Part shown: positions 1 to 60,451 of the stretch, piece after piece
Layout: every line of letters starts with the position of its first letter
Position numbering within the stretch: the stretch's first letter is position 1
Assembly (NCBI RefSeq): GCF_004348725.1
Contig: NZ_SMKR01000017.1
Coordinates: 1-60,451 of the forward strand
Source: Kribbella turkmenica
GTDB taxonomy: Bacteria; Actinomycetota; Actinomycetes; Propionibacteriales; Kribbellaceae
Direction: 5' to 3'
Length of the DNA stretch: 60,451 nt
Position numbers and translations under genes: made by a program
Notes under the pieces: model-generated
The model's input: the letters and a program-made list of their open reading frames with translations, nothing else
The model's database searches: none
What the model was told of the DNA's origin: nothing

Positions 1-1215
1 CTGGTGGACCGGGACGGTGAGCTCGCCGGTCGGGCCGCTGAGGACGACGGTTGCGTCGCCGTCCGGAGGACCGCCGGCGCGGACGCGGATCAGCGGGCCG
101 TCCTGTTCGAGCTTGAGCCACTCGGCAGTGGACGACGCCACGGCGGTCAGAGCGAGTGGCGGTCCCTCCAACCGTAGTTCGGCCGCGCCCGCCGGACCAA
201 GGTCCAGCTCGGCCGGTGTCGCCCGCGGCACGCCTTGCTCGAGTGCCTCCGCGGCCGCCAGCGCGACCCGTCGGCTGTCGTCGTCCACCATCGGGCCCAG
301 CGCCTGCCACGCGGCGTACGCCTGACTCAGATCGCTGCCGACGAGTCGCTCACGCAGGTAGTCGACCACGCCGAACCTTGCGGCCGGCAACGGACTGGCC
401 ATCGCCTCCAACAGCTCTGGCGCCAGCGGTGCCGGGGTGATCCGCCGGATCCGGCTGCGGGCGATCAGCAGCTCGCCCTGCGAGCCGAACGTCCACATCT
501 GCGGATTCTGGTTGGGCGTCACCCGGCGGACCCGGTCGGAGACGTACCCGACCAGCTCGGTCAGGCCCACCCAGCCGTCACCGTCGCGGTCGGCCTCACC
601 GGTCGACAGCCCGTCCACGACCGCACTGGTGAACACCGACGGTGCCGACGCGTCCGACGCCAGCTGTCCGCCCTCGAAGGCGTACTCCATCGCGCTCGAC
701 GCCGTCACCACCACTCGCCCGCGTCCACCGCCGACTTCCTCCTGCCCCGCGAAGACGTCCCGCACCTGCGCCTCACCGGCCGCGCGCACGACCATCCCGC
801 GCGGAAAAGCACCTCCGTAGCAACAATCCAGGAACAGCGCGATCCGCTGCGCTCGGCTGTCGGCCATCTGCCGGTTGACGAAGTCGGCCGCCACCGCGGT
901 CGAGGCCAGCCGCGTCGGCTTGGTGTCCGCGACGGCCAGGAACAGTTCGCCCGCCGCGTTCTTCAGGCCGTGGCAGGAGAAGTGCAGCATCAGCAGGTCC
1001 TCGGGTGCCCGGTCGGCGAAGAAGTCCTCCACGGCGAGCCTGATCTCCTGCGCGGCGGCGTTGCGCATGACCTGCACCTCGAACCCGCCGACCGACGGGT
1101 CCGCGAGCACCTCGGCCAAGGCGGCCGCGTCCTGCGCCGGCGCGACCAGGCTGCGCAGGCCGGCGTCGTCGTACTGGTCGTTCGCTATCACTAGCGCGAC
1201 GCGAGAGCCGTCCAT
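1..1215 (-). CDS. Caspase-like (peptidase C14) protein, C-terminus beyond window
   Basis: The gene runs leftward off the window, so only the first 405 residues are visible. The N-terminal half has the caspase fold signature: LMLHFSCHG with the catalytic His at about residue 82, and FLDCCYGG with the nucleophile Cys at about 132. Residues ~300-350 look helical and HEAT-like, followed by a beta-rich tail. The reading frame stays open to base 1. ATG at 1215 (MDGSRVALVIAN) has GGGGCGG about 8 nt upstream; an in-frame ATG at 1224 is an alternative that would overlap the upstream stop. The gene lies 1 nt after an EACC1-like gene, the arrangement known for EACC1-associated caspases of actinobacterial conflict systems. 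A protease effector role is inferred; the substrate is unknown. Confidence 0.85.
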   Translation of the reverse strand, partial: MDGSRVALVIANDQYDDAGLRSLVAPAQDAAALAEVLADPSVGGFEVQVMRNAAAQEIRLAVEDFFADRAPEDLLMLHFSCHGLKNAAGELFLAVADTKPTRLASTAVAADFVNRQMADSRAQRIALFLDCCYGGAFPRGMVVRAAGEAQVRDVFAGQEEVGGGRGRVVVTASSAMEYAFEGGQLASDASAPSVFTSAVVDGLSTGEADRDGDGWVGLTELVGYVSDRVRRVTPNQNPQMWTFGSQGELLIARSRIRRITPAPLAPELLEAMASPLPAARFGVVDYLRERLVGSDLSQAYAAWQALGPMVDDDSRRVALAAAEALEQGVPRATPAELDLGPAGAAELRLEGPPLALTAVASSTAEWLKLEQDGPLIRVRAGGPPDGDATVVLSGPTGELTVPVHQ

Positions 1216-1216
1216 T

Positions 1217-1606
1217 TCATGCATCCGCCCCGGTCTGGTGCTTGCGGACCCAGGCATCGACCAGTTGCTGCTGGACCGCGTCACTGGCTCCGCTCAGCTC
1301 GATGGTGTCGCCGTCGATCGTGACCTTGACCGTCCGGCCGCTGCCCGACCGCCGCAGCCAGTCGCGCACCACCGCGACGACCGAGCCGAGCACCTGCAGA
1401 CCAGGCTGGAGCGACACACTCAGTACGCCGGCGAGCGCGGCCAGCCCCGGCCCGCGCGTGCCCTCCGGCACGTCGCCCTCCCGGTAGGGCTCGACCGCGC
1501 GAACGTCGAGTGCCAGCAACTCCTGCCGCAGCAGCAGGGCCAGTTCCTCGAGCCGCGCGTCGTTCGACCCCTCCTCGACGACCCCGACCCGGACTTCAGC
1601 TCCCAT
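1217..1606 (-). CDS. EACC1-like effector-associated small protein
   Basis: A 129-residue alpha/beta protein. Start ATG 1606 (MGAEVRVGVVEEG) is chosen because GGGGAG lies 5 nt upstream; the longer frame to 1669 adds an unstructured Arg/Trp-rich stretch. It has an N-terminal strand, a helix (LEELALLLRQEL), a hydrophobic central helix (LSVSLQPGLQVLGSVVAVV), then strands TVKVTIDGDTIEL and a C-terminal helix (QQLVDAWVRKH). This pattern matches my recollection of the effector-associated constant component 1 family, which is encoded next to caspases and other effectors. It is immediately followed by the caspase gene in the same direction, so they are probably co-transcribed. Biochemical function is not established; the assignment rests on pattern and context. 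Confidence 0.7.
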   Translation of the reverse strand: MGAEVRVGVVEEGSNDARLEELALLLRQELLALDVRAVEPYREGDVPEGTRGPGLAALAGVLSVSLQPGLQVLGSVVAVVRDWLRRSGSGRTVKVTIDGDTIELSGASDAVQQQLVDAWVRKHQTGADA

Positions 1607-1730
1607 CAGCGCTCCCCAACGTCCCCAGGCCGATCTTCTCCAACGATGCGCCTGTACCGTCGCGGCCACAAGCCGTCATGGGACTAGGCTTCGGGAACTG
1701 AAGTCGGCCGGGCTACGTCGGAGGGGCGTC

Positions 1731-1925
1731 ATGGTGGGGAAGCGGGGACGCGTGATCGGCCGGATCGCGCCGGGGATCGTCGGCGAGGTGATGCTGCCGG
1801 TGCGCGGTGCCACCGAGGCCTTCTACGCTTACCCGGCAACCGACGAGGTGATCGAGGTGGGCACGCCGGTGGTGGTGGTCGAGTTCGACCCGCCGCGCAC
1901 GGTCTACGTCGCTCGCGCCTTCTGA
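1731..1925 (+). CDS. NfeD-like C-terminal OB-fold protein
   Basis: A 64-residue protein whose whole length resembles the OB-fold domain of NfeD proteins: alternating strands GRVIGRIAPGIVGEV and VVVVEFDPPRTVYV. It lacks the protease and membrane segments of long NfeD proteins. It sits 42 nt upstream of a flotillin-like gene in the same direction, the usual pairing of NfeD with SPFH proteins. It probably acts as a soluble partner of the membrane SPFH assembly. The upstream gap (1607-1730) must hold divergent promoters for this pair and for the EACC1/caspase pair. Confidence 0.75.
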   Translation: MVGKRGRVIGRIAPGIVGEVMLPVRGATEAFYAYPATDEVIEVGTPVVVVEFDPPRTVYVARAF

Positions 1926-1967
1926 AACAACCCTCGCTCTCGATAGCCGCAGTCCCTTGGAGGGGAA

Positions 1968-3320
1968 ATGCTCTGGACGTACCTGATCATCGGCGCGATC
2001 GCGCTGGTGGTCCTGCTCATCCTGTTCCGGATGGTCTGGCGGGTGGCCGAACCGAACGAGGCCCTGATCATCTCCGGTCTCGGCGCGCACTCCAGCCAGG
2101 ACCAGGTGAACGAGACCCTCGGTTTCAAGATCGTCGTCGGCCGCGGCACCGCGGTGCTGCCCGGCTTCCAGACCGTACGGCGGCTGCCGCTGGACATCCG
2201 GGCGACGCCGCTGACGGTGACGTGCGTGTCCAGCCAGGGCATCCCGCTGCACATCAAGGGCGTCACGGCGTACAAGGTCGGTGACGACTACGGCTCGATC
2301 GCGAACGCCGCCCGGCGGTTCCTGGAGCAGAGCGACGAGCAGGTGATGAGCACGATCCACGAACTGTTCGCCGGTCACCTGCGGGCGATCGTCGGTTCGA
2401 CCACGGTCGAGGAGATGCTGCACGACCGGGAGACGCTGACCACGAACATCCGCGGCTCGCTGGCCGGCGACATGGAGAAGCTCGGCCTGGTGGTCGACTC
2501 GCTGCAGATCCAGGAGATCGACGACGAGTCCGGCTACATCAAGAACCTCGGCCGCCCGCAGGCCGCGGCGGTCGAGGCGGCCGCCCGGATCGCGCAGGCC
2601 GAGCGGGACCGGGAGGCGACCGAGCGCGAGCAGGCCGCGGCCGCGAAGAAGGCCGCCGCCGTCCGGGAGAGCTCGATCGCCCAGGCCGGCTACCAGGCCG
2701 AGGTCGACCAGGCGAAGTCGAAGGCCTCGCAGGCCGGTCCGCTGGCCGAGGCGCTGGCCCGGCAGGAGGTCGTCGTCGCCGAGACCGAGACCGCGAAGCT
2801 GAATGCCTCGCTGGCCGAGAAGCAGCTGGAGTCGACGGTGCTGAAGCCGGCCGACGCCGAGGCCTACAAGCAGCGGACGCTCGCCCAGGCGGCCCGGGAC
2901 GCGCAGATCGCGGCCGCCGAGGCGCAGGCCCGCGAGGTCGCGCTGCGCGGTGAGGCCGAGGCGAAGGCGACCGAGCTGACCGGTAAGGCCGAGGCCGCCG
3001 CCGTCCAGGCGAAGGCGATGGCCGAGGCGGCCGGTATCAAGGCCCGGGCCGAGGCGCTGGCGACCAACACCGACGCCGTCGTCGCCCAGCAGCTGGCCGA
3101 GGCGTACCCGCAGATCGTCTCCGCGGCGGCGAGCTCGTTCGAGAAGGTCGGCAACATGGTCGTGCTGAACGGTGCCCAGGGCATCGAGGACACCCTGGTG
3201 AAGACCATCACCATGGGCGGGTCCGGGTTCGCGCTGGCCAAGCAGCTGATCGACTCGCTCGCGACCAAGAAGGACGAGGACGAGAAGCCGACGCTCGAGC
3301 CGGTGCCGAACGAGGCCTGA
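1968..3320 (+). CDS. Flotillin-like SPFH/Band 7 membrane protein
   Basis: 450 residues. A single N-terminal membrane helix (about 4-24) is followed by the SPFH domain (about 25-200; NEALIISGLG, TPLTVTCVSSQGIPL), then a long Ala/Glu/Gln/Lys-rich coiled coil (about 200-370; repeats of EAxAKA type) and a C-terminal oligomerisation-like region with hydrophobic Gly/Ala stretches. This is the flotillin (FloT/YuaG-like) architecture, which organises membrane microdomains. ATG follows GGAGGGG (AGGGGAAATG). The pairing with NfeD supports the call. A specific partner or cargo cannot be read from the sequence. Confidence 0.88.
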   Translation: MLWTYLIIGAIALVVLLILFRMVWRVAEPNEALIISGLGAHSSQDQVNETLGFKIVVGRGTAVLPGFQTVRRLPLDIRATPLTVTCVSSQGIPLHIKGVTAYKVGDDYGSIANAARRFLEQSDEQVMSTIHELFAGHLRAIVGSTTVEEMLHDRETLTTNIRGSLAGDMEKLGLVVDSLQIQEIDDESGYIKNLGRPQAAAVEAAARIAQAERDREATEREQAAAAKKAAAVRESSIAQAGYQAEVDQAKSKASQAGPLAEALARQEVVVAETETAKLNASLAEKQLESTVLKPADAEAYKQRTLAQAARDAQIAAAEAQAREVALRGEAEAKATELTGKAEAAAVQAKAMAEAAGIKARAEALATNTDAVVAQQLAEAYPQIVSAAASSFEKVGNMVVLNGAQGIEDTLVKTITMGGSGFALAKQLIDSLATKKDEDEKPTLEPVPNEA

Positions 3321-3330
3321 GACCGCACCG

Positions 3331-3358
3331 CGGCTCCCCTTGTGCGCAAGGGGAGCCG
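3331..3358. terminator. Perfect hairpin between convergent genes
   Basis: Arms CGGCTCCCCTT (3331-3341) and AAGGGGAGCCG (3348-3358) pair over 11 bp around a 6-nt loop GTGCGC. It lies between the SPFH gene stop and the stop of the leftward protease gene, so it probably terminates both. There is no strong U-tract. Confidence 0.85.
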
Positions 3359-3367
3359 TGGCGTTTC

Positions 3368-4483
3368 TCAGGCGGTGTGCAAGGTGAGCCCGTACGCCGA
3401 CAGGATCTCGTTGACCGGCTGGAACCAGGTCTCGCCGCCGCTGCTGCAGTTGCCCCAGCCACCCGAGGTGACGCCCTGGGCCTGGTCACCGGTGATGAAC
3501 GACCCACCGGAGTCGCCGCCCTCGGCGCACACGCTGGTCTTGGTCGCGCCGTGGAACAGTTGGCCGTTGCCGTAGTTCACGGTCTCGTTCTTCGCCAGGA
3601 TCGTGCCGCAGTGCCAGTGGGTGGTCGACCCGCTCCGGCAGACCGAGGAACCGATCGGCGCCTCCCACGAGCCGCGAACCAGCCGGTCGCTCGTCTGGCC
3701 CCAGCCGTACACGACCGGCACGGTCCACCAGCCGTTGCCGACCGAGACCCAGCCGTAGTCGTTGTCGGGGAACGACCAGCCGCGGAAGCTGCCGATGTCC
3801 GTGCCGTCCCAGCCGCGGACGGTGCCGCCGCGACCACAGTGGCCGGCGGTGACGAAGCCGCCGTGCACGGAGAACCCGATCGAGCAGCGGATGTTGCTGA
3901 CGTAGTACGGGTCGCCGCCGACCGTGCCGGCCGCGAACGTCCGCGGCGCCTGGGCGGCCACCTCCCGGACCGTGACCGCGCCGGCCTTCGCCACCCTGGC
4001 CACGAACGCGTCGACGGCCTTGGACCGCTTGCCTGCCTGCACGTTGATGACCACGGTGCCGGTACGCGGATCGGCCGCCCAGCCGCTGACGGCGTCGGGC
4101 ACCGCCTTGCCGGCCAGTTCGTCGACCGCGGCCTTGCGCCGGTCGAGCTCCGCCGCGGTCACGGGTACGGCGGTGGTCTCGGCACCGGTCGCGCGGACGG
4201 CGGCCGCGTGGCCGGGCCGGGCGAGTCCGACCACGAGCTTCTGCTGGGCGGCGTCGTACCAGGCGCCGCCGAAGTCGGCGCCGGCGGCCTTCTGGGCGGC
4301 GGGCAGCAACTTCGCGGCCGACGTCTCGGCCTCGAGGCGTTGCCGCACTTGCGACTCGGTCAGGCCGAAGTCTCGTTGCATGGCCGCGGCCTGTCCCGGC
4401 ACGGCCAGAGGCTGGGCCGCGACGGCCTGGCTGGGGACGGTCACCGCGCTCACCGCGAGCACGGCGGCTAGAAGGACTTTCAT
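3368..4483 (-). CDS. Secreted S1-family serine protease with propeptide (streptogrisin/alpha-lytic type)
   Basis: 371 residues: a Sec signal (about 1-23, ending AVAAQ), a propeptide of about 160 residues and a chymotrypsin-fold protease domain (about 187-371). The triad is visible as His215 (VTAGHCG), Asp242 (PDNDYGWV) and Ser325 (GGDSGGSF). Six Cys (200, 216, 282, 292, 319, 346) fit the three disulfides of alpha-lytic-protease relatives. The propeptide is probably an intramolecular folding chaperone removed on secretion. ATG 4483 has GGAG about 5 nt upstream. A LacI/CebR-like palindrome lies 34 nt upstream of the start. The gene is monocistronic and shares a terminator hairpin with the SPFH gene. 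Confidence 0.92.
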   Translation of the reverse strand: MKVLLAAVLAVSAVTVPSQAVAAQPLAVPGQAAAMQRDFGLTESQVRQRLEAETSAAKLLPAAQKAAGADFGGAWYDAAQQKLVVGLARPGHAAAVRATGAETTAVPVTAAELDRRKAAVDELAGKAVPDAVSGWAADPRTGTVVINVQAGKRSKAVDAFVARVAKAGAVTVREVAAQAPRTFAAGTVGGDPYYVSNIRCSIGFSVHGGFVTAGHCGRGGTVRGWDGTDIGSFRGWSFPDNDYGWVSVGNGWWTVPVVYGWGQTSDRLVRGSWEAPIGSSVCRSGSTTHWHCGTILAKNETVNYGNGQLFHGATKTSVCAEGGDSGGSFITGDQAQGVTSGGWGNCSSGGETWFQPVNEILSAYGLTLHTA

Positions 4484-4516
4484 CGGACTCTCCTCACCTA
4501 GGGGCGGTTCGGTGTG

Positions 4517-4530
4517 TGAGAGCGCTCTCG
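4517..4530. promoter_or_regulatory. LacI/CebR-like palindromic operator
   Basis: TGAGAGCGCTCTCG contains the perfect 12-bp palindrome GAGAGCGCTCTC (4518-4529), close to the TGGGAGCGCTCCCA type bound by CebR-like LacI regulators. It lies 34 nt upstream of the protease start, in the right place for a repressor. The binding protein is not in the window. Confidence 0.5.
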
Positions 4531-4584
4531 CACTTGAGGGTGGCCTACCGCGGACGACTCGTCAAGGGCTGGTGGCCGACGTTG

Positions 4585-5183
4585 TCAGAGCCCGAGATGG
4601 GCGAGTACGGCGAGCACCCGGCGGTGACCGGAGTCGGTCGGGGGGAGATCGAGCTTGAGGAAGACGTTGCCGACGTGCTTGTGGACGGCACCTTCGGAGA
4701 TCACCAGCTTCTCCGCGATCGCCGTGTTGCCGAGCCCTTCCGCCATGCCCGAGCACGTCGCGTTCGCGGGGCGTCAGCCGGTCCAGCGGGCTGCTCCGCC
4801 TCACCATCAACTGGCCGACCACCTCCGGGTCGAGCACGGTCCCGCCGGCGGCCACGCGCCGTACCGCCTCGAGGAACTCGTCCACCCGGGAGACCCGGTC
4901 CTTGAGCAGGTAACCGACGCCTTCGCTCCCGGCGGCCAGGAGCTCGGCGGCGTACACCTCCTCGACGTACTGCGAGAAGACGAGCACCGGCAGGCCGGGG
5001 CGGATCCGGCGGGCCTCGATCGCGGCCCGGAGACCCTCGTCGGTGAAGGTCGGCGGCAGGCGGACGTCGACCATCGCGATCTCCGGCTCCTGCTCGGCGA
5101 CGATCCCGGCGAACTCGTCCGCGCCACCGGCGACCGCGACCACCTCGAAGCCGGAGTTGCCGAGCAGCAGACCGAGTCCCCCG
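4585..5183 (-). pseudogene. Decayed NarL/FixJ response regulator
   Basis: The receiver domain is recognisable from GLGLLLGNSGFEVV through the phosphoacceptor AMVDVRLPP and YLLKDR, but its first ~15 residues, including the acidic pocket, are missing: the sequence joins directly to kinase codons at about 5180-5187. The LuxR-type HTH starts in frame (DRLTPRERDVL), then shifts at about 4749. The other frame continues GMAEGLGNTAIAEKL ... HVGNVFLKLDLP ... VLAVLAHLGL to the stop at 4585. Spacing of conserved residues fits a 2-nt loss. With two lesions this cannot make a normal regulator. A sequencing error could mimic the frameshift but not the junction. Confidence 0.8.
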
Positions 5184-5956
5184 GCCCAGCAGGTCGGACT
5201 GCTCGCTGATCCGCGCACCACCGATCCCGTCGTCGGTGATCGCCAGGTAGAGCTCCGGCCCACGCCGTTCCATCATGACGTCGACATGCCCGGCGGCGCT
5301 GTGTTTGGTGATGTTGGTGAGCGACTCGGCGACGACGAAGTACGCCGCGGCCTCCACCGGGGCCGGGACCTGGCCCAGCTCACCCAGCCGCAGCTCCACC
5401 GGCAGCGGACAGCGGGCGCACAGTGCGGGGCCGCACCGGCCAGACCGCGGTCGGCCAGGATCGGCGGGTACATGGTCCGCAGTACGCCGCGTAACTCGTT
5501 CATGGCCTGCTCCGCGCCGTCACGGGCGTCGTCGAGCAGCTTGGCGGCCCTGTCCGGGTCGTCGGCCATCATCTGCTTGGCGATCCCGATGCGCATGGCC
5601 AGCGGAACCAGCTGTGCCTGCGTGCCGTCGTGCAGATCCCGCTCGATCCGGCGCAGTTCGGCTCCGTGCGAGTCGACCGCGCCTGCCCGGCTCCTGGTGA
5701 GTTCTTCGACCCGCGCCGACAGGAGCTCGGCTTCACTCGGCGCCAGCACGTCGCGGACCGCTTGTGCGTGCCGACGGGCCACCGCGGGCGCAGCCCAGCC
5801 CAGTACGCCCAAACTGACCAGGATCTGCAGTGGACCGAGAACGAGCGCTTCCGGCCAGCTGTCGACGCCGACCCCGAGGAGCGTGAAGTTGCCTGGGTCA
5901 AGCTTCCAGAGCACCATCCTCCGCCAGACGACCCGGCCAGGTCGGTACAGCAGGCT
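5184..5956 (-). pseudogene. Decayed two-component sensor histidine kinase (HisKA_3 type)
   Basis: Remnant of a NarL-partner kinase. The phosphoacceptor motif ELRRIERDLHDGTQAQLV and following helix are intact, then the frame breaks near 5425 (one base lost after LADRGLAGA). It resumes as CPLPVELRLGELG and the ATPase region AYFVVAESLTNITKHS and TDDGIGGARISEQSDLLG. The end of the ATPase domain is gone, fused out of frame to the regulator. At the 5' end an in-frame TAG lies just upstream of about 5956, so most of the membrane sensor domain is absent; only DSWPEALVLGPLQILVSLGVLGWA remains. At least three lesions argue for pseudogenisation. Confidence 0.8.
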
Positions 5957-5978
5957 CTACTCTTTCCTCACCCGCCGG

Positions 5979-7349
5979 CTAGCACTCCGGTACTCCTGGG
6001 AGCTTCGGGTCGGGGTGGTCGATGTAGATGTTGGTCATGTAGCCGCCCTGGTCGCGCAGCTTGGACCACCAGTTGTTGGTTGTGCCTTCGGCGGTGACCG
6101 GGTCACCCTGCACCTGGCACTCGACCCACACCTGGGTCGGGCCTGGCAGCGATGTGACGACGGAGGCGGACAGGCTGGGCGCCGAGCGGACCCGGACGCC
6201 GGTGCCGTAGGTGGTGAAGTTGTACTCCGGCGGGTTCGGGTTCCCGCCGTTCACCAACTCCATGTAGTAGTTCCAGTTCCAGTGCGGACCCGGGTCGGTG
6301 TGGTCGTTGCCGGGGATCTCGTTGTGACCCTTGATGTGGGCCCGGTCCTTCGGGATGCCGCGGCGGTCGGCGATGTTGCGGGTCAGCGCGGCCGACGAGC
6401 GGTACATCGCGTCGGTGAACCAGGACGGCTGGTCGACCCAGCCCTCGTGCTCGATGCCGATCGTGTACGGGTTCGCGCTGCGGACGTGCCAGGCGGTGTC
6501 CTTCTCGGCGACCATCTGGGTGACCTGGCCGTCGCTGGAGCGGACGACGTAGTGCGCGCTCACCTGCGACGACGGGTTCTTGAACCAGCTGATCGTGCCG
6601 GCGTACGACCCCTGGGTCACGTGGACGACGATCGTGGAGATCGCCTCGGTCCGGCCGACCCGGTAGTTGCTGCCGCTGGCCGCGTTCCAGATCGCGCCCG
6701 GGTAGTCCACGGCCGCCACCGAGGCCGGCGTCCGGGTGCCGAGCGGAGCCACGGTCGCGTACGCGCCACGGTCCGGGGTGACCTTCTTCGGCTCGGTGGT
6801 GACGCCGGCGGCGTTCACGCCCTGACCGATGATCTTGTAGACCTCGTCGGTGTAGAGCCGGCCGGTCGGCGCGTCCGCGGAGTGCGAGTACTTCGCGATC
6901 ACCTCGTACCACTGGCCGAGGTCCGACCGGTCGGTCAGCTTCGCGGCGTCGGCGTACGCGTCCAGGACGGCGGCCGCGCCGAGGATGTTCGACGCGGTGT
7001 CCTTGGCCAGCTTCTCCACCGGCAGCCCGGTGAGTTTCGTTGCCTCGGACATCGTCGGGTTGACGTCGTTGCTGACCAGGTGCATCACGCCGTACCCGTT
7101 CGCCTGGCTGGGCAGGCCGTTGTGGCCGTCGAGGTGCGACTCGGTATAGCCGACACCGACGAGCACTTCCCTGGGTACGTCGTACGTGGCTGCCGCGGCG
7201 TCGAACGCGGCGGCGAGCCCAGTGGTTGCGGTCGACTCGACCGGCTCGGCCGCGTTGCTGGGCAGGGCACTCAGTGCGAGGGCGCCGGCGGCCGCGGTGG
7301 CGAGCAGCGCGGTGAGTCTGGACATGGGTACTCGGGCGGTTTTCCCCAT
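5979..7349 (-). CDS. Secreted N-acetylmuramoyl-L-alanine amidase (Amidase_2/PGRP) with SH3-like tail
   Basis: 456 residues from ATG 7349, chosen because GGAAGGAA lies 8 nt upstream; a longer frame to 7406 adds an implausible leader. Signal peptide (about 1-33, ending SNAA), an N-terminal lysozyme-like helical region (residues ~45-190; VGVGYTESHLDGHNG, GYGVMHLV), then the zinc amidase domain with TIVVHVTQGS, IGIEHEGW and KGHNEIPGNDHTDPG carrying His and Asp ligands, and a C-terminal bacterial SH3-like segment (TGVRVRSAPSLSASVV). It cleaves the amide between MurNAc and L-Ala in cell-wall peptidoglycan. It is adjacent to other wall enzymes and directly downstream of none; the decayed kinase lies beyond its stop. 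Confidence 0.9.
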   Translation of the reverse strand: MGKTARVPMSRLTALLATAAAGALALSALPSNAAEPVESTATTGLAAAFDAAAATYDVPREVLVGVGYTESHLDGHNGLPSQANGYGVMHLVSNDVNPTMSEATKLTGLPVEKLAKDTASNILGAAAVLDAYADAAKLTDRSDLGQWYEVIAKYSHSADAPTGRLYTDEVYKIIGQGVNAAGVTTEPKKVTPDRGAYATVAPLGTRTPASVAAVDYPGAIWNAASGSNYRVGRTEAISTIVVHVTQGSYAGTISWFKNPSSQVSAHYVVRSSDGQVTQMVAEKDTAWHVRSANPYTIGIEHEGWVDQPSWFTDAMYRSSAALTRNIADRRGIPKDRAHIKGHNEIPGNDHTDPGPHWNWNYYMELVNGGNPNPPEYNFTTYGTGVRVRSAPSLSASVVTSLPGPTQVWVECQVQGDPVTAEGTTNNWWSKLRDQGGYMTNIYIDHPDPKLPGVPEC

Positions 7350-7417
7350 TGGGCGGTTCCTTCCCTGATCCGGTCCGCCGAGGGGCGTCGGCGGTCCCGA
7401 GGTCACGCTAGGCCAAA

Positions 7418-7456
7418 TTCTTCCGCCACGGCCAGCGTTTGAGTGAACTTCTTCCG
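7418..7456 (-). promoter_or_regulatory. Direct repeat upstream of the amidase
   Basis: Two copies of CGGAAGAA (read on the minus strand; 7418-7425 and 7449-7456) are 31 bp apart, about three helical turns, 70-110 nt upstream of the amidase start. This may be a regulator site, but no known motif was matched. Confidence 0.25.
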
Positions 7457-7478
7457 ATCACGGCCTGAACTCACACCG

Positions 7479-8588
7479 TCACGCGCTGAAGACAACCTTG
7501 CCACGCAACAGGATCACCCGGGGGTGGGTGAGGACGGCCGGGTTCGTTCGCGGATCCTCGTCGTACACCACCAGATCGGCCGGGTCGCCCGGCTGCAACG
7601 TGCTGGGGACCCCCAGCCAGTCGCGCGCCGCCCACGATCCGGCGGCCAGTGCCTGCTCCCCCGACATGCCGATCGACGTCAGCGCCTGGATCTCCTGGGC
7701 CACCAGTCCGTGCCCGAGCACGCCACCCGCATCGGTCCCGGCGTACACCGGTACGCCGGCCTCGTAGGCGTCGCGGAGTCGCTCGAGGCGGCGGTCGTAC
7801 AGGTCGCGCATGTGCGCCGAGTACACCGGGAACTTCGCGGCGGCCTGGTCGGCGTACTCCGGGAAGTTCTCCAACTGGATCAGCGTCGGGACCACGGCGA
7901 CGCCGCGCCCGGCCAGCTGGCCGAGCATGTCCGGAAGCACCCCGGTGCCGTGCTCGATGCAGTCGATGCCGGCGGCCAGCAGGTCGGGAAGGGCGTGCTC
8001 ACCGAACACGTGCGCGGTGACCCGGGCACCGAGGTCGTGAGCCCGCGCGATCGCCGCATCCAAAGCCTCCGCGGGCCAGCAGGCGGTCAGGTCCCCGGCG
8101 TCCCGGTCGATCCAGTCGCCGACCAGCTTCACCCAGCCGTCACCGCGGCGGGCCTCCTGCTCGACGTACGCGACCAGTTCGTCCGGCTCGATCTCCCAGC
8201 CGTAGTTGCGGATGTAGCGCTTGGAGCGGGCGATGTGCCGGCCGGCCCGGATGATCTTCGGCAGGTCCTCGCGGTCGTCGATCCACCGGGTGTCCGCGGC
8301 CGAGCCCGCATCCCGGACCAGCAGCGCGCCGGCCTCCCGGTCGGCGATCGCCTGCTGCTCCTGGGTCTCCCGGTCGACGGCACCGTGCTGGTCCAGGCCG
8401 ATGTGGCAGTGCGCGTCGACCAGGCCGGGCACGATCCAGCCGCCGGTGTGCACGGTGCTGACATCGGCAGCGGTGGGCCGGTCGACGACCAGCCCACCGC
8501 TGAGGTGGAGTTCCTGCCGCTCGCCGGCCGGCAACACCGTGCCGACGAGCCTGAGTACGCCCCTGTCTGTCAGTGCACTGTCCGTCAT
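7479..8588 (-). CDS. Amidohydrolase-superfamily metal-dependent hydrolase
   Basis: 369 residues without signal peptide. It has the imidazolonepropionase/dihydroorotase-like TIM barrel with the metal motif VDAHCHIGL near residue 60, a His strand RVTAHVFGEHALPD, IEHGTG and the late GTDAGG motif (catalytic Asp). The flanking beta-sandwich is built from the N- and C-termini (VLRLVGTVL ... GDPADLVVYDEDP). It hydrolyses an amide or imide bond in a small cyclic or peptidic substrate; the substrate cannot be told from sequence. It is 24 nt downstream of nothing in its direction and 25 nt from the transglycosylase stop, so it may be read from the upstream transglycosylase promoter. Confidence 0.85.
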   Translation of the reverse strand: MTDSALTDRGVLRLVGTVLPAGERQELHLSGGLVVDRPTAADVSTVHTGGWIVPGLVDAHCHIGLDQHGAVDRETQEQQAIADREAGALLVRDAGSAADTRWIDDREDLPKIIRAGRHIARSKRYIRNYGWEIEPDELVAYVEQEARRGDGWVKLVGDWIDRDAGDLTACWPAEALDAAIARAHDLGARVTAHVFGEHALPDLLAAGIDCIEHGTGVLPDMLGQLAGRGVAVVPTLIQLENFPEYADQAAAKFPVYSAHMRDLYDRRLERLRDAYEAGVPVYAGTDAGGVLGHGLVAQEIQALTSIGMSGEQALAAGSWAARDWLGVPSTLQPGDPADLVVYDEDPRTNPAVLTHPRVILLRGKVVFSA

Positions 8589-8612
8589 ACCGCGACGTTA
8601 ACCGGCTGTGTG

Positions 8613-9860
8613 TCAGCCGTGCGAGCCGCCGCCCGGCGTGCAGGTCGGCGTGGTCGGGTCGGTGCTTGCGCACGGCGAACTGGTCGGCGTGTCCGACGGG
8701 GTCGGAGTCGGCGTCGGGGTCGGCGTCGGCGTGGGGGTCGGCGTCGGCGTCGGCGTGGGAGTCGGCTTCGGGGTCGGCGTCGGACGCGTCGTCGGCCGGG
8801 TCGGCTTGTGCGTCGGCTCCTTGGTCGGCGTGTCCGCCGGGTCCGGCACGGTCGGCTCGTGCGTCGTCGTCGCCGGCGCGGTCGGCTTCGGCGTCGCCGA
8901 CGTCGACGTCGCCGTCGCCGGCTTGTCGTCCGCGACGTCCGGCACCTCGCGCGGGTCCACCTTGCGCTCGGCGTTGCCGCTCGACCTGGCGACCGACAGG
9001 CTGCCCTTCTCGTTCGGGATGAGCACCGCGTTCTTGCTGTAGACCCGCATCCACTTCAGCACGGTGGCGACGAAGTCCTTGGAGTGCTGGTACCGCAGCA
9101 GGGACGCGACCAGGTCCCGCGGGCTCTTCAGGTCGCCGCCCTCGGAGCACAGGTACACCGCGACCGTGGTGACCGCGTCGTACACGTTGTTCGGGTTGCG
9201 GAAGCCGTCACCGTTGCCGTCGGCGCCGAACTCGGTCCACACCTGCGGGATGATCTGCATCGGCCCGACGGCCCGGTCCCAGGTGAGGTCGCCGTCGTAC
9301 CGGCCCTTGTCGGAGTCGGTGATCCGGCCGTTGCCGCCGCGGCCGTTCAGCACCGGGCCGAGGATCTTCCCCCGGGTGGTGCCGGCCACGTCGACCCGGC
9401 CGCCGCTGGCGTGGTCGGACTCGACCTTGCCGATCCCGGCCAGCAACGGCCAGGTGAGACCACAGTTCGGCCGGACCACGGCGAGATTCGCGGTGGCGCG
9501 GCGGTAGGCGGGGAAAACCCCGCGCGGGATGCCGTTGACGGCACCTGGTCGTCCCGGCCGGACCACGGACCGGCCGTCGGTCGCACCCTGCACGGGCACG
9601 TCGGCACGGGCAGGCTTGTCCGAACCGAGCCGGCCGTCCACTCCGGGACGCTGCGGAACGATCATCGTCAGTTCGTCGAACTCACCGCTGTTGAGCCCGG
9701 CTCCAGGCGACGGAGCGACCGGACTGTCCGCCGCGAGCCGGCCGGAGGCACCGGCCCCGCCCGAGGCGACTGTCACGATGGCCCCGACCAGGAGCGGGGC
9801 CGTGCACAGTGAAGCGATGATGATTTTGACCCGACGGTTACCACTACGGGTTAGGCGCAT
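8613..9860 (-). CDS. Secreted lytic transglycosylase (SLT_2/MltB-like) with Pro-Thr tail
   Basis: 415 residues. A membrane signal segment (about 12-36), a linker, then the SLT domain at about 120-260: TWPLLAGIGKVESDHASGG with catalytic Glu, WDRAVGPMQIIPQVWTEFG, YDAVTTVAVYLCSEGG. It cleaves the MurNAc-GlcNAc bond of peptidoglycan to the anhydro product. The C-terminal 100 residues are a Pro/Thr tail, with about twelve PT dipeptides, ending in a Cys pair (SPCASTDPTTPTCTPGGG). ATG 9860 follows GAGGGG. A paralogue lies immediately upstream in the same direction, suggesting tandem duplication. The Pro/Thr tail could span the wall or be glycosylated (inference). Confidence 0.88.
   Translation of the reverse strand: MRLTRSGNRRVKIIIASLCTAPLLVGAIVTVASGGAGASGRLAADSPVAPSPGAGLNSGEFDELTMIVPQRPGVDGRLGSDKPARADVPVQGATDGRSVVRPGRPGAVNGIPRGVFPAYRRATANLAVVRPNCGLTWPLLAGIGKVESDHASGGRVDVAGTTRGKILGPVLNGRGGNGRITDSDKGRYDGDLTWDRAVGPMQIIPQVWTEFGADGNGDGFRNPNNVYDAVTTVAVYLCSEGGDLKSPRDLVASLLRYQHSKDFVATVLKWMRVYSKNAVLIPNEKGSLSVARSSGNAERKVDPREVPDVADDKPATATSTSATPKPTAPATTTHEPTVPDPADTPTKEPTHKPTRPTTRPTPTPKPTPTPTPTPTPTPTPTPTPTPTPSDTPTSSPCASTDPTTPTCTPGGGSHG
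8692..8790. repeat. Low-complexity GTCGGC-type hexanucleotide repeat
   Basis: A run of GTCGGn hexamers (GTCGGC/GTCGGG/GTGGGn) encodes the Pro-Thr tail of the transglycosylase on the other strand. Length could vary by slippage. Confidence 0.8.
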
Positions 9861-9886
9861 AGTCCCCTCAACGATCCATACGCCAG

Positions 9887-9915
9887 AAAGTTACATCAAG
9901 ACGACGCAAAGTTAC
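9887..9915 (-). promoter_or_regulatory. Direct repeat GTAACTTT upstream of transglycosylase
   Basis: On the minus strand GTAACTTT occurs at 9908-9915 and 9887-9894, exactly 21 bp apart (two helical turns), about 30-55 nt upstream of the transglycosylase ATG. GTAAC direct repeats are reminiscent of sites bound by the wall regulator MtrA, whose known targets include wall hydrolases. The assignment is tentative. Confidence 0.35.
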
Positions 9916-9983
9916 CTGAGCCGCCAACACACCTGACAACGGGCGCCGTTCCCGCCTGGATCCGGCCGTTCCGGGCGCGCGGA

Positions 9984-10010
9984 CCGGGGTAACCTGCCCG
10001 GTTACCCCGG
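9984..10010. terminator. Inverted repeat after the second transglycosylase gene
   Basis: CCGGGGTAAC (9984-9993) and GTTACCCCGG (10001-10010) pair perfectly over 10 bp around a 7-nt loop, 21 nt past the stop of the leftward upstream gene. It is probably a U-less terminator; an operator is possible because the arms contain GTAAC. Confidence 0.6.
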
Positions 10011-10030
10011 GCTGAAACCTACCGGCTCAG

Positions 10031-11395
10031 CTACCGGGCTTCGGTGCCTGGTGTCGACTCCCCCGCCGGGGTCGCGCACGGGTCCGGCGTCGGGGTGGCC
10101 GTCGGCGTCGCGGTGGGCGCCGGCGTCTCACATCCCGGGGTGTTGGTGGGCGTCGGCGTAGGCGTCTCCGAGGGCGTCTCGGACGGGGTCCCGGAGGGAG
10201 TCTCCGACGGCGTCTCGGAGGGCGTCTCCGACGGCGTCTCGGAGGGCGTCTCGGTCGGCGTCTCGGACGGGGTGCCCGGGGTCTTCGTCGGCGTGGACGT
10301 CGGGCTGTCCGACGGCGTCGGCCTGGTCGTCGGCTTCGTCGTCATCGGCGGTTTCTGCGTCGTCGGCGGCTTCGACGTCGTGGCCGGCTTCGAGGTGCTC
10401 GGCGGCGGGGCGGTCGTCGTCCGCGACACCGTCGGCGCCGGCGTGGGCGTCGAGGTCGTCGCCGGGGTGTTCGTGTCGCTGTCGGAACGGGTGGGGTCGT
10501 TCGAGTGGTCCACGTTGCCGTTGTCGTCGACCGGCGGGTCGATCGTGCCGTCGGTGTCCGGGATCGTCACCGTCTGGTTCGCGTACGACTGCATCCACCG
10601 GAGCACGGTGGACACGTAGTCCATCGAGTGGTTGTAGCGCAGCACCGCCTGGACCAGGCCCTGCGGGTCGGCCAGGTTCGCCCCGCCCGAGCACAGGTAG
10701 TCGCCGGCCGCCCGGGCCGCGTCGTAGATGTTGTGCGGGTTCTTCACGCCGTCACCGTTGCCGTCCGCCCCGAACGCCTTCCACGTCCCCGGGATGAACT
10801 GCATAGGGCCGACCGCGCGGTCCCAGGAGGTGTTGCCGTCGTACAGGCCCTGGTCGGTGTCGGTGATCGCGGCGATCCCCGGGCCGCCGTCGAGGACCGG
10901 GCCGAGGATCTTGCCGCGGGTGTTGCCGCTGGCGTCCAGCCTGCCGCCGCTGGCGTGCGCGGACTCGACCTTGCCGATCCCGGCCAGCAGCGGCCAGGTG
11001 ATGTGACAGCCCGGCTTCGCCAGGGCCAGGTCGTTGGCAGCCTTCTGGTACGCCGCCAGCACCGTGCCCGGAATGCCCGACGGGTTCCCGGTGATCCCCG
11101 GGATCGGCTGCACCGGACCGTCGACCGCACCGGTCACCGGCACCTGGATCTGCGACTTCTCCTGGGTCGGCAAGCTGCCGTCGGCACCCGGCCGGCTCGG
11201 GAGGTTGTCGGCCAACTCGTCGAACTGGGCGTCCTGGCGCGGCTGGGCCAGCGCGTGGGCGTCCACGATGAACGTGTTCGAGGTGACGCCCCCGGCGACG
11301 AAGACGGCGACCATGGCGGTGGGCGGAGCCAAGATGACCCAGGTGGCGGTCAGCTTCCCCCGCCACGTGTCCAGGTTCCTGAACTGCTGCCTCAT
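10031..11395 (-). CDS. Secreted lytic transglycosylase paralogue with PSET-repeat tail
   Basis: 454 residues from ATG 11395 (MRQQFRNLDTWRGKL), preferred because GAAGGA lies 9 nt upstream; a GTG at 11425 is in frame. A membrane signal segment is at about 18-40. The SLT domain at about 125-265 is strongly similar to the neighbouring paralogue: GIGKVESAHASGGRLDASG (catalytic Glu), WDRAVGPMQFIPGTWKAFG, YDAARAAGDYLCSGG. A long Thr/Pro/Ser tail contains about ten PSET/PTET units and a terminal Cys pair (GCETP ... DPCATP). It cleaves peptidoglycan glycan strands outside the membrane. A candidate sigma-70 promoter lies 50-80 nt upstream. Confidence 0.88.
   Translation of the reverse strand: MRQQFRNLDTWRGKLTATWVILAPPTAMVAVFVAGGVTSNTFIVDAHALAQPRQDAQFDELADNLPSRPGADGSLPTQEKSQIQVPVTGAVDGPVQPIPGITGNPSGIPGTVLAAYQKAANDLALAKPGCHITWPLLAGIGKVESAHASGGRLDASGNTRGKILGPVLDGGPGIAAITDTDQGLYDGNTSWDRAVGPMQFIPGTWKAFGADGNGDGVKNPHNIYDAARAAGDYLCSGGANLADPQGLVQAVLRYNHSMDYVSTVLRWMQSYANQTVTIPDTDGTIDPPVDDNGNVDHSNDPTRSDSDTNTPATTSTPTPAPTVSRTTTAPPPSTSKPATTSKPPTTQKPPMTTKPTTRPTPSDSPTSTPTKTPGTPSETPTETPSETPSETPSETPSETPSGTPSETPSETPTPTPTNTPGCETPAPTATPTATPTPDPCATPAGESTPGTEAR
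10150..10280. repeat. Imperfect 12-nt tandem repeat encoding PSET units
   Basis: Units of the form GGCGTCTCSGAS repeat about ten times and encode Pro-Ser-Glu-Thr on the minus strand. This is a coding minisatellite, probably length-variable between strains. Confidence 0.8.
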
Positions 11396-11446
11396 CCGAG
11401 CCGTCCTTCGACGTTCGCAGTACACGGTGCTTCGGGCGTAGGCACG

Positions 11447-11474
11447 ATCTTAGCCGTCCAGGGTCTACGGACAA
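11447..11474 (-). promoter_or_regulatory. Candidate promoter of the PSET-tail transglycosylase
   Basis: Read on the minus strand: TTGTCC, 16-nt spacer, TAAGAT. The -10 lies about 50 nt upstream of the chosen ATG. Match by eye only. Confidence 0.5.
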
Positions 11475-11558
11475 CCGGTCACGGTGCGCCGTATTCGATT
11501 GCCGCGCCCGCGGCACGGCGCGGCGGTGGGGCCGTTGGTTCCCGGCCCTCCCTCGTCC

Positions 11559-13127
11559 CTACCGGCCGCCGCCGAGCATCTTCTTCAGGTCGTCCGGGAG
11601 CTCGAAGTCGCCGCCGTTCTGGCCGCCGCCGAACGCGGCCGGCAGCTGGCCCGGCTGCGGCTCCGACGGCTGCCGGCTGCCCTGGTTCGCCCGCTTGGCG
11701 GGGTTGCCCGAGCCGCGCTTCTTGCCCTTCTTCGCCTGCTGCTTCGCCTTCCGGGCGCCGCCGCCACCGGCCATGCCCGGCATCCCGGGCATCCCGGGCA
11801 TGTTCGGCAGGCCCTTGCCGGTCGCCATCGCGTTCATCATCTTGCGGGCCTCGAAGAACCGCTCGACCAGGCCGCTGACGGTGGCGACCTCGGTGCCGGA
11901 ACCCTTCGCGATCCGGGCCCGGCGGGAGCCGTTGATGATGTTCGGGTCGGCCCGCTCGGCCGGGGTCATCGAGTGGATGACCGCCTCGATCCGGTCGATC
12001 TCACGCTCGTCGAAGTTCTCCAGCTGGTCCTTGAACTGGTTCGCGCCCGGCAGCATGCCGAAGATCTTCGTCAGCGGACCCATCTTGCGGACCGACTGCA
12101 TCTGGGCGAGGAAGTCGTCCAGGGTGAAGTCCTTGCCGCCCTTCTTCTGCAGCTTGGCCGCGGTCTTGGCGGCCTGCTCCGCGTCGAAGGTGCGCTCGGC
12201 CTGCTCGATCAGGCTCATCACGTCACCCATGCCGAGGATGCGCGAGGCCATCCGGTCGGGGTGGAAGACGTCGAAGTCCTCGAGCTTCTCGCCGTTGCTG
12301 GCGAACATCACCTGGCGGCCGGTGACCTGCGCGATCGACAGCGCGGCACCACCGCGAGCGTCACCGTCCAGCTTGGACAGGACGACGCCGTCGAAGCCGA
12401 CCCCGTCCAGGAACGCCTGGGCCGTGGTGACCGCGTCCTGACCGATCATCGCGTCGACCACGAACAGGATCTCGTCCGGGGTGACCGCGTCCCGGATGTC
12501 CGCGGCCTGCTTCATCAGCTCCTCGTCGACACCCAGCCGGCCGGCCGTGTCGACGATCACCACGCTGTGCTGCTTGGTCCGGGCCTCGTCCATCGCCCTC
12601 CGGGCGACGTCCACCGGGTCGCCCACGCCGTTGCCCGGCTCGGGCGCGAACACCGGTACGCCGGCCCGCTCGCCGACCACCTGCAGCTGGGTCACCGCGT
12701 TCGGCCGCTGGAGGTCGGCCGCGACCAGCATCGGCGTCTGGTGGCGGGTCTCCTTCAGCCACTTGGCCAGCTTCCCGGCCAGGGTCGTCTTACCGGCACC
12801 CTGCAGACCGGCCAGCATGATCACCGTCGGCGGCCGCTTCGCCATCCGCAGCTCACGGGTCTCGCCACCGAGGATCGTCACCAGTTCCTCGTTGACGATC
12901 TTGATGACCTGCTGCGCCGGGTTCAGCCCGCCGCGGACCTCGGACCCGCTCGCCCGCTCACGGACGGCGCCGATGAACTCCTTCACCACCGGCAGCGCGA
13001 CATCCGCCTCCAGCAGCGCGATCCGGATCTCCCGCGTCGTCGCCTCGATGTCGGCATCGGTCAGCTTGCCCTTACCACGCAGGTTCTTGAAGGTCGCCGA
13101 CAACCGATCAGAAAGCGTATCGAACAC
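11559..13127 (-). CDS. ffh: Signal recognition particle protein Ffh (SRP54)
   Basis: 522 residues. N domain, then the GTPase G domain with GLQGAGKTTLAGKLA (P-loop, about 104-118), VDTAGRLG, and KLDGDARGG, followed by the Met-rich M domain that binds 4.5S RNA and signal sequences (MGDVMSLIEQ, QFKDQLENF, IINGSRRARIAKGSG). The C-terminus is a Gly/Met/Lys/Gln-rich tail (MPGMPGMPGM). It targets nascent membrane proteins co-translationally to FtsY. A divergent promoter region separates it from the arginase-family gene. In many actinobacteria rpsP follows ffh; here the next gene downstream is a transglycosylase. Confidence 0.97.
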   Translation of the reverse strand: MFDTLSDRLSATFKNLRGKGKLTDADIEATTREIRIALLEADVALPVVKEFIGAVRERASGSEVRGGLNPAQQVIKIVNEELVTILGGETRELRMAKRPPTVIMLAGLQGAGKTTLAGKLAKWLKETRHQTPMLVAADLQRPNAVTQLQVVGERAGVPVFAPEPGNGVGDPVDVARRAMDEARTKQHSVVIVDTAGRLGVDEELMKQAADIRDAVTPDEILFVVDAMIGQDAVTTAQAFLDGVGFDGVVLSKLDGDARGGAALSIAQVTGRQVMFASNGEKLEDFDVFHPDRMASRILGMGDVMSLIEQAERTFDAEQAAKTAAKLQKKGGKDFTLDDFLAQMQSVRKMGPLTKIFGMLPGANQFKDQLENFDEREIDRIEAVIHSMTPAERADPNIINGSRRARIAKGSGTEVATVSGLVERFFEARKMMNAMATGKGLPNMPGMPGMPGMAGGGGARKAKQQAKKGKKRGSGNPAKRANQGSRQPSEPQPGQLPAAFGGGQNGGDFELPDDLKKMLGGGR

Positions 13128-13170
13128 GAAACAGTCCGTTCTCCAGAGAAGACTCAGTACAACCCCACCG

Positions 13171-13198
13171 AGTCTACCCGGACGAAGATCGTTGACAG
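13171..13198 (-). promoter_or_regulatory. Candidate ffh promoter
   Basis: Minus strand CTGTCA, 16-nt spacer, TAGACT; the -10 is about 45 nt upstream of the ffh start. Its -35 overlaps the TTGACA of the divergent promoter on the other strand. Confidence 0.5.
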
Positions 13199-13220
13199 CC
13201 GGGTCGGCGGCCAGCAGGAT
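13192..13220 (+). promoter_or_regulatory. Candidate promoter of the arginase-family gene
   Basis: TTGACA (13192-13197), 17-nt spacer, CAGGAT (13215-13220). The predicted start of transcription falls in the left arm of the adjoining inverted repeat. Confidence 0.5.
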
Positions 13221-13250
13221 CTAACCACTTATAGTCCTCATAGTGGTTAG
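13221..13250. promoter_or_regulatory. Operator-like inverted repeat
   Basis: CTAACCACT (13221-13229) and AGTGGTTAG (13242-13250) form perfect 9-bp arms around 12 nt. It covers the expected transcription start and reaches to within 9 nt of the GTG start, so a bound repressor would block transcription. The regulator is unknown. Confidence 0.6.
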
Positions 13251-13259
13251 GGGTTGGCT

Positions 13260-14138
13260 GTGGCGCAGCGGCGGGTCGTGGTGGACGGGCCTTCGAACCT
13301 GGGGTTGCGGCCGCCGGTGGCGGAAAGCGTACCGGGGTGTTACAAGCTGGCGGGGGCGGTGCGGGACCAGGGGTTCCTGCGGCGGATCGGGGCCGAGGAC
13401 GCGGGGTGTGTGACGCCACCGCGGTACGACCGGGCGGGGTGGAAGCCCGGCGACGGCGTGTTCAACGCCGCCGCGATGGCGGCGTACACGGTGAAGCTGG
13501 CCGATCGGTTGACGAGACTGCTCGACGACGGGCGGTTCGTGGTGCTGCTCGGGGGTGAGTGCAGCAATGTGCTCGGGCCGGCGCTGGCGTTGAAGCGTCG
13601 TGGACGGTACGGCGTGGTCTACCTCGACGGGCACTCGGACTTCCGGACGGCCGACAACTCGCCGCACGTCGGGGCCGCCGGCGGCGAGGCGCTCGCGTTG
13701 ATCACCGGGCGCGGACAGGCGGACCTCACCGACCTCGAGCAGCGGGGCCCGTACGTCGAGAACGCGGCCCTGCTCGGCATCCGGGAGGACGACGAGTACG
13801 TCGACGACGTGAAGGCCGCCGGGATCCCGGTCTGGCCGGCGCTCCGGATCGCCGAGGACCCGGGGGAGGCCGCGAGCGGCGTCCTCGAGCACCTGACGGA
13901 CCTCGACGGGTTCTGGGTGCACCTGGACGTCGACATCCTGGACGCGGCGATCATGCCGGCGGTCGACAGCCCGGACCCGGGCGGCATCAGCCACACCCAC
14001 CTGGCCGAACTGCTGCGACCGTTGCTCGCGGCACCCACCTGCGTGGGCCTCGACGTCGGCATCTTCGACCCCGACCTGGACCCCGACGGCCGGTACGCCG
14101 CCGAGCTCACCGACACCCTGGTCGCGGCGCTGAGCTAG
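13260..14138 (+). CDS. Arginase/agmatinase-superfamily protein (GGEC variant)
   Basis: 292 residues from GTG 13260 (AGGGG about 6 nt upstream; TTG 13254 is in frame). Ureohydrolase motifs are present: VVLLGGECSNVLG (98-102), YLDGHSDF (Asp123, His125, Asp127) and VHLDVDILD with AVDSPDPGG. The first Mn ligand, His in the usual GGDHS, is Cys here, and the preceding Asp is Glu. GGDC forms occur in a bacterial subgroup of the superfamily, so substrate and metal use may differ from true arginase. It is monocistronic behind its own operator and overlaps the convergent DUF2332 gene by 4 nt at the stop codons. Confidence 0.8.
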   Translation: MAQRRVVVDGPSNLGLRPPVAESVPGCYKLAGAVRDQGFLRRIGAEDAGCVTPPRYDRAGWKPGDGVFNAAAMAAYTVKLADRLTRLLDDGRFVVLLGGECSNVLGPALALKRRGRYGVVYLDGHSDFRTADNSPHVGAAGGEALALITGRGQADLTDLEQRGPYVENAALLGIREDDEYVDDVKAAGIPVWPALRIAEDPGEAASGVLEHLTDLDGFWVHLDVDILDAAIMPAVDSPDPGGISHTHLAELLRPLLAAPTCVGLDVGIFDPDLDPDGRYAAELTDTLVAALS

Positions 14139-15184
14139 GCCGAGGGCTCCCAGACGAGATCCTGCCCGTGGGGTTCGGCACGTCCGAGGATGCGGCGCCG
14201 GCCGGTCGGCCAGACCTGGAGCTCGACCAGGAAGTCGGAGGGACCGTCGGGCGTCCGGCGCAGCGGTTCGAGTCGCAGCCGGGCCAGTGGGGAGCTGTCG
14301 TCCGCCCGGGCGCCGAGCTCGGCCAGGCGTTCGTCCACCGCGGCCCGGTCGTCGCGGGTGAGGTACTGCCACATGATCGAGTGCCAGACGACGGTCACGT
14401 GCCCGGCCGAGAGCTCCAGCCCACGCACGAACGAGACCGCGTCCTCCCGTCGTACGTCGGCCGGCACCTGACGCGCGACGTCGAGCGCCCCGCGCAACCG
14501 GGCCAGCCGCGCCGGCATGTCCGGCCACACGTACGACGTCAGGGTCCGCGCGCCTTCCTCGGACAACGGGTCCACCGGCGCGATGTCGCTGCCCACCCGC
14601 TCGGCGATCCGCAGCGACACCGGCTTCAGCGCCTGCCCGGACCACGCGTCGTCGAACACCACCGGGCTGTCTGCCCGGCCGAACACGGTCCCGTCAGCAG
14701 CCTTGTAGCGGAAGTGGTCCGGCCGGAGGTTCAGCCCACCGCTCGCCCCGATCTCGAACAGCCGCACGGGCAGCGGCATTGCGGCGACCAGTTGGAGCAT
14801 GCCGCCGTACAGCGCGGCTGCCCGGCCGACTTCGTTCGTCTGCGGCGGCTGCGTCAGCAACGACCTCAGCTCGGCCTGCCGGGACTGCAGCACCTGCTCG
14901 AACGCCTCCCACCCGAGCACCGGGTCCCACGACCCACCCACGCTCGGGTAGAACGCGGCCAGCTCCGGTGCCTGTCCTGCCAGCACCAACCGGTGCACAG
15001 AGCCCAACAACCGCAGAGCGATCGCATCACCGAACGAACGGTCCTCGTAGCCGGCCAGTACGCCGGTGGACACGCCGCCGACCTCGTAGTCGTCCACGAG
15101 AAGCCGGCACAGCTCGGCGTACATCGCCGACCCGAGGTCCTCGCAGGCGACCGCCTGACGCTGGAGAGTCTCTACGACATGCAC
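14135..15184 (-). CDS. DUF2332 family protein
   Basis: 349 residues. The family signature is clear: helical N-terminus (LLGSVHRLVLAGQAPELAAFYPS), PPQTNEVGRAAALYGG, LFEIGASGGLNLRPDHFRY, and a late VVWHSIMWQYLT. The EIGASGGLN motif resembles an SAM-methyltransferase glycine loop, so a Rossmann fold is possible, but the family has no proven activity. It lies 21 nt downstream of glnD in the same direction, which could place it at the tail of the nitrogen operon. No signal peptide or membrane helix. Confidence 0.85.
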   Translation of the reverse strand: MHVVETLQRQAVACEDLGSAMYAELCRLLVDDYEVGGVSTGVLAGYEDRSFGDAIALRLLGSVHRLVLAGQAPELAAFYPSVGGSWDPVLGWEAFEQVLQSRQAELRSLLTQPPQTNEVGRAAALYGGMLQLVAAMPLPVRLFEIGASGGLNLRPDHFRYKAADGTVFGRADSPVVFDDAWSGQALKPVSLRIAERVGSDIAPVDPLSEEGARTLTSYVWPDMPARLARLRGALDVARQVPADVRREDAVSFVRGLELSAGHVTVVWHSIMWQYLTRDDRAAVDERLAELGARADDSSPLARLRLEPLRRTPDGPSDFLVELQVWPTGRRRILGRAEPHGQDLVWEPSA

Positions 15185-15205
15185 GGTGCCGAGACTAGGC
15201 CGACA

Positions 15206-17470
15206 CTAGAAGGTCAAGCGATCCAGGACCGTCTTTGCCGTCGTGCGCGCGTCCTCGTCGTCCAGCGGTGAACCGTGGCTGTCAGTCAGGTAGAACACGT
15301 CCACACACTCCGCTCCCAGCGTGCTGACGTGGGCTGACCGGATGTCGGCGCCGGTCGACGCGATGGCCGACGTGACGTCGTACAGCAGGCCTGGACGGTC
15401 GTGCGCTCGCACCTGCAGCACCGTGGCGGTCTCTGATGCGCCAAGCAACAGATCCACCCGGCTCGCGAACCGTGCCTTCGCTGCTGACGAGTCACGAGCA
15501 GTCAAGCGCCGTACCAGATCGGTGTCGTCGCGCAGGGCAACCGCCAGCCGGTCCCGCAACCGCACTGGGTCCGGAGCCGATCCGGCCACGGTCCACTGCG
15601 AGATGCCCAGCCCCTCGACCGACGTGATCACGGCGGACCGTACGGCGAGCCGCTCAACGGCCAGCACGGCCGCAACCGTGGACAGCGTGCCCACCTGATC
15701 GGGTACGGCGACGTTGACGCGCACGTCACCGTGATGCTCGGACACGGTCACGCCCAACCGCCCGACCCCGACGACCTGGTGCAGCGCCGGAACGGGAATC
15801 GGCGGAGCCTCGCTCCACATGCTCTCCCCTCCCCCGGCCAGCTCACTGCGCACACGGCGGCACAACTCCCCGACCAGCCGCATCCGCCACGGCGAGGAGG
15901 CCGCGGGCCCGGCCGCACGCGCGTCGGCATAGGTCAGGGCCTCCAGCAGGTCCAGCGTCTCGGTGTCGTGGACGATCCCGGCCACCAGTTCGACCGTCAT
16001 CGGGTCGTCCAGGTCCCGCCGGGTGGCGACCTGCGCGAGCATCAGATGCTGCCGCACCAGCAAGGCGATCGTGTCGGCATCCGCCGAAGCGAAGCCGAGC
16101 CGGTGAGCCACTCTCGCCGCGATCACCGCTCCGGTGACGCTGTGGTCGCCGTCGACCGCCTTGCCGAGATCGTGCAGCAGTGCGGAGACCAGCAGCAGAT
16201 CGGGCCGCCGGACGTCGCGGACCATCGTGGACGCCTCGACACAGGTCTCCAGCAAATGCCGATCGACGGTGAACCGGTGGATCGCCGACTGCGGCGGCCG
16301 GAACCGCACCGTGTCCCACTCCGGCAGGATCCGCGAGATGTAGCCGGCCTGGTCCAGCGCCTCCCACACCTCGAGCAGACCGTTGCCCGCGCCAAGCAGC
16401 GCGCACAGCAGCCGCCGGGCCTCACCCGGCCAGGGTTCCGGCAACTCCAGGGCACGCTTGGCCAGCCGTCCGCAGACAGCAGGGGACAACACGAGCTCCC
16501 GGTCCGCAGCAACCGCAGCAGCACGCAATCCCAGTACTGCGTCCCGTTCGGGTCGCGCGTCCGGCATCAGCACGACCTCGCCCTCGTGCTGACCGACACC
16601 CTCATCGAGTGCCAACAGCAGCGGTCCCCCGCTCCGGTGGCGACGCCTGGAACGCGGTGGCCGGGTCATCAGGCTCTCGATCCGCCGCCAGGAAACGTCG
16701 CAGACGTGCGCGAGCGTCCGTCCGGTCGAGTAGACGTGCCGCAGCAGTTCGTCCCGGCCGTCCAGACCGAGGCCCGCGGCGACTTCTCCGGCCACGTCCG
16801 CCACCAACCGGTCGGTGGCCCGCCCAGAAACTGTGTGCAGCTCGTCCCGGATGTCCAGCAGGTCCAGTCGAGCCCGCTCGACCACCGGATGCGGTACGTC
16901 GATCAACCAGGACGCCACCAAGGCACGCAGTACGACGGCGTCGCGCAGGCCGCCGTACGCCTCCTTGAGGTCAGGTTCCGCGAGGTGTGCGAGCTCTCCG
17001 ACCGATGCGGCCCGGTCTTTGCAGGCCTGCGCGAGTCCAGGCAGCCGCGCACGGGCCGTACGACGCCAGTCCGCCATCAGTACCGACCGGAGCTGCAGGG
17101 TGAGGTGGGAGTCGCCGGCGACGTGCCGTGCGTCCAGCAGGCCGAGGGCGACCCGGAGGTCGCCGGCAGCCGCCTTCTGCGCCTCCGCGACGGTGCGGAC
17201 GCTGTGGTCCAGCTTCGTCCGGGAGTCCCACAGCGGGTACCAGATCTGCGCGGCCAGCTCGTCCACCCGTGGGTACCCCTCGGCGTGCACGAGCATCACG
17301 TCGAGGTCGCTGTACGGCGACAGCTCCTCCCGGCCGTAGCCGCCGACGGCGACCAGCGCGACGCCCTCGGTGGGCACACCGAGGGCGTCACAGGCTTTCG
17401 AGAGGAGCAGGTACAGCAGCGCGTCGGCCTCCTCGGCACGAACGCGCCGCTGCTCTGCCCGGTCCACCAT
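15206..17470 (-). CDS. glnD: [Protein-PII] uridylyl/adenylyltransferase GlnD
   Basis: 754 residues, shorter than the ~890 of enterobacterial GlnD but normal for actinobacteria. Order: nucleotidyltransferase domain (VGGYGREELSPYSDLDVML near 45), HD domain (LLLVSALLHDLGKAVDGDHS at about 440), and two ACT domains at the end (VRVNVAVPDQVGTLSTVAAV; VLQVRAHDRPGLLYDVTSAI). It modifies the T-loop Tyr of PII according to nitrogen status; in actinobacteria studied the group is AMP rather than UMP. The start ATG abuts the glnB stop, so translation is coupled. The ACT domains probably sense glutamine. Confidence 0.96.
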   Translation of the reverse strand: MVDRAEQRRVRAEEADALLYLLLSKACDALGVPTEGVALVAVGGYGREELSPYSDLDVMLVHAEGYPRVDELAAQIWYPLWDSRTKLDHSVRTVAEAQKAAAGDLRVALGLLDARHVAGDSHLTLQLRSVLMADWRRTARARLPGLAQACKDRAASVGELAHLAEPDLKEAYGGLRDAVVLRALVASWLIDVPHPVVERARLDLLDIRDELHTVSGRATDRLVADVAGEVAAGLGLDGRDELLRHVYSTGRTLAHVCDVSWRRIESLMTRPPRSRRRHRSGGPLLLALDEGVGQHEGEVVLMPDARPERDAVLGLRAAAVAADRELVLSPAVCGRLAKRALELPEPWPGEARRLLCALLGAGNGLLEVWEALDQAGYISRILPEWDTVRFRPPQSAIHRFTVDRHLLETCVEASTMVRDVRRPDLLLVSALLHDLGKAVDGDHSVTGAVIAARVAHRLGFASADADTIALLVRQHLMLAQVATRRDLDDPMTVELVAGIVHDTETLDLLEALTYADARAAGPAASSPWRMRLVGELCRRVRSELAGGGESMWSEAPPIPVPALHQVVGVGRLGVTVSEHHGDVRVNVAVPDQVGTLSTVAAVLAVERLAVRSAVITSVEGLGISQWTVAGSAPDPVRLRDRLAVALRDDTDLVRRLTARDSSAAKARFASRVDLLLGASETATVLQVRAHDRPGLLYDVTSAIASTGADIRSAHVSTLGAECVDVFYLTDSHGSPLDDEDARTTAKTVLDRLTF

Positions 17471-19146
<1,676 letters not shown>

Positions 19147-19280
19147 CAACGTCATCCCTTCCATCGATCCGGTGGTGGCCGGCGCCCTTTCGGCGGGGTG
19201 AGCTCCACAACGGCGGAGAGCCCGCGCCTGGCCACACCGCACACGGTGTCGGCGCGGGGTTTCAGCCGATCGGTCCGTTT

Positions 19281-19327
19281 GTTTCAGGCATGTGACAAAG
19301 AGGGCGTTCAGGTGACATCGAGGTGAC
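19281..19327 (-). promoter_or_regulatory. GlnR-type boxes upstream of amtB
   Basis: On the minus strand: GTCAC (19323-19327), 6 nt, GTCAC (19312-19316), 15 nt, GTCAC (19292-19296), 6 nt, GAAAC (19281-19285). The last pair is an exact GTnAC-n6-GAAAC element, as known for actinobacterial GlnR at amtB. AGGTGACATCG is tandemly duplicated at 19310-19331. Another GAAAC is at 19259-19263, and a small hairpin ACACCG/CGGTGT is at 19234-19249. Confidence 0.7.
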
Positions 19328-19411
19328 ATCGGCGAAGTTGTGGCACTCTGGCCTGGACCACACGGGTTCGCAGCCGCGCCACTGCACCCGTCCGAGCTGG
19401 GGAAACACCAC

Positions 19412-20056
19412 ATGGGGACCAATCACGGGGTGAGGCCGCGCCGCGGCAGGCCACGGGACCCGGACGCGGAACCGAGGATCCGCCGGTACGCCGTGCAGCT
19501 GCTGCTGGAGCGCGGGTTCGACGGAATGACGGTGGACGACGTCGCCGAGGCCGCCGGGGTCGGCAAGGCGACGATCTACCGCCGCTGGGCGAGCAAGGAG
19601 CAACTGGCCAACGACGCCCTGGCCGACCTGTTCGACATCGAGATCCCCGATGCCGACACCGGCTCGATCGCGGGCGACCTGCGCCAGGTCTACTACGACG
19701 CCCTGAAGTTCGTGAACAGCAAGGAAGGGCTGGCCCTGATCCGGCTGGCAGTGTCCGAGGCGACCCGCGACGAGCGGTCGGCCACGATCTACCGGGCCTT
19801 CCTGGAACGGCGGATCCAGCTGACCGAGGCCGCGCTGGCCCGGGCGCGGGCCCGGGGGGAACCGGTCCGGAGCAACGTGGACACGACGCTGGTGGTGCAG
19901 TGGCTGGCCGGGGTGTTCGTCATCCGGGCGCTCACCGGTGAGGACATGCCGACTCCTGAGGACGCCGACCGGCTGCTCATGTTCACGATGCGCTGCGTCA
20001 TGGACGACGGCTCAGGGCCGGATCCCGGGGCCGAGAGCAACTCCGTCCACGGCTAG
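19412..20056 (+). CDS. TetR-family transcriptional regulator
   Basis: 214 residues from ATG 19412 (GGGGAAA 9 nt upstream); a longer frame to 19340 is less likely. An Arg-rich lead (RPRRGRPRDP) precedes the HTH at about 35-60: MTVDDVAEAAGVGKATIYRRW. The C-terminal ligand domain resembles the TetR_C_16/AcrR-like subgroup. It is divergent from amtB across a 265-bp region that also holds the GlnR boxes, and its 3' end overlaps the next convergent gene by 45 nt. Target and ligand are unknown; control of the neighbouring genes is possible but unsupported. Confidence 0.9.
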   Translation: MGTNHGVRPRRGRPRDPDAEPRIRRYAVQLLLERGFDGMTVDDVAEAAGVGKATIYRRWASKEQLANDALADLFDIEIPDADTGSIAGDLRQVYYDALKFVNSKEGLALIRLAVSEATRDERSATIYRAFLERRIQLTEAALARARARGEPVRSNVDTTLVVQWLAGVFVIRALTGEDMPTPEDADRLLMFTMRCVMDDGSGPDPGAESNSVHG

Positions 20057-21244
20057 CTCGGTGACGCGTTGCACCCGGCCGGACCGGACGTCCCAGGCGA
20101 GCAGCCAGCCCCGAACCTGAATCACCGGCTTGTAGTCGTCGTACCAGCCCAGTACGGCGCAGCAGCCGGGCTGACGGACGTCCTGCGGGTCCATGGCCGG
20201 AGTGCTCCGATCGGCCTCCCCCAGGACCAGCAGACTGCTGGGAAGTGCGCGCAGGGTGGAGATGGCCGCGACCACCTGGGGCTGCGAGGCCTTGGTGGGC
20301 ACCTGCTGGAGGTCGTCCGAGACGAACAGACGGGCCGTCATCGTGTACGTCGAGAAGGTCTGGCCCACCCAGGTCCGCACCGGCAGGTCCAGTTCGCTGT
20401 CCACCGCCCACTCACCGTTGCCGCGGTACCGGAGTACGGCGTCGCGCTCGATCCGGAACGGCGCCGTGATCGAGGCGGGGTTCGCGGACGGCGGGATGGC
20501 GACCACGGACTGTTCGCCGTCGCCTCCGCGCACGTGCACGCGGTAGGCCTTACCCGGCCCGCTCACCAGCACCTGCTGCGCATCCGGCGTCCAGGCCACG
20601 CTGCGGAGGTCGCGCGTCGGCAACGGGTAGCGGGAGACCTCGGCGGTCACCACGTCGAGCGTGACCAGCTCGCCCGGTTGCGGGAACGCCGCGGTGCGCC
20701 CGTCAGGCGAGACGGCGCCCGAGCTCAGGGGCGACCCGCTGCTGATCGGCGCCAGTTGCAGGTCCGCACGCGCCCAGGTCGAGTCGCCGCCGAGCAGGAG
20801 CGCGTCGTACCGGCCGTTGCGTTCCTCCAGCATCAGGGCAGCCGGGTTCTCGATCGGGTGCTCGGTCAACGAATCAACGTCGTCCGGCGCGCCCAGGCGA
20901 TCGCCGAGTGGCGTGTAGACCCGGTCGAGGAACCGCTCGCTGCCGGCCGGCGGGGCGAGCCAGTAGTCGATCCCGGCGATCTGGCCCTCGGGCGGGACGT
21001 GGCCCGGCGGGAGACTCGGGGTGGTCGGCGGCGGCACCAGTTCGGCGTTCCTGCTGCCACTCACCCCCGCGCCGATCGCCAGCACCACAGCGAGGGCCAG
21101 CGCGGCCAGCAAGCCGATCACCACGTTGCGGCGCTGGCGGCGCCGGGTCTCCAGCCCGCCGGCCCAGGCGGTGTCGGCCAGGTCGGGTTCGGGGAGCCGG
21201 TCGGCCGCCTGGTAGAGCAGCGGCCGGATGTCCTCGCGCCTCAT
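20012..21244 (-). CDS. Single-pass membrane protein with beta-propeller-like ectodomain (sigma partner)
   Basis: 410 residues. A cytoplasmic head (about 1-38; MRREDIRPLLYQAADRLPEP) is followed by an Arg-rich stop and one membrane helix (about 42-62; VVIGLLAALALAVVLAIGAG). A Pro-rich linker leads to an extracytoplasmic domain with repeated strand pairs such as GAVSPDGRTAAFPQPGELVTLD and LRSVAWTPDAQQVLVSGPGK, typical of WD40/TolB-like blades. The ATG overlaps the stop of a SigE-family sigma gene (ATGA), so the two are translationally coupled. An anti-sigma or sensor role for the small cytoplasmic head is inferred from this arrangement only. No ZAS motif is present. Confidence 0.75.
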   Translation of the reverse strand: MRREDIRPLLYQAADRLPEPDLADTAWAGGLETRRRQRRNVVIGLLAALALAVVLAIGAGVSGSRNAELVPPPTTPSLPPGHVPPEGQIAGIDYWLAPPAGSERFLDRVYTPLGDRLGAPDDVDSLTEHPIENPAALMLEERNGRYDALLLGGDSTWARADLQLAPISSGSPLSSGAVSPDGRTAAFPQPGELVTLDVVTAEVSRYPLPTRDLRSVAWTPDAQQVLVSGPGKAYRVHVRGGDGEQSVVAIPPSANPASITAPFRIERDAVLRYRGNGEWAVDSELDLPVRTWVGQTFSTYTMTARLFVSDDLQQVPTKASQPQVVAAISTLRALPSSLLVLGEADRSTPAMDPQDVRQPGCCAVLGWYDDYKPVIQVRGWLLAWDVRSGRVQRVTELAVDGVALGPGIRP

Positions 21245-21693
21245 CGCGGATCGCCGGCGTCACGCCAGTCGCCGGCGCCGAGCGCCGCACGGAAGCGGCT
21301 GAAGGCGGCGAGGCCGTGTCCGTGCACGGTGGTGTGGGACATATTGAGTACATCGGCCACCTCGAACTCGGTCAGCTCCTCGAGGTGCAGCAGCACGAAC
21401 ACCGCTCGCTGGGCCCCGGTCAGCTCGGCCAGTGCGAGCTTGACCGGGTCGTCCTCGTCCGGAAACGCCCTCACCCGGTTCCACCGCACCAGGGCCGGCT
21501 GGTAGAGCACCCGCTGGACGAACGCATCCGGGTCGTCCACCTTGGTCCAGTGCAGCGACAGCCGGGTGAAGGCGTGCAGCAGTGCTTCCTCAGCCCGCTC
21601 CAGGTCGCCGTACACGAGGTACGCCGTACGGAGCCATCTGCCCTGCCGCGCGTCGACATACGAGGCGAAGTCCGGGTCGACCGATTTCTCCAT
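21241..21693 (-). CDS. SigE-family RNA polymerase sigma factor
   Basis: 150 residues, the short actinobacterial SigE-family size. Sigma region 2 is seen as FASYVDARQGRWLRTAYLVYGD and region 4 as LTEFEVADVLNMSHTTVHGH with an HTH. ATG 21693 has GGGAGGG just upstream. It is the first gene of a two-gene operon with the coupled membrane propeller protein. Such small factors usually respond to envelope signals; the regulon is unknown. It is unusual in lacking the standard DQR-type region 2.4 wording. Confidence 0.85.
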   Translation of the reverse strand: MEKSVDPDFASYVDARQGRWLRTAYLVYGDLERAEEALLHAFTRLSLHWTKVDDPDAFVQRVLYQPALVRWNRVRAFPDEDDPVKLALAELTGAQRAVFVLLHLEELTEFEVADVLNMSHTTVHGHGLAAFSRFRAALGAGDWRDAGDPR

Positions 21694-21719
21694 CCACCCT
21701 CCCGCCTCTATTCAACTCC

Positions 21720-22664
21720 TCAACGACTGCGCGCGGCCACCGCCAGTCGCGTCTCTTCCGCGATCAGGTCCGCGTTGACACCGCCGGCCGCCATCAGTCC
21801 ACCGGCCGCGGCGGGCATCACGGTCGCGCGGGCGTCGGTCACGTTGCCGGCGACGAAGACTCCCGGGACGGCGGTCGCCCCCTGCGCATCGGCCGCGACG
21901 ATCGCGCCCACCACCATGCCGTTGTTCTCCTGCTCGACGATCTCGAGGCCCAGGTCGGCCAGGAAGGCGGCCCGCGCGCGCAGGCTGGTCTGCACCGCCA
22001 GAGCCTGGCTCGGGATGATCCGGCCACCCTCCAACCGGACACCGGTCAGCTGGTCGCCCTCCACCTCGAGCTGCTCGACTTTCCCCTGCACGACAGCGAT
22101 TCCGCGGGCGGCGAGCTGCTCCCACTGCTCGTCGGTCGGCTCCGGCGCAGTGTGCAGGAAGAGGGTGACGTCGTCACTCAACTGCCGGAACAGCAGCGCC
22201 TGGAACGTCGCCATCCCAGTGGTGGCCAGGACGCCGATCGCCTGGTCACGCACCTCCCACCCGTGGCAGTACGGGCAGTGCACGACGTCCCGACCCCACC
22301 GCTCCGCCAGCCCCTGGACGTCGGGCAGCACGTCCGTCAGCCCGGTCGTCACCAGCAGCCGCCGGCCCTGGTACGCCGTACCGTCGGCAAGCTCGACGGT
22401 GAACAGCTCGTCCCGGCGGGCCGTGGTCACGGTGCCGGTGACGAACTCACCGCCATACCCGGCGACCTCCTCGCGGCCGATCGCGTACAGCTCGGCCGGT
22501 GGGATGCCGTCGCGGGTGAGGACGTTGTGCACTCCCTCGGCCGGGGCGTTGCGCGGCGTGCCGTCGTCGACGACCAGCACCGACCGGCGCGACCGCACCA
22601 GCGCCAGTGCACCACTCAGCCCGGCGGCTCCTCCGCCGATCACTATCACGTCATAGGTCTTCAT
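21720..22664 (-). CDS. FAD/NAD(P)-dependent thioredoxin-reductase-like oxidoreductase
   Basis: 314 residues from ATG 22664 (GGAG 10 nt upstream). Rossmann motif VIVIGGGAAGLSGALAL at about 5-22, redox pair VVHCPYCHGWEV near 135, second nucleotide-binding motif IGVLATTGMATFQAL in degenerate form, and the C-terminal FAD motif PGVFVAGNVTDA. This is the TrxB-like fold. The second glycine motif is altered from GxGxxG, so NADPH use may differ from classical thioredoxin reductase. It is divergent from an XRE-cupin regulator across an 80-bp region containing a perfect palindrome, so control by that regulator is likely. Confidence 0.85.
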   Translation of the reverse strand: MKTYDVIVIGGGAAGLSGALALVRSRRSVLVVDDGTPRNAPAEGVHNVLTRDGIPPAELYAIGREEVAGYGGEFVTGTVTTARRDELFTVELADGTAYQGRRLLVTTGLTDVLPDVQGLAERWGRDVVHCPYCHGWEVRDQAIGVLATTGMATFQALLFRQLSDDVTLFLHTAPEPTDEQWEQLAARGIAVVQGKVEQLEVEGDQLTGVRLEGGRIIPSQALAVQTSLRARAAFLADLGLEIVEQENNGMVVGAIVAADAQGATAVPGVFVAGNVTDARATVMPAAAGGLMAAGGVNADLIAEETRLAVAARSR

Positions 22665-22727
22665 CTCTCGGACTCCTCTCTCGGTGACTCGATGATCCGC
22701 GATGTTTTTCGTTTTCGACAACATTGT

Positions 22728-22742
22728 TTGCCATAATGGCAA
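22728..22742 (+). promoter_or_regulatory. Palindrome over a leaderless -10 of the XRE-cupin gene
   Basis: TTGCCATAATGGCAA is a perfect 15-bp palindrome. It contains CATAAT (22732-22737), a -10 placed 6 nt before ATG 22744, typical of leaderless actinobacterial mRNAs. A repressor bound here would block its own promoter. Confidence 0.65.
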
Positions 22743-22743
22743 G

Positions 22744-23319
22744 ATGGAGACCTTCGACGACGTTCTCGAGGCGGTCGGGCCGCGGCTGCGGAAGCTGCGG
22801 GCCGAGCGGCGGACGACACTGGCCCAGCTGTCCGAGTCCACCGGAATATCGGTGAGCACTCTGTCCCGCCTGGAGTCCGGGCAGCGCCGGCCGACCCTGG
22901 AGCTGCTGCTGCCGCTCGCCCGTGCGCACCAGGTGCAGCTGGACGAACTGGTGGACGCTCCCCCGACCGGCGATCCGCGGATCCACGCCAAACCGATCAA
23001 GCACCACGGCGTGGTGCACATCCCGCTGTCCCGGCGGCCGGGCGGGCTGCAGGCGTTCAAGCAGGTCGTGCCGGCGGGCTGGCCGGGCGGCGACGTGGAG
23101 CAGAAGACCCACGAGGGCTACGACTGGTTCTACGTGCTGTCCGGACGGATCCGGCTGGTGCTCGGCGACAAGGACTTCGTGCTGGCCGAAGGCGAGGCGG
23201 CGGAGTTCGACACCCGGGTCCCGCACTGGTTCGGCAACCCGGGGCCCGGTCCGGCCGAGATGTTGTGCCTGTACGGGCCGCAGGGCGAACGGATGCATGT
23301 ACGCGCCCGCACCCGGTAG
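22744..23319 (+). CDS. XRE-family regulator with C-terminal cupin domain
   Basis: 191 residues from ATG 22744 (METFDDVLEAVGPRL). HTH at about 14-68: TTLAQLSESTGISVSTLSRLESGQ. The cupin sensor at about 85-185 has the barrel pattern HEGYDWFYVLSGRIRLVLG and EFDTRVPHWFGNPG. The upstream in-frame ATG at 22702 is inside the promoter and rejected. No Shine-Dalgarno is visible, consistent with a leaderless message. It probably represses itself and the divergent redox enzyme through the palindrome on its -10; the ligand is unknown. Confidence 0.9.
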   Translation: METFDDVLEAVGPRLRKLRAERRTTLAQLSESTGISVSTLSRLESGQRRPTLELLLPLARAHQVQLDELVDAPPTGDPRIHAKPIKHHGVVHIPLSRRPGGLQAFKQVVPAGWPGGDVEQKTHEGYDWFYVLSGRIRLVLGDKDFVLAEGEAAEFDTRVPHWFGNPGPGPAEMLCLYGPQGERMHVRARTR

Positions 23320-23374
23320 CCTTCGCGGGCTCGGTTTTCGGCGGGTGCGGAAGCTGCTGTCAGCGGCGCGTTGT

Positions 23375-24592
23375 TCACCCGCGGTCGTTGGCATCGCCGG
23401 CCGACCTGACCGCGGCCGCCTTCGCGGACAGGTAGTCGCGTTCCGGCTTGGACGTCGTCCGGCGGGCCGCCTCACGGAAGTGGTGCGCGGCGGTCCCGAA
23501 GTCGCCGCGCATCTCGTACAGGTGTCCGCGAACTGCGTCCAGGCGGTAGTGGCCGGCGAGCTCCTCGTCCAACGGCTCCAGCAGCTCGAGTCCGGCGCCA
23601 GGGCCCCGAACCATGGCGGCCGCGATGGCTCGGTTGAGTTTCACCATCGGGTTGCCGGAGAGGGTCTCCAGCAGTCCGTACAGGGCGAGGATCTGCGGCC
23701 AGTCCGTGTCTTCCGGGCGGTCGACCTCGTCGTGCAGCGCGGCGATCGCGGCCTGCAGCTGGTACTCGCCCAGCGGCGGCGTAGCGAACGCTTCGACCGC
23801 CAGCGCGACGCCCTCAGTGATGTAGTCCTTGTTCCACAGTGAGCGGTCCTGCTCCGCCAGTGGGATCAGCTCACCGGCGCTTCCGGTGCGTGCGGCCCGA
23901 CGCGCGTCACTGAGCAGCATCAACGCGAGCAGTCCGGCCACCTGGCCGTTCTCGGGCAGCAGGGCACGGACGGCGCGGGTCAGCCGGATCGCCTCGCCGG
24001 ACAGGTCGCTGCGCTGCAGTTCCGGACCGCTGCTGGTCGTGTAGCCCTCGTTGAACATCAGGTAGAGCACGTGCAGGACGTTGCGCAACCGCTCCTCGCC
24101 GGCGTCCAGTTCGAAGGCCGCGCCCTTGAGTTTCTGCTTCGCCCGGCTGATCCGTTGCGCCATCGTTGCCTCAGGCACCAAGTAGGCGCGCCCGATCTCG
24201 GCGGTGGTCAGGCCGCCGACGGCGCGCAGCGTCAACGCGATCGCGGACGCCGGCGTCAACGTGGGGTGGCAGCACAGGAACAGCAGCCGCAGGGTGTCGT
24301 CATGCTCCTCGACGTCCTCCGGCGGGACGTCGCGCAGGGCGGCCCGCTCCTCGCGCCGGCGCCGGGCCTGCTCCTGCCGGACCTCGTCGATCAGCCGCCG
24401 CGAGGCGGTCTGGATCAGCCACGCCTTCGGCTTGTCCGGTGTACCGTCGCGCGGCCACGTGGTGGCCGCCGCCAGCAGCGCCTCCTGGACGGCGTCCTCG
24501 GCCGCGGCGAAGTCACCGGACCACCGGACCACCGCACCGAGGACCTGCGGCGTGAGCTCACGCAGCAGGTCCTCGATCGACTGGCTGGTCAC
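23375..24592 (-). CDS. ECF42-type sigma factor with C-terminal TPR-like extension
   Basis: 405 residues from GTG 24592 (TSQSIEDLLRELTPQVL). Region 2 WSGDFAAAEDAVQEALLAA and region 4 LTTAEIGRAYLVPEATMAQ are followed by about 200 residues of helical extension (GNPMVKLNRAIAAAMVRGP, RGDFGTAAHHFREAARR), which is required for activity in studied ECF42 factors and replaces an anti-sigma. The GTG overlaps the stop of the upstream DGPF gene (GTGA). A promoter of the ECF42 type lies before that gene, so the pair probably autoregulates. Confidence 0.92.
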   Translation of the reverse strand: MTSQSIEDLLRELTPQVLGAVVRWSGDFAAAEDAVQEALLAAATTWPRDGTPDKPKAWLIQTASRRLIDEVRQEQARRRREERAALRDVPPEDVEEHDDTLRLLFLCCHPTLTPASAIALTLRAVGGLTTAEIGRAYLVPEATMAQRISRAKQKLKGAAFELDAGEERLRNVLHVLYLMFNEGYTTSSGPELQRSDLSGEAIRLTRAVRALLPENGQVAGLLALMLLSDARRAARTGSAGELIPLAEQDRSLWNKDYITEGVALAVEAFATPPLGEYQLQAAIAALHDEVDRPEDTDWPQILALYGLLETLSGNPMVKLNRAIAAAMVRGPGAGLELLEPLDEELAGHYRLDAVRGHLYEMRGDFGTAAHHFREAARRTTSKPERDYLSAKAAAVRSAGDANDRG

Positions 24593-25026
24593 ATCGCCGG
24601 GTCGCCGCGCCGGAGGTCCCCGACGTCGTAGAGATCGGCGTCGGAGTCCATCACGCGGCGGACCTCGATCGGCTGCTCGACCGGCACGCCGCCCGGGCCG
24701 GGCGCCGCGGACAGCTCCGCCGCGATCTCCAGCGCCCGCTCCTCCGACTCGACGTCGACCATCTGGTAGCCGGCCAGGATCTCCTTGGACTCGGCGTACG
24801 GACCGTCGGTCACCACCGGCGCGTTCACCCCGGCCGCACGGACCACCTTGGCGTGCGACGGCCACGTCAGCGCCTGGGCCTCGACGAGCTCGCCGCTCGC
24901 GCGCAGCCGGTCCAGGTGGTCGGTCAGGTACTGCATGTGCGCCTTCATGTCCGGCTCGTCCCACTCCAGCATCGGGGTGTCGACGTTTCCGCCGTCCATG
25001 TTCACCAGCAGCAAGAACCTCGTCAT
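24589..25026 (-). CDS. DGPF/YCII-family protein
   Basis: 145 residues, ferredoxin-like fold. MTRFLLLVNMDG at the start and VVTDGPYAESKEILAGYQMVDV, carrying the DGPF-type signature as DGPY, define the family. DGPF proteins are the conserved partners and targets of ECF42 sigma factors. Function is unknown; related YCII domains have a His-Asp pair in some hydrolases, not clearly seen here. First gene of the operon, preceded by GGAGGAGA and a candidate ECF42 promoter. Confidence 0.9.
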   Translation of the reverse strand: MTRFLLLVNMDGGNVDTPMLEWDEPDMKAHMQYLTDHLDRLRASGELVEAQALTWPSHAKVVRAAGVNAPVVTDGPYAESKEILAGYQMVDVESEERALEIAAELSAAPGPGGVPVEQPIEVRRVMDSDADLYDVGDLRRGDPAM

Positions 25027-25072
25027 GTCATCTCCTCCTCGCTGCCCATCCTCGGGCTCGTGTCACCCACGG

Positions 25073-25099
25073 GACGAGACCGGCACGCGGTTTTCGACA
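25073..25099 (-). promoter_or_regulatory. ECF42-type promoter before the DGPF gene
   Basis: Minus strand TGTCGA (25094-25099), 17-nt spacer, CGTC (25073-25076), about 50 nt upstream of the ATG. TGTCGA with a CGTC-type -10 is, as I recall, the motif reported for ECF42 targets, which here are DGPF genes. Found by eye. Confidence 0.65.
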
Positions 25100-25105
25100 T
25101 TCCGC

Positions 25106-26407
25106 TCAGTGTTTCCTGGTCCGCTCCGGGCTGGCGGTCTCCAGCGGCACGTCGGCGGCCGGGATGACCCCGAGCTGAGTGGTCTGGCGTCGCAGTACGG
25201 CGTCGTACAGCCAGTCCGTCGCGGTCCGGATCCGGTTGCCCGGCATCGAGAGCAGATGGTAGCCGCGCGTCACCGCCTTCGCGGGCAGCCCGGCGAGCGG
25301 GATGTGCAGCGGGTTGGCGGCCGCCTGGGTGCCGCCGAGGTCCACCACGAACCCGAGGTCGTGGTGCACGTACGGCTGCCGTTCACCGGTCCCGAAGCCG
25401 GCCGCGACGTTCTTGGCGGCTCGCTTGCCCTGACGCTCGGCATGCTGGGCGGTCATCGGGGTGACCTCGCCCGGCGTGGTCAGGTCCGGCACCGCGGCCG
25501 CGTCGCCGCAGGCGAACACCTCCGGGTGGTCGGGCACGTTCAGGTACTCGTCGACGAGCAGACGACCCTTCTCCGTCTTGAGTCCCAGTCCGTCGACCAT
25601 AGGGTCCGGCCGGACGCCGACGCACCAGACCAGCGAGTGTGTCGGCACGAACGACTTGTCGGTGAGCCGTACGCCGTCGTGCATGGCCTCCTCGACCGAC
25701 GTACCCATCAGCACCTCGACACCGCGCTCACGCAGGACCTTGTCCGCCGTCCGCGACAGCCGCTCGTCCAGCTCGGGCAGCACCCGGTCGGCGACGTCCA
25801 GCAGCAGCCAGCGCATCCGCTGATGCCGCAGCCGCGGCCGGCGCTTCCTCAGCAGTTCGGTGTAGAGCACCCCGTGGGCGGCCACCTCCGTCCCGGTGTA
25901 GCCCGCTCCGACGACCACGAACGTGCAGAGCGCGTTCCGTTCGGCCGGGTTGTCGCTGGCGTCGGCCAGCTCGATCTGCTGGGTCAGGTGGTCGCGGAGG
26001 AACACGGCCTCGGGGATGCCCCGGAAGCCGTGCGCGTACTCCGTGACGCCGGGGATCGGCAGCAGCTTGTTCACACTGCCAGCAGCGATGATGAGCCGGT
26101 CGTACCGGATCTCCTCGCGCCGGTCGACGGGGTCGGCGTACCGGACCTTGCGGTGCTCCAGGTCGAGCCCGTCCACCTCGCCGAGCACCAGGCGGACGTC
26201 CGGCAGCGTGTCGGCCAGGGAGACGGTGAGCCGCCGCGGCTCGAGAATCCCGGCGGCCACCTCCGGCAGCAACGGCACGTACAGGAAGTAGTCCGTCGGA
26301 TTGATCACGACGATGTCGGCCCGCCCGCGCGCCAGCCGGCACAGTGTCCTGGCCGCGTGGTACCCCGCGAACCCGGCCCCGACGATGACGATCCTCGGTC
26401 GTTTCAT
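25106..26407 (-). CDS. NAD(P)/FAD-dependent oxidoreductase, type II NADH dehydrogenase-like
   Basis: 433 residues. FAD motif RIVIVGAGFAGYHAARTL at 5-22, DYFLYVPLLPEVAAG typical of NDH-2, second Rossmann motif FVVVGAGYTGTEVAAHG near 165, and FACGDAAAVPD near 305. The C-terminal region has a helix that may attach it to the membrane (amphipathic, no clear transmembrane segment). It would pass electrons from NADH to quinone. About 40 nt separate it from the ftsY stop, and it points the same way, so read-through is possible. The nearby cytochrome bd operon makes a respiratory role plausible. Confidence 0.85.
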   Translation of the reverse strand: MKRPRIVIVGAGFAGYHAARTLCRLARGRADIVVINPTDYFLYVPLLPEVAAGILEPRRLTVSLADTLPDVRLVLGEVDGLDLEHRKVRYADPVDRREEIRYDRLIIAAGSVNKLLPIPGVTEYAHGFRGIPEAVFLRDHLTQQIELADASDNPAERNALCTFVVVGAGYTGTEVAAHGVLYTELLRKRRPRLRHQRMRWLLLDVADRVLPELDERLSRTADKVLRERGVEVLMGTSVEEAMHDGVRLTDKSFVPTHSLVWCVGVRPDPMVDGLGLKTEKGRLLVDEYLNVPDHPEVFACGDAAAVPDLTTPGEVTPMTAQHAERQGKRAAKNVAAGFGTGERQPYVHHDLGFVVDLGGTQAAANPLHIPLAGLPAKAVTRGYHLLSMPGNRIRTATDWLYDAVLRRQTTQLGVIPAADVPLETASPERTRKH

Positions 26408-26447
26408 CCTCCCTGGGTACCAGATTCCGCGGGGATGAAACGAGATC

Positions 26448-27632
26448 TCAGTCCAGCAGCGCGTCGACGAACTGCTCGGGGTCGAACGGCGCCAGGTCGT
26501 CCGGGCCCTCGCCGAGACCGACCAGCTTGACCGGGACGCCGAGCTCGCGCTGCACCGCGATCACGATGCCGCCCTTCGCCGTACCGTCGAGCTTGGTCAG
26601 CACCAGGCCGGTGACGTCGATGACCTCGGCGAACACGCGGGCCTGGGTGAGGCCGTTCTGACCGGTGGTCGCGTCGATGACGAGCAGCACCTCGTCCACC
26701 TCGGCGGACTTCTCGATCACCCGCTTGACCTTGCCGAGCTCGTCCATCAGGCCGGTCTTGGTGTGCAGCCGGCCGGCGGTGTCGACGATGACGACGTCGG
26801 CCTCCTCCTCGATGCCCTGCTTGACCGAGTCGAACGCGATGCTGGCCGGGTCGCCGCCCTCGGCCCCGCGCACGGTCCGGACACCGACCCGCTCGCCCCA
26901 GGTCTGCAACTGGTCCGCGGCCGCCGCCCGGAAGGTGTCCGCCGCGCCCAGGACGACGTGCTTGTCCTCGGCGACCAGCACCCGTGCCAGCTTGCCCACG
27001 GTGGTGGTCTTGCCGGTGCCGTTCACGCCGACGACCAGCACGACGGCCGGCTGCGCCTCCTTGCGGCTCACCTTGAGCGAACGGTCCAGCGCCGGGTTGA
27101 CCAGCTCGATCAGTTCCTCGCGGAGGATCTGCCGGGCTTGCTCGCCGCCGACGCCCTCGACCCGGATCCGGGTCCGCAGCCGCTCGACCAGCTCCTGCGT
27201 CGGCGTGACGCCGACGTCGGCCGTGATCAGTGTGGTCTCGATGTCCTCCCACGCTTCCTCGTCCACCTTGTCGCGCGACAGCAGGGCGAGCAGTCCCTTG
27301 CCCAGCGAGCCCTGCGACCGGGCCAGCCGGGCGCGCAGCCGGACCATGCGGCCCTGCGCCGACTCCGGCTTCTCTATCGTCGCGACCGGCTCCTCCGGGA
27401 GCTCGGTGTCCTCGAGCGTCCGAGTCGGCGTGTCGCGCGGTTCTTCCGCGTCCTCGCCGACCTTCGGCTCGGCGGTGTCGAGCGGCGCCGGCGGGGTGGG
27501 TGCGGACACTTCGGCCTTGCGGCGCCGCGTCACCACCAGTCCGGCCGTACCGGCGACCAGAACCACGGCGGCGACGATGACGACGATCAGAACGGAGTCG
27601 GCGAGCTGAGCGACGAGCTGGGAAGTCAACAC
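26448..27632 (-). CDS. ftsY: SRP receptor FtsY
   Basis: 394 residues. An N-terminal membrane helix (about 12-34; VLIVVIVAAVVLVAGTAGLVV), usual in actinobacterial FtsY, and an acidic linker precede the NG domain: VLVVGVNGTGKTTTVGKLA (P-loop), VIVDTAGRLHTKTGLMDEL, LVLTKLDGTAKGG and a C-terminal FDPEQFVDALLD. It docks Ffh-ribosome complexes at the membrane. Ffh is 14 kb away on the same strand; accessory genes are inserted in between. Confidence 0.96.
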   Translation of the reverse strand: MLTSQLVAQLADSVLIVVIVAAVVLVAGTAGLVVTRRRKAEVSAPTPPAPLDTAEPKVGEDAEEPRDTPTRTLEDTELPEEPVATIEKPESAQGRMVRLRARLARSQGSLGKGLLALLSRDKVDEEAWEDIETTLITADVGVTPTQELVERLRTRIRVEGVGGEQARQILREELIELVNPALDRSLKVSRKEAQPAVVLVVGVNGTGKTTTVGKLARVLVAEDKHVVLGAADTFRAAAADQLQTWGERVGVRTVRGAEGGDPASIAFDSVKQGIEEEADVVIVDTAGRLHTKTGLMDELGKVKRVIEKSAEVDEVLLVIDATTGQNGLTQARVFAEVIDVTGLVLTKLDGTAKGGIVIAVQRELGVPVKLVGLGEGPDDLAPFDPEQFVDALLD

Positions 27633-27675
27633 GGTTCCCCATCTTGACAGACACCCAGCCCGCTCCTCGCATCCG

Positions 27676-29313
27676 TCACGTCAGGCGCACCAGCTGTCGC
27701 GGTACGTGATCGGGGACCAGCTCCGGCCGGTGGGTGAGCAGTACCACGGTCCGGTCGCCGGCCGCGGCGAAGAGGTCCGCCAGCAGCGCACGGCCGGTCT
27801 CCTCGTCCAGGTGCTCGGTCGGCTCGTCCAGCACGAGTACGTCGCGATCGGCCAGCAGCAACCGGGCGAGCGCGAGCCGCTGGCGCTCACCGCCCGACAG
27901 CCGGGCACCGTGCTCGCCGACCATCGTGTCGAGCCCGTCCGGCAGCTTCTCGACGAACACGCCGAGCCTCGCGCGGTAGAGCGCCTTCCAGAGCTTCAGG
28001 TCGCTCGCGCCCGGCTTGGCGAGCAGCAGGTTCTCCCGGATGCTCGTGTCGAACACGTGGCTCTCCTGGGTCAGCAGCCCGACGACCGACCGCACCTGGT
28101 CGCCGTCGAGCTCGGCGAGATCCACACCGTCCATCCGGACCTCACCCGCGCGCGGCTCCAGGAACCGCAGCAGTACGGCGGCCAGCGTGCTCTTGCCCGA
28201 TCCACTCGGCCCGGTGATCACCACCCGGCTCCCGGCCGGCATGTCCAGGCTCAACCCATCGAGTACGTCGTCCGCGCCGTACCCGACGCGCAAAAGCTTG
28301 ACTTCGAGGTCACGACCGTCCGGAAGCGGCAGCGGCTTGGCGGGCTCGGTCACGGGCTCCGGGCTGTCCAGCAACTCCTGCACGCGACCGAGTGAGGCCC
28401 GCACCCGGATGGCGAGCTGGGCAGCGGCCGGGATGCCACCGAGCACGTCGGCCAGCGCAAGCGGCGTCAGCACGAGTACGGCGAACACCGCGCCGGTAAT
28501 GTCCGCCGTACTTCCCAGGACCAGCCCGGCCACGCTCGCACCGCCGACGCAGAGGATCAGCAACGCACTCCCGAGTCCCGCACTCCAGGCCGAGCGTCGT
28601 TCCGAGTTGGCCAGTTTCGCGTCGCTGGCGTCGAAGGAACTGAGTATGTCGTCAACCGCATTGAAGGCCACCACATCGCCCGCGGTGAGCAGTGCTTCGG
28701 TGGCGGCGGCCGCCACCTCACCACGTGAGCCGGCGATCTTCCGCTCGGCACGAGCGGCCGTCTGAGCCATCAGCCATGGAACGGCAGTGCAGGCGACGAG
28801 GACTGCCAGCGCAACGGCGGCGCCCGCTTCGGGCAGCAGCACTGCGAGGAGAGCGACCGTCGCCGTGGCGGTCACGGCCGCGGCTGCGATCGGCAGCAGG
28901 ACACGCAACCACAGGTCGAGTACTGCGTCGACGTCGAGCACGAGCCGCGCGAGCAGATCACCCTTGCGTCGTGAGCTCAGCCCACCCGGCGGCGCCAGCT
29001 TCTCCAACCGCCCGGTGATGCGTGCCCTCGTCTCCCCCAGCACCCTGTACGCCGCGTCGTGGCCGACAAGCCGCTCGGCGTACCGGAACACGCCCCGACC
29101 GACGCCGAACGCCCGTACTGCCACGATCGGCACCAGGAGCAGCAGCACCGGAGGCTGAGCGGCCGCGGCGGTGATCAGCCAGGCCGACGTCGCCAGCAAC
29201 GCCACTGCCGAGCCCGCGGCGAGCACGCCGGTCAGCAGCGCCAGAAACAGCCGCCACCAGATCCGTCGCTCGGGTCTCACCAGGTGCCAGAGTTCGGCTG
29301 TGCTCGCGTTCAT
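27676..29313 (-). CDS. cydC: Thiol reductant ABC exporter subunit CydC
   Basis: 545 residues. Six membrane helices in the first ~310 residues, then the ATPase: VVITGPSGSGKSTLAAVLL (Walker A, about 360), RLSGGERQRLALARLLL (signature) and VLVLDEPTEHLDEET (Walker B). With CydD it exports cysteine/glutathione-type thiols needed for cytochrome bd assembly. Its ATG overlaps the cydD stop by 4 nt (ATGA). Last gene of cydABDC. Confidence 0.93.
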   Translation of the reverse strand: MNASTAELWHLVRPERRIWWRLFLALLTGVLAAGSAVALLATSAWLITAAAAQPPVLLLLVPIVAVRAFGVGRGVFRYAERLVGHDAAYRVLGETRARITGRLEKLAPPGGLSSRRKGDLLARLVLDVDAVLDLWLRVLLPIAAAAVTATATVALLAVLLPEAGAAVALAVLVACTAVPWLMAQTAARAERKIAGSRGEVAAAATEALLTAGDVVAFNAVDDILSSFDASDAKLANSERRSAWSAGLGSALLILCVGGASVAGLVLGSTADITGAVFAVLVLTPLALADVLGGIPAAAQLAIRVRASLGRVQELLDSPEPVTEPAKPLPLPDGRDLEVKLLRVGYGADDVLDGLSLDMPAGSRVVITGPSGSGKSTLAAVLLRFLEPRAGEVRMDGVDLAELDGDQVRSVVGLLTQESHVFDTSIRENLLLAKPGASDLKLWKALYRARLGVFVEKLPDGLDTMVGEHGARLSGGERQRLALARLLLADRDVLVLDEPTEHLDEETGRALLADLFAAAGDRTVVLLTHRPELVPDHVPRQLVRLT

Positions 29314-30935
29314 GCGTTCACCAGTTCTCGTGTGCCTACCTCGACTGTTCGGTCGGCAGCCGCGATCAGCGCCGGCCGATGCGCGACCATCAGGACCGTC
29401 CGGCCGCCGGCCCGCAGTCCGGCGACCACAGCGGCTTCAGCGTCCGCGTCCAGGCCCGCGGTCGGCTCGTCCAGCAGGAGGACCGGCGCGTCCGTGATCA
29501 GTGCCCGTGCCAGCGCCACCCGGCGCTGTTGCCCGCCGGACAACAGTTGGCCCTGCTCCCCCACCGGCTTGTCGAGCCCGAGCTCACCAGCACCGGCTCC
29601 GATCAGTGCGAGCCGTACGGCGTCGTCCGACGCATCCGGGCGGCCGAGCCGCACGTTGTCCGCGACCGTGCCCATCCGCAGGCCGGGCCGCTGCGGCACC
29701 CAGGCGAACTGCCGCCGCCACACGGTCGGCTCGAACTCGTCCGCCGCACTCCCGCCGGCCACGACCACACCGCGTTCCGGCTGGACGAACCCCAGCAGTA
29801 CGGCGAGCACGGTGGACTTGCCGACTCCACTCGGCCCGGTGAGTGCGATCACCTCACCAGGCCGGACGTCGAGGTCGAACCCGTCCAGGGCGGGCTCGTC
29901 GCGACCCGGGTATCGCACTGTCACGTCGTACAACTGGAGGGCGGTCGTGCGCAGGTCGGGAACGTCGGTGCGGTCGCCGCTCGCAGGCAGTGGTGTCTCC
30001 AGCACGCGGAACACCTCTTCACTCGCGGCCACGCCATCGGCGCTCGCGTGGAAGTGCATCCCCACCTGTCGCAGCGGGAGGTAGGCCTCGGGCGCGAGGA
30101 TCAGCACCATCAGGGCGGTCTCGAGCCCGAGTCGTCCCTCGACCAGGCGGAGGCCGACGCCGACTGCGACGAGCGCCACCGAGATGCTGGCCAGCAGCTC
30201 CAAGGCGAACGAGGACAGGAACGCCAGCCGCAGACTGCTCATCGACGCGGACCGGTGCTTGTCGGTCACCCGCCGTACGGCGGCTTCCTGAGCCTTGGCG
30301 CGGCCGAACAGTTTGAGCGTGGGTAGTCCGGCGACCACGTCGGCGAAGTGGTGGGCAAGGACGGACAGTGCGCGCCGGCGCCGTCGGCTGTGCGCCTGGG
30401 TCGCCCAGCCGATGAGCACCATGAAGATCGGGATCAGCGGCAGCGTGATCGCCACCGTCCCGGCGGCGATCAGGTCACCGGTCGCCATCCAGGCAATCAC
30501 GCCCGCCGGGACGGTTGCCGCGAGCACCAATTGCGGGAGGTAGCGGGCGAAGTACGGGTCGAGGTCGTCCAATCCCCTGGTCAGCAGGGTGGTGAGCGCA
30601 CTGCTGCGCTCTCCGCTCAGCCAGACCGGTCCGAGTTTCAATGAGTGCTCCAGTACCTGCCGGCGCAGAGTCGACTTCACTGCAGCTGCCGCACGCTGTG
30701 CCACGACTTCCTGCGCCCACATCAGTAGGGCTCGCGCCACCACGACCGCGCCGAGCGCCCAGGCGACACTCACGATCGGCTCACCGTGCAGGACGACCCC
30801 CGCGACGCCACGCGCCAGCAGGACTGCCTGCGCGATGATCAGCAGTCCGGTGCCGACCCCGATCACGACGGACGCGGCCAGAAAGACCCGGGCGGCCCGC
30901 GCTCGCCGGAGCAGCCGTGGGTCGAGTGGCTTCAT
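29310..30935 (-). CDS. cydD: Thiol reductant ABC exporter subunit CydD
   Basis: 541 residues from ATG 30935 (MKPLDPRLLRRARAARVFL), which overlaps the cydB stop; a far longer frame upstream is a shadow of cydB. Six membrane helices, a KLFGRAKAQ coupling region, Walker A ALTGPSGVGKSTVLAVLLG, signature LLSGGQQRRVALARAL and Walker B PVLLLDEPTAGLDADAE. It forms the exporter heterodimer with CydC. Translational coupling to both neighbours (ATGA at each junction) keeps subunits in step. Confidence 0.93.
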   Translation of the reverse strand: MKPLDPRLLRRARAARVFLAASVVIGVGTGLLIIAQAVLLARGVAGVVLHGEPIVSVAWALGAVVVARALLMWAQEVVAQRAAAAVKSTLRRQVLEHSLKLGPVWLSGERSSALTTLLTRGLDDLDPYFARYLPQLVLAATVPAGVIAWMATGDLIAAGTVAITLPLIPIFMVLIGWATQAHSRRRRRALSVLAHHFADVVAGLPTLKLFGRAKAQEAAVRRVTDKHRSASMSSLRLAFLSSFALELLASISVALVAVGVGLRLVEGRLGLETALMVLILAPEAYLPLRQVGMHFHASADGVAASEEVFRVLETPLPASGDRTDVPDLRTTALQLYDVTVRYPGRDEPALDGFDLDVRPGEVIALTGPSGVGKSTVLAVLLGFVQPERGVVVAGGSAADEFEPTVWRRQFAWVPQRPGLRMGTVADNVRLGRPDASDDAVRLALIGAGAGELGLDKPVGEQGQLLSGGQQRRVALARALITDAPVLLLDEPTAGLDADAEAAVVAGLRAGGRTVLMVAHRPALIAAADRTVEVGTRELVNA

Positions 30936-31930
30936 GCGACCGCGACCGGCTCGACGGTGACGCGCTTGCGGAACACCCAGTACGTCCAGCCCTGATACAG
31001 CATCACCAGCGGCAGGAAGATCGCGCCGATGATCGTCAGGACCTTCAACGTGTACGGCGTCGACGCGGCCTCGACCGTCGTCAGGGTCGATCCGGGATCG
31101 AGTGTCGACGGCATGACCGCCGGGAACATCGCGGCGAACAGCGAGGTCACCGCCAGCGCCACCGCGAGCGCCGTACCGGCGAAAGCCCAACCCTCGCGGC
31201 GGACGCGGTTGGCCAGCAGCCCACCGGCGAACGCGGCCACCGCGGCAACGGCGGCCGTCACCGAGGCGGTGTCGCCGCGGATGGCCTGAGCCCACGCGAG
31301 GAACGCGACCACCAGGACGGCGGCAGCCCGGCCCGCCCGCGACGCCAGCAGGTTGGCGCGGTCACGGAGGTCGTCTGTCGTCCGCAGCGCGAGGAAGATC
31401 GCGCCGTGGGCCACGAAGACCATGGTGAAGGCGACAGCCCCGAGCACGGCGAACGGGCTGAACAGGTCGCCAAGGGTGCCGACGTACTCGTGGGACGCGT
31501 CCAGCGGAAGGCCGCGGAGCAGGTTCGCGAACGTCAGGCCCCACAGGAACGCCGGCACGACCGATCCGATCGCGATCATCGCGTCCATCCGGTCCTTCCA
31601 CCCCGGCTCGTCGCGCTTGCCGCGGTACTCCAGCGCGACCCCGCGCAGGATCAGCGACACCAGGATCGCGAACAGCGGCAGATAGAGCCCGCTGAACAGC
31701 GTCGCGTACCACTCCGGGAAGGCCGCGAACGTGGCCCCGCCGGCCACGATCAGCCACACCTCGTTGCCGTCCCAGACCGGGCCGATCGTGGTGATCACCG
31801 CCCGCCGCTCGGGCTCGGTCCGGCCGAGCACCCGCAGCAGCATGCCGACGCCGAAGTCGAACCCCTCGAGGACGAAGTACCCGGTCCACAGCGCCGCGAT
31901 GGCGACGAACCAGACCGTCGTGAGTTCCAT
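30932..31930 (-). CDS. cydB: Cytochrome bd ubiquinol oxidase subunit II
   Basis: 332 residues with eight or nine hydrophobic helices. The opening LTTVWFVAIAALWTGYFVLEGFDFGVGML and AVITTIGPVWDGNEVWLIV are the standard CydB signatures. It supports the heme-bearing CydA subunit in the oxygen-reducing quinol oxidase. 13 nt separate it from cydA, and its stop overlaps cydD. Confidence 0.95.
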   Translation of the reverse strand: MELTTVWFVAIAALWTGYFVLEGFDFGVGMLLRVLGRTEPERRAVITTIGPVWDGNEVWLIVAGGATFAAFPEWYATLFSGLYLPLFAILVSLILRGVALEYRGKRDEPGWKDRMDAMIAIGSVVPAFLWGLTFANLLRGLPLDASHEYVGTLGDLFSPFAVLGAVAFTMVFVAHGAIFLALRTTDDLRDRANLLASRAGRAAAVLVVAFLAWAQAIRGDTASVTAAVAAVAAFAGGLLANRVRREGWAFAGTALAVALAVTSLFAAMFPAVMPSTLDPGSTLTTVEAASTPYTLKVLTIIGAIFLPLVMLYQGWTYWVFRKRVTVEPVAVA

Positions 31931-31943
31931 CTCCCCTGCTTTC

Positions 31944-33359
31944 TCAGTAGGCGAACGACAGCGGCTTGCGGTCGGTGGTGTCGTCCGGCTCGTCGTCCGG
32001 CCCGGACTCCGGGTCGGTGCCGGCCAGGCCGCTCCGGATCGTCCGGAACATCAGCTTCAGCTCGACCACGGCCAGTACGCCGTACAGCAGGGTGAACCCC
32101 GCGAGCGACGTGATCACCTCGGCGCTGGTCGTCCCGGGGGAGACACCTGATGCCGTCGGCAACAGTCCGAAGACCAGCCAGGGCTGCCGGCCGGTCTCGG
32201 TGAAGATCCAGCCGAAGGTGTTCGCGGCCAGCGGCAGCAGCGGCAGCGGGGCCGCCAGCCAGACCAGCCGCCGGTCCGGCGCCCGCCCGCGCCGGGTCAG
32301 CCAGAGCACCAGCAGCGCGAGCGCCGCCGACGTCATCCCGACCCCGATCATCAGCCGGAAGGTCCAGTAGGTCAGTGGGATGTTCGGGTTGTACGAGCCC
32401 GGGCCGTAGAGCTGTTCGTAGGCGTCCTGCAGGGAGTTGATGCCCTGCACCTCGCCGTCGAAGTGCCCGGTCGCCAGGAACGACAGCAGGTACGGCACCT
32501 TGAGCGAGTAGATCTCCCGCGATCCGTCCGGCGTGCCGACGGTGAACACCGAGAACGAGGCCGGTTTCTCGGTCTCGTACAGTGCCTCGGCCGCGGCCAT
32601 CTTCATCGGCTGCACCTCGGTCATCACCTTGCCCTGCTGGTCACCGGTGATCGCGACCCCGGCGCCGGCCGCGATCACGATCACCGCGCCGATCCGCAGC
32701 GCGGTCCGGAACACGTCCCGGTCCACGCCGGGGCGCCGTACCAGGTGCCAGAGCGCGACGCCGGCGACGAACGCGCCGCCGACCATGAACGCGGCGAAGA
32801 TCGTGTGCGGGTAGGTGACCAGCACGACCTTGTTGGTCAGCACCGCCCACAGGTCGGTCAGCTCGGCGCGGCCGCGGTCGGCGTTGAAGCGGAAGCCGAC
32901 CGGGTTCTGCATCCAGGAGTTGGCCGCCAGGATGAAGTACGCCGACAGCTGCGTGCCGAGCACGACCACCCAGATGCAGGCCAGGTGGACCAGCTTCGGC
33001 AGCCGGTCCCAGCCGAAGATCCACAACCCGATGAACGTCGACTCGAGGAAGAACGCGAGCAGTCCCTCGAGCGCCAGCGGGGCGCCGAACACGTCGCCGA
33101 CGAAGCGCGAGTAGTCGCTCCAGTTCATCCCGAACTGGAACTCCTGCACGATGCCGGTGACGACGCCCATCGCGATGTTGATCAGGAACAGCTTCCCGTA
33201 GAACTTGGTCAGCCGCAGGTACTTCTCCTTGCCGGTGCGGTACCACGCGGTCTGCAGCCCGGCGGTGATCGCGACCAGCGAGATCGTCACCGGGACGAAG
33301 AAGAAGTGGTACACGGTGGTGATCGCGAACTGCCACCGGGCCAGATCCAGGGTCTCCAC
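31944..33359 (-). CDS. cydA: Cytochrome bd ubiquinol oxidase subunit I
   Basis: 471 residues, GTG start 33359 with GGAAGG 5 nt upstream. Helix 1 ARWQFAITTVYHFFFVPVTI carries the heme-ligand His; the Q-loop region and the invariant FGWIFTETGRQPWLVFG motif are present at about 380. It has the short Q-loop form seen in actinobacteria. It binds hemes b558, b595 and d and reduces oxygen with quinol electrons, working at low oxygen. Its promoter region is filled with dyads shared with the divergent blaI gene. Confidence 0.96.
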   Translation of the reverse strand: METLDLARWQFAITTVYHFFFVPVTISLVAITAGLQTAWYRTGKEKYLRLTKFYGKLFLINIAMGVVTGIVQEFQFGMNWSDYSRFVGDVFGAPLALEGLLAFFLESTFIGLWIFGWDRLPKLVHLACIWVVVLGTQLSAYFILAANSWMQNPVGFRFNADRGRAELTDLWAVLTNKVVLVTYPHTIFAAFMVGGAFVAGVALWHLVRRPGVDRDVFRTALRIGAVIVIAAGAGVAITGDQQGKVMTEVQPMKMAAAEALYETEKPASFSVFTVGTPDGSREIYSLKVPYLLSFLATGHFDGEVQGINSLQDAYEQLYGPGSYNPNIPLTYWTFRLMIGVGMTSAALALLVLWLTRRGRAPDRRLVWLAAPLPLLPLAANTFGWIFTETGRQPWLVFGLLPTASGVSPGTTSAEVITSLAGFTLLYGVLAVVELKLMFRTIRSGLAGTDPESGPDDEPDDTTDRKPLSFAY

Positions 33360-33379
33360 GCGCCCGCCTTCCGAGCCAT

Positions 33380-33429
33380 CTACGACGTTACGTAGTAGAT
33401 GCTAGCGCAGATCTACTACGACGTGTAGT
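33380..33429. promoter_or_regulatory. BlaI-type operators between cydA and blaI
   Basis: Two dyads: CTACGACGT-t-ACGTAGTAG (33380-33398, one mismatch) and ACTAC-GACGT-GTAGT (33415-33429, perfect arms). CGTAGTAGAT (33391-33400) and ATCTACTACG (33411-33420) also form a perfect 10-bp inverted repeat spanning both. BlaI/MecI sites are dyads of TACTAC/GTAGTA, so this fits. The gap between the genes is only 82 bp, so a bound dimer would affect both directions. Confidence 0.75.
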
Positions 33430-33435
33430 TATACT
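33430..33435 (+). promoter_or_regulatory. Leaderless -10 of blaI
   Basis: TATACT ends 6 nt before GTG 33442 and no Shine-Dalgarno is visible, the layout of a leaderless mRNA. It directly follows the second dyad, so repressor binding would block it. Confidence 0.6.
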
Positions 33436-33441
33436 GGTCAC

Positions 33442-33828
33442 GTGGCGAGCGACGAGAAGGCACCGAGGCCCCTGGGGGAGCTGGAGCGACTGGTGATGGA
33501 GCAGCTCTGGGCCTCCCCGGGCGCGCTGACGGTCCGCGAGGTGCACGAGCGTCTGTCGGCCACCCGCGAGCTCGCCTACACCACCGTGATGACGGTGCTG
33601 GACCGGCTGGCGAAGAAGAAGCTGACCGAGCGCGAGCGCGACGGGAAGGCCTGGCGCTACCGGGCGGCCGCACCTCGCGAGGACCTGGCGGTCGAGCTCA
33701 TGCGGGACGCCCTCGACCGCGCCGGCGACCGCCGCGAGGCTCTGGTCCGCTTCGTCGGCCAGGTCAGCGACGAGGAAGCCGACCTCCTGCGCGAGGCGCT
33801 CGCGCGGCTGGAGGAGAAGGCGGGGTGA
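33442..33828 (+). CDS. blaI: BlaI/MecI-family repressor
   Basis: 128 residues, GTG start. Winged-helix domain: LGELERLVMEQLWASPGALTV, TTVMTVLDRLAKKKL, and a dimerisation region QVSDEEADLLREALARLEE. It matches the family in length and pattern. The next gene, an M56 peptidase, overlaps by 4 nt (GTGA) and would be its inactivating protease. The operators lie at its own promoter and at cydA, so it probably represses both; in M. tuberculosis the homologue is known to reach beyond beta-lactamase genes. The beta-lactamase role itself is not supported here, as no such gene is nearby. Confidence 0.92.
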   Translation: MASDEKAPRPLGELERLVMEQLWASPGALTVREVHERLSATRELAYTTVMTVLDRLAKKKLTERERDGKAWRYRAAAPREDLAVELMRDALDRAGDRREALVRFVGQVSDEEADLLREALARLEEKAG

Positions 33829-34730
33829 TCACCCCGGTTCTGCTCGCCGCCCTGGCCCTGGTGCTGACCGGCCCGGCGCCTGCCCTCCTGGCGCGCTCGT
33901 CGTGGCCCTACCGGATCCCCCGCGCCGCCGTCGCGCTCTGGCAGGCGATCGCCATCGCCGCGATCCTGGCAGCTCTCGGCGCCGGCATCTCGCTGTCCTA
34001 CTCGACCGCCGGCCGGCCTGGCGAGCCCAGCTTCGACCCGACATCCATCCGCGATCTCCTGGCCGCGGCGATCCTTGCTCTGACCGCACTGGTCCTGGTG
34101 AAGCTCCTCTGGGTGGCCGGACGAGTGGCGATTGGGACCAGAGCCCGCCGCAAACGGCACCGCGACCTGGTCGACGTACTGGCGACGCCTGACGGTCTGA
34201 TCCCCGGTCTGCGGGTGCTGTCCGAGGAGACGCCGCTCGCCTACTGCCTGCCAGCGTTGCGTGGCTCGAGGGTGGTCGTGTCGGTCGGAGCACTCGAGAG
34301 GCTCGACGAGAGCGAGCTGCACGCCGTACTGGCGCATGAGCAGGCGCACCTGCGGGCACGCCACGACCTGGTGCTGGAAGCGTTCACCGCACTGCACGAG
34401 GCCTTCCCGCGCTGGGTGCGCAGTGAGGTGGCGCTGGAACAGGCACGCACGCTGGTGGAACTGCTGGCGGACGACGACGCCCGCCGCCGCAACGGCCCTG
34501 GTCCACTGGCTCGAGCGCTCGTAGCCCTTGCCGGAGCGCCCGCACCAGCGGCCGGGCTCGCCGCGGCCACGTCGGCCACGGTTCTGCGGGTCCAGCGCCT
34601 GGCCGACCCCGAACCGCGCTACCCGTTGCTCTCGGGTGCGACGTACGCCGTCGCCGTCGGACTGCTCGTCCTGCCGACGGTCACCGTCGCAGCGCCGATC
34701 CTGACGGCGATCGTCGACGCGGTCAGCTGA
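33825..34730 (+). CDS. M56-family membrane metallopeptidase (BlaR1-like protease, sensor-less)
   Basis: 301 residues. Hydrophobic helices at the ends and near residues 70-95; the zinc motif AVLAHEQAHLRARHDL (HExxH) lies near residue 170, with ALEQARTLVELLADDDA after it as the third-ligand region. It lacks the extracellular penicillin-binding sensor domain of BlaR1, as is usual for actinobacterial homologues, so the signal is unknown. It overlaps blaI and would cleave or trigger loss of the repressor. It overlaps the convergent reductase gene by 8 nt at the stops. Confidence 0.88.
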   Translation: MITPVLLAALALVLTGPAPALLARSSWPYRIPRAAVALWQAIAIAAILAALGAGISLSYSTAGRPGEPSFDPTSIRDLLAAAILALTALVLVKLLWVAGRVAIGTRARRKRHRDLVDVLATPDGLIPGLRVLSEETPLAYCLPALRGSRVVVSVGALERLDESELHAVLAHEQAHLRARHDLVLEAFTALHEAFPRWVRSEVALEQARTLVELLADDDARRRNGPGPLARALVALAGAPAPAAGLAAATSATVLRVQRLADPEPRYPLLSGATYAVAVGLLVLPTVTVAAPILTAIVDAVS

Positions 34731-35283
34731 CCGACTTGTAGCGCAGCAGGGCGCCGCCGTTCGCCCACGGTCTGGCCTCGACCAGCTCCAGCACCCGGGT
34801 CTCGGCACTGTGGGGGAACACGGGCTTCCCGGCGCCGATCAGCACCGGGCAGACCCGGAGCTGAACCTCGTCGACGAGCCCGGCGATCAGCAGTGTGTGG
34901 AACAGCGAGATGCTGCCCCACAGGATGATGTCCTTGCCCTGCTCGCGCTTGAGCTCACGGACGTCCTCGACCGCGTCCCGGACCACCAGCGCCGACTCGT
35001 GCGCGCCCCACGGCGCATTGTCGAGCGTCCGCGACACGACCACCTTGCGCAACGCGTTCAGCTTCGGCGCGATCGGGTTGTCGGCCGCCCCCTGCGTCGG
35101 CCAGGCGGCCGCGAACAGCCGGTACGTCTCCGCCCCGAGCAGCATCGTGTCGACGGTCTCGAGCAGGGCCAGGTTGTCCACGTCCGCCTGCTCGGCGATC
35201 GTGCCGGAGAAGTCGAGGCCGCCGTCGGAGTCGGCGGCGTACCCGTCGAGTGTCACGTACTCCTGGAAGATCAACCGTCTCAT
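34723..35283 (-). CDS. Dihydrofolate-reductase-family protein (RibD C-terminal type)
   Basis: 186 residues. MRRLIFQEYVTLDGYAADSDGGL and LLGAETYRLFAAAWPTQ are typical of the RibD_C/YwjB-like reductase family, with KDIILWGSISLFHTLLIAGLVDEVQLRV providing the nucleotide-binding strand-loop. It is a probable NADPH-dependent reductase of unknown substrate, not a folate-pathway DHFR. The small membrane ORF at 35293 precedes it by 9 nt, so they are probably co-transcribed. Confidence 0.87.
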   Translation of the reverse strand: MRRLIFQEYVTLDGYAADSDGGLDFSGTIAEQADVDNLALLETVDTMLLGAETYRLFAAAWPTQGAADNPIAPKLNALRKVVVSRTLDNAPWGAHESALVVRDAVEDVRELKREQGKDIILWGSISLFHTLLIAGLVDEVQLRVCPVLIGAGKPVFPHSAETRVLELVEARPWANGGALLRYKSVS

Positions 35284-35292
35284 CCGAGAAAA

Positions 35293-35388
35293 CTACCCGA
35301 AGTTCTTCCCTTCGCCTCGCGCGACCGCCAGCAGCACCAGCCCCGACAGAACCAGCAGAACCACCATGGTGATGACGAACGTCAGCAC
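35293..35388 (-). CDS. 31-residue single-pass membrane protein (unannotated small ORF)
   Basis: GTG 35388 opens an ORF of 31 residues: a hydrophobic helix (TFVITMVVLLVLSGLVLLAV) followed by a basic tail ARGEGKNFG and TAG. GGGGAG lies 4 nt upstream. It fits between the threonine-aldolase-like gene and the reductase gene and would be skipped by usual length cut-offs. Function is unknown; one membrane span with the positive tail on the cytoplasmic side fits small regulatory membrane proteins. Conservation should be checked before it is believed. Confidence 0.55.
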   Translation of the reverse strand: MLTFVITMVVLLVLSGLVLLAVARGEGKNFG

Positions 35389-35437
35389 TTCTCTCCCCGA
35401 ATCCCCGCAACCGACCTCACTGAAAGGTCTTACGCCC

Positions 35438-36529
35438 TCATTGTTCCAGAAGTTCCCCGTAGGCCTTGGCCACTTCGTCGACCTGCCAGTCCAACGTGTT
35501 CGGAGTCACCACCAGCTCCGCCCACGACCAGCCGGGGACGTCGGCCGGCCGCCACGGCGGGCAGATCGCCTCGCGGGTGCGCTCCATCCGCTCCACCGAC
35601 GCCACGTCGATCGCCTCGGCGGCCCGGGGCGCGTAGACGCGGAACGAGTTCGTCTGCGGCGGCTCCGGGAACACCCGGAATCCTTCGCTCTGCAAGGCCA
35701 TCGAGAGCTCGACGGCCCGCTGGTACAGGTCGCCCATCCGCGGCAGCACGGTCCGCAGTCCCGCGCGCGCGGAGACGGCGTACGGGAACAGCGTGTACAT
35801 GTTGCCACCGAGCCTGCGCTGCCAACGCCGTACTTCGGCGATCACGTCCTCCGGACCGGCCAGCGCGGCACCGCTCAGCCCGCCGAGCACCTTGTAGAAC
35901 GACACGTAGACACTCGAGGCGAGCGCAGCCACCTCAGCAAAGCTGTGCTCCAGGTACGGCGTGCTCTCCCACAGCCGAGCGCCATCGAGATGCAATGGCA
36001 CGCCGCGCTTCGCACAGGACTCGGCGAACACCACCAACTCGTCCCATGTCGGCAGAACGAAGCCGGCGTCCCGCAGGGGCAGCTCCAGCGTGACAGCGGC
36101 CAGCTTCCCCGGGATGGCGGCCAGCTCGTCCGGCCGGGGCTGCCGGGGCTCGGACGTCAGCCGCTCGATCCGCAGCCCGTGGACCTCCTCCAGCGCGTTG
36201 AGCTCGTGGACCAGCAGGTGGGAGAGGCCGTGTACCGCGACCCGGCTGGTCCCCGCACGGTCGGCGTACACCCGCAGGACGCTCTGCTGGGCCATGATCC
36301 CGGTGGGCATGAACACGGCCGCCGGCTTGCCCAGCAGGTCGGCGACCTCCTGCTCCAGCACGGTGACGTCACCGCCGGCGCCGTACCCGTCGGCCTCCTC
36401 CTCGGTCGCGGCCTCGACGAGCTCCTGCAGCCTGGTCCGCACCGGGGCCTTGTGCCCGGACAGCCAGCGCTCGCAGTTGGCGGCCGCGGCTCTGCGGCGG
36501 GCCCGGAGGTCGTCTGAGGTAGTAGCCAC
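35438..36529 (-). CDS. PLP-dependent threonine-aldolase/beta-eliminating-lyase-family enzyme
   Basis: 363 residues, aspartate-aminotransferase fold. PAAVFMPTGIMAQQSVLRV, PLHLDGARLWE (Asp binding the pyridine nitrogen) and VSFYKVLGGLSG (Schiff-base Lys) match low-specificity L-threonine aldolases. It would split threonine or a beta-hydroxy amino acid to glycine and an aldehyde. The N-terminal ~50 residues are an extra helical lead, and the C-terminus carries an unusual Trp-rich stretch (PGWSWAELVV). It heads a leftward group with the small membrane ORF and the reductase. Confidence 0.85.
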   Translation of the reverse strand: MATTSDDLRARRRAAAANCERWLSGHKAPVRTRLQELVEAATEEEADGYGAGGDVTVLEQEVADLLGKPAAVFMPTGIMAQQSVLRVYADRAGTSRVAVHGLSHLLVHELNALEEVHGLRIERLTSEPRQPRPDELAAIPGKLAAVTLELPLRDAGFVLPTWDELVVFAESCAKRGVPLHLDGARLWESTPYLEHSFAEVAALASSVYVSFYKVLGGLSGAALAGPEDVIAEVRRWQRRLGGNMYTLFPYAVSARAGLRTVLPRMGDLYQRAVELSMALQSEGFRVFPEPPQTNSFRVYAPRAAEAIDVASVERMERTREAICPPWRPADVPGWSWAELVVTPNTLDWQVDEVAKAYGELLEQ

Positions 36530-36559
36530 GCCCTCATCCTCTCGTGCGCCGCAAACGGA

Positions 36560-37234
36560 TCAGACCTCGGTGGTCACCACATGCTGCCCCTGGAGCGTCC
36601 TGATCTGCACCGACTTCACCTGGTCGATCGGCACGAGCACACCGCCGGCGAACCAGCTGCCCTCGCGGGCCGACTTCTCCGACACCGACCAGGTGCCGGC
36701 CACCCAGGTCTTGCCGCCCTTGTCGGTGACGAGCATCTCGCACTCGGCCCCCGCCTTCAGACCGGTCAGCTTCACCTCGACCCAGCTCCACCCGCCCCGC
36801 GGCTCGACCGTGGTCGCCATCGTCGTACCAGTGGTGCCGTCCGTCGCGATCACCTGCTTGGCCCCGGCCACCGGTGCGTCGGCCGGGCTCACGCTCTGCC
36901 GGCCGATCAGGATCCCGCCGGCCAGTGCACCGGCGATCACCACGACCGCTGCGGCCGCCATCAACCACCGAGACCGCCGCCGTCGCTCGGGCGCTGCCGT
37001 GGTCCGCACCTCGCGGAGAGTGCGCTGCAGCAGAAGGTCACCGTCGGGCGGCGGACCCTCCAGGAACGCCTCCGGCGGCACCTCACCGAGGAACTCCTTC
37101 ATCTCCTCGAGCTCGGCCAGCTCGGCCCGGCAGTCTGCGCACGTCGCCAGGTGCTGATCGACTTCACGAGCCTCGTCGGGCTCCAGCGCGCCGAGGACAT
37201 AGGCGCCGAGCTGCGAGCTGTCGTGCTCGTTCAT
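36560..37234 (-). CDS. Anti-sigma factor with ZAS domain and RskA-type ectodomain
   Basis: 224 residues. The zinc anti-sigma motif HLATCADC is at 28-35 (His28, Cys32, Cys35). One membrane helix is at about 93-117 (WLMAAAAVVVIAGALAGG), and the extracytoplasmic part resembles RskA (GTTGTTMATTVEPRGGWSW, GKTWVAGTWSV). It should hold the coupled ECF sigma at the membrane until proteolysis. Its ATG overlaps the sigma stop (ATGA). Confidence 0.93.
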   Translation of the reverse strand: MNEHDSSQLGAYVLGALEPDEAREVDQHLATCADCRAELAELEEMKEFLGEVPPEAFLEGPPPDGDLLLQRTLREVRTTAAPERRRRSRWLMAAAAVVVIAGALAGGILIGRQSVSPADAPVAGAKQVIATDGTTGTTMATTVEPRGGWSWVEVKLTGLKAGAECEMLVTDKGGKTWVAGTWSVSEKSAREGSWFAGGVLVPIDQVKSVQIRTLQGQHVVTTEV

Positions 37235-37779
37235 CGGGCCACCTCCCCCTTTCCTCGAGCCGGCACAGGGTCTCCGCTCATCACCGCGCGCAGTGCCCGG
37301 AGGGCGTAGTACGACCTCGATTTCACCGTACCGGGCGGGACACCGAGCTCCTTCGCGGCCTCGGCCACCGACCGGCCGCGGTAGTACAACTGCACCAGCA
37401 CCTCGCGGTGCTCGGCGGACACCTGGTCCAGCGCGTCCAGCACCACCATCGTGTTCACCACCGACTCGGAGTGGTCGCCTTCCACCGGTGTCCGCTCCTC
37501 CACGTCCGCCACCTCGGTCGGCCGGGCCGCGCGCGCCCTGGCCCGGTCGGTGACGATGTTGCGCGCCACCGTCAGTAGCCAGCCGCGGACGGAGCCCTTG
37601 CCTTCGGTCAGGTCATCCGCGTGCTTCCACGCCCGGACCAGCGTCTCCTGTACGACGTCCTCCGCGGCGGCCCGGTCCCCGGTGAGCCTGGTCGCGTAGG
37701 CGAGCAGGCTGCGGCCGTGTTCGGCGTACAGGACCCGGACAAGCGCCTCGGCAGCCTCTGGGCTCCGGTAGTCACCCAC
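37231..37779 (-). CDS. ECF RNA polymerase sigma factor (SigK/SigL-like)
   Basis: 182 residues from GTG 37779 (MGDYRSPEAAEALVRVL). Region 2 LTGDRAAAEDVVQETLVRAWK and region 4 YYRGRSVAEAAKELGVPPGTVKSR are clear. TATCGT ends 7 nt before this GTG and no Shine-Dalgarno is seen, which suggests a leaderless message; the frame is open to GTG 37827. It is coupled to the RskA-type anti-sigma. A likely target is the lipoprotein gene upstream, which is preceded by an AAC-N17-CGT element. Confidence 0.9.
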   Translation of the reverse strand: MGDYRSPEAAEALVRVLYAEHGRSLLAYATRLTGDRAAAEDVVQETLVRAWKHADDLTEGKGSVRGWLLTVARNIVTDRARARAARPTEVADVEERTPVEGDHSESVVNTMVVLDALDQVSAEHREVLVQLYYRGRSVAEAAKELGVPPGTVKSRSYYALRALRAVMSGDPVPARGKGEVAR

Positions 37780-37848
37780 CGACCGCACGATACCGGCAAC
37801 AGCGGGCACCCACACCGCAACCACCAAGCAGGTGGCCTGGTATGTCGC

Positions 37849-38349
37849 TCAGTAGCCGTAGTCGTCATCGCCGGCCGGCTGGGTCGTGTTCTTCTTGCCG
37901 TCCGCACCGACAACCCACCAGACACCGCCCACGGCCTGGCCCTTGGCCTCACCGGCCCGGGTGTCCTGGGCGAACAGGTAGATCGGCAGCCCGCCGATGG
38001 ACAACTGCTTGCTGCCGTCATTCCGGGTCACCGTGCCTACCAGGGAGGCGTCGATGCCCTCGAGTTGCGGCGTGCCCTCACCGGCCGGCACGACCGGCCA
38101 CTTGGCCAGGCAGTCGCCCTCGCAGTTCGACGTGCCGGGGGTGTCCTTGTCGAAGACGTACACGGTCCGCCCGTTGCCGTCGACAACCACCTTGCCGAGG
38201 CCGGCGACCTCCCCGGTCGCCAGTTTCGGCGCGCTGCTCGCGGCCGTGGTCGCGCCCCCGGCTGCCGGGGTCTCGCTCTCGTCGCCACAGGCGGTGAGTC
38301 CGGCCAGACCGAGCGCGACCACACCGATGACACTGCCCAGACGCTTCAT
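37849..38349 (-). CDS. Lipoprotein with two secreted-repeat (DUF/COG4315) units
   Basis: 166 residues with a lipobox LAGLTAC (Cys21) after a short signal. Two copies of the secreted repeat follow: GRTVYVFDKDTPGTSNCEGDCLAKWPVV-type (about 60-105; Cys pair CEGDC) and a second, GGLPIYLFAQDTRAGEAKGQ (about 125-155). The first motif is the typical one with paired Cys. The family is secreted and of unknown function, often under ECF control. It ends 69 nt before the chosen sigma start, in the same direction, so it may be the first gene of this group. Confidence 0.85.
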   Translation of the reverse strand: MKRLGSVIGVVALGLAGLTACGDESETPAAGGATTAASSAPKLATGEVAGLGKVVVDGNGRTVYVFDKDTPGTSNCEGDCLAKWPVVPAGEGTPQLEGIDASLVGTVTRNDGSKQLSIGGLPIYLFAQDTRAGEAKGQAVGGVWWVVGADGKKNTTQPAGDDDYGY

Positions 38350-38384
38350 GATGCTCTCTCCTCCAGGGTGCCGATACCGGCCAC

Positions 38385-38407
38385 ACGTCCGGGATGCCGG
38401 AACGGTT
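38385..38407 (-). promoter_or_regulatory. ECF-type promoter candidate for the lipoprotein gene
   Basis: Minus strand AAC (38405-38407), 17 nt, CGT (38385-38387), about 36 nt upstream of the start. AAC...CGT is the generic ECF form. Weak, by eye. Confidence 0.35.
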
Positions 38408-38433
38408 CAACCGGGAGGGTTATCGTCGTCGGC

Positions 38434-38757
38434 ATGAGTCAGCACATCCCGGCCGCGGTTCAGCGCGTGCTCACCGCGATCCACGAGCAGGACAACGACG
38501 CCTTCGTCGCCGCGTTCGCCCCGGACGGGTACGTCGACGACTGGGGCCGCGAGTTCCGCGGCCCGGACCGGATCCGTTCCTGGAGCGAGAACGAGCTGAT
38601 CGGCAAGCGGGCCACCTTCACCGGCACCGAGGTGTCGACCCCCGGCAACCCGCTCACGATCGCCACCCAGGTCGGCGGCGACGGCTTCAACGGCCCGTCC
38701 CACTTCACCTTCGACGTCCGGGACGACCGGATCGCCTCGATGGCGATCACCGCCTGA
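38434..38757 (+). CDS. SnoaL/NTF2-like protein
   Basis: 107 residues from ATG 38434 (MSQHIPAAVQRVLTAIHEQD). Cone-shaped alpha+beta fold pattern: helix, AFVAAFAPDGYVDDWGREF, RIRSWSENELIG, then strands HFTFDVRDDRIASMAIT. Members bind or isomerise small polar or polyketide-like molecules; the function here is unknown. It is a lone forward gene between two leftward groups and nearly abuts the smc stop (23 bp). Confidence 0.8.
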   Translation: MSQHIPAAVQRVLTAIHEQDNDAFVAAFAPDGYVDDWGREFRGPDRIRSWSENELIGKRATFTGTEVSTPGNPLTIATQVGGDGFNGPSHFTFDVRDDRIASMAITA

Positions 38758-38780
38758 GCATCACCCGGCGGGCCGGAAGG

Positions 38781-41700
38781 TCAGACCGGCTCGGGTTCGC
38801 GGATCCGCTGGGAGATGACGGAGGAGACGCCGTCGCCGCGCATGGTGACGCCGTACAGCGCGTCTGCGACCTCCATCGTCCGCTTCTGGTGCGTGATGAC
38901 GAGGAGCTGGCTGTTCTCCCGCAGTTCCTCGTAGATCTCCAGCAGGCGGCCAAGGTTGGTGTCGTCCAGCGCGGCCTCGACCTCGTCGAGGATGTAGAAC
39001 GGCGACGGCCGGGCCTTGAACAGCGCGACCAGGAAGGCGACCGCGACCAGCGACCGCTCCCCACCGGACAGCAGCGACAGCCGCTTGACCTTCTTGCCCG
39101 GCGGGCGCGCCTCGACATCGATGCCGGTGGCAAGCATGTCGCCGGGGTCGGTGAGCACCAGCCGGCCCTCACCGCCCGGGAACAGCCGGCTGAAGACGTG
39201 CTGGAAGGCGACCTCGACGTCGCGGTAGGCCTCGGTGAAGACCTGCTCGACCCGATCGTCGACCTCCTTGACGATGTCCATCAGGTCCCGCCGGGACTTC
39301 TTCAGGTCGTCGAGCTGCTCGGACAGGAAGCGGTGTCGCTCCTCCATCGCCTCGAACTCCTCCAGCGCGAGCGGGTTGATCCGCCCGAGCTGGTTCAGCG
39401 CCCGCTCGGCCTGCTTGAGCCGCTTCTCCACCTTGGTCCGGTCGAACGGCTCACCCTCGAGCTCGAGGGTGTTCTCCTCGCCGTCCTTCGGCAGCGGCGG
39501 CACCAGCTGGTCGGGGCCGTACTCGGCGACCAGCGCGTCGACCTCGATGCCGAGCTCGCCGAGCGCCTTCTCGTACAGCGCCTCCAGCCGCATCTTCTGC
39601 TCGGCCCGCGCCAGCGCGTCCCGGTGCACGGTGTTGGTCAGCTGCTCCAGCTCGGAGCTCAGGTTCCGGGTCGCGGACCTCGCCTGCGCGAGCGCCTGCT
39701 CACGGTCCGCCCGCTGCGCCTGGATCTCGGCCCGCTCGGCCGCGGCCTGCTGCAGCGAGGACTCCAGCCGGGCCAGCACGTGGCCGGCGGCCAGGTGCAC
39801 GGCGTGCGCCGCCTCCGCCTGCCGGGCCCGGCGGGCCGCGCGAGCGACCGCCCGCGCCCGTGCCTCGCGCTCCTGCCGGGCCGCGCGCTCCAGCGAGTCC
39901 GCGCGTCCGGACAGCGCCCGCGCGCGCTCCTCGGTCGTCCGCAGCGCCAGCCGCGCCTCCATCTCGGCCGCCCGGCCCGCCTTGGCCGCCTCGGCCAGAC
40001 GGTCCCGTTCGGTGGTGTCGGGCTCGTCGCCGTCGTCGTCGAACTGCTCGGCGTCGGTGAGCCGCTCCTCCAGCTCGGCCAGTCCGGACAGGTTCCGGTC
40101 GCGCTCCTCCTCGGCCGCCGCGATCGCCTCGGCCATCCGCTGAGCCTCGCCCCGGGACGCCTTCGCCAGCGACCCGAAGTGCGCCAACTGCTCGGCCACC
40201 GCGGCCATGGCCGCGTCCGACTCGTGCAGCCGGGCCAGCGTGATCTCGACGGTGTCCTTCTGCCGGGTCCGCTCGTCCTCCAGGGCCTGCAGCTCGAACC
40301 GCAGCCGCTCGCTCCGCGCGGTGGCCTCGGTCAGCTTCTCCGCCGCCTCGTCGACCGCGGACTGCACCTCGATCAGGCTGGGCGCGGCGTCCGAGCCGCC
40401 GTACGCGAAGTGTGCACCCAGTACGTCGCCGGCGCGGGTGGTGCAGGTGACGTCGGGCAGATGCCGCACGAGCGACTGAGCCGCTGGTACGTCGTCCACC
40501 ACGGCGACCTTGCGCAGCAGCCGCCGCAACGCGGGCCGCAGGCTACCCGGGCAGTCCACGACGTCGACGGCGTACGACGCTCCGTACGGCAACTGGGGCC
40601 AGGACGTGTAGTCGTCGGCGGGCGCGTCGCCCAAAAGCAACCCGGCACGCCCGAGGTCGTGCTGCTTGAGGTGACCGACCGCCTCGAGCGCGGCGTCGGC
40701 ATGGGTGACGGCGACGGCGTCGGCGGCTTCACCGAGCGCCGCGGCGATCGCGGTCTCGTAACCGGAGCGCACGCTCAGCAGCGCGGCCACCGACCCCATC
40801 AGCCCGTTCACCTGCTCGGAGGCCGCCAGCAGCGCGCCGGCGCCGTCCTTGCGGTTCAGACCGAGCTCGAGAGCTTCCTTCCGGGCAGCGAGGCCGGTGC
40901 GCTCGCGTTCGGCGTCACGCTCCTCCGCGCGCAGCTTGGCGAGCCGCTCGTCCATCTCGTCCAGGACCGCCTGGGCTGCCTCGTACTCCTCGTCCAGGCC
41001 CCGCTCACCGGCGTCCAGGCCGGCCACCTGGGTCTCCAGCGCGGTGAAGTCGTGCTGCGCCTTGGCAGCCCGGGCCTCCGCCTCCCGCATGTTGGTCGCC
41101 AGCCGGCCGATCTCGGACTCGGCCGCGGCCGCGCGGCTCCTCAGCGCGTTCACCTGGCCGGTCAGCCGGGCCAGGCCCTCGCGGCGGTCCGCCGCGGCCC
41201 GGATCAGCGCGGCGATCCGGCGCTCCTCCTCGGCCTCCTGCGCCTCCAGCTGCTGGCGCCGCTCGACCGCCTCGGCGAGCAGCTCGGAGTGCGCTTCGAC
41301 CTCGGCCTCGATCTGCGCCTCGGTCTCGCGGACCCGGGCGGCCTCCAGCTCGAGCTCGTCCGGGTCCCGCCCGGTCCGCGGCTCCTCGGCCTCGTCGTTC
41401 AGCGAACGGATCCGGTCCGCGGCGATCCGCGCCGTTCCCTTGATCTTCTCGCCGAAGCCGGACAGCTGGTACCAGGTGTCCTGGGCGGCCTGCAGGGCCG
41501 GCGCGTCCTCGCGCAGCGCGTCCTCCAGCTCGGCCTCGAGCTCCCGGGCCTCGCGCAGCTTGGCCTCGGTCTCGGCGCGGCGCTCGGTCAGCCGCGCCTC
41601 GTCCTTGAGCTCGGCCTCCAACGCGGACTGCGCCTGCACGATGTCGTCGGCCAGCAACCGGGCCCGGCCGTCGCGGACCTCGGCCTGGATCGTCACCGCC

Positions 41701-42341
41701 CGGCGCGCCACCTCCGCCTGGCGCCCGAGCGGCTTCAGCTGACGGCGGATCTCGGTGATCAGGTCGCCGAGGCGGTGCAGGTTGCCCTCGGTGGCCTCCA
41801 GCTTCCGGATCGCCTTTTCCTTGCGCTTGCGATGCTTCAGGACACCGGCGGCCTCCTCGACGAACCCGCGCCGGCCCTCCGGCGTGGCGCGCAGGATCGA
41901 GTCGAGCTGGCCCTGGCCGACGATGACGTGCATCTCCCGGCCGATGCCGGAGTCGCTGAGCAGTTCCTGGACGTCGAGCAGCCGGCAGTTCTGGCCGTTG
42001 ATCTGGTAGTCGGACCCGCCGTTGCGGAACATCGTCCGCGAGATCGTCACCTCGGCGTACTCGATCGGCAGCGCGCCGTCGGTGTTGTCGATCGTCAGCA
42101 CGACCTCGGCGCGGCCCAGCGGGGCGCGGCCGGAGGTGCCGGCGAAGATGACGTCCTCCATCTTGCCGCCGCGCAGCGACTTCGCGCCCTGCTCGCCCAT
42201 CACCCAGGCGAGGGCGTCGACCACGTTGGACTTCCCGGAGCCGTTCGGACCGACGATGCAGGTGATGCCCGGTTCGAAGTTCATCGTCGTGGCCGACGCG
42301 AACGACTTGAAGCCTCGGAGCGTCATGCTCTTCAAATACAA
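38781..42341 (-). CDS. smc: Chromosome segregation ATPase SMC
   Basis: 1186 residues from TTG 42341 (YLKSMTLRGFKSFASATT), chosen because GGAG lies 9 nt upstream and the family begins at this point; the ATG at 42401 adds a non-family lead. Walker A CIVGPNGSGKSNVVDALAW near 30, two long coiled coils either side of a hinge (about 490-650; AALLSVRSGYETAIAAALGE), the signature KRLSLLSGGERSLVAVAFL and Walker B FYILDEVEAALDD near the C-terminus. It compacts and separates chromosomes with ScpA/B, not in the window. The long antisense ORFs over this gene are shadows. Confidence 0.97.
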   Translation of the reverse strand: MYLKSMTLRGFKSFASATTMNFEPGITCIVGPNGSGKSNVVDALAWVMGEQGAKSLRGGKMEDVIFAGTSGRAPLGRAEVVLTIDNTDGALPIEYAEVTISRTMFRNGGSDYQINGQNCRLLDVQELLSDSGIGREMHVIVGQGQLDSILRATPEGRRGFVEEAAGVLKHRKRKEKAIRKLEATEGNLHRLGDLITEIRRQLKPLGRQAEVARRAVTIQAEVRDGRARLLADDIVQAQSALEAELKDEARLTERRAETEAKLREARELEAELEDALREDAPALQAAQDTWYQLSGFGEKIKGTARIAADRIRSLNDEAEEPRTGRDPDELELEAARVRETEAQIEAEVEAHSELLAEAVERRQQLEAQEAEEERRIAALIRAAADRREGLARLTGQVNALRSRAAAAESEIGRLATNMREAEARAAKAQHDFTALETQVAGLDAGERGLDEEYEAAQAVLDEMDERLAKLRAEERDAERERTGLAARKEALELGLNRKDGAGALLAASEQVNGLMGSVAALLSVRSGYETAIAAALGEAADAVAVTHADAALEAVGHLKQHDLGRAGLLLGDAPADDYTSWPQLPYGASYAVDVVDCPGSLRPALRRLLRKVAVVDDVPAAQSLVRHLPDVTCTTRAGDVLGAHFAYGGSDAAPSLIEVQSAVDEAAEKLTEATARSERLRFELQALEDERTRQKDTVEITLARLHESDAAMAAVAEQLAHFGSLAKASRGEAQRMAEAIAAAEEERDRNLSGLAELEERLTDAEQFDDDGDEPDTTERDRLAEAAKAGRAAEMEARLALRTTEERARALSGRADSLERAARQEREARARAVARAARRARQAEAAHAVHLAAGHVLARLESSLQQAAAERAEIQAQRADREQALAQARSATRNLSSELEQLTNTVHRDALARAEQKMRLEALYEKALGELGIEVDALVAEYGPDQLVPPLPKDGEENTLELEGEPFDRTKVEKRLKQAERALNQLGRINPLALEEFEAMEERHRFLSEQLDDLKKSRRDLMDIVKEVDDRVEQVFTEAYRDVEVAFQHVFSRLFPGGEGRLVLTDPGDMLATGIDVEARPPGKKVKRLSLLSGGERSLVAVAFLVALFKARPSPFYILDEVEAALDDTNLGRLLEIYEELRENSQLLVITHQKRTMEVADALYGVTMRGDGVSSVISQRIREPEPV

Positions 42342-42541
42342 AGCGAAGCTCTCCAACCCGTGAAAGGACAGACGATACCGAAGGAACCGCCATAACTGCA
42401 CATGACGCCAGTACTGCTCGTGACGCTGCCGCTACCCGGGGGAAGTAGTTCCGCTTCGCAGTCTACAAAGACATATCCGCGGACCGTGGGAGGCCGACCG
42501 ATGCGCACGGCGGGCGGGGTCAGGAAGCTCGACATTCAGGC

Positions 42542-42578
42542 AAAAAAGGCGGCGGAGGCCCGGACGGGGGCCACCGCC
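42542..42578 (-). terminator. Rho-independent terminator of the small coiled-coil gene
   Basis: Read leftward: GGCGG-t-GGCCC, 6-nt loop, GGGCC-t-CCGCC, then GCC and TTTTTT (42547-42542). This is one of the few hairpins here with a true U-tract. It lies 50 nt past the stop. Confidence 0.8.
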
Positions 42579-42628
42579 GTGGTTGTGCGGACGGTAGAGA
42601 TGGAACTCTGTTGTCGCGGCTCGGGTCC

Positions 42629-42829
42629 TCAGACCGAAGCAGGGGCGCGCAGTGCCTCGTCGACGGTGAGCAGCCGGCCCTCGTGGACCTGCGCGACGAG
42701 GTGGTCGTTCTCTGCCTGCAGACGCATCACGTGCGCCTCCAGATCTGCGACACGCCGGTTGAGCAGTCGAACCTGCTCGAGCATGCGCGGGTCAGTGCCT
42801 CCAAGGTGCCCTAGAAGAGCCTTGGCCAT
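42629..42829 (-). CDS. 66-residue coiled-coil protein between smc and mutM
   Basis: ATG 42829 (MAKALLGHLGG) has GGAGG 9 nt upstream; the frame open to 42877 is longer but lacks a site. The protein is a Gly-rich lead followed by a predicted coiled coil (LEQVRLLNRRVADLEAHVMR ... LQAENDHLVAQ). I have no name for it; small proteins of this kind occur near smc/mutM in other actinobacteria by my recollection. It could pair with a division or wall protein. It has its own terminator. Confidence 0.75.
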   Translation of the reverse strand: MAKALLGHLGGTDPRMLEQVRLLNRRVADLEAHVMRLQAENDHLVAQVHEGRLLTVDEALRAPASV

Positions 42830-42970
42830 TGTGCTGTCCTCCGGAAGGGTTCTGGCCTGTGAGCGCTCCTGGTCCACGGAGCGCCTAACAAATAATGTGT
42901 GCCGTCTTTCAGGGTGACACTGGCGGGGCCGACGGTCAACCTAGGCCCTCACTCTCCAACGATACCTCTC

Positions 42971-43825
42971 TTACCACCGGACCTGGCGAGGGACCGGCTG
43001 ACATTTGGGACACCGGTACGACGAACGGTTCATGAACGGCTCGCGACGGATCGGCCGGCCGTCGCGCGGGCACGGCGAACCCTCCTGTCCGTAGACGTTC
43101 AGGCCGCGTTCGAAATAGCCCGATTCCCCGTTCACGTTGACGTACAGGGCGTCGAAGCTGGTACCGCCGACGTCGAGCGCCTCGGCCATCACCTCATGGG
43201 CGTGCCGGAGGATCTCCCTTATCTGCAAGGGTTTCAGCGTCTCGGTGGCCCGGGCGTAGTGCAGCTTCGCCCGCCACAGCGCCTCGTCGGCGTAGATGTT
43301 CCCAACGCCGCTGACGACCCGCTGGTCGAGCAGCGCGCGCTTGAGGCCGGTCCTGCGGCGGCGGATCGCGGCCACGAAGACGTCCGGATCGAACAGAGGA
43401 TCGAACGGGTCCCGGGCGATGTGGGCGATCTCCCCGGGCAGCCGGGCGCCGCCGTCGGAGTAGGACAGACCACCGAACATCCGCTGGTCCACAAACCGGA
43501 CCTCTCCGCCGTCGTCGGCGAACCGGAACCGGACCCGCAGGTGCGGCTCGTCCGGTGCTCCCACCGGCTGGACCCGGAACTGGCCGCTCATCCCGAGGTG
43601 GGTCAGCACCGCGTCACCGGACTCCAGCGGCAGCCAGAGGTACTTCCCGCGCCGGGCCGGCTCGGCGAACACCTGGCCCTTGAGCCGGGCGGCGAAGTCG
43701 TCCGGCCCGGCGGCGTGCCGGCGGACCGGGCGGGGGTGCAGGACCTCGACCGCGTCGATCGTCCGCCCGGTGGTGAACTCCGCCAGACCTCGGCGGACGA
43801 CCTCGACCTCGGGAAGCTCAGGCAC
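42971..43825 (-). CDS. mutM: Formamidopyrimidine-DNA glycosylase MutM (Fpg), zinc finger with Asp
   Basis: 284 residues. N-terminal catalytic [13 protein letters not shown] (Pro1, Glu2 after Met removal), helix-two-turn-helix [22 protein letters not shown], and a C-terminal zinc finger. The first half of the finger reads CPRDG (Cys252, Asp255) where CxxCG is usual; the second pair CPKC (272, 275) is normal. It removes 8-oxoguanine from DNA. Asp could still bind zinc, or the finger may be weakened. The Asp codon is GAC; the rest of the gene is intact. Follows rnc by 21 nt. Confidence 0.93.
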
Positions 43826-43846
43826 CGGTGTCCTCGAGGGAGGGCA

Positions 43847-44575
43847 TTAGGTCTGGGAGGGGTCTGTGCTGTCGGGATGCGCCGCGCGCAGGGCCTTCCA
43901 GGCGGTCTCGGCAGCCTGCTGCTCGGCTTCCTTCTTGCTCCGGCCGATGCCGTGCCCGTAGGTGTCGGGCCCGATCCGGACCCGCGCCTCGAACGTCTTG
44001 GCGTGGTCCGGGCCGGACTCGGCGATCACGTACTCGGGCACACCGACGCCGAGCTGGGCGACCAGTTCCTGCAAAGAGGTCTTCCAGTCCAGGCCGGCGC
44101 CGAGCCGGGCCGACGACTCCATCAGGTCGTCGAACAGCTTGTGCACGACCTCGCCCGCGGTCTCGAACCCGCGGTCCAGGTAGACGGCACCGATCAGTGC
44201 CTCGACGCAGTCGGCCAGGATGGACGACTTGTCCCGCCCGCCGGTGGCTTCCTCGCCGCGGCCGAGCCGGAGGTACTTGCCCAGCTTGAGCTCACGGGCG
44301 ACCCCGGCGAGCGCGCGCATGTTGACCACCGCGGCCCGCAGCTTGGCCAGCCGGCCCTCGGACAGGTCCGGGTGGTTGCGGAACAGCGACTCCGTGACGA
44401 TGACGCCGAGGACGGAGTCCCCGAGGAACTCCAGCCGCTCGTTCGTCGGCAACCCACCGTTCTCGTACGCGAACGAACGGTGGGTGAAGGCGTGCTCCAG
44501 TAAGTTGTCAGCCAGCGATACGCCGAGCCGCTGGTTCAGCTCGGCGTAGAGCCCCGTTTCGTTGACCGAGTTCAC
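43847..44575 (-). CDS. rnc: Ribonuclease III
   Basis: 242 residues. The signature [13 protein letters not shown] at about 40 and [13 protein letters not shown] at about 120 carry the acidic metal ligands. The C-terminal double-stranded RNA-binding domain ([14 protein letters not shown] ... [18 protein letters not shown]) is complete. It cleaves rRNA precursors and other dsRNA. Follows rpmF by 13 nt. Confidence 0.96.
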
Positions 44576-44588
44576 TGACTGGTGCCGT

Positions 44589-44780
44589 TTAGCTCTCGAC
44601 GACCTGGCGACGCTCGCCCTTGGCGCCGTACTGGCCGCAGTTGGGGCAAACGGTGTGCTGCAGGTGCTTCGCGCGGCAGGCGGGGTTCACGCAGGTCACG
44701 AGCGACGGGGCAGTGGTCTTCCACTGGGCCCGGCGGCTGCGGGTGTTGCTGCGCGACATCTTCCGCTTCGGAACGGCCAC
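44589..44780 (-). CDS. rpmF: 50S ribosomal protein L32 (zinc form)
   Basis: 63 residues. [20 protein letters not shown] is the L32 start. The zinc ribbon uses CVNPAC and CPNC, so the first pair is C-x4-C. It is the C+ (zinc) type. Lies between the DUF177 and rnc genes in the usual order. Confidence 0.95.
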
Positions 44781-44847
44781 GGTTATGACTCCTCGGTTCG
44801 GCCGGGGGCTGGTGGACCCGGCCGGCTGGCTGGCGAATGTTCGGTGT

Positions 44848-45399
44848 TCAGTTGTCCTGCGGTCGTTCGTCCTGCTGGAGCAGGCCGCCGAGCGCGGCCC
44901 AGCGTGGGTCGGTCCGGTCCTCGTGCCGATGGCCGGGCTCGTCCGCCAGGCGCACCCCGCACTCGGGGCACAGACCCGGACAGTCGTCCGTACACAGCGG
45001 CTGGAACGGCAGCGCGAGCACCACCTGGTCCCTCAGCACCGGCTCGAGGTCGATCAGGTCGCCCTCCATCCGGCTGGCCTCGTCCGGTTCGGCCTCGCTC
45101 TCCGGGTAGACGTACAGCTCCTGGACGTCAGCGAGGAACTCGTCCTCGATGTCGACCAGGCACCGCGCGCACTCCCCGACCAGACGGCCGCGGGCCGTAC
45201 CGGTGACGAGCACCCCTTCGACAACCGACTCCAGCCGTAGATCGAACTGGATCGGGTCGCCCTCGGGGACGCCGATCACGTCGATTCCGAGATCCGCCGG
45301 CGCCGGTGCCGTGAAGGTGACTTCGCGCTGGGACCCGGCGCGGCGTGTCAGCTCGTGCGTGTCGATCACGAGAGGGGACCGCGGGTCCAAGACGCTCAG
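44848..45399 (-). CDS. YceD/DUF177 protein, ribosome-linked
   Basis: About 180 residues: [32 protein letters not shown] and [14 protein letters not shown] are the family marks, the last being a four-Cys cluster. DUF177 (YceD) is the conserved neighbour of rpmF and is linked to 23S rRNA accumulation in plants and bacteria. The start is uncertain: no ATG or GTG is available, so CTG 45399 or TTG 45390 is chosen by family length; AAGGGGA is 4 nt before the CTG. Any longer start runs into the palindrome region. Confidence 0.8.
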
Positions 45400-45433
45400 G
45401 ACATCCCCTTCAGGCGTGGGCAGGCAAGATTCC

Positions 45434-45450
45434 CGGTCTCGTCGAGACCG
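45434..45450. promoter_or_regulatory. Perfect palindrome between coaD and DUF177
   Basis: CGGTCTCG-T-CGAGACCG, 17 bp, about 35 nt upstream of the DUF177 start. On the minus strand it sits in a 20-nt gap between TTGACT and GAATCT, a spacing like that of MerR-type promoters. A 5' UTR hairpin is the other reading. Confidence 0.45.
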
Positions 45451-45499
45451 AGAGTCAACATTACCAACTCCCCGGCCAGTCGCCCAATTCGGGGCGATT

Positions 45500-45970
45500 C
45501 TAGAGTTTCGCCAGTAACCGAGAGTGAACGGACGGCGGCACGAAGGCGACCACGTCCCCACCGAGTCTGGCGATCTCCTTGACCCAGCTGGAGGAGACGA
45601 AGGAGTGCTCCGAGCGGGTCGGCAGGAACATCGTGTCCACCCCGGTCATTGCGTAGTTGAGCTGAGCCATCTGCAGCTCGTAGTCGTAGTCCGCGGCCGA
45701 TCGCAGCCCCTTGAGGACGACCCCGGCGCCTTCGGCCCGGCAGTAGTCGACCAGGAGTCCCTCGAAGCTCCCGACCCGGACGTTGCCGAACGGGGCGGTC
45801 AGCTCGGTGAGCATCTCCAGTCGTTCCTCCGGGCTGAACAGCCGGTTCTTCGACCGGTTGACGCCGGTCGCCACGATCACCTCGTCGAAGGCCGCGGCGG
45901 CCCGGGTGATGATGTCGAGGTGCCCGACGGTGGGCGGGTCGAAGGTACCTGGGAACACAGCCTTCGTCAT
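45500..45970 (-). CDS. coaD: Phosphopantetheine adenylyltransferase
   Basis: 156 residues. FPGTFDPPTVGHLDIITRA (HxGH-type nucleotidyl motif), GVNRSKNRLFSPEERLEML and FVSSSWVKEIARLGGDV match CoaD. It makes dephospho-CoA from phosphopantetheine and ATP. Follows rsmD by 9 nt, and is the last gene of the fakA-recG-rsmD-coaD run; the palindrome separates it from DUF177. Confidence 0.96.
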   Translation of the reverse strand: MTKAVFPGTFDPPTVGHLDIITRAAAAFDEVIVATGVNRSKNRLFSPEERLEMLTELTAPFGNVRVGSFEGLLVDYCRAEGAGVVLKGLRSAADYDYELQMAQLNYAMTGVDTMFLPTRSEHSFVSSSWVKEIARLGGDVVAFVPPSVHSRLLAKL

Positions 45971-45979
45971 GGGCAGGCC

Positions 45980-46540
45980 TTACTCATGCCGGTGACCGTA
46001 CCAAAGCCGGGCCTCGCCGTACTTGCGATCGCGCAGCGCGGCGAAGCCTTCCGGCCACTCCCACGGCTCGCGCTTCCCGCGCTCGACCACGACGACGGCG
46101 TCCTCGGCCAGCCAGCCGCTGGCCGCCAGCTCGGTGAGGATGTCCTGCAGGTCAGCGGTCTCCAGCTTGTACGGCGGGTCGGCGTAGACCAGGTCGAACG
46201 GGCCCGGGCTCTCGCCGGCCGCGACCTTCTCCACCGGCCGCGTGAGCACGGTCGCGCCGGGCAGCCCGACCGCCCGCACGTTCGCGGAGATCACGTCGGC
46301 CGCCCGCCGGTCGGACTCGACCAGCACGACCCGCGCGGCGCCCCGGGACAGCGCCTCGAGCCCGATCGCGCCGGACCCGGCGTACAGGTCCAGGACCGCG
46401 AGCCCGTCGAAACTGCCGAACTCGGACTCCAGCGACGAGAACAGCGCCTCACGCACCCGGTCCGCCGTCGGCCGGGTCCCGGTTCCCGGCGGTACGCCGA
46501 TCCGCCGCCCGCCGGCCACTCCGCCGATGATGCGGGTCAC
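45980..46540 (-). CDS. rsmD: 16S rRNA (guanine966-N2)-methyltransferase RsmD
   Basis: 186 residues. RIIGGVAGGRRIGVPPG start, LDLYAGSGAIGLEALSRGA (SAM-binding motif I) and FDLVYADPPYKL (catalytic DPPY). It methylates G966 of 16S rRNA. It is the gene after recG, across a 115-nt gap. Confidence 0.94.
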   Translation of the reverse strand: MTRIIGGVAGGRRIGVPPGTGTRPTADRVREALFSSLESEFGSFDGLAVLDLYAGSGAIGLEALSRGAARVVLVESDRRAADVISANVRAVGLPGATVLTRPVEKVAAGESPGPFDLVYADPPYKLETADLQDILTELAASGWLAEDAVVVVERGKREPWEWPEGFAALRDRKYGEARLWYGHRHE

Positions 46541-46655
46541 GGGGCCTCCCGGTCCGGACTGAGGAGCGCAGGGAGCGAAGCGGCTGGATCGCCGAGGGAA
46601 GACCGGGAGCCAGGGCCCCGGGACCCCCGCGCCGGAGGCGCGGCATCGAGCACAG
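46541..46655. other. Intergenic gap with inverted segments between recG and rsmD
   Basis: CTCCCGGTC and GACCGGGAG face each other, and a second small hairpin CGCGCCggaGGCGCG is present. The sequence GAGCGCAGGGAGCGAAGCG has the look of an extragenic repeat seen in actinobacteria. I see no gene in it. Confidence 0.35.
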
Positions 46656-48893
46656 TCACGTCTTCTCCAGGTACTCGGTGGTCTCGGACTCCAGGGCGCT
46701 CCGGACGAACGACCTCAGCGTCGGGTACCCGGCCAGCTCCGGGTCCACGGAGACGATCGAGTTCGCCACCTGCCGCGCGGCGAGGATGACCTCCTCGTCC
46801 CGCAGCACGCTGAGCAGCTTGAGGCTGCTCCGCCGGCCCGACTGAGCCACCCCGAGTACGTCGCCCTCGCGCCGGGTCTCGAGGTCGATCCGGGACAGCT
46901 CGAACCCGTCCGTGGTGGACGCCACCGCGTCCAGACGCCCGTACGACTTGGAGCCCGGCCACAGGTCCGTCACCAGCAGGCACAGCCCCGGCACCCGGCC
47001 GCGGCCGACCCGCCCGCGCAACTGGTGCAGCTGGGAGATGCCGAACCGGTCGGCGTCCATGATCACCATCGTCGACGCGTTCGGTACGTCGACGCCGACC
47101 TCGATGACCGTGGTCGCGACCAGCACGTCGATCTCGCCGGCCGCGAACCGGGACATCACCGCGTCCTTCTCCTCGGCCGGCAGCCGGCCGTGCAGGATCT
47201 CGACCCGCAGGTCGTGCAGGACCTCGGCGAGCGCCTCGGCCACCTGCAGGACCGAGATCGGCGGCCGGGCCTTCGACGACTTCTCCTCGTCACCGGCGAC
47301 GAACTCGCCCTCCTCGTCGGCCGCGTTCTTGACGTCGTCGCCGATCCGCGGGCAGACGACGTACACCTGGTGGCCTTTGCCGACCTCTTCGCGGACCCGC
47401 TGCCAGGCGCGCTGCAGCCAGTCCGGCTTCTCCTTGGCCGGGACCACCGACGACTGGATCGGCGACCGCCCGGCCGGGAGCTCGGTCAGCGTGGACACCG
47501 CGAGGTCGCCGAAGACGGTCATCGCCACGGTCCGCGGGATCGGCGTGGCCGTCATCACCAGCACGTGCGGGGTGTTCTCCCCCGACTTCTGGCTGAGCGC
47601 GGCCCGCTGCTCGACGCCGAACCGGTGCTGCTCGTCGACGACCACGAGACCGAGGTCCGCGAACTGCACCTTGTCCTCGAGCAGCGCGTGCGTGCCGACC
47701 ACGATCCCCGCCGCGCCGCTGGCCGCGTCGAGCATCGCCGTCCGCCGGGCGGCCGCGCCGAGCGACCCGGTCAGCAGCCCGACCCGGGTGGCCCGCTCCG
47801 CGCCGCCGAGCATGCCCTCCTCGGCCAGGTCGCCGAGCATCTTGGTCAGCGTCTTGTGGTGCTGGCTGGCGAGCACCTCGGTGGGCGCCAGCAGCACGGC
47901 CTGGCCGCCGGCGTCCACGACCGAGAGCATCGCCCGCAGCGCGACCACGGTCTTGCCGGAGCCGACCTCGCCCTGGAGCAGCCGGTGCATCGGGTGCGGG
48001 CGGGCCAGGTCGGCGAAGATCTCCTCGCAGACCTCCGCCTGGCCCTCGGTGAGCGTGAACGGCAGCCGCTGGTCGAACTCGTCCAGCATGCCGCCGGCGG
48101 TCCGCGGCCGGGGCACCGCGTTCAGCGCGTCGGTCACGGCCCGGCGCTGGGCCAGGATCGTCTGCATCACCAGCGCTTCCTCGAACCGGAACCGCTGCTG
48201 GGCGTCGCGGATGTCCTTCTCGGTCTCCGGCAGATGCACCTTCTGCAGCGCCTCGCGCAGCCCGAGCAGCTTCTCCCTCCGCAGGACCAGCTCGGGGACA
48301 GGGTCGTCGAGGGTCTCGTCCAGGCTGTCCAGGACGATCTTGACGCTCCGCTCGATCGTTGCGGTGGGCAACTTGGCGGTCGCCGGGTAGAGCGGCCGGA
48401 ACGGCCGGGCCCGGCGCTCGATCTCGGCCTCGGACAGATCCTCGTCGTCGAGGATCTCGGTGCCCGGGCTCTTGAGCTGCATGATGTCGCGGAACATCGT
48501 CACCTCGCCCCAGAAGAGCGCGGCGGTGCCCGGTGTCAGCTTGGTCGCCAGCCAGGGCTGGTTGAAGAAGGCCAGCTCCAGATCGCGCCGGCCGTCGGTG
48601 ACGACCACCTTGGTCAGCGTCTTGCGCCGGGCCCACTTCTGGACGTCGGTGAGCGGGATCTCGGCCTTGGTGTCCAGCGAGCGCACGGTGACCTTCTTGA
48701 CCCGGCCGTTCACGGTCGCCTGGTCGCCGACCTCGAGCTCGTCGAACGGGGTCAGCTCACCCTTCTTGAGGTACCGGCGCGGGTAGTGCCGCAGCAACTC
48801 CCCGACGGTCTCCAGGCCGAGCACGTCCGCGAAGGTCCTGGCCGTCCGGGCACCGAGGAAGTCGCGGAGCTTCCGGTCCATGTCCGCCTTCAT
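46656..48893 (-). CDS. recG: ATP-dependent DNA helicase RecG
   Basis: 745 residues. Wedge/OB domain (GDQATVNGRVKKVTVRSLD), then helicase motifs: MHRLLQGEVGSGKTVVALRAM (Walker A, about 300), VVVDEQHRFGVEQRAAL (motif II, DEQH), MTATPIPRT (motif III) and [26 protein letters not shown] in the C-terminal half. It rewinds stalled replication forks and branches. Follows fakA by 10 nt. Confidence 0.96.
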   Translation of the reverse strand: MKADMDRKLRDFLGARTARTFADVLGLETVGELLRHYPRRYLKKGELTPFDELEVGDQATVNGRVKKVTVRSLDTKAEIPLTDVQKWARRKTLTKVVVTDGRRDLELAFFNQPWLATKLTPGTAALFWGEVTMFRDIMQLKSPGTEILDDEDLSEAEIERRARPFRPLYPATAKLPTATIERSVKIVLDSLDETLDDPVPELVLRREKLLGLREALQKVHLPETEKDIRDAQQRFRFEEALVMQTILAQRRAVTDALNAVPRPRTAGGMLDEFDQRLPFTLTEGQAEVCEEIFADLARPHPMHRLLQGEVGSGKTVVALRAMLSVVDAGGQAVLLAPTEVLASQHHKTLTKMLGDLAEEGMLGGAERATRVGLLTGSLGAAARRTAMLDAASGAAGIVVGTHALLEDKVQFADLGLVVVDEQHRFGVEQRAALSQKSGENTPHVLVMTATPIPRTVAMTVFGDLAVSTLTELPAGRSPIQSSVVPAKEKPDWLQRAWQRVREEVGKGHQVYVVCPRIGDDVKNAADEEGEFVAGDEEKSSKARPPISVLQVAEALAEVLHDLRVEILHGRLPAEEKDAVMSRFAAGEIDVLVATTVIEVGVDVPNASTMVIMDADRFGISQLHQLRGRVGRGRVPGLCLLVTDLWPGSKSYGRLDAVASTTDGFELSRIDLETRREGDVLGVAQSGRRSSLKLLSVLRDEEVILAARQVANSIVSVDPELAGYPTLRSFVRSALESETTEYLEKT

Positions 48894-48903
48894 GTCAACA
48901 CCG

Positions 48904-50526
48904 CTATTCCACCCCGATCAGCAGCGGGTACCTGTCCTGTCCTCCGTCGTACACCACGACGTCGACATCTTTGCGGTTCCGGCGCACGTGCCGCTCCAGC
49001 GCGACCACCAGACCGGGGTCCGCGTCCCGCCCGGTGACGACGGTGAGCAGCTCGCCGCCACCGCCGAGCAGCCGGTCGACCACGCCGATCGCGGCGTCCT
49101 CCAGGTCCTCGGTGATCAGCGCGAAGTCGCCGTCCACCACGCCGAGGGCGTCGCCGGCGCGGCACATGCCGGCCATCGTCCAGGCGTCCTTGACCGCGAT
49201 CGTGACCGCCCCGTGGCGGGTCTGGCCGGCGGCCGCGGACTGGTGGACGACGTCGTCGTCGAAGCTGCGCCCGGGATCGTGGACGGCGATCGCGGCGAGG
49301 CCCTGGACCTGCGCCCGGGTCGGGATCACGGCGACCCGGACGCCGTCCTGGCGGGCCGCGGTCGCGGCGGCCTCGGCGACCGCGATCGAGTCCTTGTCGT
49401 TCGGCAGCAGCACGATCTCGGGCGCCTTCGACTTCTCGATCGCCTGCAGCAGCTCACCGGTCGAGCACCGTCGGCCCGGACCGCCCATGATGACGTGGGC
49501 GCCCGACCCGGTGAACAGCCCGGCCAGCCCCTCGCCGGCCACGACAGCGATCACCGCGCGACCGGGGGCCGGCTCGTGATGGTGCGTGACGTCGGCGAAG
49601 TGGGTGACCCGGACCCGGTGCGGCCGGCCGATGTCGATGCCCTGCTCGATCGCGGCGCCGACGTCGTCGGTGTGCACGTGCACGTTCCACAGCCCGTCGC
49701 CGCCGACGACCACCACCGAGTCGCCCAGGCTCGCCAGCGTCTGGCGGAAGTCGCCGATCTTGTCGTCCGGCGCGTCCAGCAGGTACATCACCTCGTACGC
49801 CGGGCCGTCCTGGCTCTCGGCGTCGTCACCCTGGGGCTCGACCCGGCCGGGTACGTCGACCCGCACGGTCTGCCCGGTCAGCACCGATTCCATCGCCCCG
49901 AGAATCACGACCAGGCCCGCTCCCCCGGCGTCCACGACGCCCGCGCGGCGCAGTACGTCCAGTTGCTCGGTCGTCTTCGTGAGCGCCTGCCGTGCGGAGG
50001 CGACGGCGGCCAGGCACACGTCGGCCAGGCTCTTGCCGTCGTTGGCGGCGGTCATCGCCCCGGTCGCGGCCGCCCGGGCGACGGTCAGCATGGTGCCCTC
50101 GACCGGTTGCGCGACCGCGCCGTACGCGGCGTCGGCGGCATACCGCAGGGCGTCGGCGAAGGCGACGGGTTCGCTCATCCTGGGATCGGCCAGTACGCCG
50201 GGCTCGCCGCGGTCCCGGTCACGCGGCAGGTTCTCGGCGAGGCGGAGGCCGCAGGCACGGACGAGCTGGGAGGCGATCACGCCGGAGTTCCCGCGGGCGC
50301 CGACCAGGGCGCCGCGGCCGAACGCCTGGACCGCCTCGGCGAACGTCAGCTCACCGTGCGGCAACGCGTCGCAGGCAGCTTCCCAGGTCAGGTAGAGGTT
50401 GGTCCCGGTGTCGCCGTCGGGCACCGGGTACACGTTCAGCTCGTCGATCTCGGTCCGCGCCCGGCCGAGCTCGGCCAGCGCCGTCCGGGCCCAGGCCCGC
50501 AGTACGTCGACGGTCAGTTCCTCCAC
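48904..50526 (-). CDS. fakA: DAK2/DegV-linked fatty-acid kinase-like protein (FakA/YloV)
   Basis: 540 residues from GTG 50526 (EELTVDVLRAWARTALAEL); ATG 50556 is in frame but has no better site. The kinase domain has DELNVYPVPDGDTGTNLYL and GARGNSGVIASQL, the phosphate-binding signatures of Dak2. The middle and C-terminal domains are YloV-type (EVMYLLDAPDD, VHVHTDDVG, EIVLLPNDKDSIAVAEAA). It would phosphorylate fatty acids held by a FakB protein, not in the window. Divergent from the methyltransferase gene by 35 nt. Confidence 0.87.
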   Translation of the reverse strand: MEELTVDVLRAWARTALAELGRARTEIDELNVYPVPDGDTGTNLYLTWEAACDALPHGELTFAEAVQAFGRGALVGARGNSGVIASQLVRACGLRLAENLPRDRDRGEPGVLADPRMSEPVAFADALRYAADAAYGAVAQPVEGTMLTVARAAATGAMTAANDGKSLADVCLAAVASARQALTKTTEQLDVLRRAGVVDAGGAGLVVILGAMESVLTGQTVRVDVPGRVEPQGDDAESQDGPAYEVMYLLDAPDDKIGDFRQTLASLGDSVVVVGGDGLWNVHVHTDDVGAAIEQGIDIGRPHRVRVTHFADVTHHHEPAPGRAVIAVVAGEGLAGLFTGSGAHVIMGGPGRRCSTGELLQAIEKSKAPEIVLLPNDKDSIAVAEAAATAARQDGVRVAVIPTRAQVQGLAAIAVHDPGRSFDDDVVHQSAAAGQTRHGAVTIAVKDAWTMAGMCRAGDALGVVDGDFALITEDLEDAAIGVVDRLLGGGGELLTVVTGRDADPGLVVALERHVRRNRKDVDVVVYDGGQDRYPLLIGVE

Positions 50527-50561
50527 GCCCGGAAGGCTAACCGGTCGGCCTACCATGTGCT

Positions 50562-51563
50562 GTGCTTCGCTCGATTCTGTTCTCGTTCGCGCCGGACAGC
50601 TACCGGTACGCCGTCCGCGAGGTCCGGGAGGTGTTCCCGGGCGAGTACCGGATCGAGCGGCTGGGCGCGGACCTCGGCCGGATCAGCGAGCACCCGTTCG
50701 CGATCGACCGGCTCGCCGCCGCGTGTGACGAGGGTCGCATCATGTTCGTCCGGCACCTGACGCTGGAGCTGGCCGGTTATCCGCTGGACGACCTGCCGAA
50801 CGGCCAGGAGCTCGCGACCACGGTCCTGGAGGCTGTGCCCGGGCGATCCGTCGCGGTCCAGACATGGACCGACGGTGCGGGCACCGGCGGCTCGTACTAC
50901 CACCTGCTCGGTGACGCCCTCGAGAGCCGCGGGGTCGGCGTCAGCCGGTCCGGACAGGACATGATCGTGTCCTGCATCGAGGTCGGCAAGCAGTTGATCG
51001 TCGGCACGAACCGCCGCGATCACAGCCTGTCGGACTGGCCGGGTGGCCGGATGCGGCTGGCCCGGTCCGAGGAGCGGGTGTCGCGCTCGGAGTTCAAGCT
51101 GGAGGAGGTGATCGCGACCTTCGGGCTGGCGTTGCCGGCGGGTGGGAAGGCCGTCGATCTCGGCGCCGCGCCGGGCGGCTGGACCCGGATCCTGCGGCAG
51201 CACGGGCAGGAGGTGTGGTCGGTGGACCCGGGCTCGCTGGACCAGCGGCTGCGCGGCGACCGGCGGATCCACCACGCGGCGACGACGGCCGGACGGTTCT
51301 TCGCGGCGAACCGGGTGCGCTTCGACGTGGTGGTGAACGACATGCGGATGGACCAGGTGATGTCCGCCCGGATGATGCTGGACGCGGCCGCGCACCTGCG
51401 CCGCGGCGGGCTGGTGATCGTCACGCTGAAGGGCGGCGGCAAGAACCCGCTGGACGGGGCCCGCCGCGGGATGGACGTACTGCGGCAGGAGTACGCCGTA
51501 CTGCACGCGCGGCAACTGCATCACAACCGGAACGAGATCACCGTGGTGGCCAGACACGGATAG
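50562..51563 (+). CDS. RlmM-like/FtsJ-type RNA methyltransferase
   Basis: 333 residues. An N-terminal THUMP-like or ferredoxin-like region of ~130 residues precedes an FtsJ-type SAM fold: RLARSEERVSRSEFKLEEVI, AVDLGAAPGGWTRIL (motif I), VVVNDMRMDQVM and GGLVIVTLKGGGKNP with the Lys of the K-D-K-E set. It resembles RlmM, which 2'-O-methylates C2498 of 23S rRNA, but the modified site here is inferred. It is a lone forward gene, ending at a 13-bp perfect hairpin. Confidence 0.82.
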   Translation: MLRSILFSFAPDSYRYAVREVREVFPGEYRIERLGADLGRISEHPFAIDRLAAACDEGRIMFVRHLTLELAGYPLDDLPNGQELATTVLEAVPGRSVAVQTWTDGAGTGGSYYHLLGDALESRGVGVSRSGQDMIVSCIEVGKQLIVGTNRRDHSLSDWPGGRMRLARSEERVSRSEFKLEEVIATFGLALPAGGKAVDLGAAPGGWTRILRQHGQEVWSVDPGSLDQRLRGDRRIHHAATTAGRFFAANRVRFDVVVNDMRMDQVMSARMMLDAAAHLRRGGLVIVTLKGGGKNPLDGARRGMDVLRQEYAVLHARQLHHNRNEITVVARHG

Positions 51564-51573
51564 CAGACACGAA

Positions 51574-51603
51574 CAGGCGCCCGGGGTGATCCCCGGGCGC
51601 CTG
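51574..51603. terminator. 13-bp perfect hairpin between methyltransferase and rpmB
   Basis: CAGGCGCCCGGGG (51574-51586) and CCCCGGGCGCCTG (51591-51603) around loop TGAT, between converging genes, so it ends both. No U-tract. Confidence 0.88.
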
Positions 51604-51635
51604 ATTCAGGCCCTACACGGAAGAGTTAGCTGGGG

Positions 51636-51857
51636 TCAGCCGACGACCCGCTGGACCTTGCCGGCCTTGATGCAGGACGTGCAGACCTTCAGGCGGGTCG
51701 GGGTGCCCTTGATGAGCGCCCGGACCGGCTGGATGTTGGGGTTGAACCGCCGGGGCGTGCGAGCCTTGACCCGGCGGATCATCGCGCCCTTACCCAGGCG
51801 GGCAACGTTGTTGCCGAACGTCGGCTGCTTGCCGCAGACATCGCACTTCTTAGACAT
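51636..51857 (-). CDS. rpmB: 50S ribosomal protein L28 (zinc form)
   Basis: 73 residues. KKCDVCGKQPTFGNNV, RRFNPNIQPVRA and KVCTSCIKAGKV are the L28 marks, with two CxxC pairs for zinc. It is separated from fakA by the forward methyltransferase gene, and has its own promoter. Confidence 0.95.
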   Translation of the reverse strand: MSKKCDVCGKQPTFGNNVARLGKGAMIRRVKARTPRRFNPNIQPVRALIKGTPTRLKVCTSCIKAGKVQRVVG

Positions 51858-51893
51858 GATTCTCCGTGTTCAGGGTCGTGACACCGACAGACC

Positions 51894-51922
51894 ATGTTAC
51901 ATGGGCGCCTCTGCACGACCAA
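51894..51922 (-). promoter_or_regulatory. rpmB promoter
   Basis: Minus strand TTGGTC (51917-51922), 17-nt spacer, TAACAT (51894-51899), about 37 nt upstream of the start. Confidence 0.65.
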
Positions 51923-51940
51923 TTCGGCGTCAGGCTCGGA

Positions 51941-53923
51941 TCACTGCGTGAGCCAGGCCACTTCCTCGGGGGTGAGTTCGACCGACAGGCCCGGCATCGA
52001 GGTCCGGGTCTCGCTGATGTGGCGGGGCCCGATCAGCGGGAACACCGGGTACGGCTGGTGCAGCAGCCAGGCCAAGGCTATCGCGGTCGGTTCGACGCCC
52101 TTGGCGGCGGCCAGTTCGCGGGCCCGGTCGAGCCGGCGGAAGTTCTCGTCGGAGTAGAAGCAGCGGACGAGTTCCTCGTCGGAGCGGTCCGCCGGCTTCG
52201 CCCGGCCGGTGAAGAACCCGCGGGCCTGGCTCGACCACGGGAACAGGGCGACCTGCCGCTCCCGCAACCACACCTGCGACTCGTCGTCGGCGACGTGCCG
52301 GCACCCGGCCCACGGGACGTCGTACGCCCGGGCGAGGCTGAGGTGGTTGCTGAGCAACGTGAACGGCTGCTTGCCGTTGGCCTCGGCGTACGCGTTCGCC
52401 TCGTCGAACCGTTCCAGCGACCAGTTGGAGCCGCCGAACGCCTTGATCCGGCCGGCCTTGAAGTGCTCGTGCAGGACGTCGACGAACTCGCCGACCGCGA
52501 TCTCCTCGTTGTCGCGGTGCATCAGGTAGAGGTCGACGTGGTCGGTCTGCAACCGTTCGAGGCTCTCGGTCAGCTGCCGGGTGATCGACTCCGGGTCGCA
52601 GTGCGGGGTGTGCGCCCCCTTGCCGATGACGACGACCTGGTCGCGGTTGCCGCGGGACCTCATCCACTGGCCGAGCAGCTTCTCGCCGCGTCCGCGTCCG
52701 TAGATGTACGCCGTGTCGAACGTCGTACCGCCGCGCTCGACGAAGTCGTCGAAGATCGCCGCCGCGTGCGTCAGCGTCTCCTGGTTGTCGACGCCCATCA
52801 CGAGCCTCGACACGTCCTTGTCGAGTCCCGCGACGCGCCCGTACTTCATCGGTGCGCCTGGTTTGCGGGCCAGCGGCCGGCCGGTCGCGGTCGGGATGAT
52901 CGCGTCGTCCCGCTCGCTCGCGTACTGCTGGCCGATCGCCTTCCGCCAGGCGTCCTGGACGGTGAGGTTGCCGAGGGTGTCGGCCCAGGTCATCTCCGGT
53001 GCCTGCCGCTGCTCGATCGCGGCCGCGACCGCCTCGGCCTCGGCGGCGTAGATGAGGGCCGGCTCCGCCGAGATGTCCCGCGGCTCCTCCCCCACCTTGT
53101 GCAAGGTGACGTGGGTGGGCTCGCCGTCGCCGCCGAACCACGGGTCCTCGACGACGAGGTACCCCTCGCTGCCGTAGATGCGGACCTGGTTGTCGTCGCG
53201 CAGCCGGACGCCGGTGCTGACCTGGGCGGTCACGCCGCCCTCGAAGAACAGGGTCGCGACCGACCACTCGTCGGCGCCGGTCTCGCCGACGTGCCCGACC
53301 GCGGTCACGGCGGCCGGCTCGGCGTACGGCTGCCCGGTCGCGGCGCCGGCGACCAGGCGGGCCATCGACACCGGGTAGCCGCCGACGTCGAGGATGCCGC
53401 CGCCGGCCAGTTCGTCGGCGAAGATCCGGCTCTCCGGCCGGAACGACGAGGCGAACGCGAAGGTGGCCTGGATCTGGTGGACGGTGCCGAGCTCGCCGTC
53501 GCCGACCAGCTGGGCGATCAGCTTGGTCTGCGGCAGGCAGCGGTACATGTACGCCTCCATCAGGAAGACGTCGTTCGCGACCGCGGCCTCGATCATCGCC
53601 TCGGCCCAGGCCTTGTTGATCGCCAGCGGCTTCTCGCACAGCACGTGCTTGCCGGCCTCGGCGGTCCGGATCGCCCACTCGACGTGCATCGGGTGCGGGG
53701 TGGCGATGTAGACCGCGTCCACGTCCGGGTCGGCGAGCAGGTCGTCGTACGACCCGTGCCGGTTGGTGATGTTCCACTTGTCGGCGAAGGCGCCGGCCGA
53801 GTCGATCGACCGGCTGCCGACGGCGACGACCTCGTTGGCCGGCGACGTCGGCACCTGACTGGCGAACCGGGAGGCGATGTTCCCGGTGCCGATGATGCCC
53901 CAGCGGAGCTTGGTCTGAGTCAA
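51941..53923 (-). CDS. Fused Gfo/Idh/MocA oxidoreductase-aldo/keto reductase
   Basis: 660 residues. Residues 1-~335 are a Gfo/Idh/MocA oxidoreductase (WGIIGTGNIASRFA Rossmann; HVLCEKPLA Lys-Pro; AGGGILDVGGYPV). Residues ~345-660 are an aldo/keto reductase with the tetrad Asp-Tyr-Lys-His: TTFDTAYIYGRG, VVIGKGAH, YLMHRD. The join is KYGRVAGLDKDVSRL, a short link. Each half has its full motifs, so a two-step sugar or inositol redox path on one chain is likely. It is the last gene of the ABC operon (31 nt after the permease), so the imported sugar is the likely substrate. Confidence 0.88.
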   Translation of the reverse strand: MTQTKLRWGIIGTGNIASRFASQVPTSPANEVVAVGSRSIDSAGAFADKWNITNRHGSYDDLLADPDVDAVYIATPHPMHVEWAIRTAEAGKHVLCEKPLAINKAWAEAMIEAAVANDVFLMEAYMYRCLPQTKLIAQLVGDGELGTVHQIQATFAFASSFRPESRIFADELAGGGILDVGGYPVSMARLVAGAATGQPYAEPAAVTAVGHVGETGADEWSVATLFFEGGVTAQVSTGVRLRDDNQVRIYGSEGYLVVEDPWFGGDGEPTHVTLHKVGEEPRDISAEPALIYAAEAEAVAAAIEQRQAPEMTWADTLGNLTVQDAWRKAIGQQYASERDDAIIPTATGRPLARKPGAPMKYGRVAGLDKDVSRLVMGVDNQETLTHAAAIFDDFVERGGTTFDTAYIYGRGRGEKLLGQWMRSRGNRDQVVVIGKGAHTPHCDPESITRQLTESLERLQTDHVDLYLMHRDNEEIAVGEFVDVLHEHFKAGRIKAFGGSNWSLERFDEANAYAEANGKQPFTLLSNHLSLARAYDVPWAGCRHVADDESQVWLRERQVALFPWSSQARGFFTGRAKPADRSDEELVRCFYSDENFRRLDRARELAAAKGVEPTAIALAWLLHQPYPVFPLIGPRHISETRTSMPGLSVELTPEEVAWLTQ

Positions 53924-53954
53924 AGTATGTCCCGTGGTCGTTGGCAGGGTGGGG

Positions 53955-54782
53955 TCAGAACTTCATGGCGCCGGCGGCGATGTCGGCGATGAAGTGACGG
54001 CCGCCGATGATGAAGACGCCGATCAGCGGGATGACGCTCATCAGGGCACCGGCCATCACCATCGAGTAGTCGGTGCCGTAGATGCCGTTCAGCTGCTGCA
54101 GGGCGACCTGGAGCGGCAGCTTGTTCGGATCCGTCATCACGATCAGCGGCCAGAGGTAGTCGTTCCACACGTTGATGAAGGTGAAGATACCCAGGAAGGC
54201 CAAGCCGGGCCGGAGCACCGGGATGCCGACGGTGAGGTACTGCCGGAAGAATCCGGCGCCGTCCACCTTGGCCGCGGAGATGAGCTCGTCGGGGATCGCG
54301 CCGCGGGCGTACTGGCGCATCCAGAAGATCCCGAACGCGTTCGCCGCGCCCGGGATGATCAGGGCCTTCAGCGACCCGATCCAGCCGAACTCGGCGAGCG
54401 TCACGAACTGCGGCACCAGCGACAGCTGGGCCGGGATCATGAACGTTGCCAGCAGCAAACCGAAGAGCCAGTCCCGGCCGGGGAACTCGTACTTCGCGAA
54501 CGCGAAGGCCGCCAGCGAGTCGAAGAACAGCACGAGCACGGTGACCGCGAGCGAGACGACCAGGGTGATCATCATCGACCCGAAGAAGTCGATGTTGTCG
54601 AGCACCTTGCCCATGTTCTCGAACAGGTGCGGGCCGATCACCAGCTTCGGCGGGTAGCTGAAGATGTCCGGGGTGGTGTTCGAGGCCATCACCACCATCC
54701 AGTAGAACGGGAAGATCGAGAGCACCACGCCGAACATCAGCACGACGTGGCTGATCACGTTACGGGTCCGCTCAGCGCGCAT
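53955..54782 (-). CDS. Carbohydrate ABC transporter permease (MalG type)
   Basis: 275 residues from ATG 54782 (MRAERTRNVISHVV), with AAGGAG 7 nt upstream; the frame to 54845 runs inside the other permease. Six hydrophobic helices; EAA loop ELISAAKVDGAGFFRQY. It overlaps the MalF-type permease by 11 nt. It forms the channel with that permease. No ATPase gene is present here, so one from elsewhere (MsiK-like) is needed. Confidence 0.92.
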   Translation of the reverse strand: MRAERTRNVISHVVLMFGVVLSIFPFYWMVVMASNTTPDIFSYPPKLVIGPHLFENMGKVLDNIDFFGSMMITLVVSLAVTVLVLFFDSLAAFAFAKYEFPGRDWLFGLLLATFMIPAQLSLVPQFVTLAEFGWIGSLKALIIPGAANAFGIFWMRQYARGAIPDELISAAKVDGAGFFRQYLTVGIPVLRPGLAFLGIFTFINVWNDYLWPLIVMTDPNKLPLQVALQQLNGIYGTDYSMVMAGALMSVIPLIGVFIIGGRHFIADIAAGAMKF

Positions 54783-55773
54783 CGGCGTTCTCCTTCCCGG
54801 TCGCGACCCGGCGGGCGGTCCGGCGGGCAGTCCGCTCGTCCCCACCGCCGATCAGCCGCCAGTTGACGATGCTGAACAGCACGATCAGGATGAACAGCGC
54901 CCAGCCGATCGCGGCGCCGTACCCGAACTGGTTGTCCAGGAACGCGCTCTCGTACAGGTAGGACACGATCGTCATCCCGGAGCCGCCGGGGCCGCCGGTG
55001 TCACCCAGCAGCACCTGGGACTCGGTGAAGATCTGCAGGCCGCCGATGGTGGAGGTGACCGCGGTGAACAGGATCACCGGGCGCAGCAGCGGGACGGTGA
55101 TCCGCCAGAAGGTCTGCCGCGGTGAGGCGCCGTCGACCTTGGCGGCCTCGTAGACGTCGTTCGAGATGGCCTGGAGGCCGGCCAGGAAGATGATCGCGTT
55201 GTAGCCGACCCAGCGCCAGGTGACGATGGTGGCAATGGCGATCTTGATCCCCCAGGGCTGGGTGAGCCACTCGATCTTGGTCACGCCGATCGACTGCAGG
55301 AACGCGTTCAGCAGGCCGAAGTTGTTGCTGAAGATCGAGCCGAACACCATCGTGACGGCGACGATCGAGGTGACGTTGGGGATGAAGTAGGCGATCCGGT
55401 AGAAGCTGCGGAACCGGGTGGCGTTGTGCAGCGCGTTGGCGATCACCAGCGCGAGCAGCAGCATCGGCACGGTCGACAGCACCCAGATGATGAGCGTGTT
55501 CCCGATCGACTGCCAGAACTTCGGGTCGGCGAGCAGGTAGCTGTACTGCTCCAGGCCGACCCACTTCATCTCGCCGATGCCGTCCCAGGAGTGGAACGAG
55601 ATCCAGATCGAGAACAGCACCGGGAACGCGCCGAAGATCGCGAACAGGATGAAGAACGGCGAGATCGCGGCGTACTGCGGCAGGGCCTGCCGGAACCTGC
55701 CCGGCGGTTTCGGCGGGGCCGGCTCCGCGGTGGTGCTGACCGCGGTGGGGAGGGTCTTGCTGGTCACTGCCAT
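54772..55773 (-). CDS. Carbohydrate ABC transporter permease (MalF/UgpA type)
   Basis: 333 residues. Six membrane helices start at about residue 32 (YAAISPFFILFAIFGAFPVLF). EAA loop DVYEAAKVDGASPRQTFWRI. The final Arg-rich tail (GGDERTARRTARR) overlaps the next gene. It lies 1 nt after the binding protein stop, in the same operon. Confidence 0.93.
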   Translation of the reverse strand: MAVTSKTLPTAVSTTAEPAPPKPPGRFRQALPQYAAISPFFILFAIFGAFPVLFSIWISFHSWDGIGEMKWVGLEQYSYLLADPKFWQSIGNTLIIWVLSTVPMLLLALVIANALHNATRFRSFYRIAYFIPNVTSIVAVTMVFGSIFSNNFGLLNAFLQSIGVTKIEWLTQPWGIKIAIATIVTWRWVGYNAIIFLAGLQAISNDVYEAAKVDGASPRQTFWRITVPLLRPVILFTAVTSTIGGLQIFTESQVLLGDTGGPGGSGMTIVSYLYESAFLDNQFGYGAAIGWALFILIVLFSIVNWRLIGGGDERTARRTARRVATGKENADAR

Positions 55774-55774
55774 C

Positions 55775-57058
55775 TCAGATCGCCCCCGCTCGGGTGAGTT
55801 CGCGTTCGATCTGTTCCTGGGCGTCGGCCCACGCCAGGTCGGGCGACTTGCCGGCGGTCTCGACGTTCACGAGCTCGGCGGCGATCGGGGCGCCGATGAT
55901 CGAGTCGTACGGGCTGAAGTAGGCGCCGGGGTACTTCTTGGCGGAGGCGCCAAAGACGTCGACGATCCGCTGACCGCCGAAGAACGGGTCCGGAGCGGTC
56001 ATCCGCTCGTCGGTGTAGCTGGCCGGCGTGGAGGGGAACAGCACCGGGTCCAGGAAGGCCTGCGCCTGGTTCTTCGCCGACTCCAGCCAGCTGATGAACG
56101 CGAACGCGGCCTCCGGGTTCTTGCAGTACTTCGTGATCGCCAGGAACGACCCGCCGCGGTTGCCGGCCCCACCAGGAGCGGCCGTCACCCGCCAGAGTCC
56201 CTTGGTCTTCGGAGCCGCGTTCTTCGGGCCGAGCTGGGCCCACCACACGGCCGCGTTGTAGGCGACCAGCTTGCCGTTGGTGACGACGGCGTCGGCGTCG
56301 GTCGTGTCCTGCTGCGCGTTCGCGGACAGCCCTTCCTTGACCACCCGGATCGCGAGGTCGAACTGCTCGCGGATGTGGTCCTGGTCGCCGATGTACTGAC
56401 CATCCTCGGTCATGTACCGCTTCGACTGCTGCGCCAGCGCGTAGAGGTAGACGCCGGTGATGTTGTCGGTGATGGCGGACCCCGGGACCGCCGCCTTGAG
56501 CTTCTTGCCGAGCTCGATGTAGGCGTCCCAGGTCGGTGCCAGCTCGGCGACCGCCGCGGGGTCGGTGTCGATCCCGGCCTTCTGCAGCATGTCGGTGCGG
56601 TAGAACAGCGCGGTCGGGCCGGTGTCCATCGGGTAGGCCATCATCTTGCCGTCGGCCGTGATCCCGAGCTTCCACTTCCACGCCAGGAACTCGGACTCGC
56701 GGTCCTTCGCGCCGAGCTCGTTGAGGTCGTGGAACTGGTCGGCGTTCGGGAAGTACGTCGCCACGTCGTCGTTGATGGCGACGATGTCCGGGACCAGCGA
56801 CTTGCCGGCCAGCGAGGTCAGCACCTTGGTCTTGTAGTTGGTGCCGATCCGGGTCATCGCGAGCCGCATGTCGTCGTACCCGGGGATGGCCTTCTCCGCC
56901 TGGGCGATCAGGTCGTCGTTCACCGAGCCGACCCAGGTCCACATGCTGAGCTGGTCGGATCCACCGAGCGAACTGCGGGAGCCGCAGCCGGTGAGGCCGG
57001 TCGCGGCCGCGGCGGCCCCCGCGCCGAGCGCGAGGAACTTCCTTCTGGTCACTGTCAT
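55775..57058 (-). CDS. Extracellular sugar-binding lipoprotein of ABC transporter
   Basis: 427 residues from ATG 57058 (MTVTRRKFLALGAG); the longer frame is in regulatory DNA. A Tat-like motif TRRKFL and lipobox LTGC (Cys25) indicate export as a lipoprotein. The SBP family 1 fold is seen in DQLSMWTWVGSVNDDL, LTSLAGKSLVPDIVAINDD and KLVAYNAAVWWAQLGP. It catches a sugar for the two permeases. First gene of the operon; an imperfect dyad is at 57110-57132. Confidence 0.93.
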   Translation of the reverse strand: MTVTRRKFLALGAGAAAAATGLTGCGSRSSLGGSDQLSMWTWVGSVNDDLIAQAEKAIPGYDDMRLAMTRIGTNYKTKVLTSLAGKSLVPDIVAINDDVATYFPNADQFHDLNELGAKDRESEFLAWKWKLGITADGKMMAYPMDTGPTALFYRTDMLQKAGIDTDPAAVAELAPTWDAYIELGKKLKAAVPGSAITDNITGVYLYALAQQSKRYMTEDGQYIGDQDHIREQFDLAIRVVKEGLSANAQQDTTDADAVVTNGKLVAYNAAVWWAQLGPKNAAPKTKGLWRVTAAPGGAGNRGGSFLAITKYCKNPEAAFAFISWLESAKNQAQAFLDPVLFPSTPASYTDERMTAPDPFFGGQRIVDVFGASAKKYPGAYFSPYDSIIGAPIAAELVNVETAGKSPDLAWADAQEQIERELTRAGAI

Positions 57059-57109
57059 ACGCCTCACCTGGCGCTTTCTGTTGGATTTCGCCGGAAGGTG
57101 TCCAGATAT

Positions 57110-57132
57110 GTTTACGTGGCCATTAGGTAAGC
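57110..57132. promoter_or_regulatory. Imperfect operator dyad before the sugar operon
   Basis: GTTTAC (57110-57115), 11 nt, GTAAGC (57127-57132); one mismatch. It lies between the binding-protein gene and the divergent HAD gene. Weak. Confidence 0.3.
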
Positions 57133-57212
57133 GCATACCGACTGAACCGGTCAAGGGGCCGCGGTCCCGGTGTCCGATCCTGGCCCGGTTCGCGCCTGTC
57201 AGGATGGGGCGC

Positions 57213-57815
57213 ATGATCTCCGCCGTACTCTTCGACGCCGACGGCGTCATCCAGCGCCCGACGATCGACTGGTGGTCGCGGCTGACGTCGTTCGTTCCCG
57301 CGGACTCGGGCGAGGCGTTCATCGCCGACCTGATGGCGGCCGAGCGGCCGAGCCTGGTCGGCAAGGGCGACTTCCGCGATGCGGTGGCCGGCGTCCTCGA
57401 GCGCTGGAACTCGCCGGTGGCGCTGGAGGACGCGCTCGAGCCGTGGCACTGCTTCGCGGCCGAGCCGGAGGTGGTCGCGTTGATCGCCCGACTGCGGGCG
57501 GACGGCGTCGACTGTCACCTCGCGACCAACCAGCAGCCCTACCGGCGGGCGATCATGCAGGACGAGCGCGGGTACGGCGAGTGGTTCGATCAGACCTTCT
57601 ACTCGTGCGATCTCGGGCTGGCCAAGCCTGATCCGGCGTACTTCCGGGCGATTCTCGGCGCCATCGACGTACCGGCCTCGTCGGTGCTGTTCATCGACGA
57701 CAACGAAAGCAATGTCGAGGCTGCCGCGAGCGTCGGTCTACAAGCCGAGGTCTACGACCTGTCGTCCGGTGTGGGAGCGCTCGTTGGCCTGCTTCGCCGC
57801 TACGGACTGGGCTGA
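57213..57815 (+). CDS. HAD-superfamily phosphatase
   Basis: 200 residues from ATG 57213 (MISAVLFDADGVIQ); ATG 57204 is in frame but its site is weaker. HAD motifs: FDADGVI (nucleophile Asp8, acid Asp10), HLATNQQP (motif II), KPDPAYF (Lys) and VLFIDDNESNVEAA (motif IV). The small cap domain suits a sugar-phosphate phosphatase. Divergent from the sugar operon. Confidence 0.9.
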   Translation: MISAVLFDADGVIQRPTIDWWSRLTSFVPADSGEAFIADLMAAERPSLVGKGDFRDAVAGVLERWNSPVALEDALEPWHCFAAEPEVVALIARLRADGVDCHLATNQQPYRRAIMQDERGYGEWFDQTFYSCDLGLAKPDPAYFRAILGAIDVPASSVLFIDDNESNVEAAASVGLQAEVYDLSSGVGALVGLLRRYGLG

Positions 57816-57859
57816 ACCCTTGTGATGCGGTGGCTGTTGTGGCATCGTCGCCGGGCAAT

Positions 57860-57874
57860 TGACAACGTTGGACA
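57860..57874. promoter_or_regulatory. LacI-type operator before the GxGYxYP gene
   Basis: TGACAACGTTG-G-ACA is one inserted base from the ideal LacI palindrome TGACAACGTTGTCA, with CAACGTTG at its centre. It is 28 nt upstream of the ATG. Confidence 0.5.
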
Positions 57875-57901
57875 GTCACCAGCCGCTCCTGGAGGCACCG
57901 C

Positions 57902-59482
57902 ATGTCCGATCGACGACGTCTCACCCGCCGCCATGCCCTCGGTCTGACCGCCGGCTTGGGCCTGGGCTCACTCGCTTCGTCGCTGCCCGCTCACTCAACA
58001 GCTTCTGCCGGTCGGCTGTCGGCGTACCCGAAAGGCCAGCGGCCGCAGTTGCTGAACGTGCTGGACGAGAGTTCGCTGAACTCGGCCGAACGCACGCTCG
58101 CGACCACCCTGCAGGGTCTGATGGCCCGCCGCGGGGCCGAGTCGCTGTACCTGAACATCCCCTCGCTCGGCTACCAGTTCTGGCTCGACGACCTCATCTC
58201 CCGGTACGGCGTACGTACACGGCCCGGGGACCTGTGGAAAACCGTCAGCCGGTCGGGCGTCGGCGGATATGTTCTCTTCCGTACGGGCACTCCGTCGGTC
58301 AACGTGGCGACCACGCTCGCCGGCGTGACGGGTGCCGTGGCTGTCGGGGAGAGTTTGGAGGCACTCGCGATCCGGCACGGATTGCGCAAGGTCCTGGACG
58401 TGCGGGACAAGGACGACCGCTGGGTGGTGGACAACTACTGGCCACGGTTGCGGCACGACGTCGCGATCGAGCAGAAGGCAGACATCCCGGAACGACTGCG
58501 GGACTACGTCACGATGGCGAGGACGCTCGCCTTCTACGACGGCAACTCGGCGTTCCGCGCCGAGGTGGTCGGCGCGCTCGACGACGACGCGACGGTGATC
58601 GGCTGGGGTGACGCCTCCCAGGGCGAGGACAAATTCATCGGGCCGAACTCGGACGCCGGCGTGAAGGCGATTCCGGCGGACCATGCCCGCAATCTGTCGG
58701 TGTTGTCCGGCATCACCGAGGACCGGTTGAGCCAGCGTGGAGGGGGTGGGGGGAGGGCCCTCGAACCGGATCCCGATGCCCACTACGTCACGTTCCTGAT
58801 CACCGACGGCGACAACATCCAATGGATGCTCGGCGACTTCCCCACCGACCAGCGCTGGTTCGGCAGCCCGCACCGCGGCAGTGTGGATCTGGGTTGGGGC
58901 ATCTCGCCCTCCCTGATCGACCTCGCGCCTTCGGTGATGCGCTGGTTCTACGACCAGTCCGTCAAGGATCGCTGGGTTGTCGGACCATCGGGCGGCGGCT
59001 ACATGTACCCGAGCCGCTACCCGGCTGCTGCCTTGACGAAGCACACCTCCTCCTTGGCGCAGTCGATGGCACGCGCGGATCTCTCGGCGGTGCAGATCAT
59101 CGACTTCGACTCATTCCCGGACACCCGTCTCTGGGGGAACTACCTCAAGCACCGCGAGATCGACGGCCTGATCTATCTCGAGTACTCCCGCTACGACTCC
59201 CACAAGGGAAAGGTCGTCTGGGCTGAGGGGAAGCCGGTCATCTCCGCGCGGACGATGCTGTGGGGCGGCCTCGAAGGAGCCGACGAGGCGTCGGTCACCG
59301 CCGAACTCAACAGCGCCGTTCGGAACCCGCGTTCGACTGCCGGCTACTCGGTTGTCCTGTGGCACGCCTGGAGCAAATCGGTCGACGATGTCATGACAGT
59401 CGTCAACGGCCTTGCGCCTCACGTAAAGGTCATTCCGCCGGACACCCTGGTGAAGATGGTCGGCAAGTACGCACGTCCCTGA
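57902..59482 (+). CDS. Tat-exported GxGYxYP-domain protein, putative glycoside hydrolase-like
   Basis: 526 residues with a Tat-type signal (RRRLTRRHALGLTAGLGLG) and a GxGYxYP domain: GGGYMYPSRY carries the naming motif at about 360. The N-terminal region (RPQLLNVLDESSLNSAE ...) fits the GxGYxYP N-domain, and FLITDGDNIQWML is a further conserved block. The domain is found with carbohydrate-active enzymes but no activity is proven. A Gly-rich insertion RGGGGGR interrupts about residue 280. GGAGG is 6 nt upstream of ATG. Close to HAD and the ABC operon. Confidence 0.85.
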   Translation: MSDRRRLTRRHALGLTAGLGLGSLASSLPAHSTASAGRLSAYPKGQRPQLLNVLDESSLNSAERTLATTLQGLMARRGAESLYLNIPSLGYQFWLDDLISRYGVRTRPGDLWKTVSRSGVGGYVLFRTGTPSVNVATTLAGVTGAVAVGESLEALAIRHGLRKVLDVRDKDDRWVVDNYWPRLRHDVAIEQKADIPERLRDYVTMARTLAFYDGNSAFRAEVVGALDDDATVIGWGDASQGEDKFIGPNSDAGVKAIPADHARNLSVLSGITEDRLSQRGGGGGRALEPDPDAHYVTFLITDGDNIQWMLGDFPTDQRWFGSPHRGSVDLGWGISPSLIDLAPSVMRWFYDQSVKDRWVVGPSGGGYMYPSRYPAAALTKHTSSLAQSMARADLSAVQIIDFDSFPDTRLWGNYLKHREIDGLIYLEYSRYDSHKGKVVWAEGKPVISARTMLWGGLEGADEASVTAELNSAVRNPRSTAGYSVVLWHAWSKSVDDVMTVVNGLAPHVKVIPPDTLVKMVGKYARP

Positions 59483-59507
59483 CCGGCCGCCGCCGTCAGG
59501 TATGCGT

Positions 59508-59545
59508 CCGGCTGGGCTCGGCAGTTGGCTGCCGAGCCCAGCCGG
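59508..59545. terminator. 17-bp perfect hairpin between convergent genes
   Basis: Arms 59508-59524 and 59529-59545 pair without mismatch around the loop TTGG; the first arm begins CCGGCTGGG. It ends both the GxGYxYP gene and the convergent acetyltransferase gene. The longest hairpin in the window. Confidence 0.9.
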
Positions 59546-59554
59546 GGGTGTGGG

Positions 59555-60037
59555 TCAGAGCTCGCGGTAGTAGACCGCTACGGGGAGTTCGACGCAGCCG
59601 AGGCTCTCGTAGAGAGCTCTGGCGGGCGCGTGGAAGTCATCACCGCCGGTGCCGATCTCGACGACCTCTGCACCCTGTTGCCGCATCGCGTCGAATGCGT
59701 GCTCGCAGAGAGCGGTGCCAAGGCTTGCTCGGCGGTGCTCTGCTGAAACAGCGAGGATGGTGATGCTGCCGTTCCGGCGGGCTGGGTCGACGTTCCAGGC
59801 GACGTAGCCGGTGAGTACGCCGCCCTCGTCCACGACCGCGACGTACTTGTGGTTGTCGGGGTCATGAAGTTCGGCGACCTGCTTGCGGTAGTCGTCGCGC
59901 CAGTTGCCGTGCTGGTTGGCGAAAATGACTTCCCCGACGAGCGGGCGGAACGACTTCTCGTAGAACGGGCCGAACGTGTCGATGGCCAGCTCGGTGAGTC
60001 GACCGAGGTCAGCGTGAAGATACGAACGAATGAGCAT
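59555..60037 (-). CDS. GNAT-family N-acetyltransferase
   Basis: 160 residues from ATG 60037 (MLIRSYLHADLGRL), with GAGAGG 10 nt upstream. GNAT marks: GYVAWNVDPARRNGSITILAV, HRRASLGTALCEHAFDAM (acetyl-CoA loop with R/Q-x-x-G-x-G/A as RASLGT) and ARALYESLGCVELP. The substrate is unknown. Codon use is less GC-biased than the core genes. Confidence 0.87.
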   Translation of the reverse strand: MLIRSYLHADLGRLTELAIDTFGPFYEKSFRPLVGEVIFANQHGNWRDDYRKQVAELHDPDNHKYVAVVDEGGVLTGYVAWNVDPARRNGSITILAVSAEHRRASLGTALCEHAFDAMRQQGAEVVEIGTGGDDFHAPARALYESLGCVELPVAVYYREL

Positions 60038-60451
60038 GAAAATGTGCCTCTCGCACTGAAGGGAATCGGGCATGAACGACCCGCCCACAGCCAGCGATGC
60101 GGCGGCGGGTCTCCTTCAGCGGCGAGTACGCCCGGCGGCGAAGCACTCCATGGAGGAAATGGTACTTGGACCGCACGGGGAGATGTGGCGATCGGTCGAC
60201 CACACCGAGCGATTCGATCGACGCGTTGATGTCAGCACGCCCGTGGCCACTCGGTGCCCGCTTTCGGGCGGGGCACGCAACGCACTCGTTGGGCGGGCGG
60301 CGCGGGTGCTCGTGGGGCCCCGGCAGAGCACGCATTTCCTCGGGTTAAAGCACGGCAGGCACTCCCTGGACGGCTGGCACGCACTCCTGATATGGAGTGA
60401 GTTTCTGTCAAGGGCAGGGTGAGGCGCCCGTCCCGGTGGGTTGTTCCGGGG
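60038..60451. other. Right end, no supported gene
   Basis: About 410 nt. A forward ORF at 60072-60422 (116 codons) has a possible site (GAAGGG) but its third positions are only about 75% G/C, well below real genes here, and it shows no known fold. Repeats of GGCACGC/AGCACG type occur at 60270-60390. I make no gene call. Confidence 0.4.

Follow-up and report, generated by a model that had tools for sequence, protein, structure and literature searches.

A single gene in the Kribbella turkmenica window (the whole 60,451-nucleotide stretch of DNA that was analyzed) encodes a Gfo/Idh/MocA domain followed by an aldo/keto reductase (AKR) domain; the fusion is conserved, both of its active sites are conserved, and it frequently lies in a sugar-import context (Table 1). 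Distantly related bacteria have retained this fusion without loss of either active site, so the product probably carries out the conversion of an imported sugar within one protein. The reading that we favor, with a probability of roughly one half, is that of an old two-domain sugar oxidoreductase serving as the intracellular enzyme of a carbohydrate-import locus, in which oxidation would be followed by reduction and NADP(H) would be recycled. Fusions of redox domains are generally widespread; here two familiar kinds of enzyme are combined in a new way.

Table 1. The fused gene, its parts and the adjoining importer genes, in window positions
Feature	Positions	Strand	Description	Basis
Fused Gfo/Idh/MocA–aldo/keto reductase gene	51941..53923	-	660 aa, TTG start	Open reading frame, Pfam, homologues
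Gfo/Idh/MocA half	52913..53923	-	Residues ~1-337; K98, D179, Y183; R38 cofactor signature	Pfam, fold match 5..337 to 2o48, invariance
Linker	52853..52912	-	Residues ~338-357, within the most variable region	Alignment entropy, model, fold-match limits
Aldo/keto reductase half	51944..52852	-	Residues ~358-660; tetrad D403, Y408, K435, H469	Pfam, fold match 360..660 to DepB, invariance
Sugar ABC importer permease B	53955..54845	-	Conserved neighbor	Pfam BPD_transp_1
Sugar ABC importer permease A	54772..55773	-	Conserved neighbor	Pfam BPD_transp_1
Extracellular sugar-binding protein, open reading frame	55775..57364	-		Pfam SBP_bac_1

Pfam assigns to the N-terminal half both the Rossmann domain (GFO_IDH_MocA, PF01408; residues 6–124, 1.1e-24, 87.9 bits against a cut-off of 24) and the GFO_IDH_MocA_C-type C-terminal domain (GFO_IDH_MocA_C3, PF22725; residues 136–256, 9.4e-18, 64.8 bits against 27) of Gfo/Idh/MocA proteins, and to the C-terminal half the barrel of the aldo/keto reductase superfamily (Aldo_ket_red, PF00248; residues 384–658, 2.6e-48, 165 bits against 24), with a fold match over residues 360–660. 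None of the NCBIfam models listed for the protein reaches its cut-off: the best scores listed are those of inositol 2-dehydrogenase IolG (TIGR04380, 108.5 bits against 355) and, next, of the Gfo6 xylose dehydrogenase (101.8 bits against 350), and the equivalog of levoglucosan dehydrogenase LgdA (NF052479) stays at 93.8 bits, with a cut-off of 650. The first-pass annotation had proposed that both domains stand on one chain with intact catalytic motifs, which Pfam, a 51-sequence alignment and the predicted structure confirm. The short linker that it described is also present, but not at residues 335–345, where it had been placed; the fold limits put it at about 338–357, and the least conserved block of 20 residues is 341–360 (mean entropy 2.42 bits in the 51-sequence alignment). 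On the + strand, a 708-residue open frame (51866–53992) runs antisense over the fused gene and is taken as a shadow ORF of high-GC DNA.

A comparison of domain order across proteins, which the earlier annotation had suggested as a check, found the Gfo-then-AKR arrangement kept in the 50 other members of the 51-sequence alignment (A1), at 35–93% identity to the window protein, a persistence that carries the two-domain order far beyond chance. Within A1, E97, K98, P99, D179 and Y183 of the Gfo half are invariant (51/51), K98, D179 and Y183 being what we take to be its catalytic residues, and so are the D403, Y408, K435 and H469 tetrad of the AKR half, R38 of the former and E638 of the latter; R634 is found in 50/51, and D379, N380 and Q381 are kept in 50, 49 and 50 of the 51, respectively. 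Judged by this alignment, both active sites are under constraint. R38 belongs to an S-R pair, at the end of strand 2, that aligns with the S-R of KijD10, a protein solved with NADP, and in the AKR half, G-P-R634 is matched by a G-P-R in the alignment with the AKR 8jwk; these signatures suggest NADP(H) as the cofactor of both halves, and it is through them that the earlier proposal of one cofactor type for the two halves gains support. At the position aligned with E638 of the fused family, 8jwk carries a Q.

The AlphaFold2 model, built on the 51-sequence alignment, has high confidence along its full length (mean pLDDT 94.4, pTM 0.92), and this whole-chain model was the query for fold matching, so that the AKR half was compared as part of it. 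Top folds for the Gfo half among the matches listed are dimeric dihydrodiol dehydrogenase 2o48 (Z 43.7) and KijD10 3rc1 (Z 39.8), and its matches also include aldose-aldose oxidoreductase 5a02/5a03 (Z 38.6–38.7), the glucose-fructose oxidoreductase (GFOR) structures 1rye and 1h6d (Z 37.7 and 37.1) and inositol dehydrogenases. With the group formed by dihydrodiol dehydrogenase, KijD10 and aldose-aldose oxidoreductase it shares the fold (Z 38.6–43.7), the Lys-Asp-Tyr set known for these enzymes and, with KijD10, the S-R pair, but over the fold it is only 27–29% identical to them. For the AKR half, the top folds among the matches listed are DepB 8hwn (Z 33.4), 7utf (33.1) and Tas 1lqa (32.7), and by sequence it matches IolS 1pyf (1.7e-24). 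It resembles the DepB-type AKRs (8hwn, 7utf) and Tas in fold (Z 32.7–33.4) and has the full catalytic tetrad of these proteins and of IolS, from all of which the fused family differs by its near-invariant D379-N380-Q381 and H469-R-D-N motifs and by the added Gfo domain. No chain spanning both a Gfo and an AKR half is among the structure matches listed from sequence and fold comparison.

Among 58 genomes (the organism's own and 57 relatives), 46 matched the protein at 1e-60 and 45 carry a full-length fused copy, made up of all 37 genomes of the same genus, Kribbella, and 8/8 of another family of the same order (f4); family f2 gave one partial match with four stops in five genomes, and family f3 a match in 0/8 at 1e-60. 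The case that the first-pass annotation had named against itself, two genes joined by a stop lost in this strain only, was looked for and is excluded by the fused copies of the 37 Kribbella genomes, of the eight f4 genomes and of other phyla. With near certainty, the copies in 45/58 genomes and in other phyla also rule out a lost stop or assembly artefact in a single genome.

A wider scan of a genome collection sought patterns of the fused query and, out of 96 loci, retained the best 80, so that solo halves are under-sampled in it; these best 80 comprise 66 full-length single-ORF fusions, 5 broken or cut ones (L068, L076, L094, L096, L102), one solo AKR half (L098) and eight solo Gfo halves (L099–L101, L103–L107). 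Fused members occur in Actinomycetota (including Streptomyces), Chloroflexota, Planctomycetota, Lentisphaerota, Verrucomicrobiota, the SAR86 group of Gammaproteobacteria and rhizobia. In a plasmid collection, 202 records matched, 194 of them covering at least 80% of the protein, and 190 of the 202 are from Rhizobium or Sinorhizobium, including pSymA of Sinorhizobium meliloti 1021, where the homologue spans 1289125–1291110. A census of 246 Actinomycetota genomes drawn evenly, with four candidates per genome scored in the rows listed, gave a single match at 1e-80, the window's own. The fused gene is therefore rare in Actinomycetota outside Kribbella and family f4, though the genome-collection scan did turn up copies in a few other genera. 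Three individual records deserve mention: in L094 (Fodinicola feengrottensis, 7843–9989) the coding sequence is divided between two reading frames that overlap, through either a sequencing error or decay of the copy, and L044 (titled Streptomyces sp. SID13031) and L048 (titled Nonomuraea aurantiaca) carry copies that share 82–83% identity with the window protein, as Kribbella copies do; their organism names may be wrong.

The pairwise identities of the N- and C-terminal halves correlate closely (r = 0.96, 1275 pairs), and 26 of 45 splits are common to the trees of the two halves among fused members, from which it follows that the halves travelled together. These trees were made by a quick method after the removal of nine near-duplicate Kribbella rows, with L005 left out of the C tree and L002 and L003 out of a second N tree. 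Solo Gfo halves nest within the fused clade, with 6 label changes of which at least 4 are forced by well-supported branches; the C-half tree has 3 label changes, 1 of them forced, and by it the solo AKR halves may lie either inside or outside the fused clade. The simplest reading of these trees is an old fusion whose AKR half would have been lost repeatedly, and in the seven solo-Gfo genomes searched (L100, L101, L103–L107; mostly MAGs) a match to the AKR half at 1e-30 is absent from all seven. In Inquilinus limosus the halves are separate genes on different contigs and in two different sugar ABC operons, the AKR half (L098) following a sugar-binding protein (SBP), permeases and a GH42 gene, and the Gfo half (L119) adjoining a ROK regulator, an SBP and permeases; the match to this Gfo half extends a few codons beyond its stop. 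The recurrence of solo Gfo halves means that coupling of the two reactions, if real, is not obligatory, and their position within the fused clade, together with the separate halves of Inquilinus, argues against strict coupling.

In the window, the genes for a sugar-binding protein and two permeases precede the fused gene on one strand, and the stop of permease B lies 31 bases before its TTG start. Homologues put the true start of permease B probably near 54782, and that of the binding protein is probably near 57058, since the homologue in L060 aligns from residue 103. With 74 sugar-permease matches in its own 7.4 Mb genome, adjacency to an importer in a single genome is weak evidence, so that the argument for an association rests on its recurrence across groups. 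TIM-barrel queries taken from L063, L109 and L116, as distinct from LgdB or YcjR, matched none of the 257 ORFs of the window at 1e-4, and nothing near any Kribbella-type locus. Two further genes lie close to the importer on the + strand. One encodes a putative GxGYxYP glycoside hydrolase (57902–59482), with a homologue at 13 of 41 Kribbella loci (19 of the 41 having short flanks) and at none of the other loci searched. The other is the ORF of a HAD-family hydrolase (56838–57815), divergent from the sugar-binding protein and with a homologue at 21 Kribbella loci; because it overlaps the binding-protein ORF, its start is probably near 57213.

Beyond the window, locus counts are quoted from L028 on; L009–L027 partly repeat L028–L049 (same species in two collections, short flanks). 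Of the 22 Kribbella-type loci (L028–L049), 20, all but L044 and L048, have homologues of both permeases at most 5 kb away from the fused gene; such homologues also lie within this distance in three of six other actinobacterial loci (L050, where the reads adjoining the fused gene are permease fragments, L051 and L060; not L053, L054 and L057), in 5/6 loci of family f4 (not L122), where the importer is divergent from the fused gene and outside its operon, and in 6/7 rhizobial loci (not L113). Nineteen further non-SAR86 loci (L052, L055, L056, L058, L059, L061–L073, L076) include one with an ABC importer near the fused gene (L065) and 18 with none; most of the 19 have no sugar neighbors, the genes alongside being seemingly unrelated (URO-D, PQQ_2, DUF945, TerC, methyltransferases). 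All 21 SAR86-type loci (within L074–L097; L091 and L097 come from one MAG) combine a GPH symporter, the fused gene and a GH3 glycosidase. The symporter gene comes first, and in L084 it overlaps the start of the fused gene; the glycosidase gene is on the opposite flank.

Other enzymes accompany the fused gene in places. A TIM-barrel gene lies downstream of it in L109 (Phyllobacterium), near it in L069 and in the order TIM barrel, GH3, fused gene in L063 (Ktedonobacteraceae); an alpha-L-rhamnosidase-type gene follows it in L071, an MFS gene follows it in L056, and a GH2 gene is found 4 kb away in L121. On an Enterococcus faecium plasmid (L116, 6019–7736), an AKR-half homologue and a TIM-barrel gene are followed by an ABC importer whose permeases are 48–50% identical to those of the window, an unfused version of the same context; in Listeria, as in E. 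faecium, the AKR-half homologue adjoins a TIM barrel without fusion. The rhizobial operons L111 and L115 consist of a regulator, an SBP, two permeases, an ATPase and the fused gene, the next gene being on the other strand, so that the fused gene is the only enzyme beside the importer. The set is the same in L112, where a same-strand gene with an adenylyltransferase domain, which need not belong to the operon, lies 187 bases further on.

Since the fused protein is the only enzyme of such operons, oxidation by the Gfo half and reduction by the AKR half with NADP(H) cycling would be the simplest account. In the scheme that we infer, for substrate, carbon position, step order, cofactor recycling and channeling alike, the Gfo half would use NADP+ to convert a hydroxyl of an imported sugar or glycoside to a ketone, and the AKR half would reduce the same ketone from the other face, amounting to epimerization, or would instead act on a ketone that remains once another enzyme, a TIM-barrel protein or a glycosidase, has isomerized or cleaved the intermediate. 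NADPH produced by the Gfo half would be consumed by the AKR half, and the net result would be a redox-neutral conversion to a common sugar; that a hydride could be recycled in this way had been proposed in the first-pass annotation. Where a TIM-barrel or glycosidase gene accompanies the fused gene, isomerization or cleavage of the keto intermediate may come between oxidation and reduction. The narrower version, a one-polypeptide sugar epimerase whose Gfo half oxidizes and whose AKR half re-reduces the same sugar with internal recycling of NADP(H), is put forward tentatively and seems rather doubtful. In the Lentisphaerae MAG locus L062 (7860–11488), the fused gene shares the few bases at its end with a glucose-6-phosphate dehydrogenase (G6PD) gene; G6PD is an NADPH maker, and the fused pair may not be redox neutral in that organism.

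The overlap of the G6PD gene is also a point for the unlikely alternative that the halves act independently in the same catabolic locus, the fusion ensuring equal co-expression while each half would take its cofactor from the free pool, with no internal recycling of hydride. It would fit the two separate genes of Inquilinus, which each have a sugar ABC system of their own alongside, the several lineages with the Gfo half alone, and the AKR-half homologues of E. faecium and Listeria that stand beside a TIM barrel without fusion. Against this, the fusion persists over great evolutionary distance with both sites invariant, and its position as sole enzyme in L111 and L115 is better suited to a self-contained conversion.

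The fold matches of the Gfo half to 5a02/5a03 and to GFOR also bring to mind a dismutase of the glucose-fructose or aldose-aldose oxidoreductase type, in which the Gfo half would make a C1 lactone from an aldose and the AKR half an alditol from another sugar. In L113 a gluconolactonase-family gene does lie at a distance of about 6 kb, but no lactonase is annotated beside the fused gene in L109, L111, L112 or L115, and in the known enzymes of this type a single Gfo site, with tightly held NADP(H), suffices for oxidation and reduction alike, so that an AKR domain would be superfluous; the idea is improbable. The reverse order, in which the AKR half would reduce an aldose to an alditol and the Gfo half would oxidize the alditol to a ketose, would be consistent with the habits of the two families, since AKRs commonly reduce aldoses and Gfo enzymes oxidize polyols such as inositol, and with the inositol dehydrogenases among the Gfo-half fold matches. 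Such an oxidoreductive isomerase is nonetheless very improbable: no sugar kinase is present among the annotated or Pfam-scanned neighbors of the loci examined, and the top two AKR folds listed, DepB (8hwn) and 7utf (the latter according to its structure title), act on the mycotoxin DON, a ring ketone.

Oxidation by the Gfo half ahead of reduction by the AKR half, as in the favored reading, would have separate-gene precedents in two pathways that oxidize, process and then reduce a sugar. In the levoglucosan pathway, LgdA makes 3-keto-levoglucosan and LgdC reduces 3-keto-glucose (PMC10066097). The LgdA-LgdB1-LgdB2-LgdC system described there combines an ABC importer, a Gfo oxidation and a later keto-sugar reduction, and the fused locus can be read alike; it differs in having separate genes, a second Gfo protein as reductase and a TIM-barrel eliminase (PMC10066097). 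The glucoside-guloside interconversion by YcjS, YcjR and YcjQ of E. coli likewise places two sugar dehydrogenases and a 3-keto isomerase in an ABC-importer cluster, but these are separate proteins, and an AKR partner is not named in the portion of the article available (PMC11543891). A pathway of the Lgd or YcjQRS type has a TIM-barrel eliminase or epimerase in the same operon, which the three TIM-barrel queries did not find in the Kribbella window; a TIM barrel is present at L063, L069 and L109. Among the titles listed in searches of open-licence literature, neither a Gfo-AKR fusion nor a characterized member was found. Concerning the S. meliloti copy, the accessible sections of PMC3454389 and PMC4207669 contain nothing, and where the plasmid listing for pSymA of strain 1021 names the gene, it does so only as 'aldo/keto reductase'.

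The fusion is thus present in well-studied organisms, S. meliloti 1021 being an example, and the idea is directly testable there. If the epimerase reading is true, catabolism of a rare sugar would require no more than this protein and an ABC importer, and a single polypeptide would stand in for the two to four genes of known pathways. If coupling is real, nature would offer in the fusion a sugar epimerase that is self-sufficient and redox-neutral, of practical use in rare-sugar production, and a function would be given to a gene kept in all 37 Kribbella genomes and in SAR86, an abundant ocean lineage.
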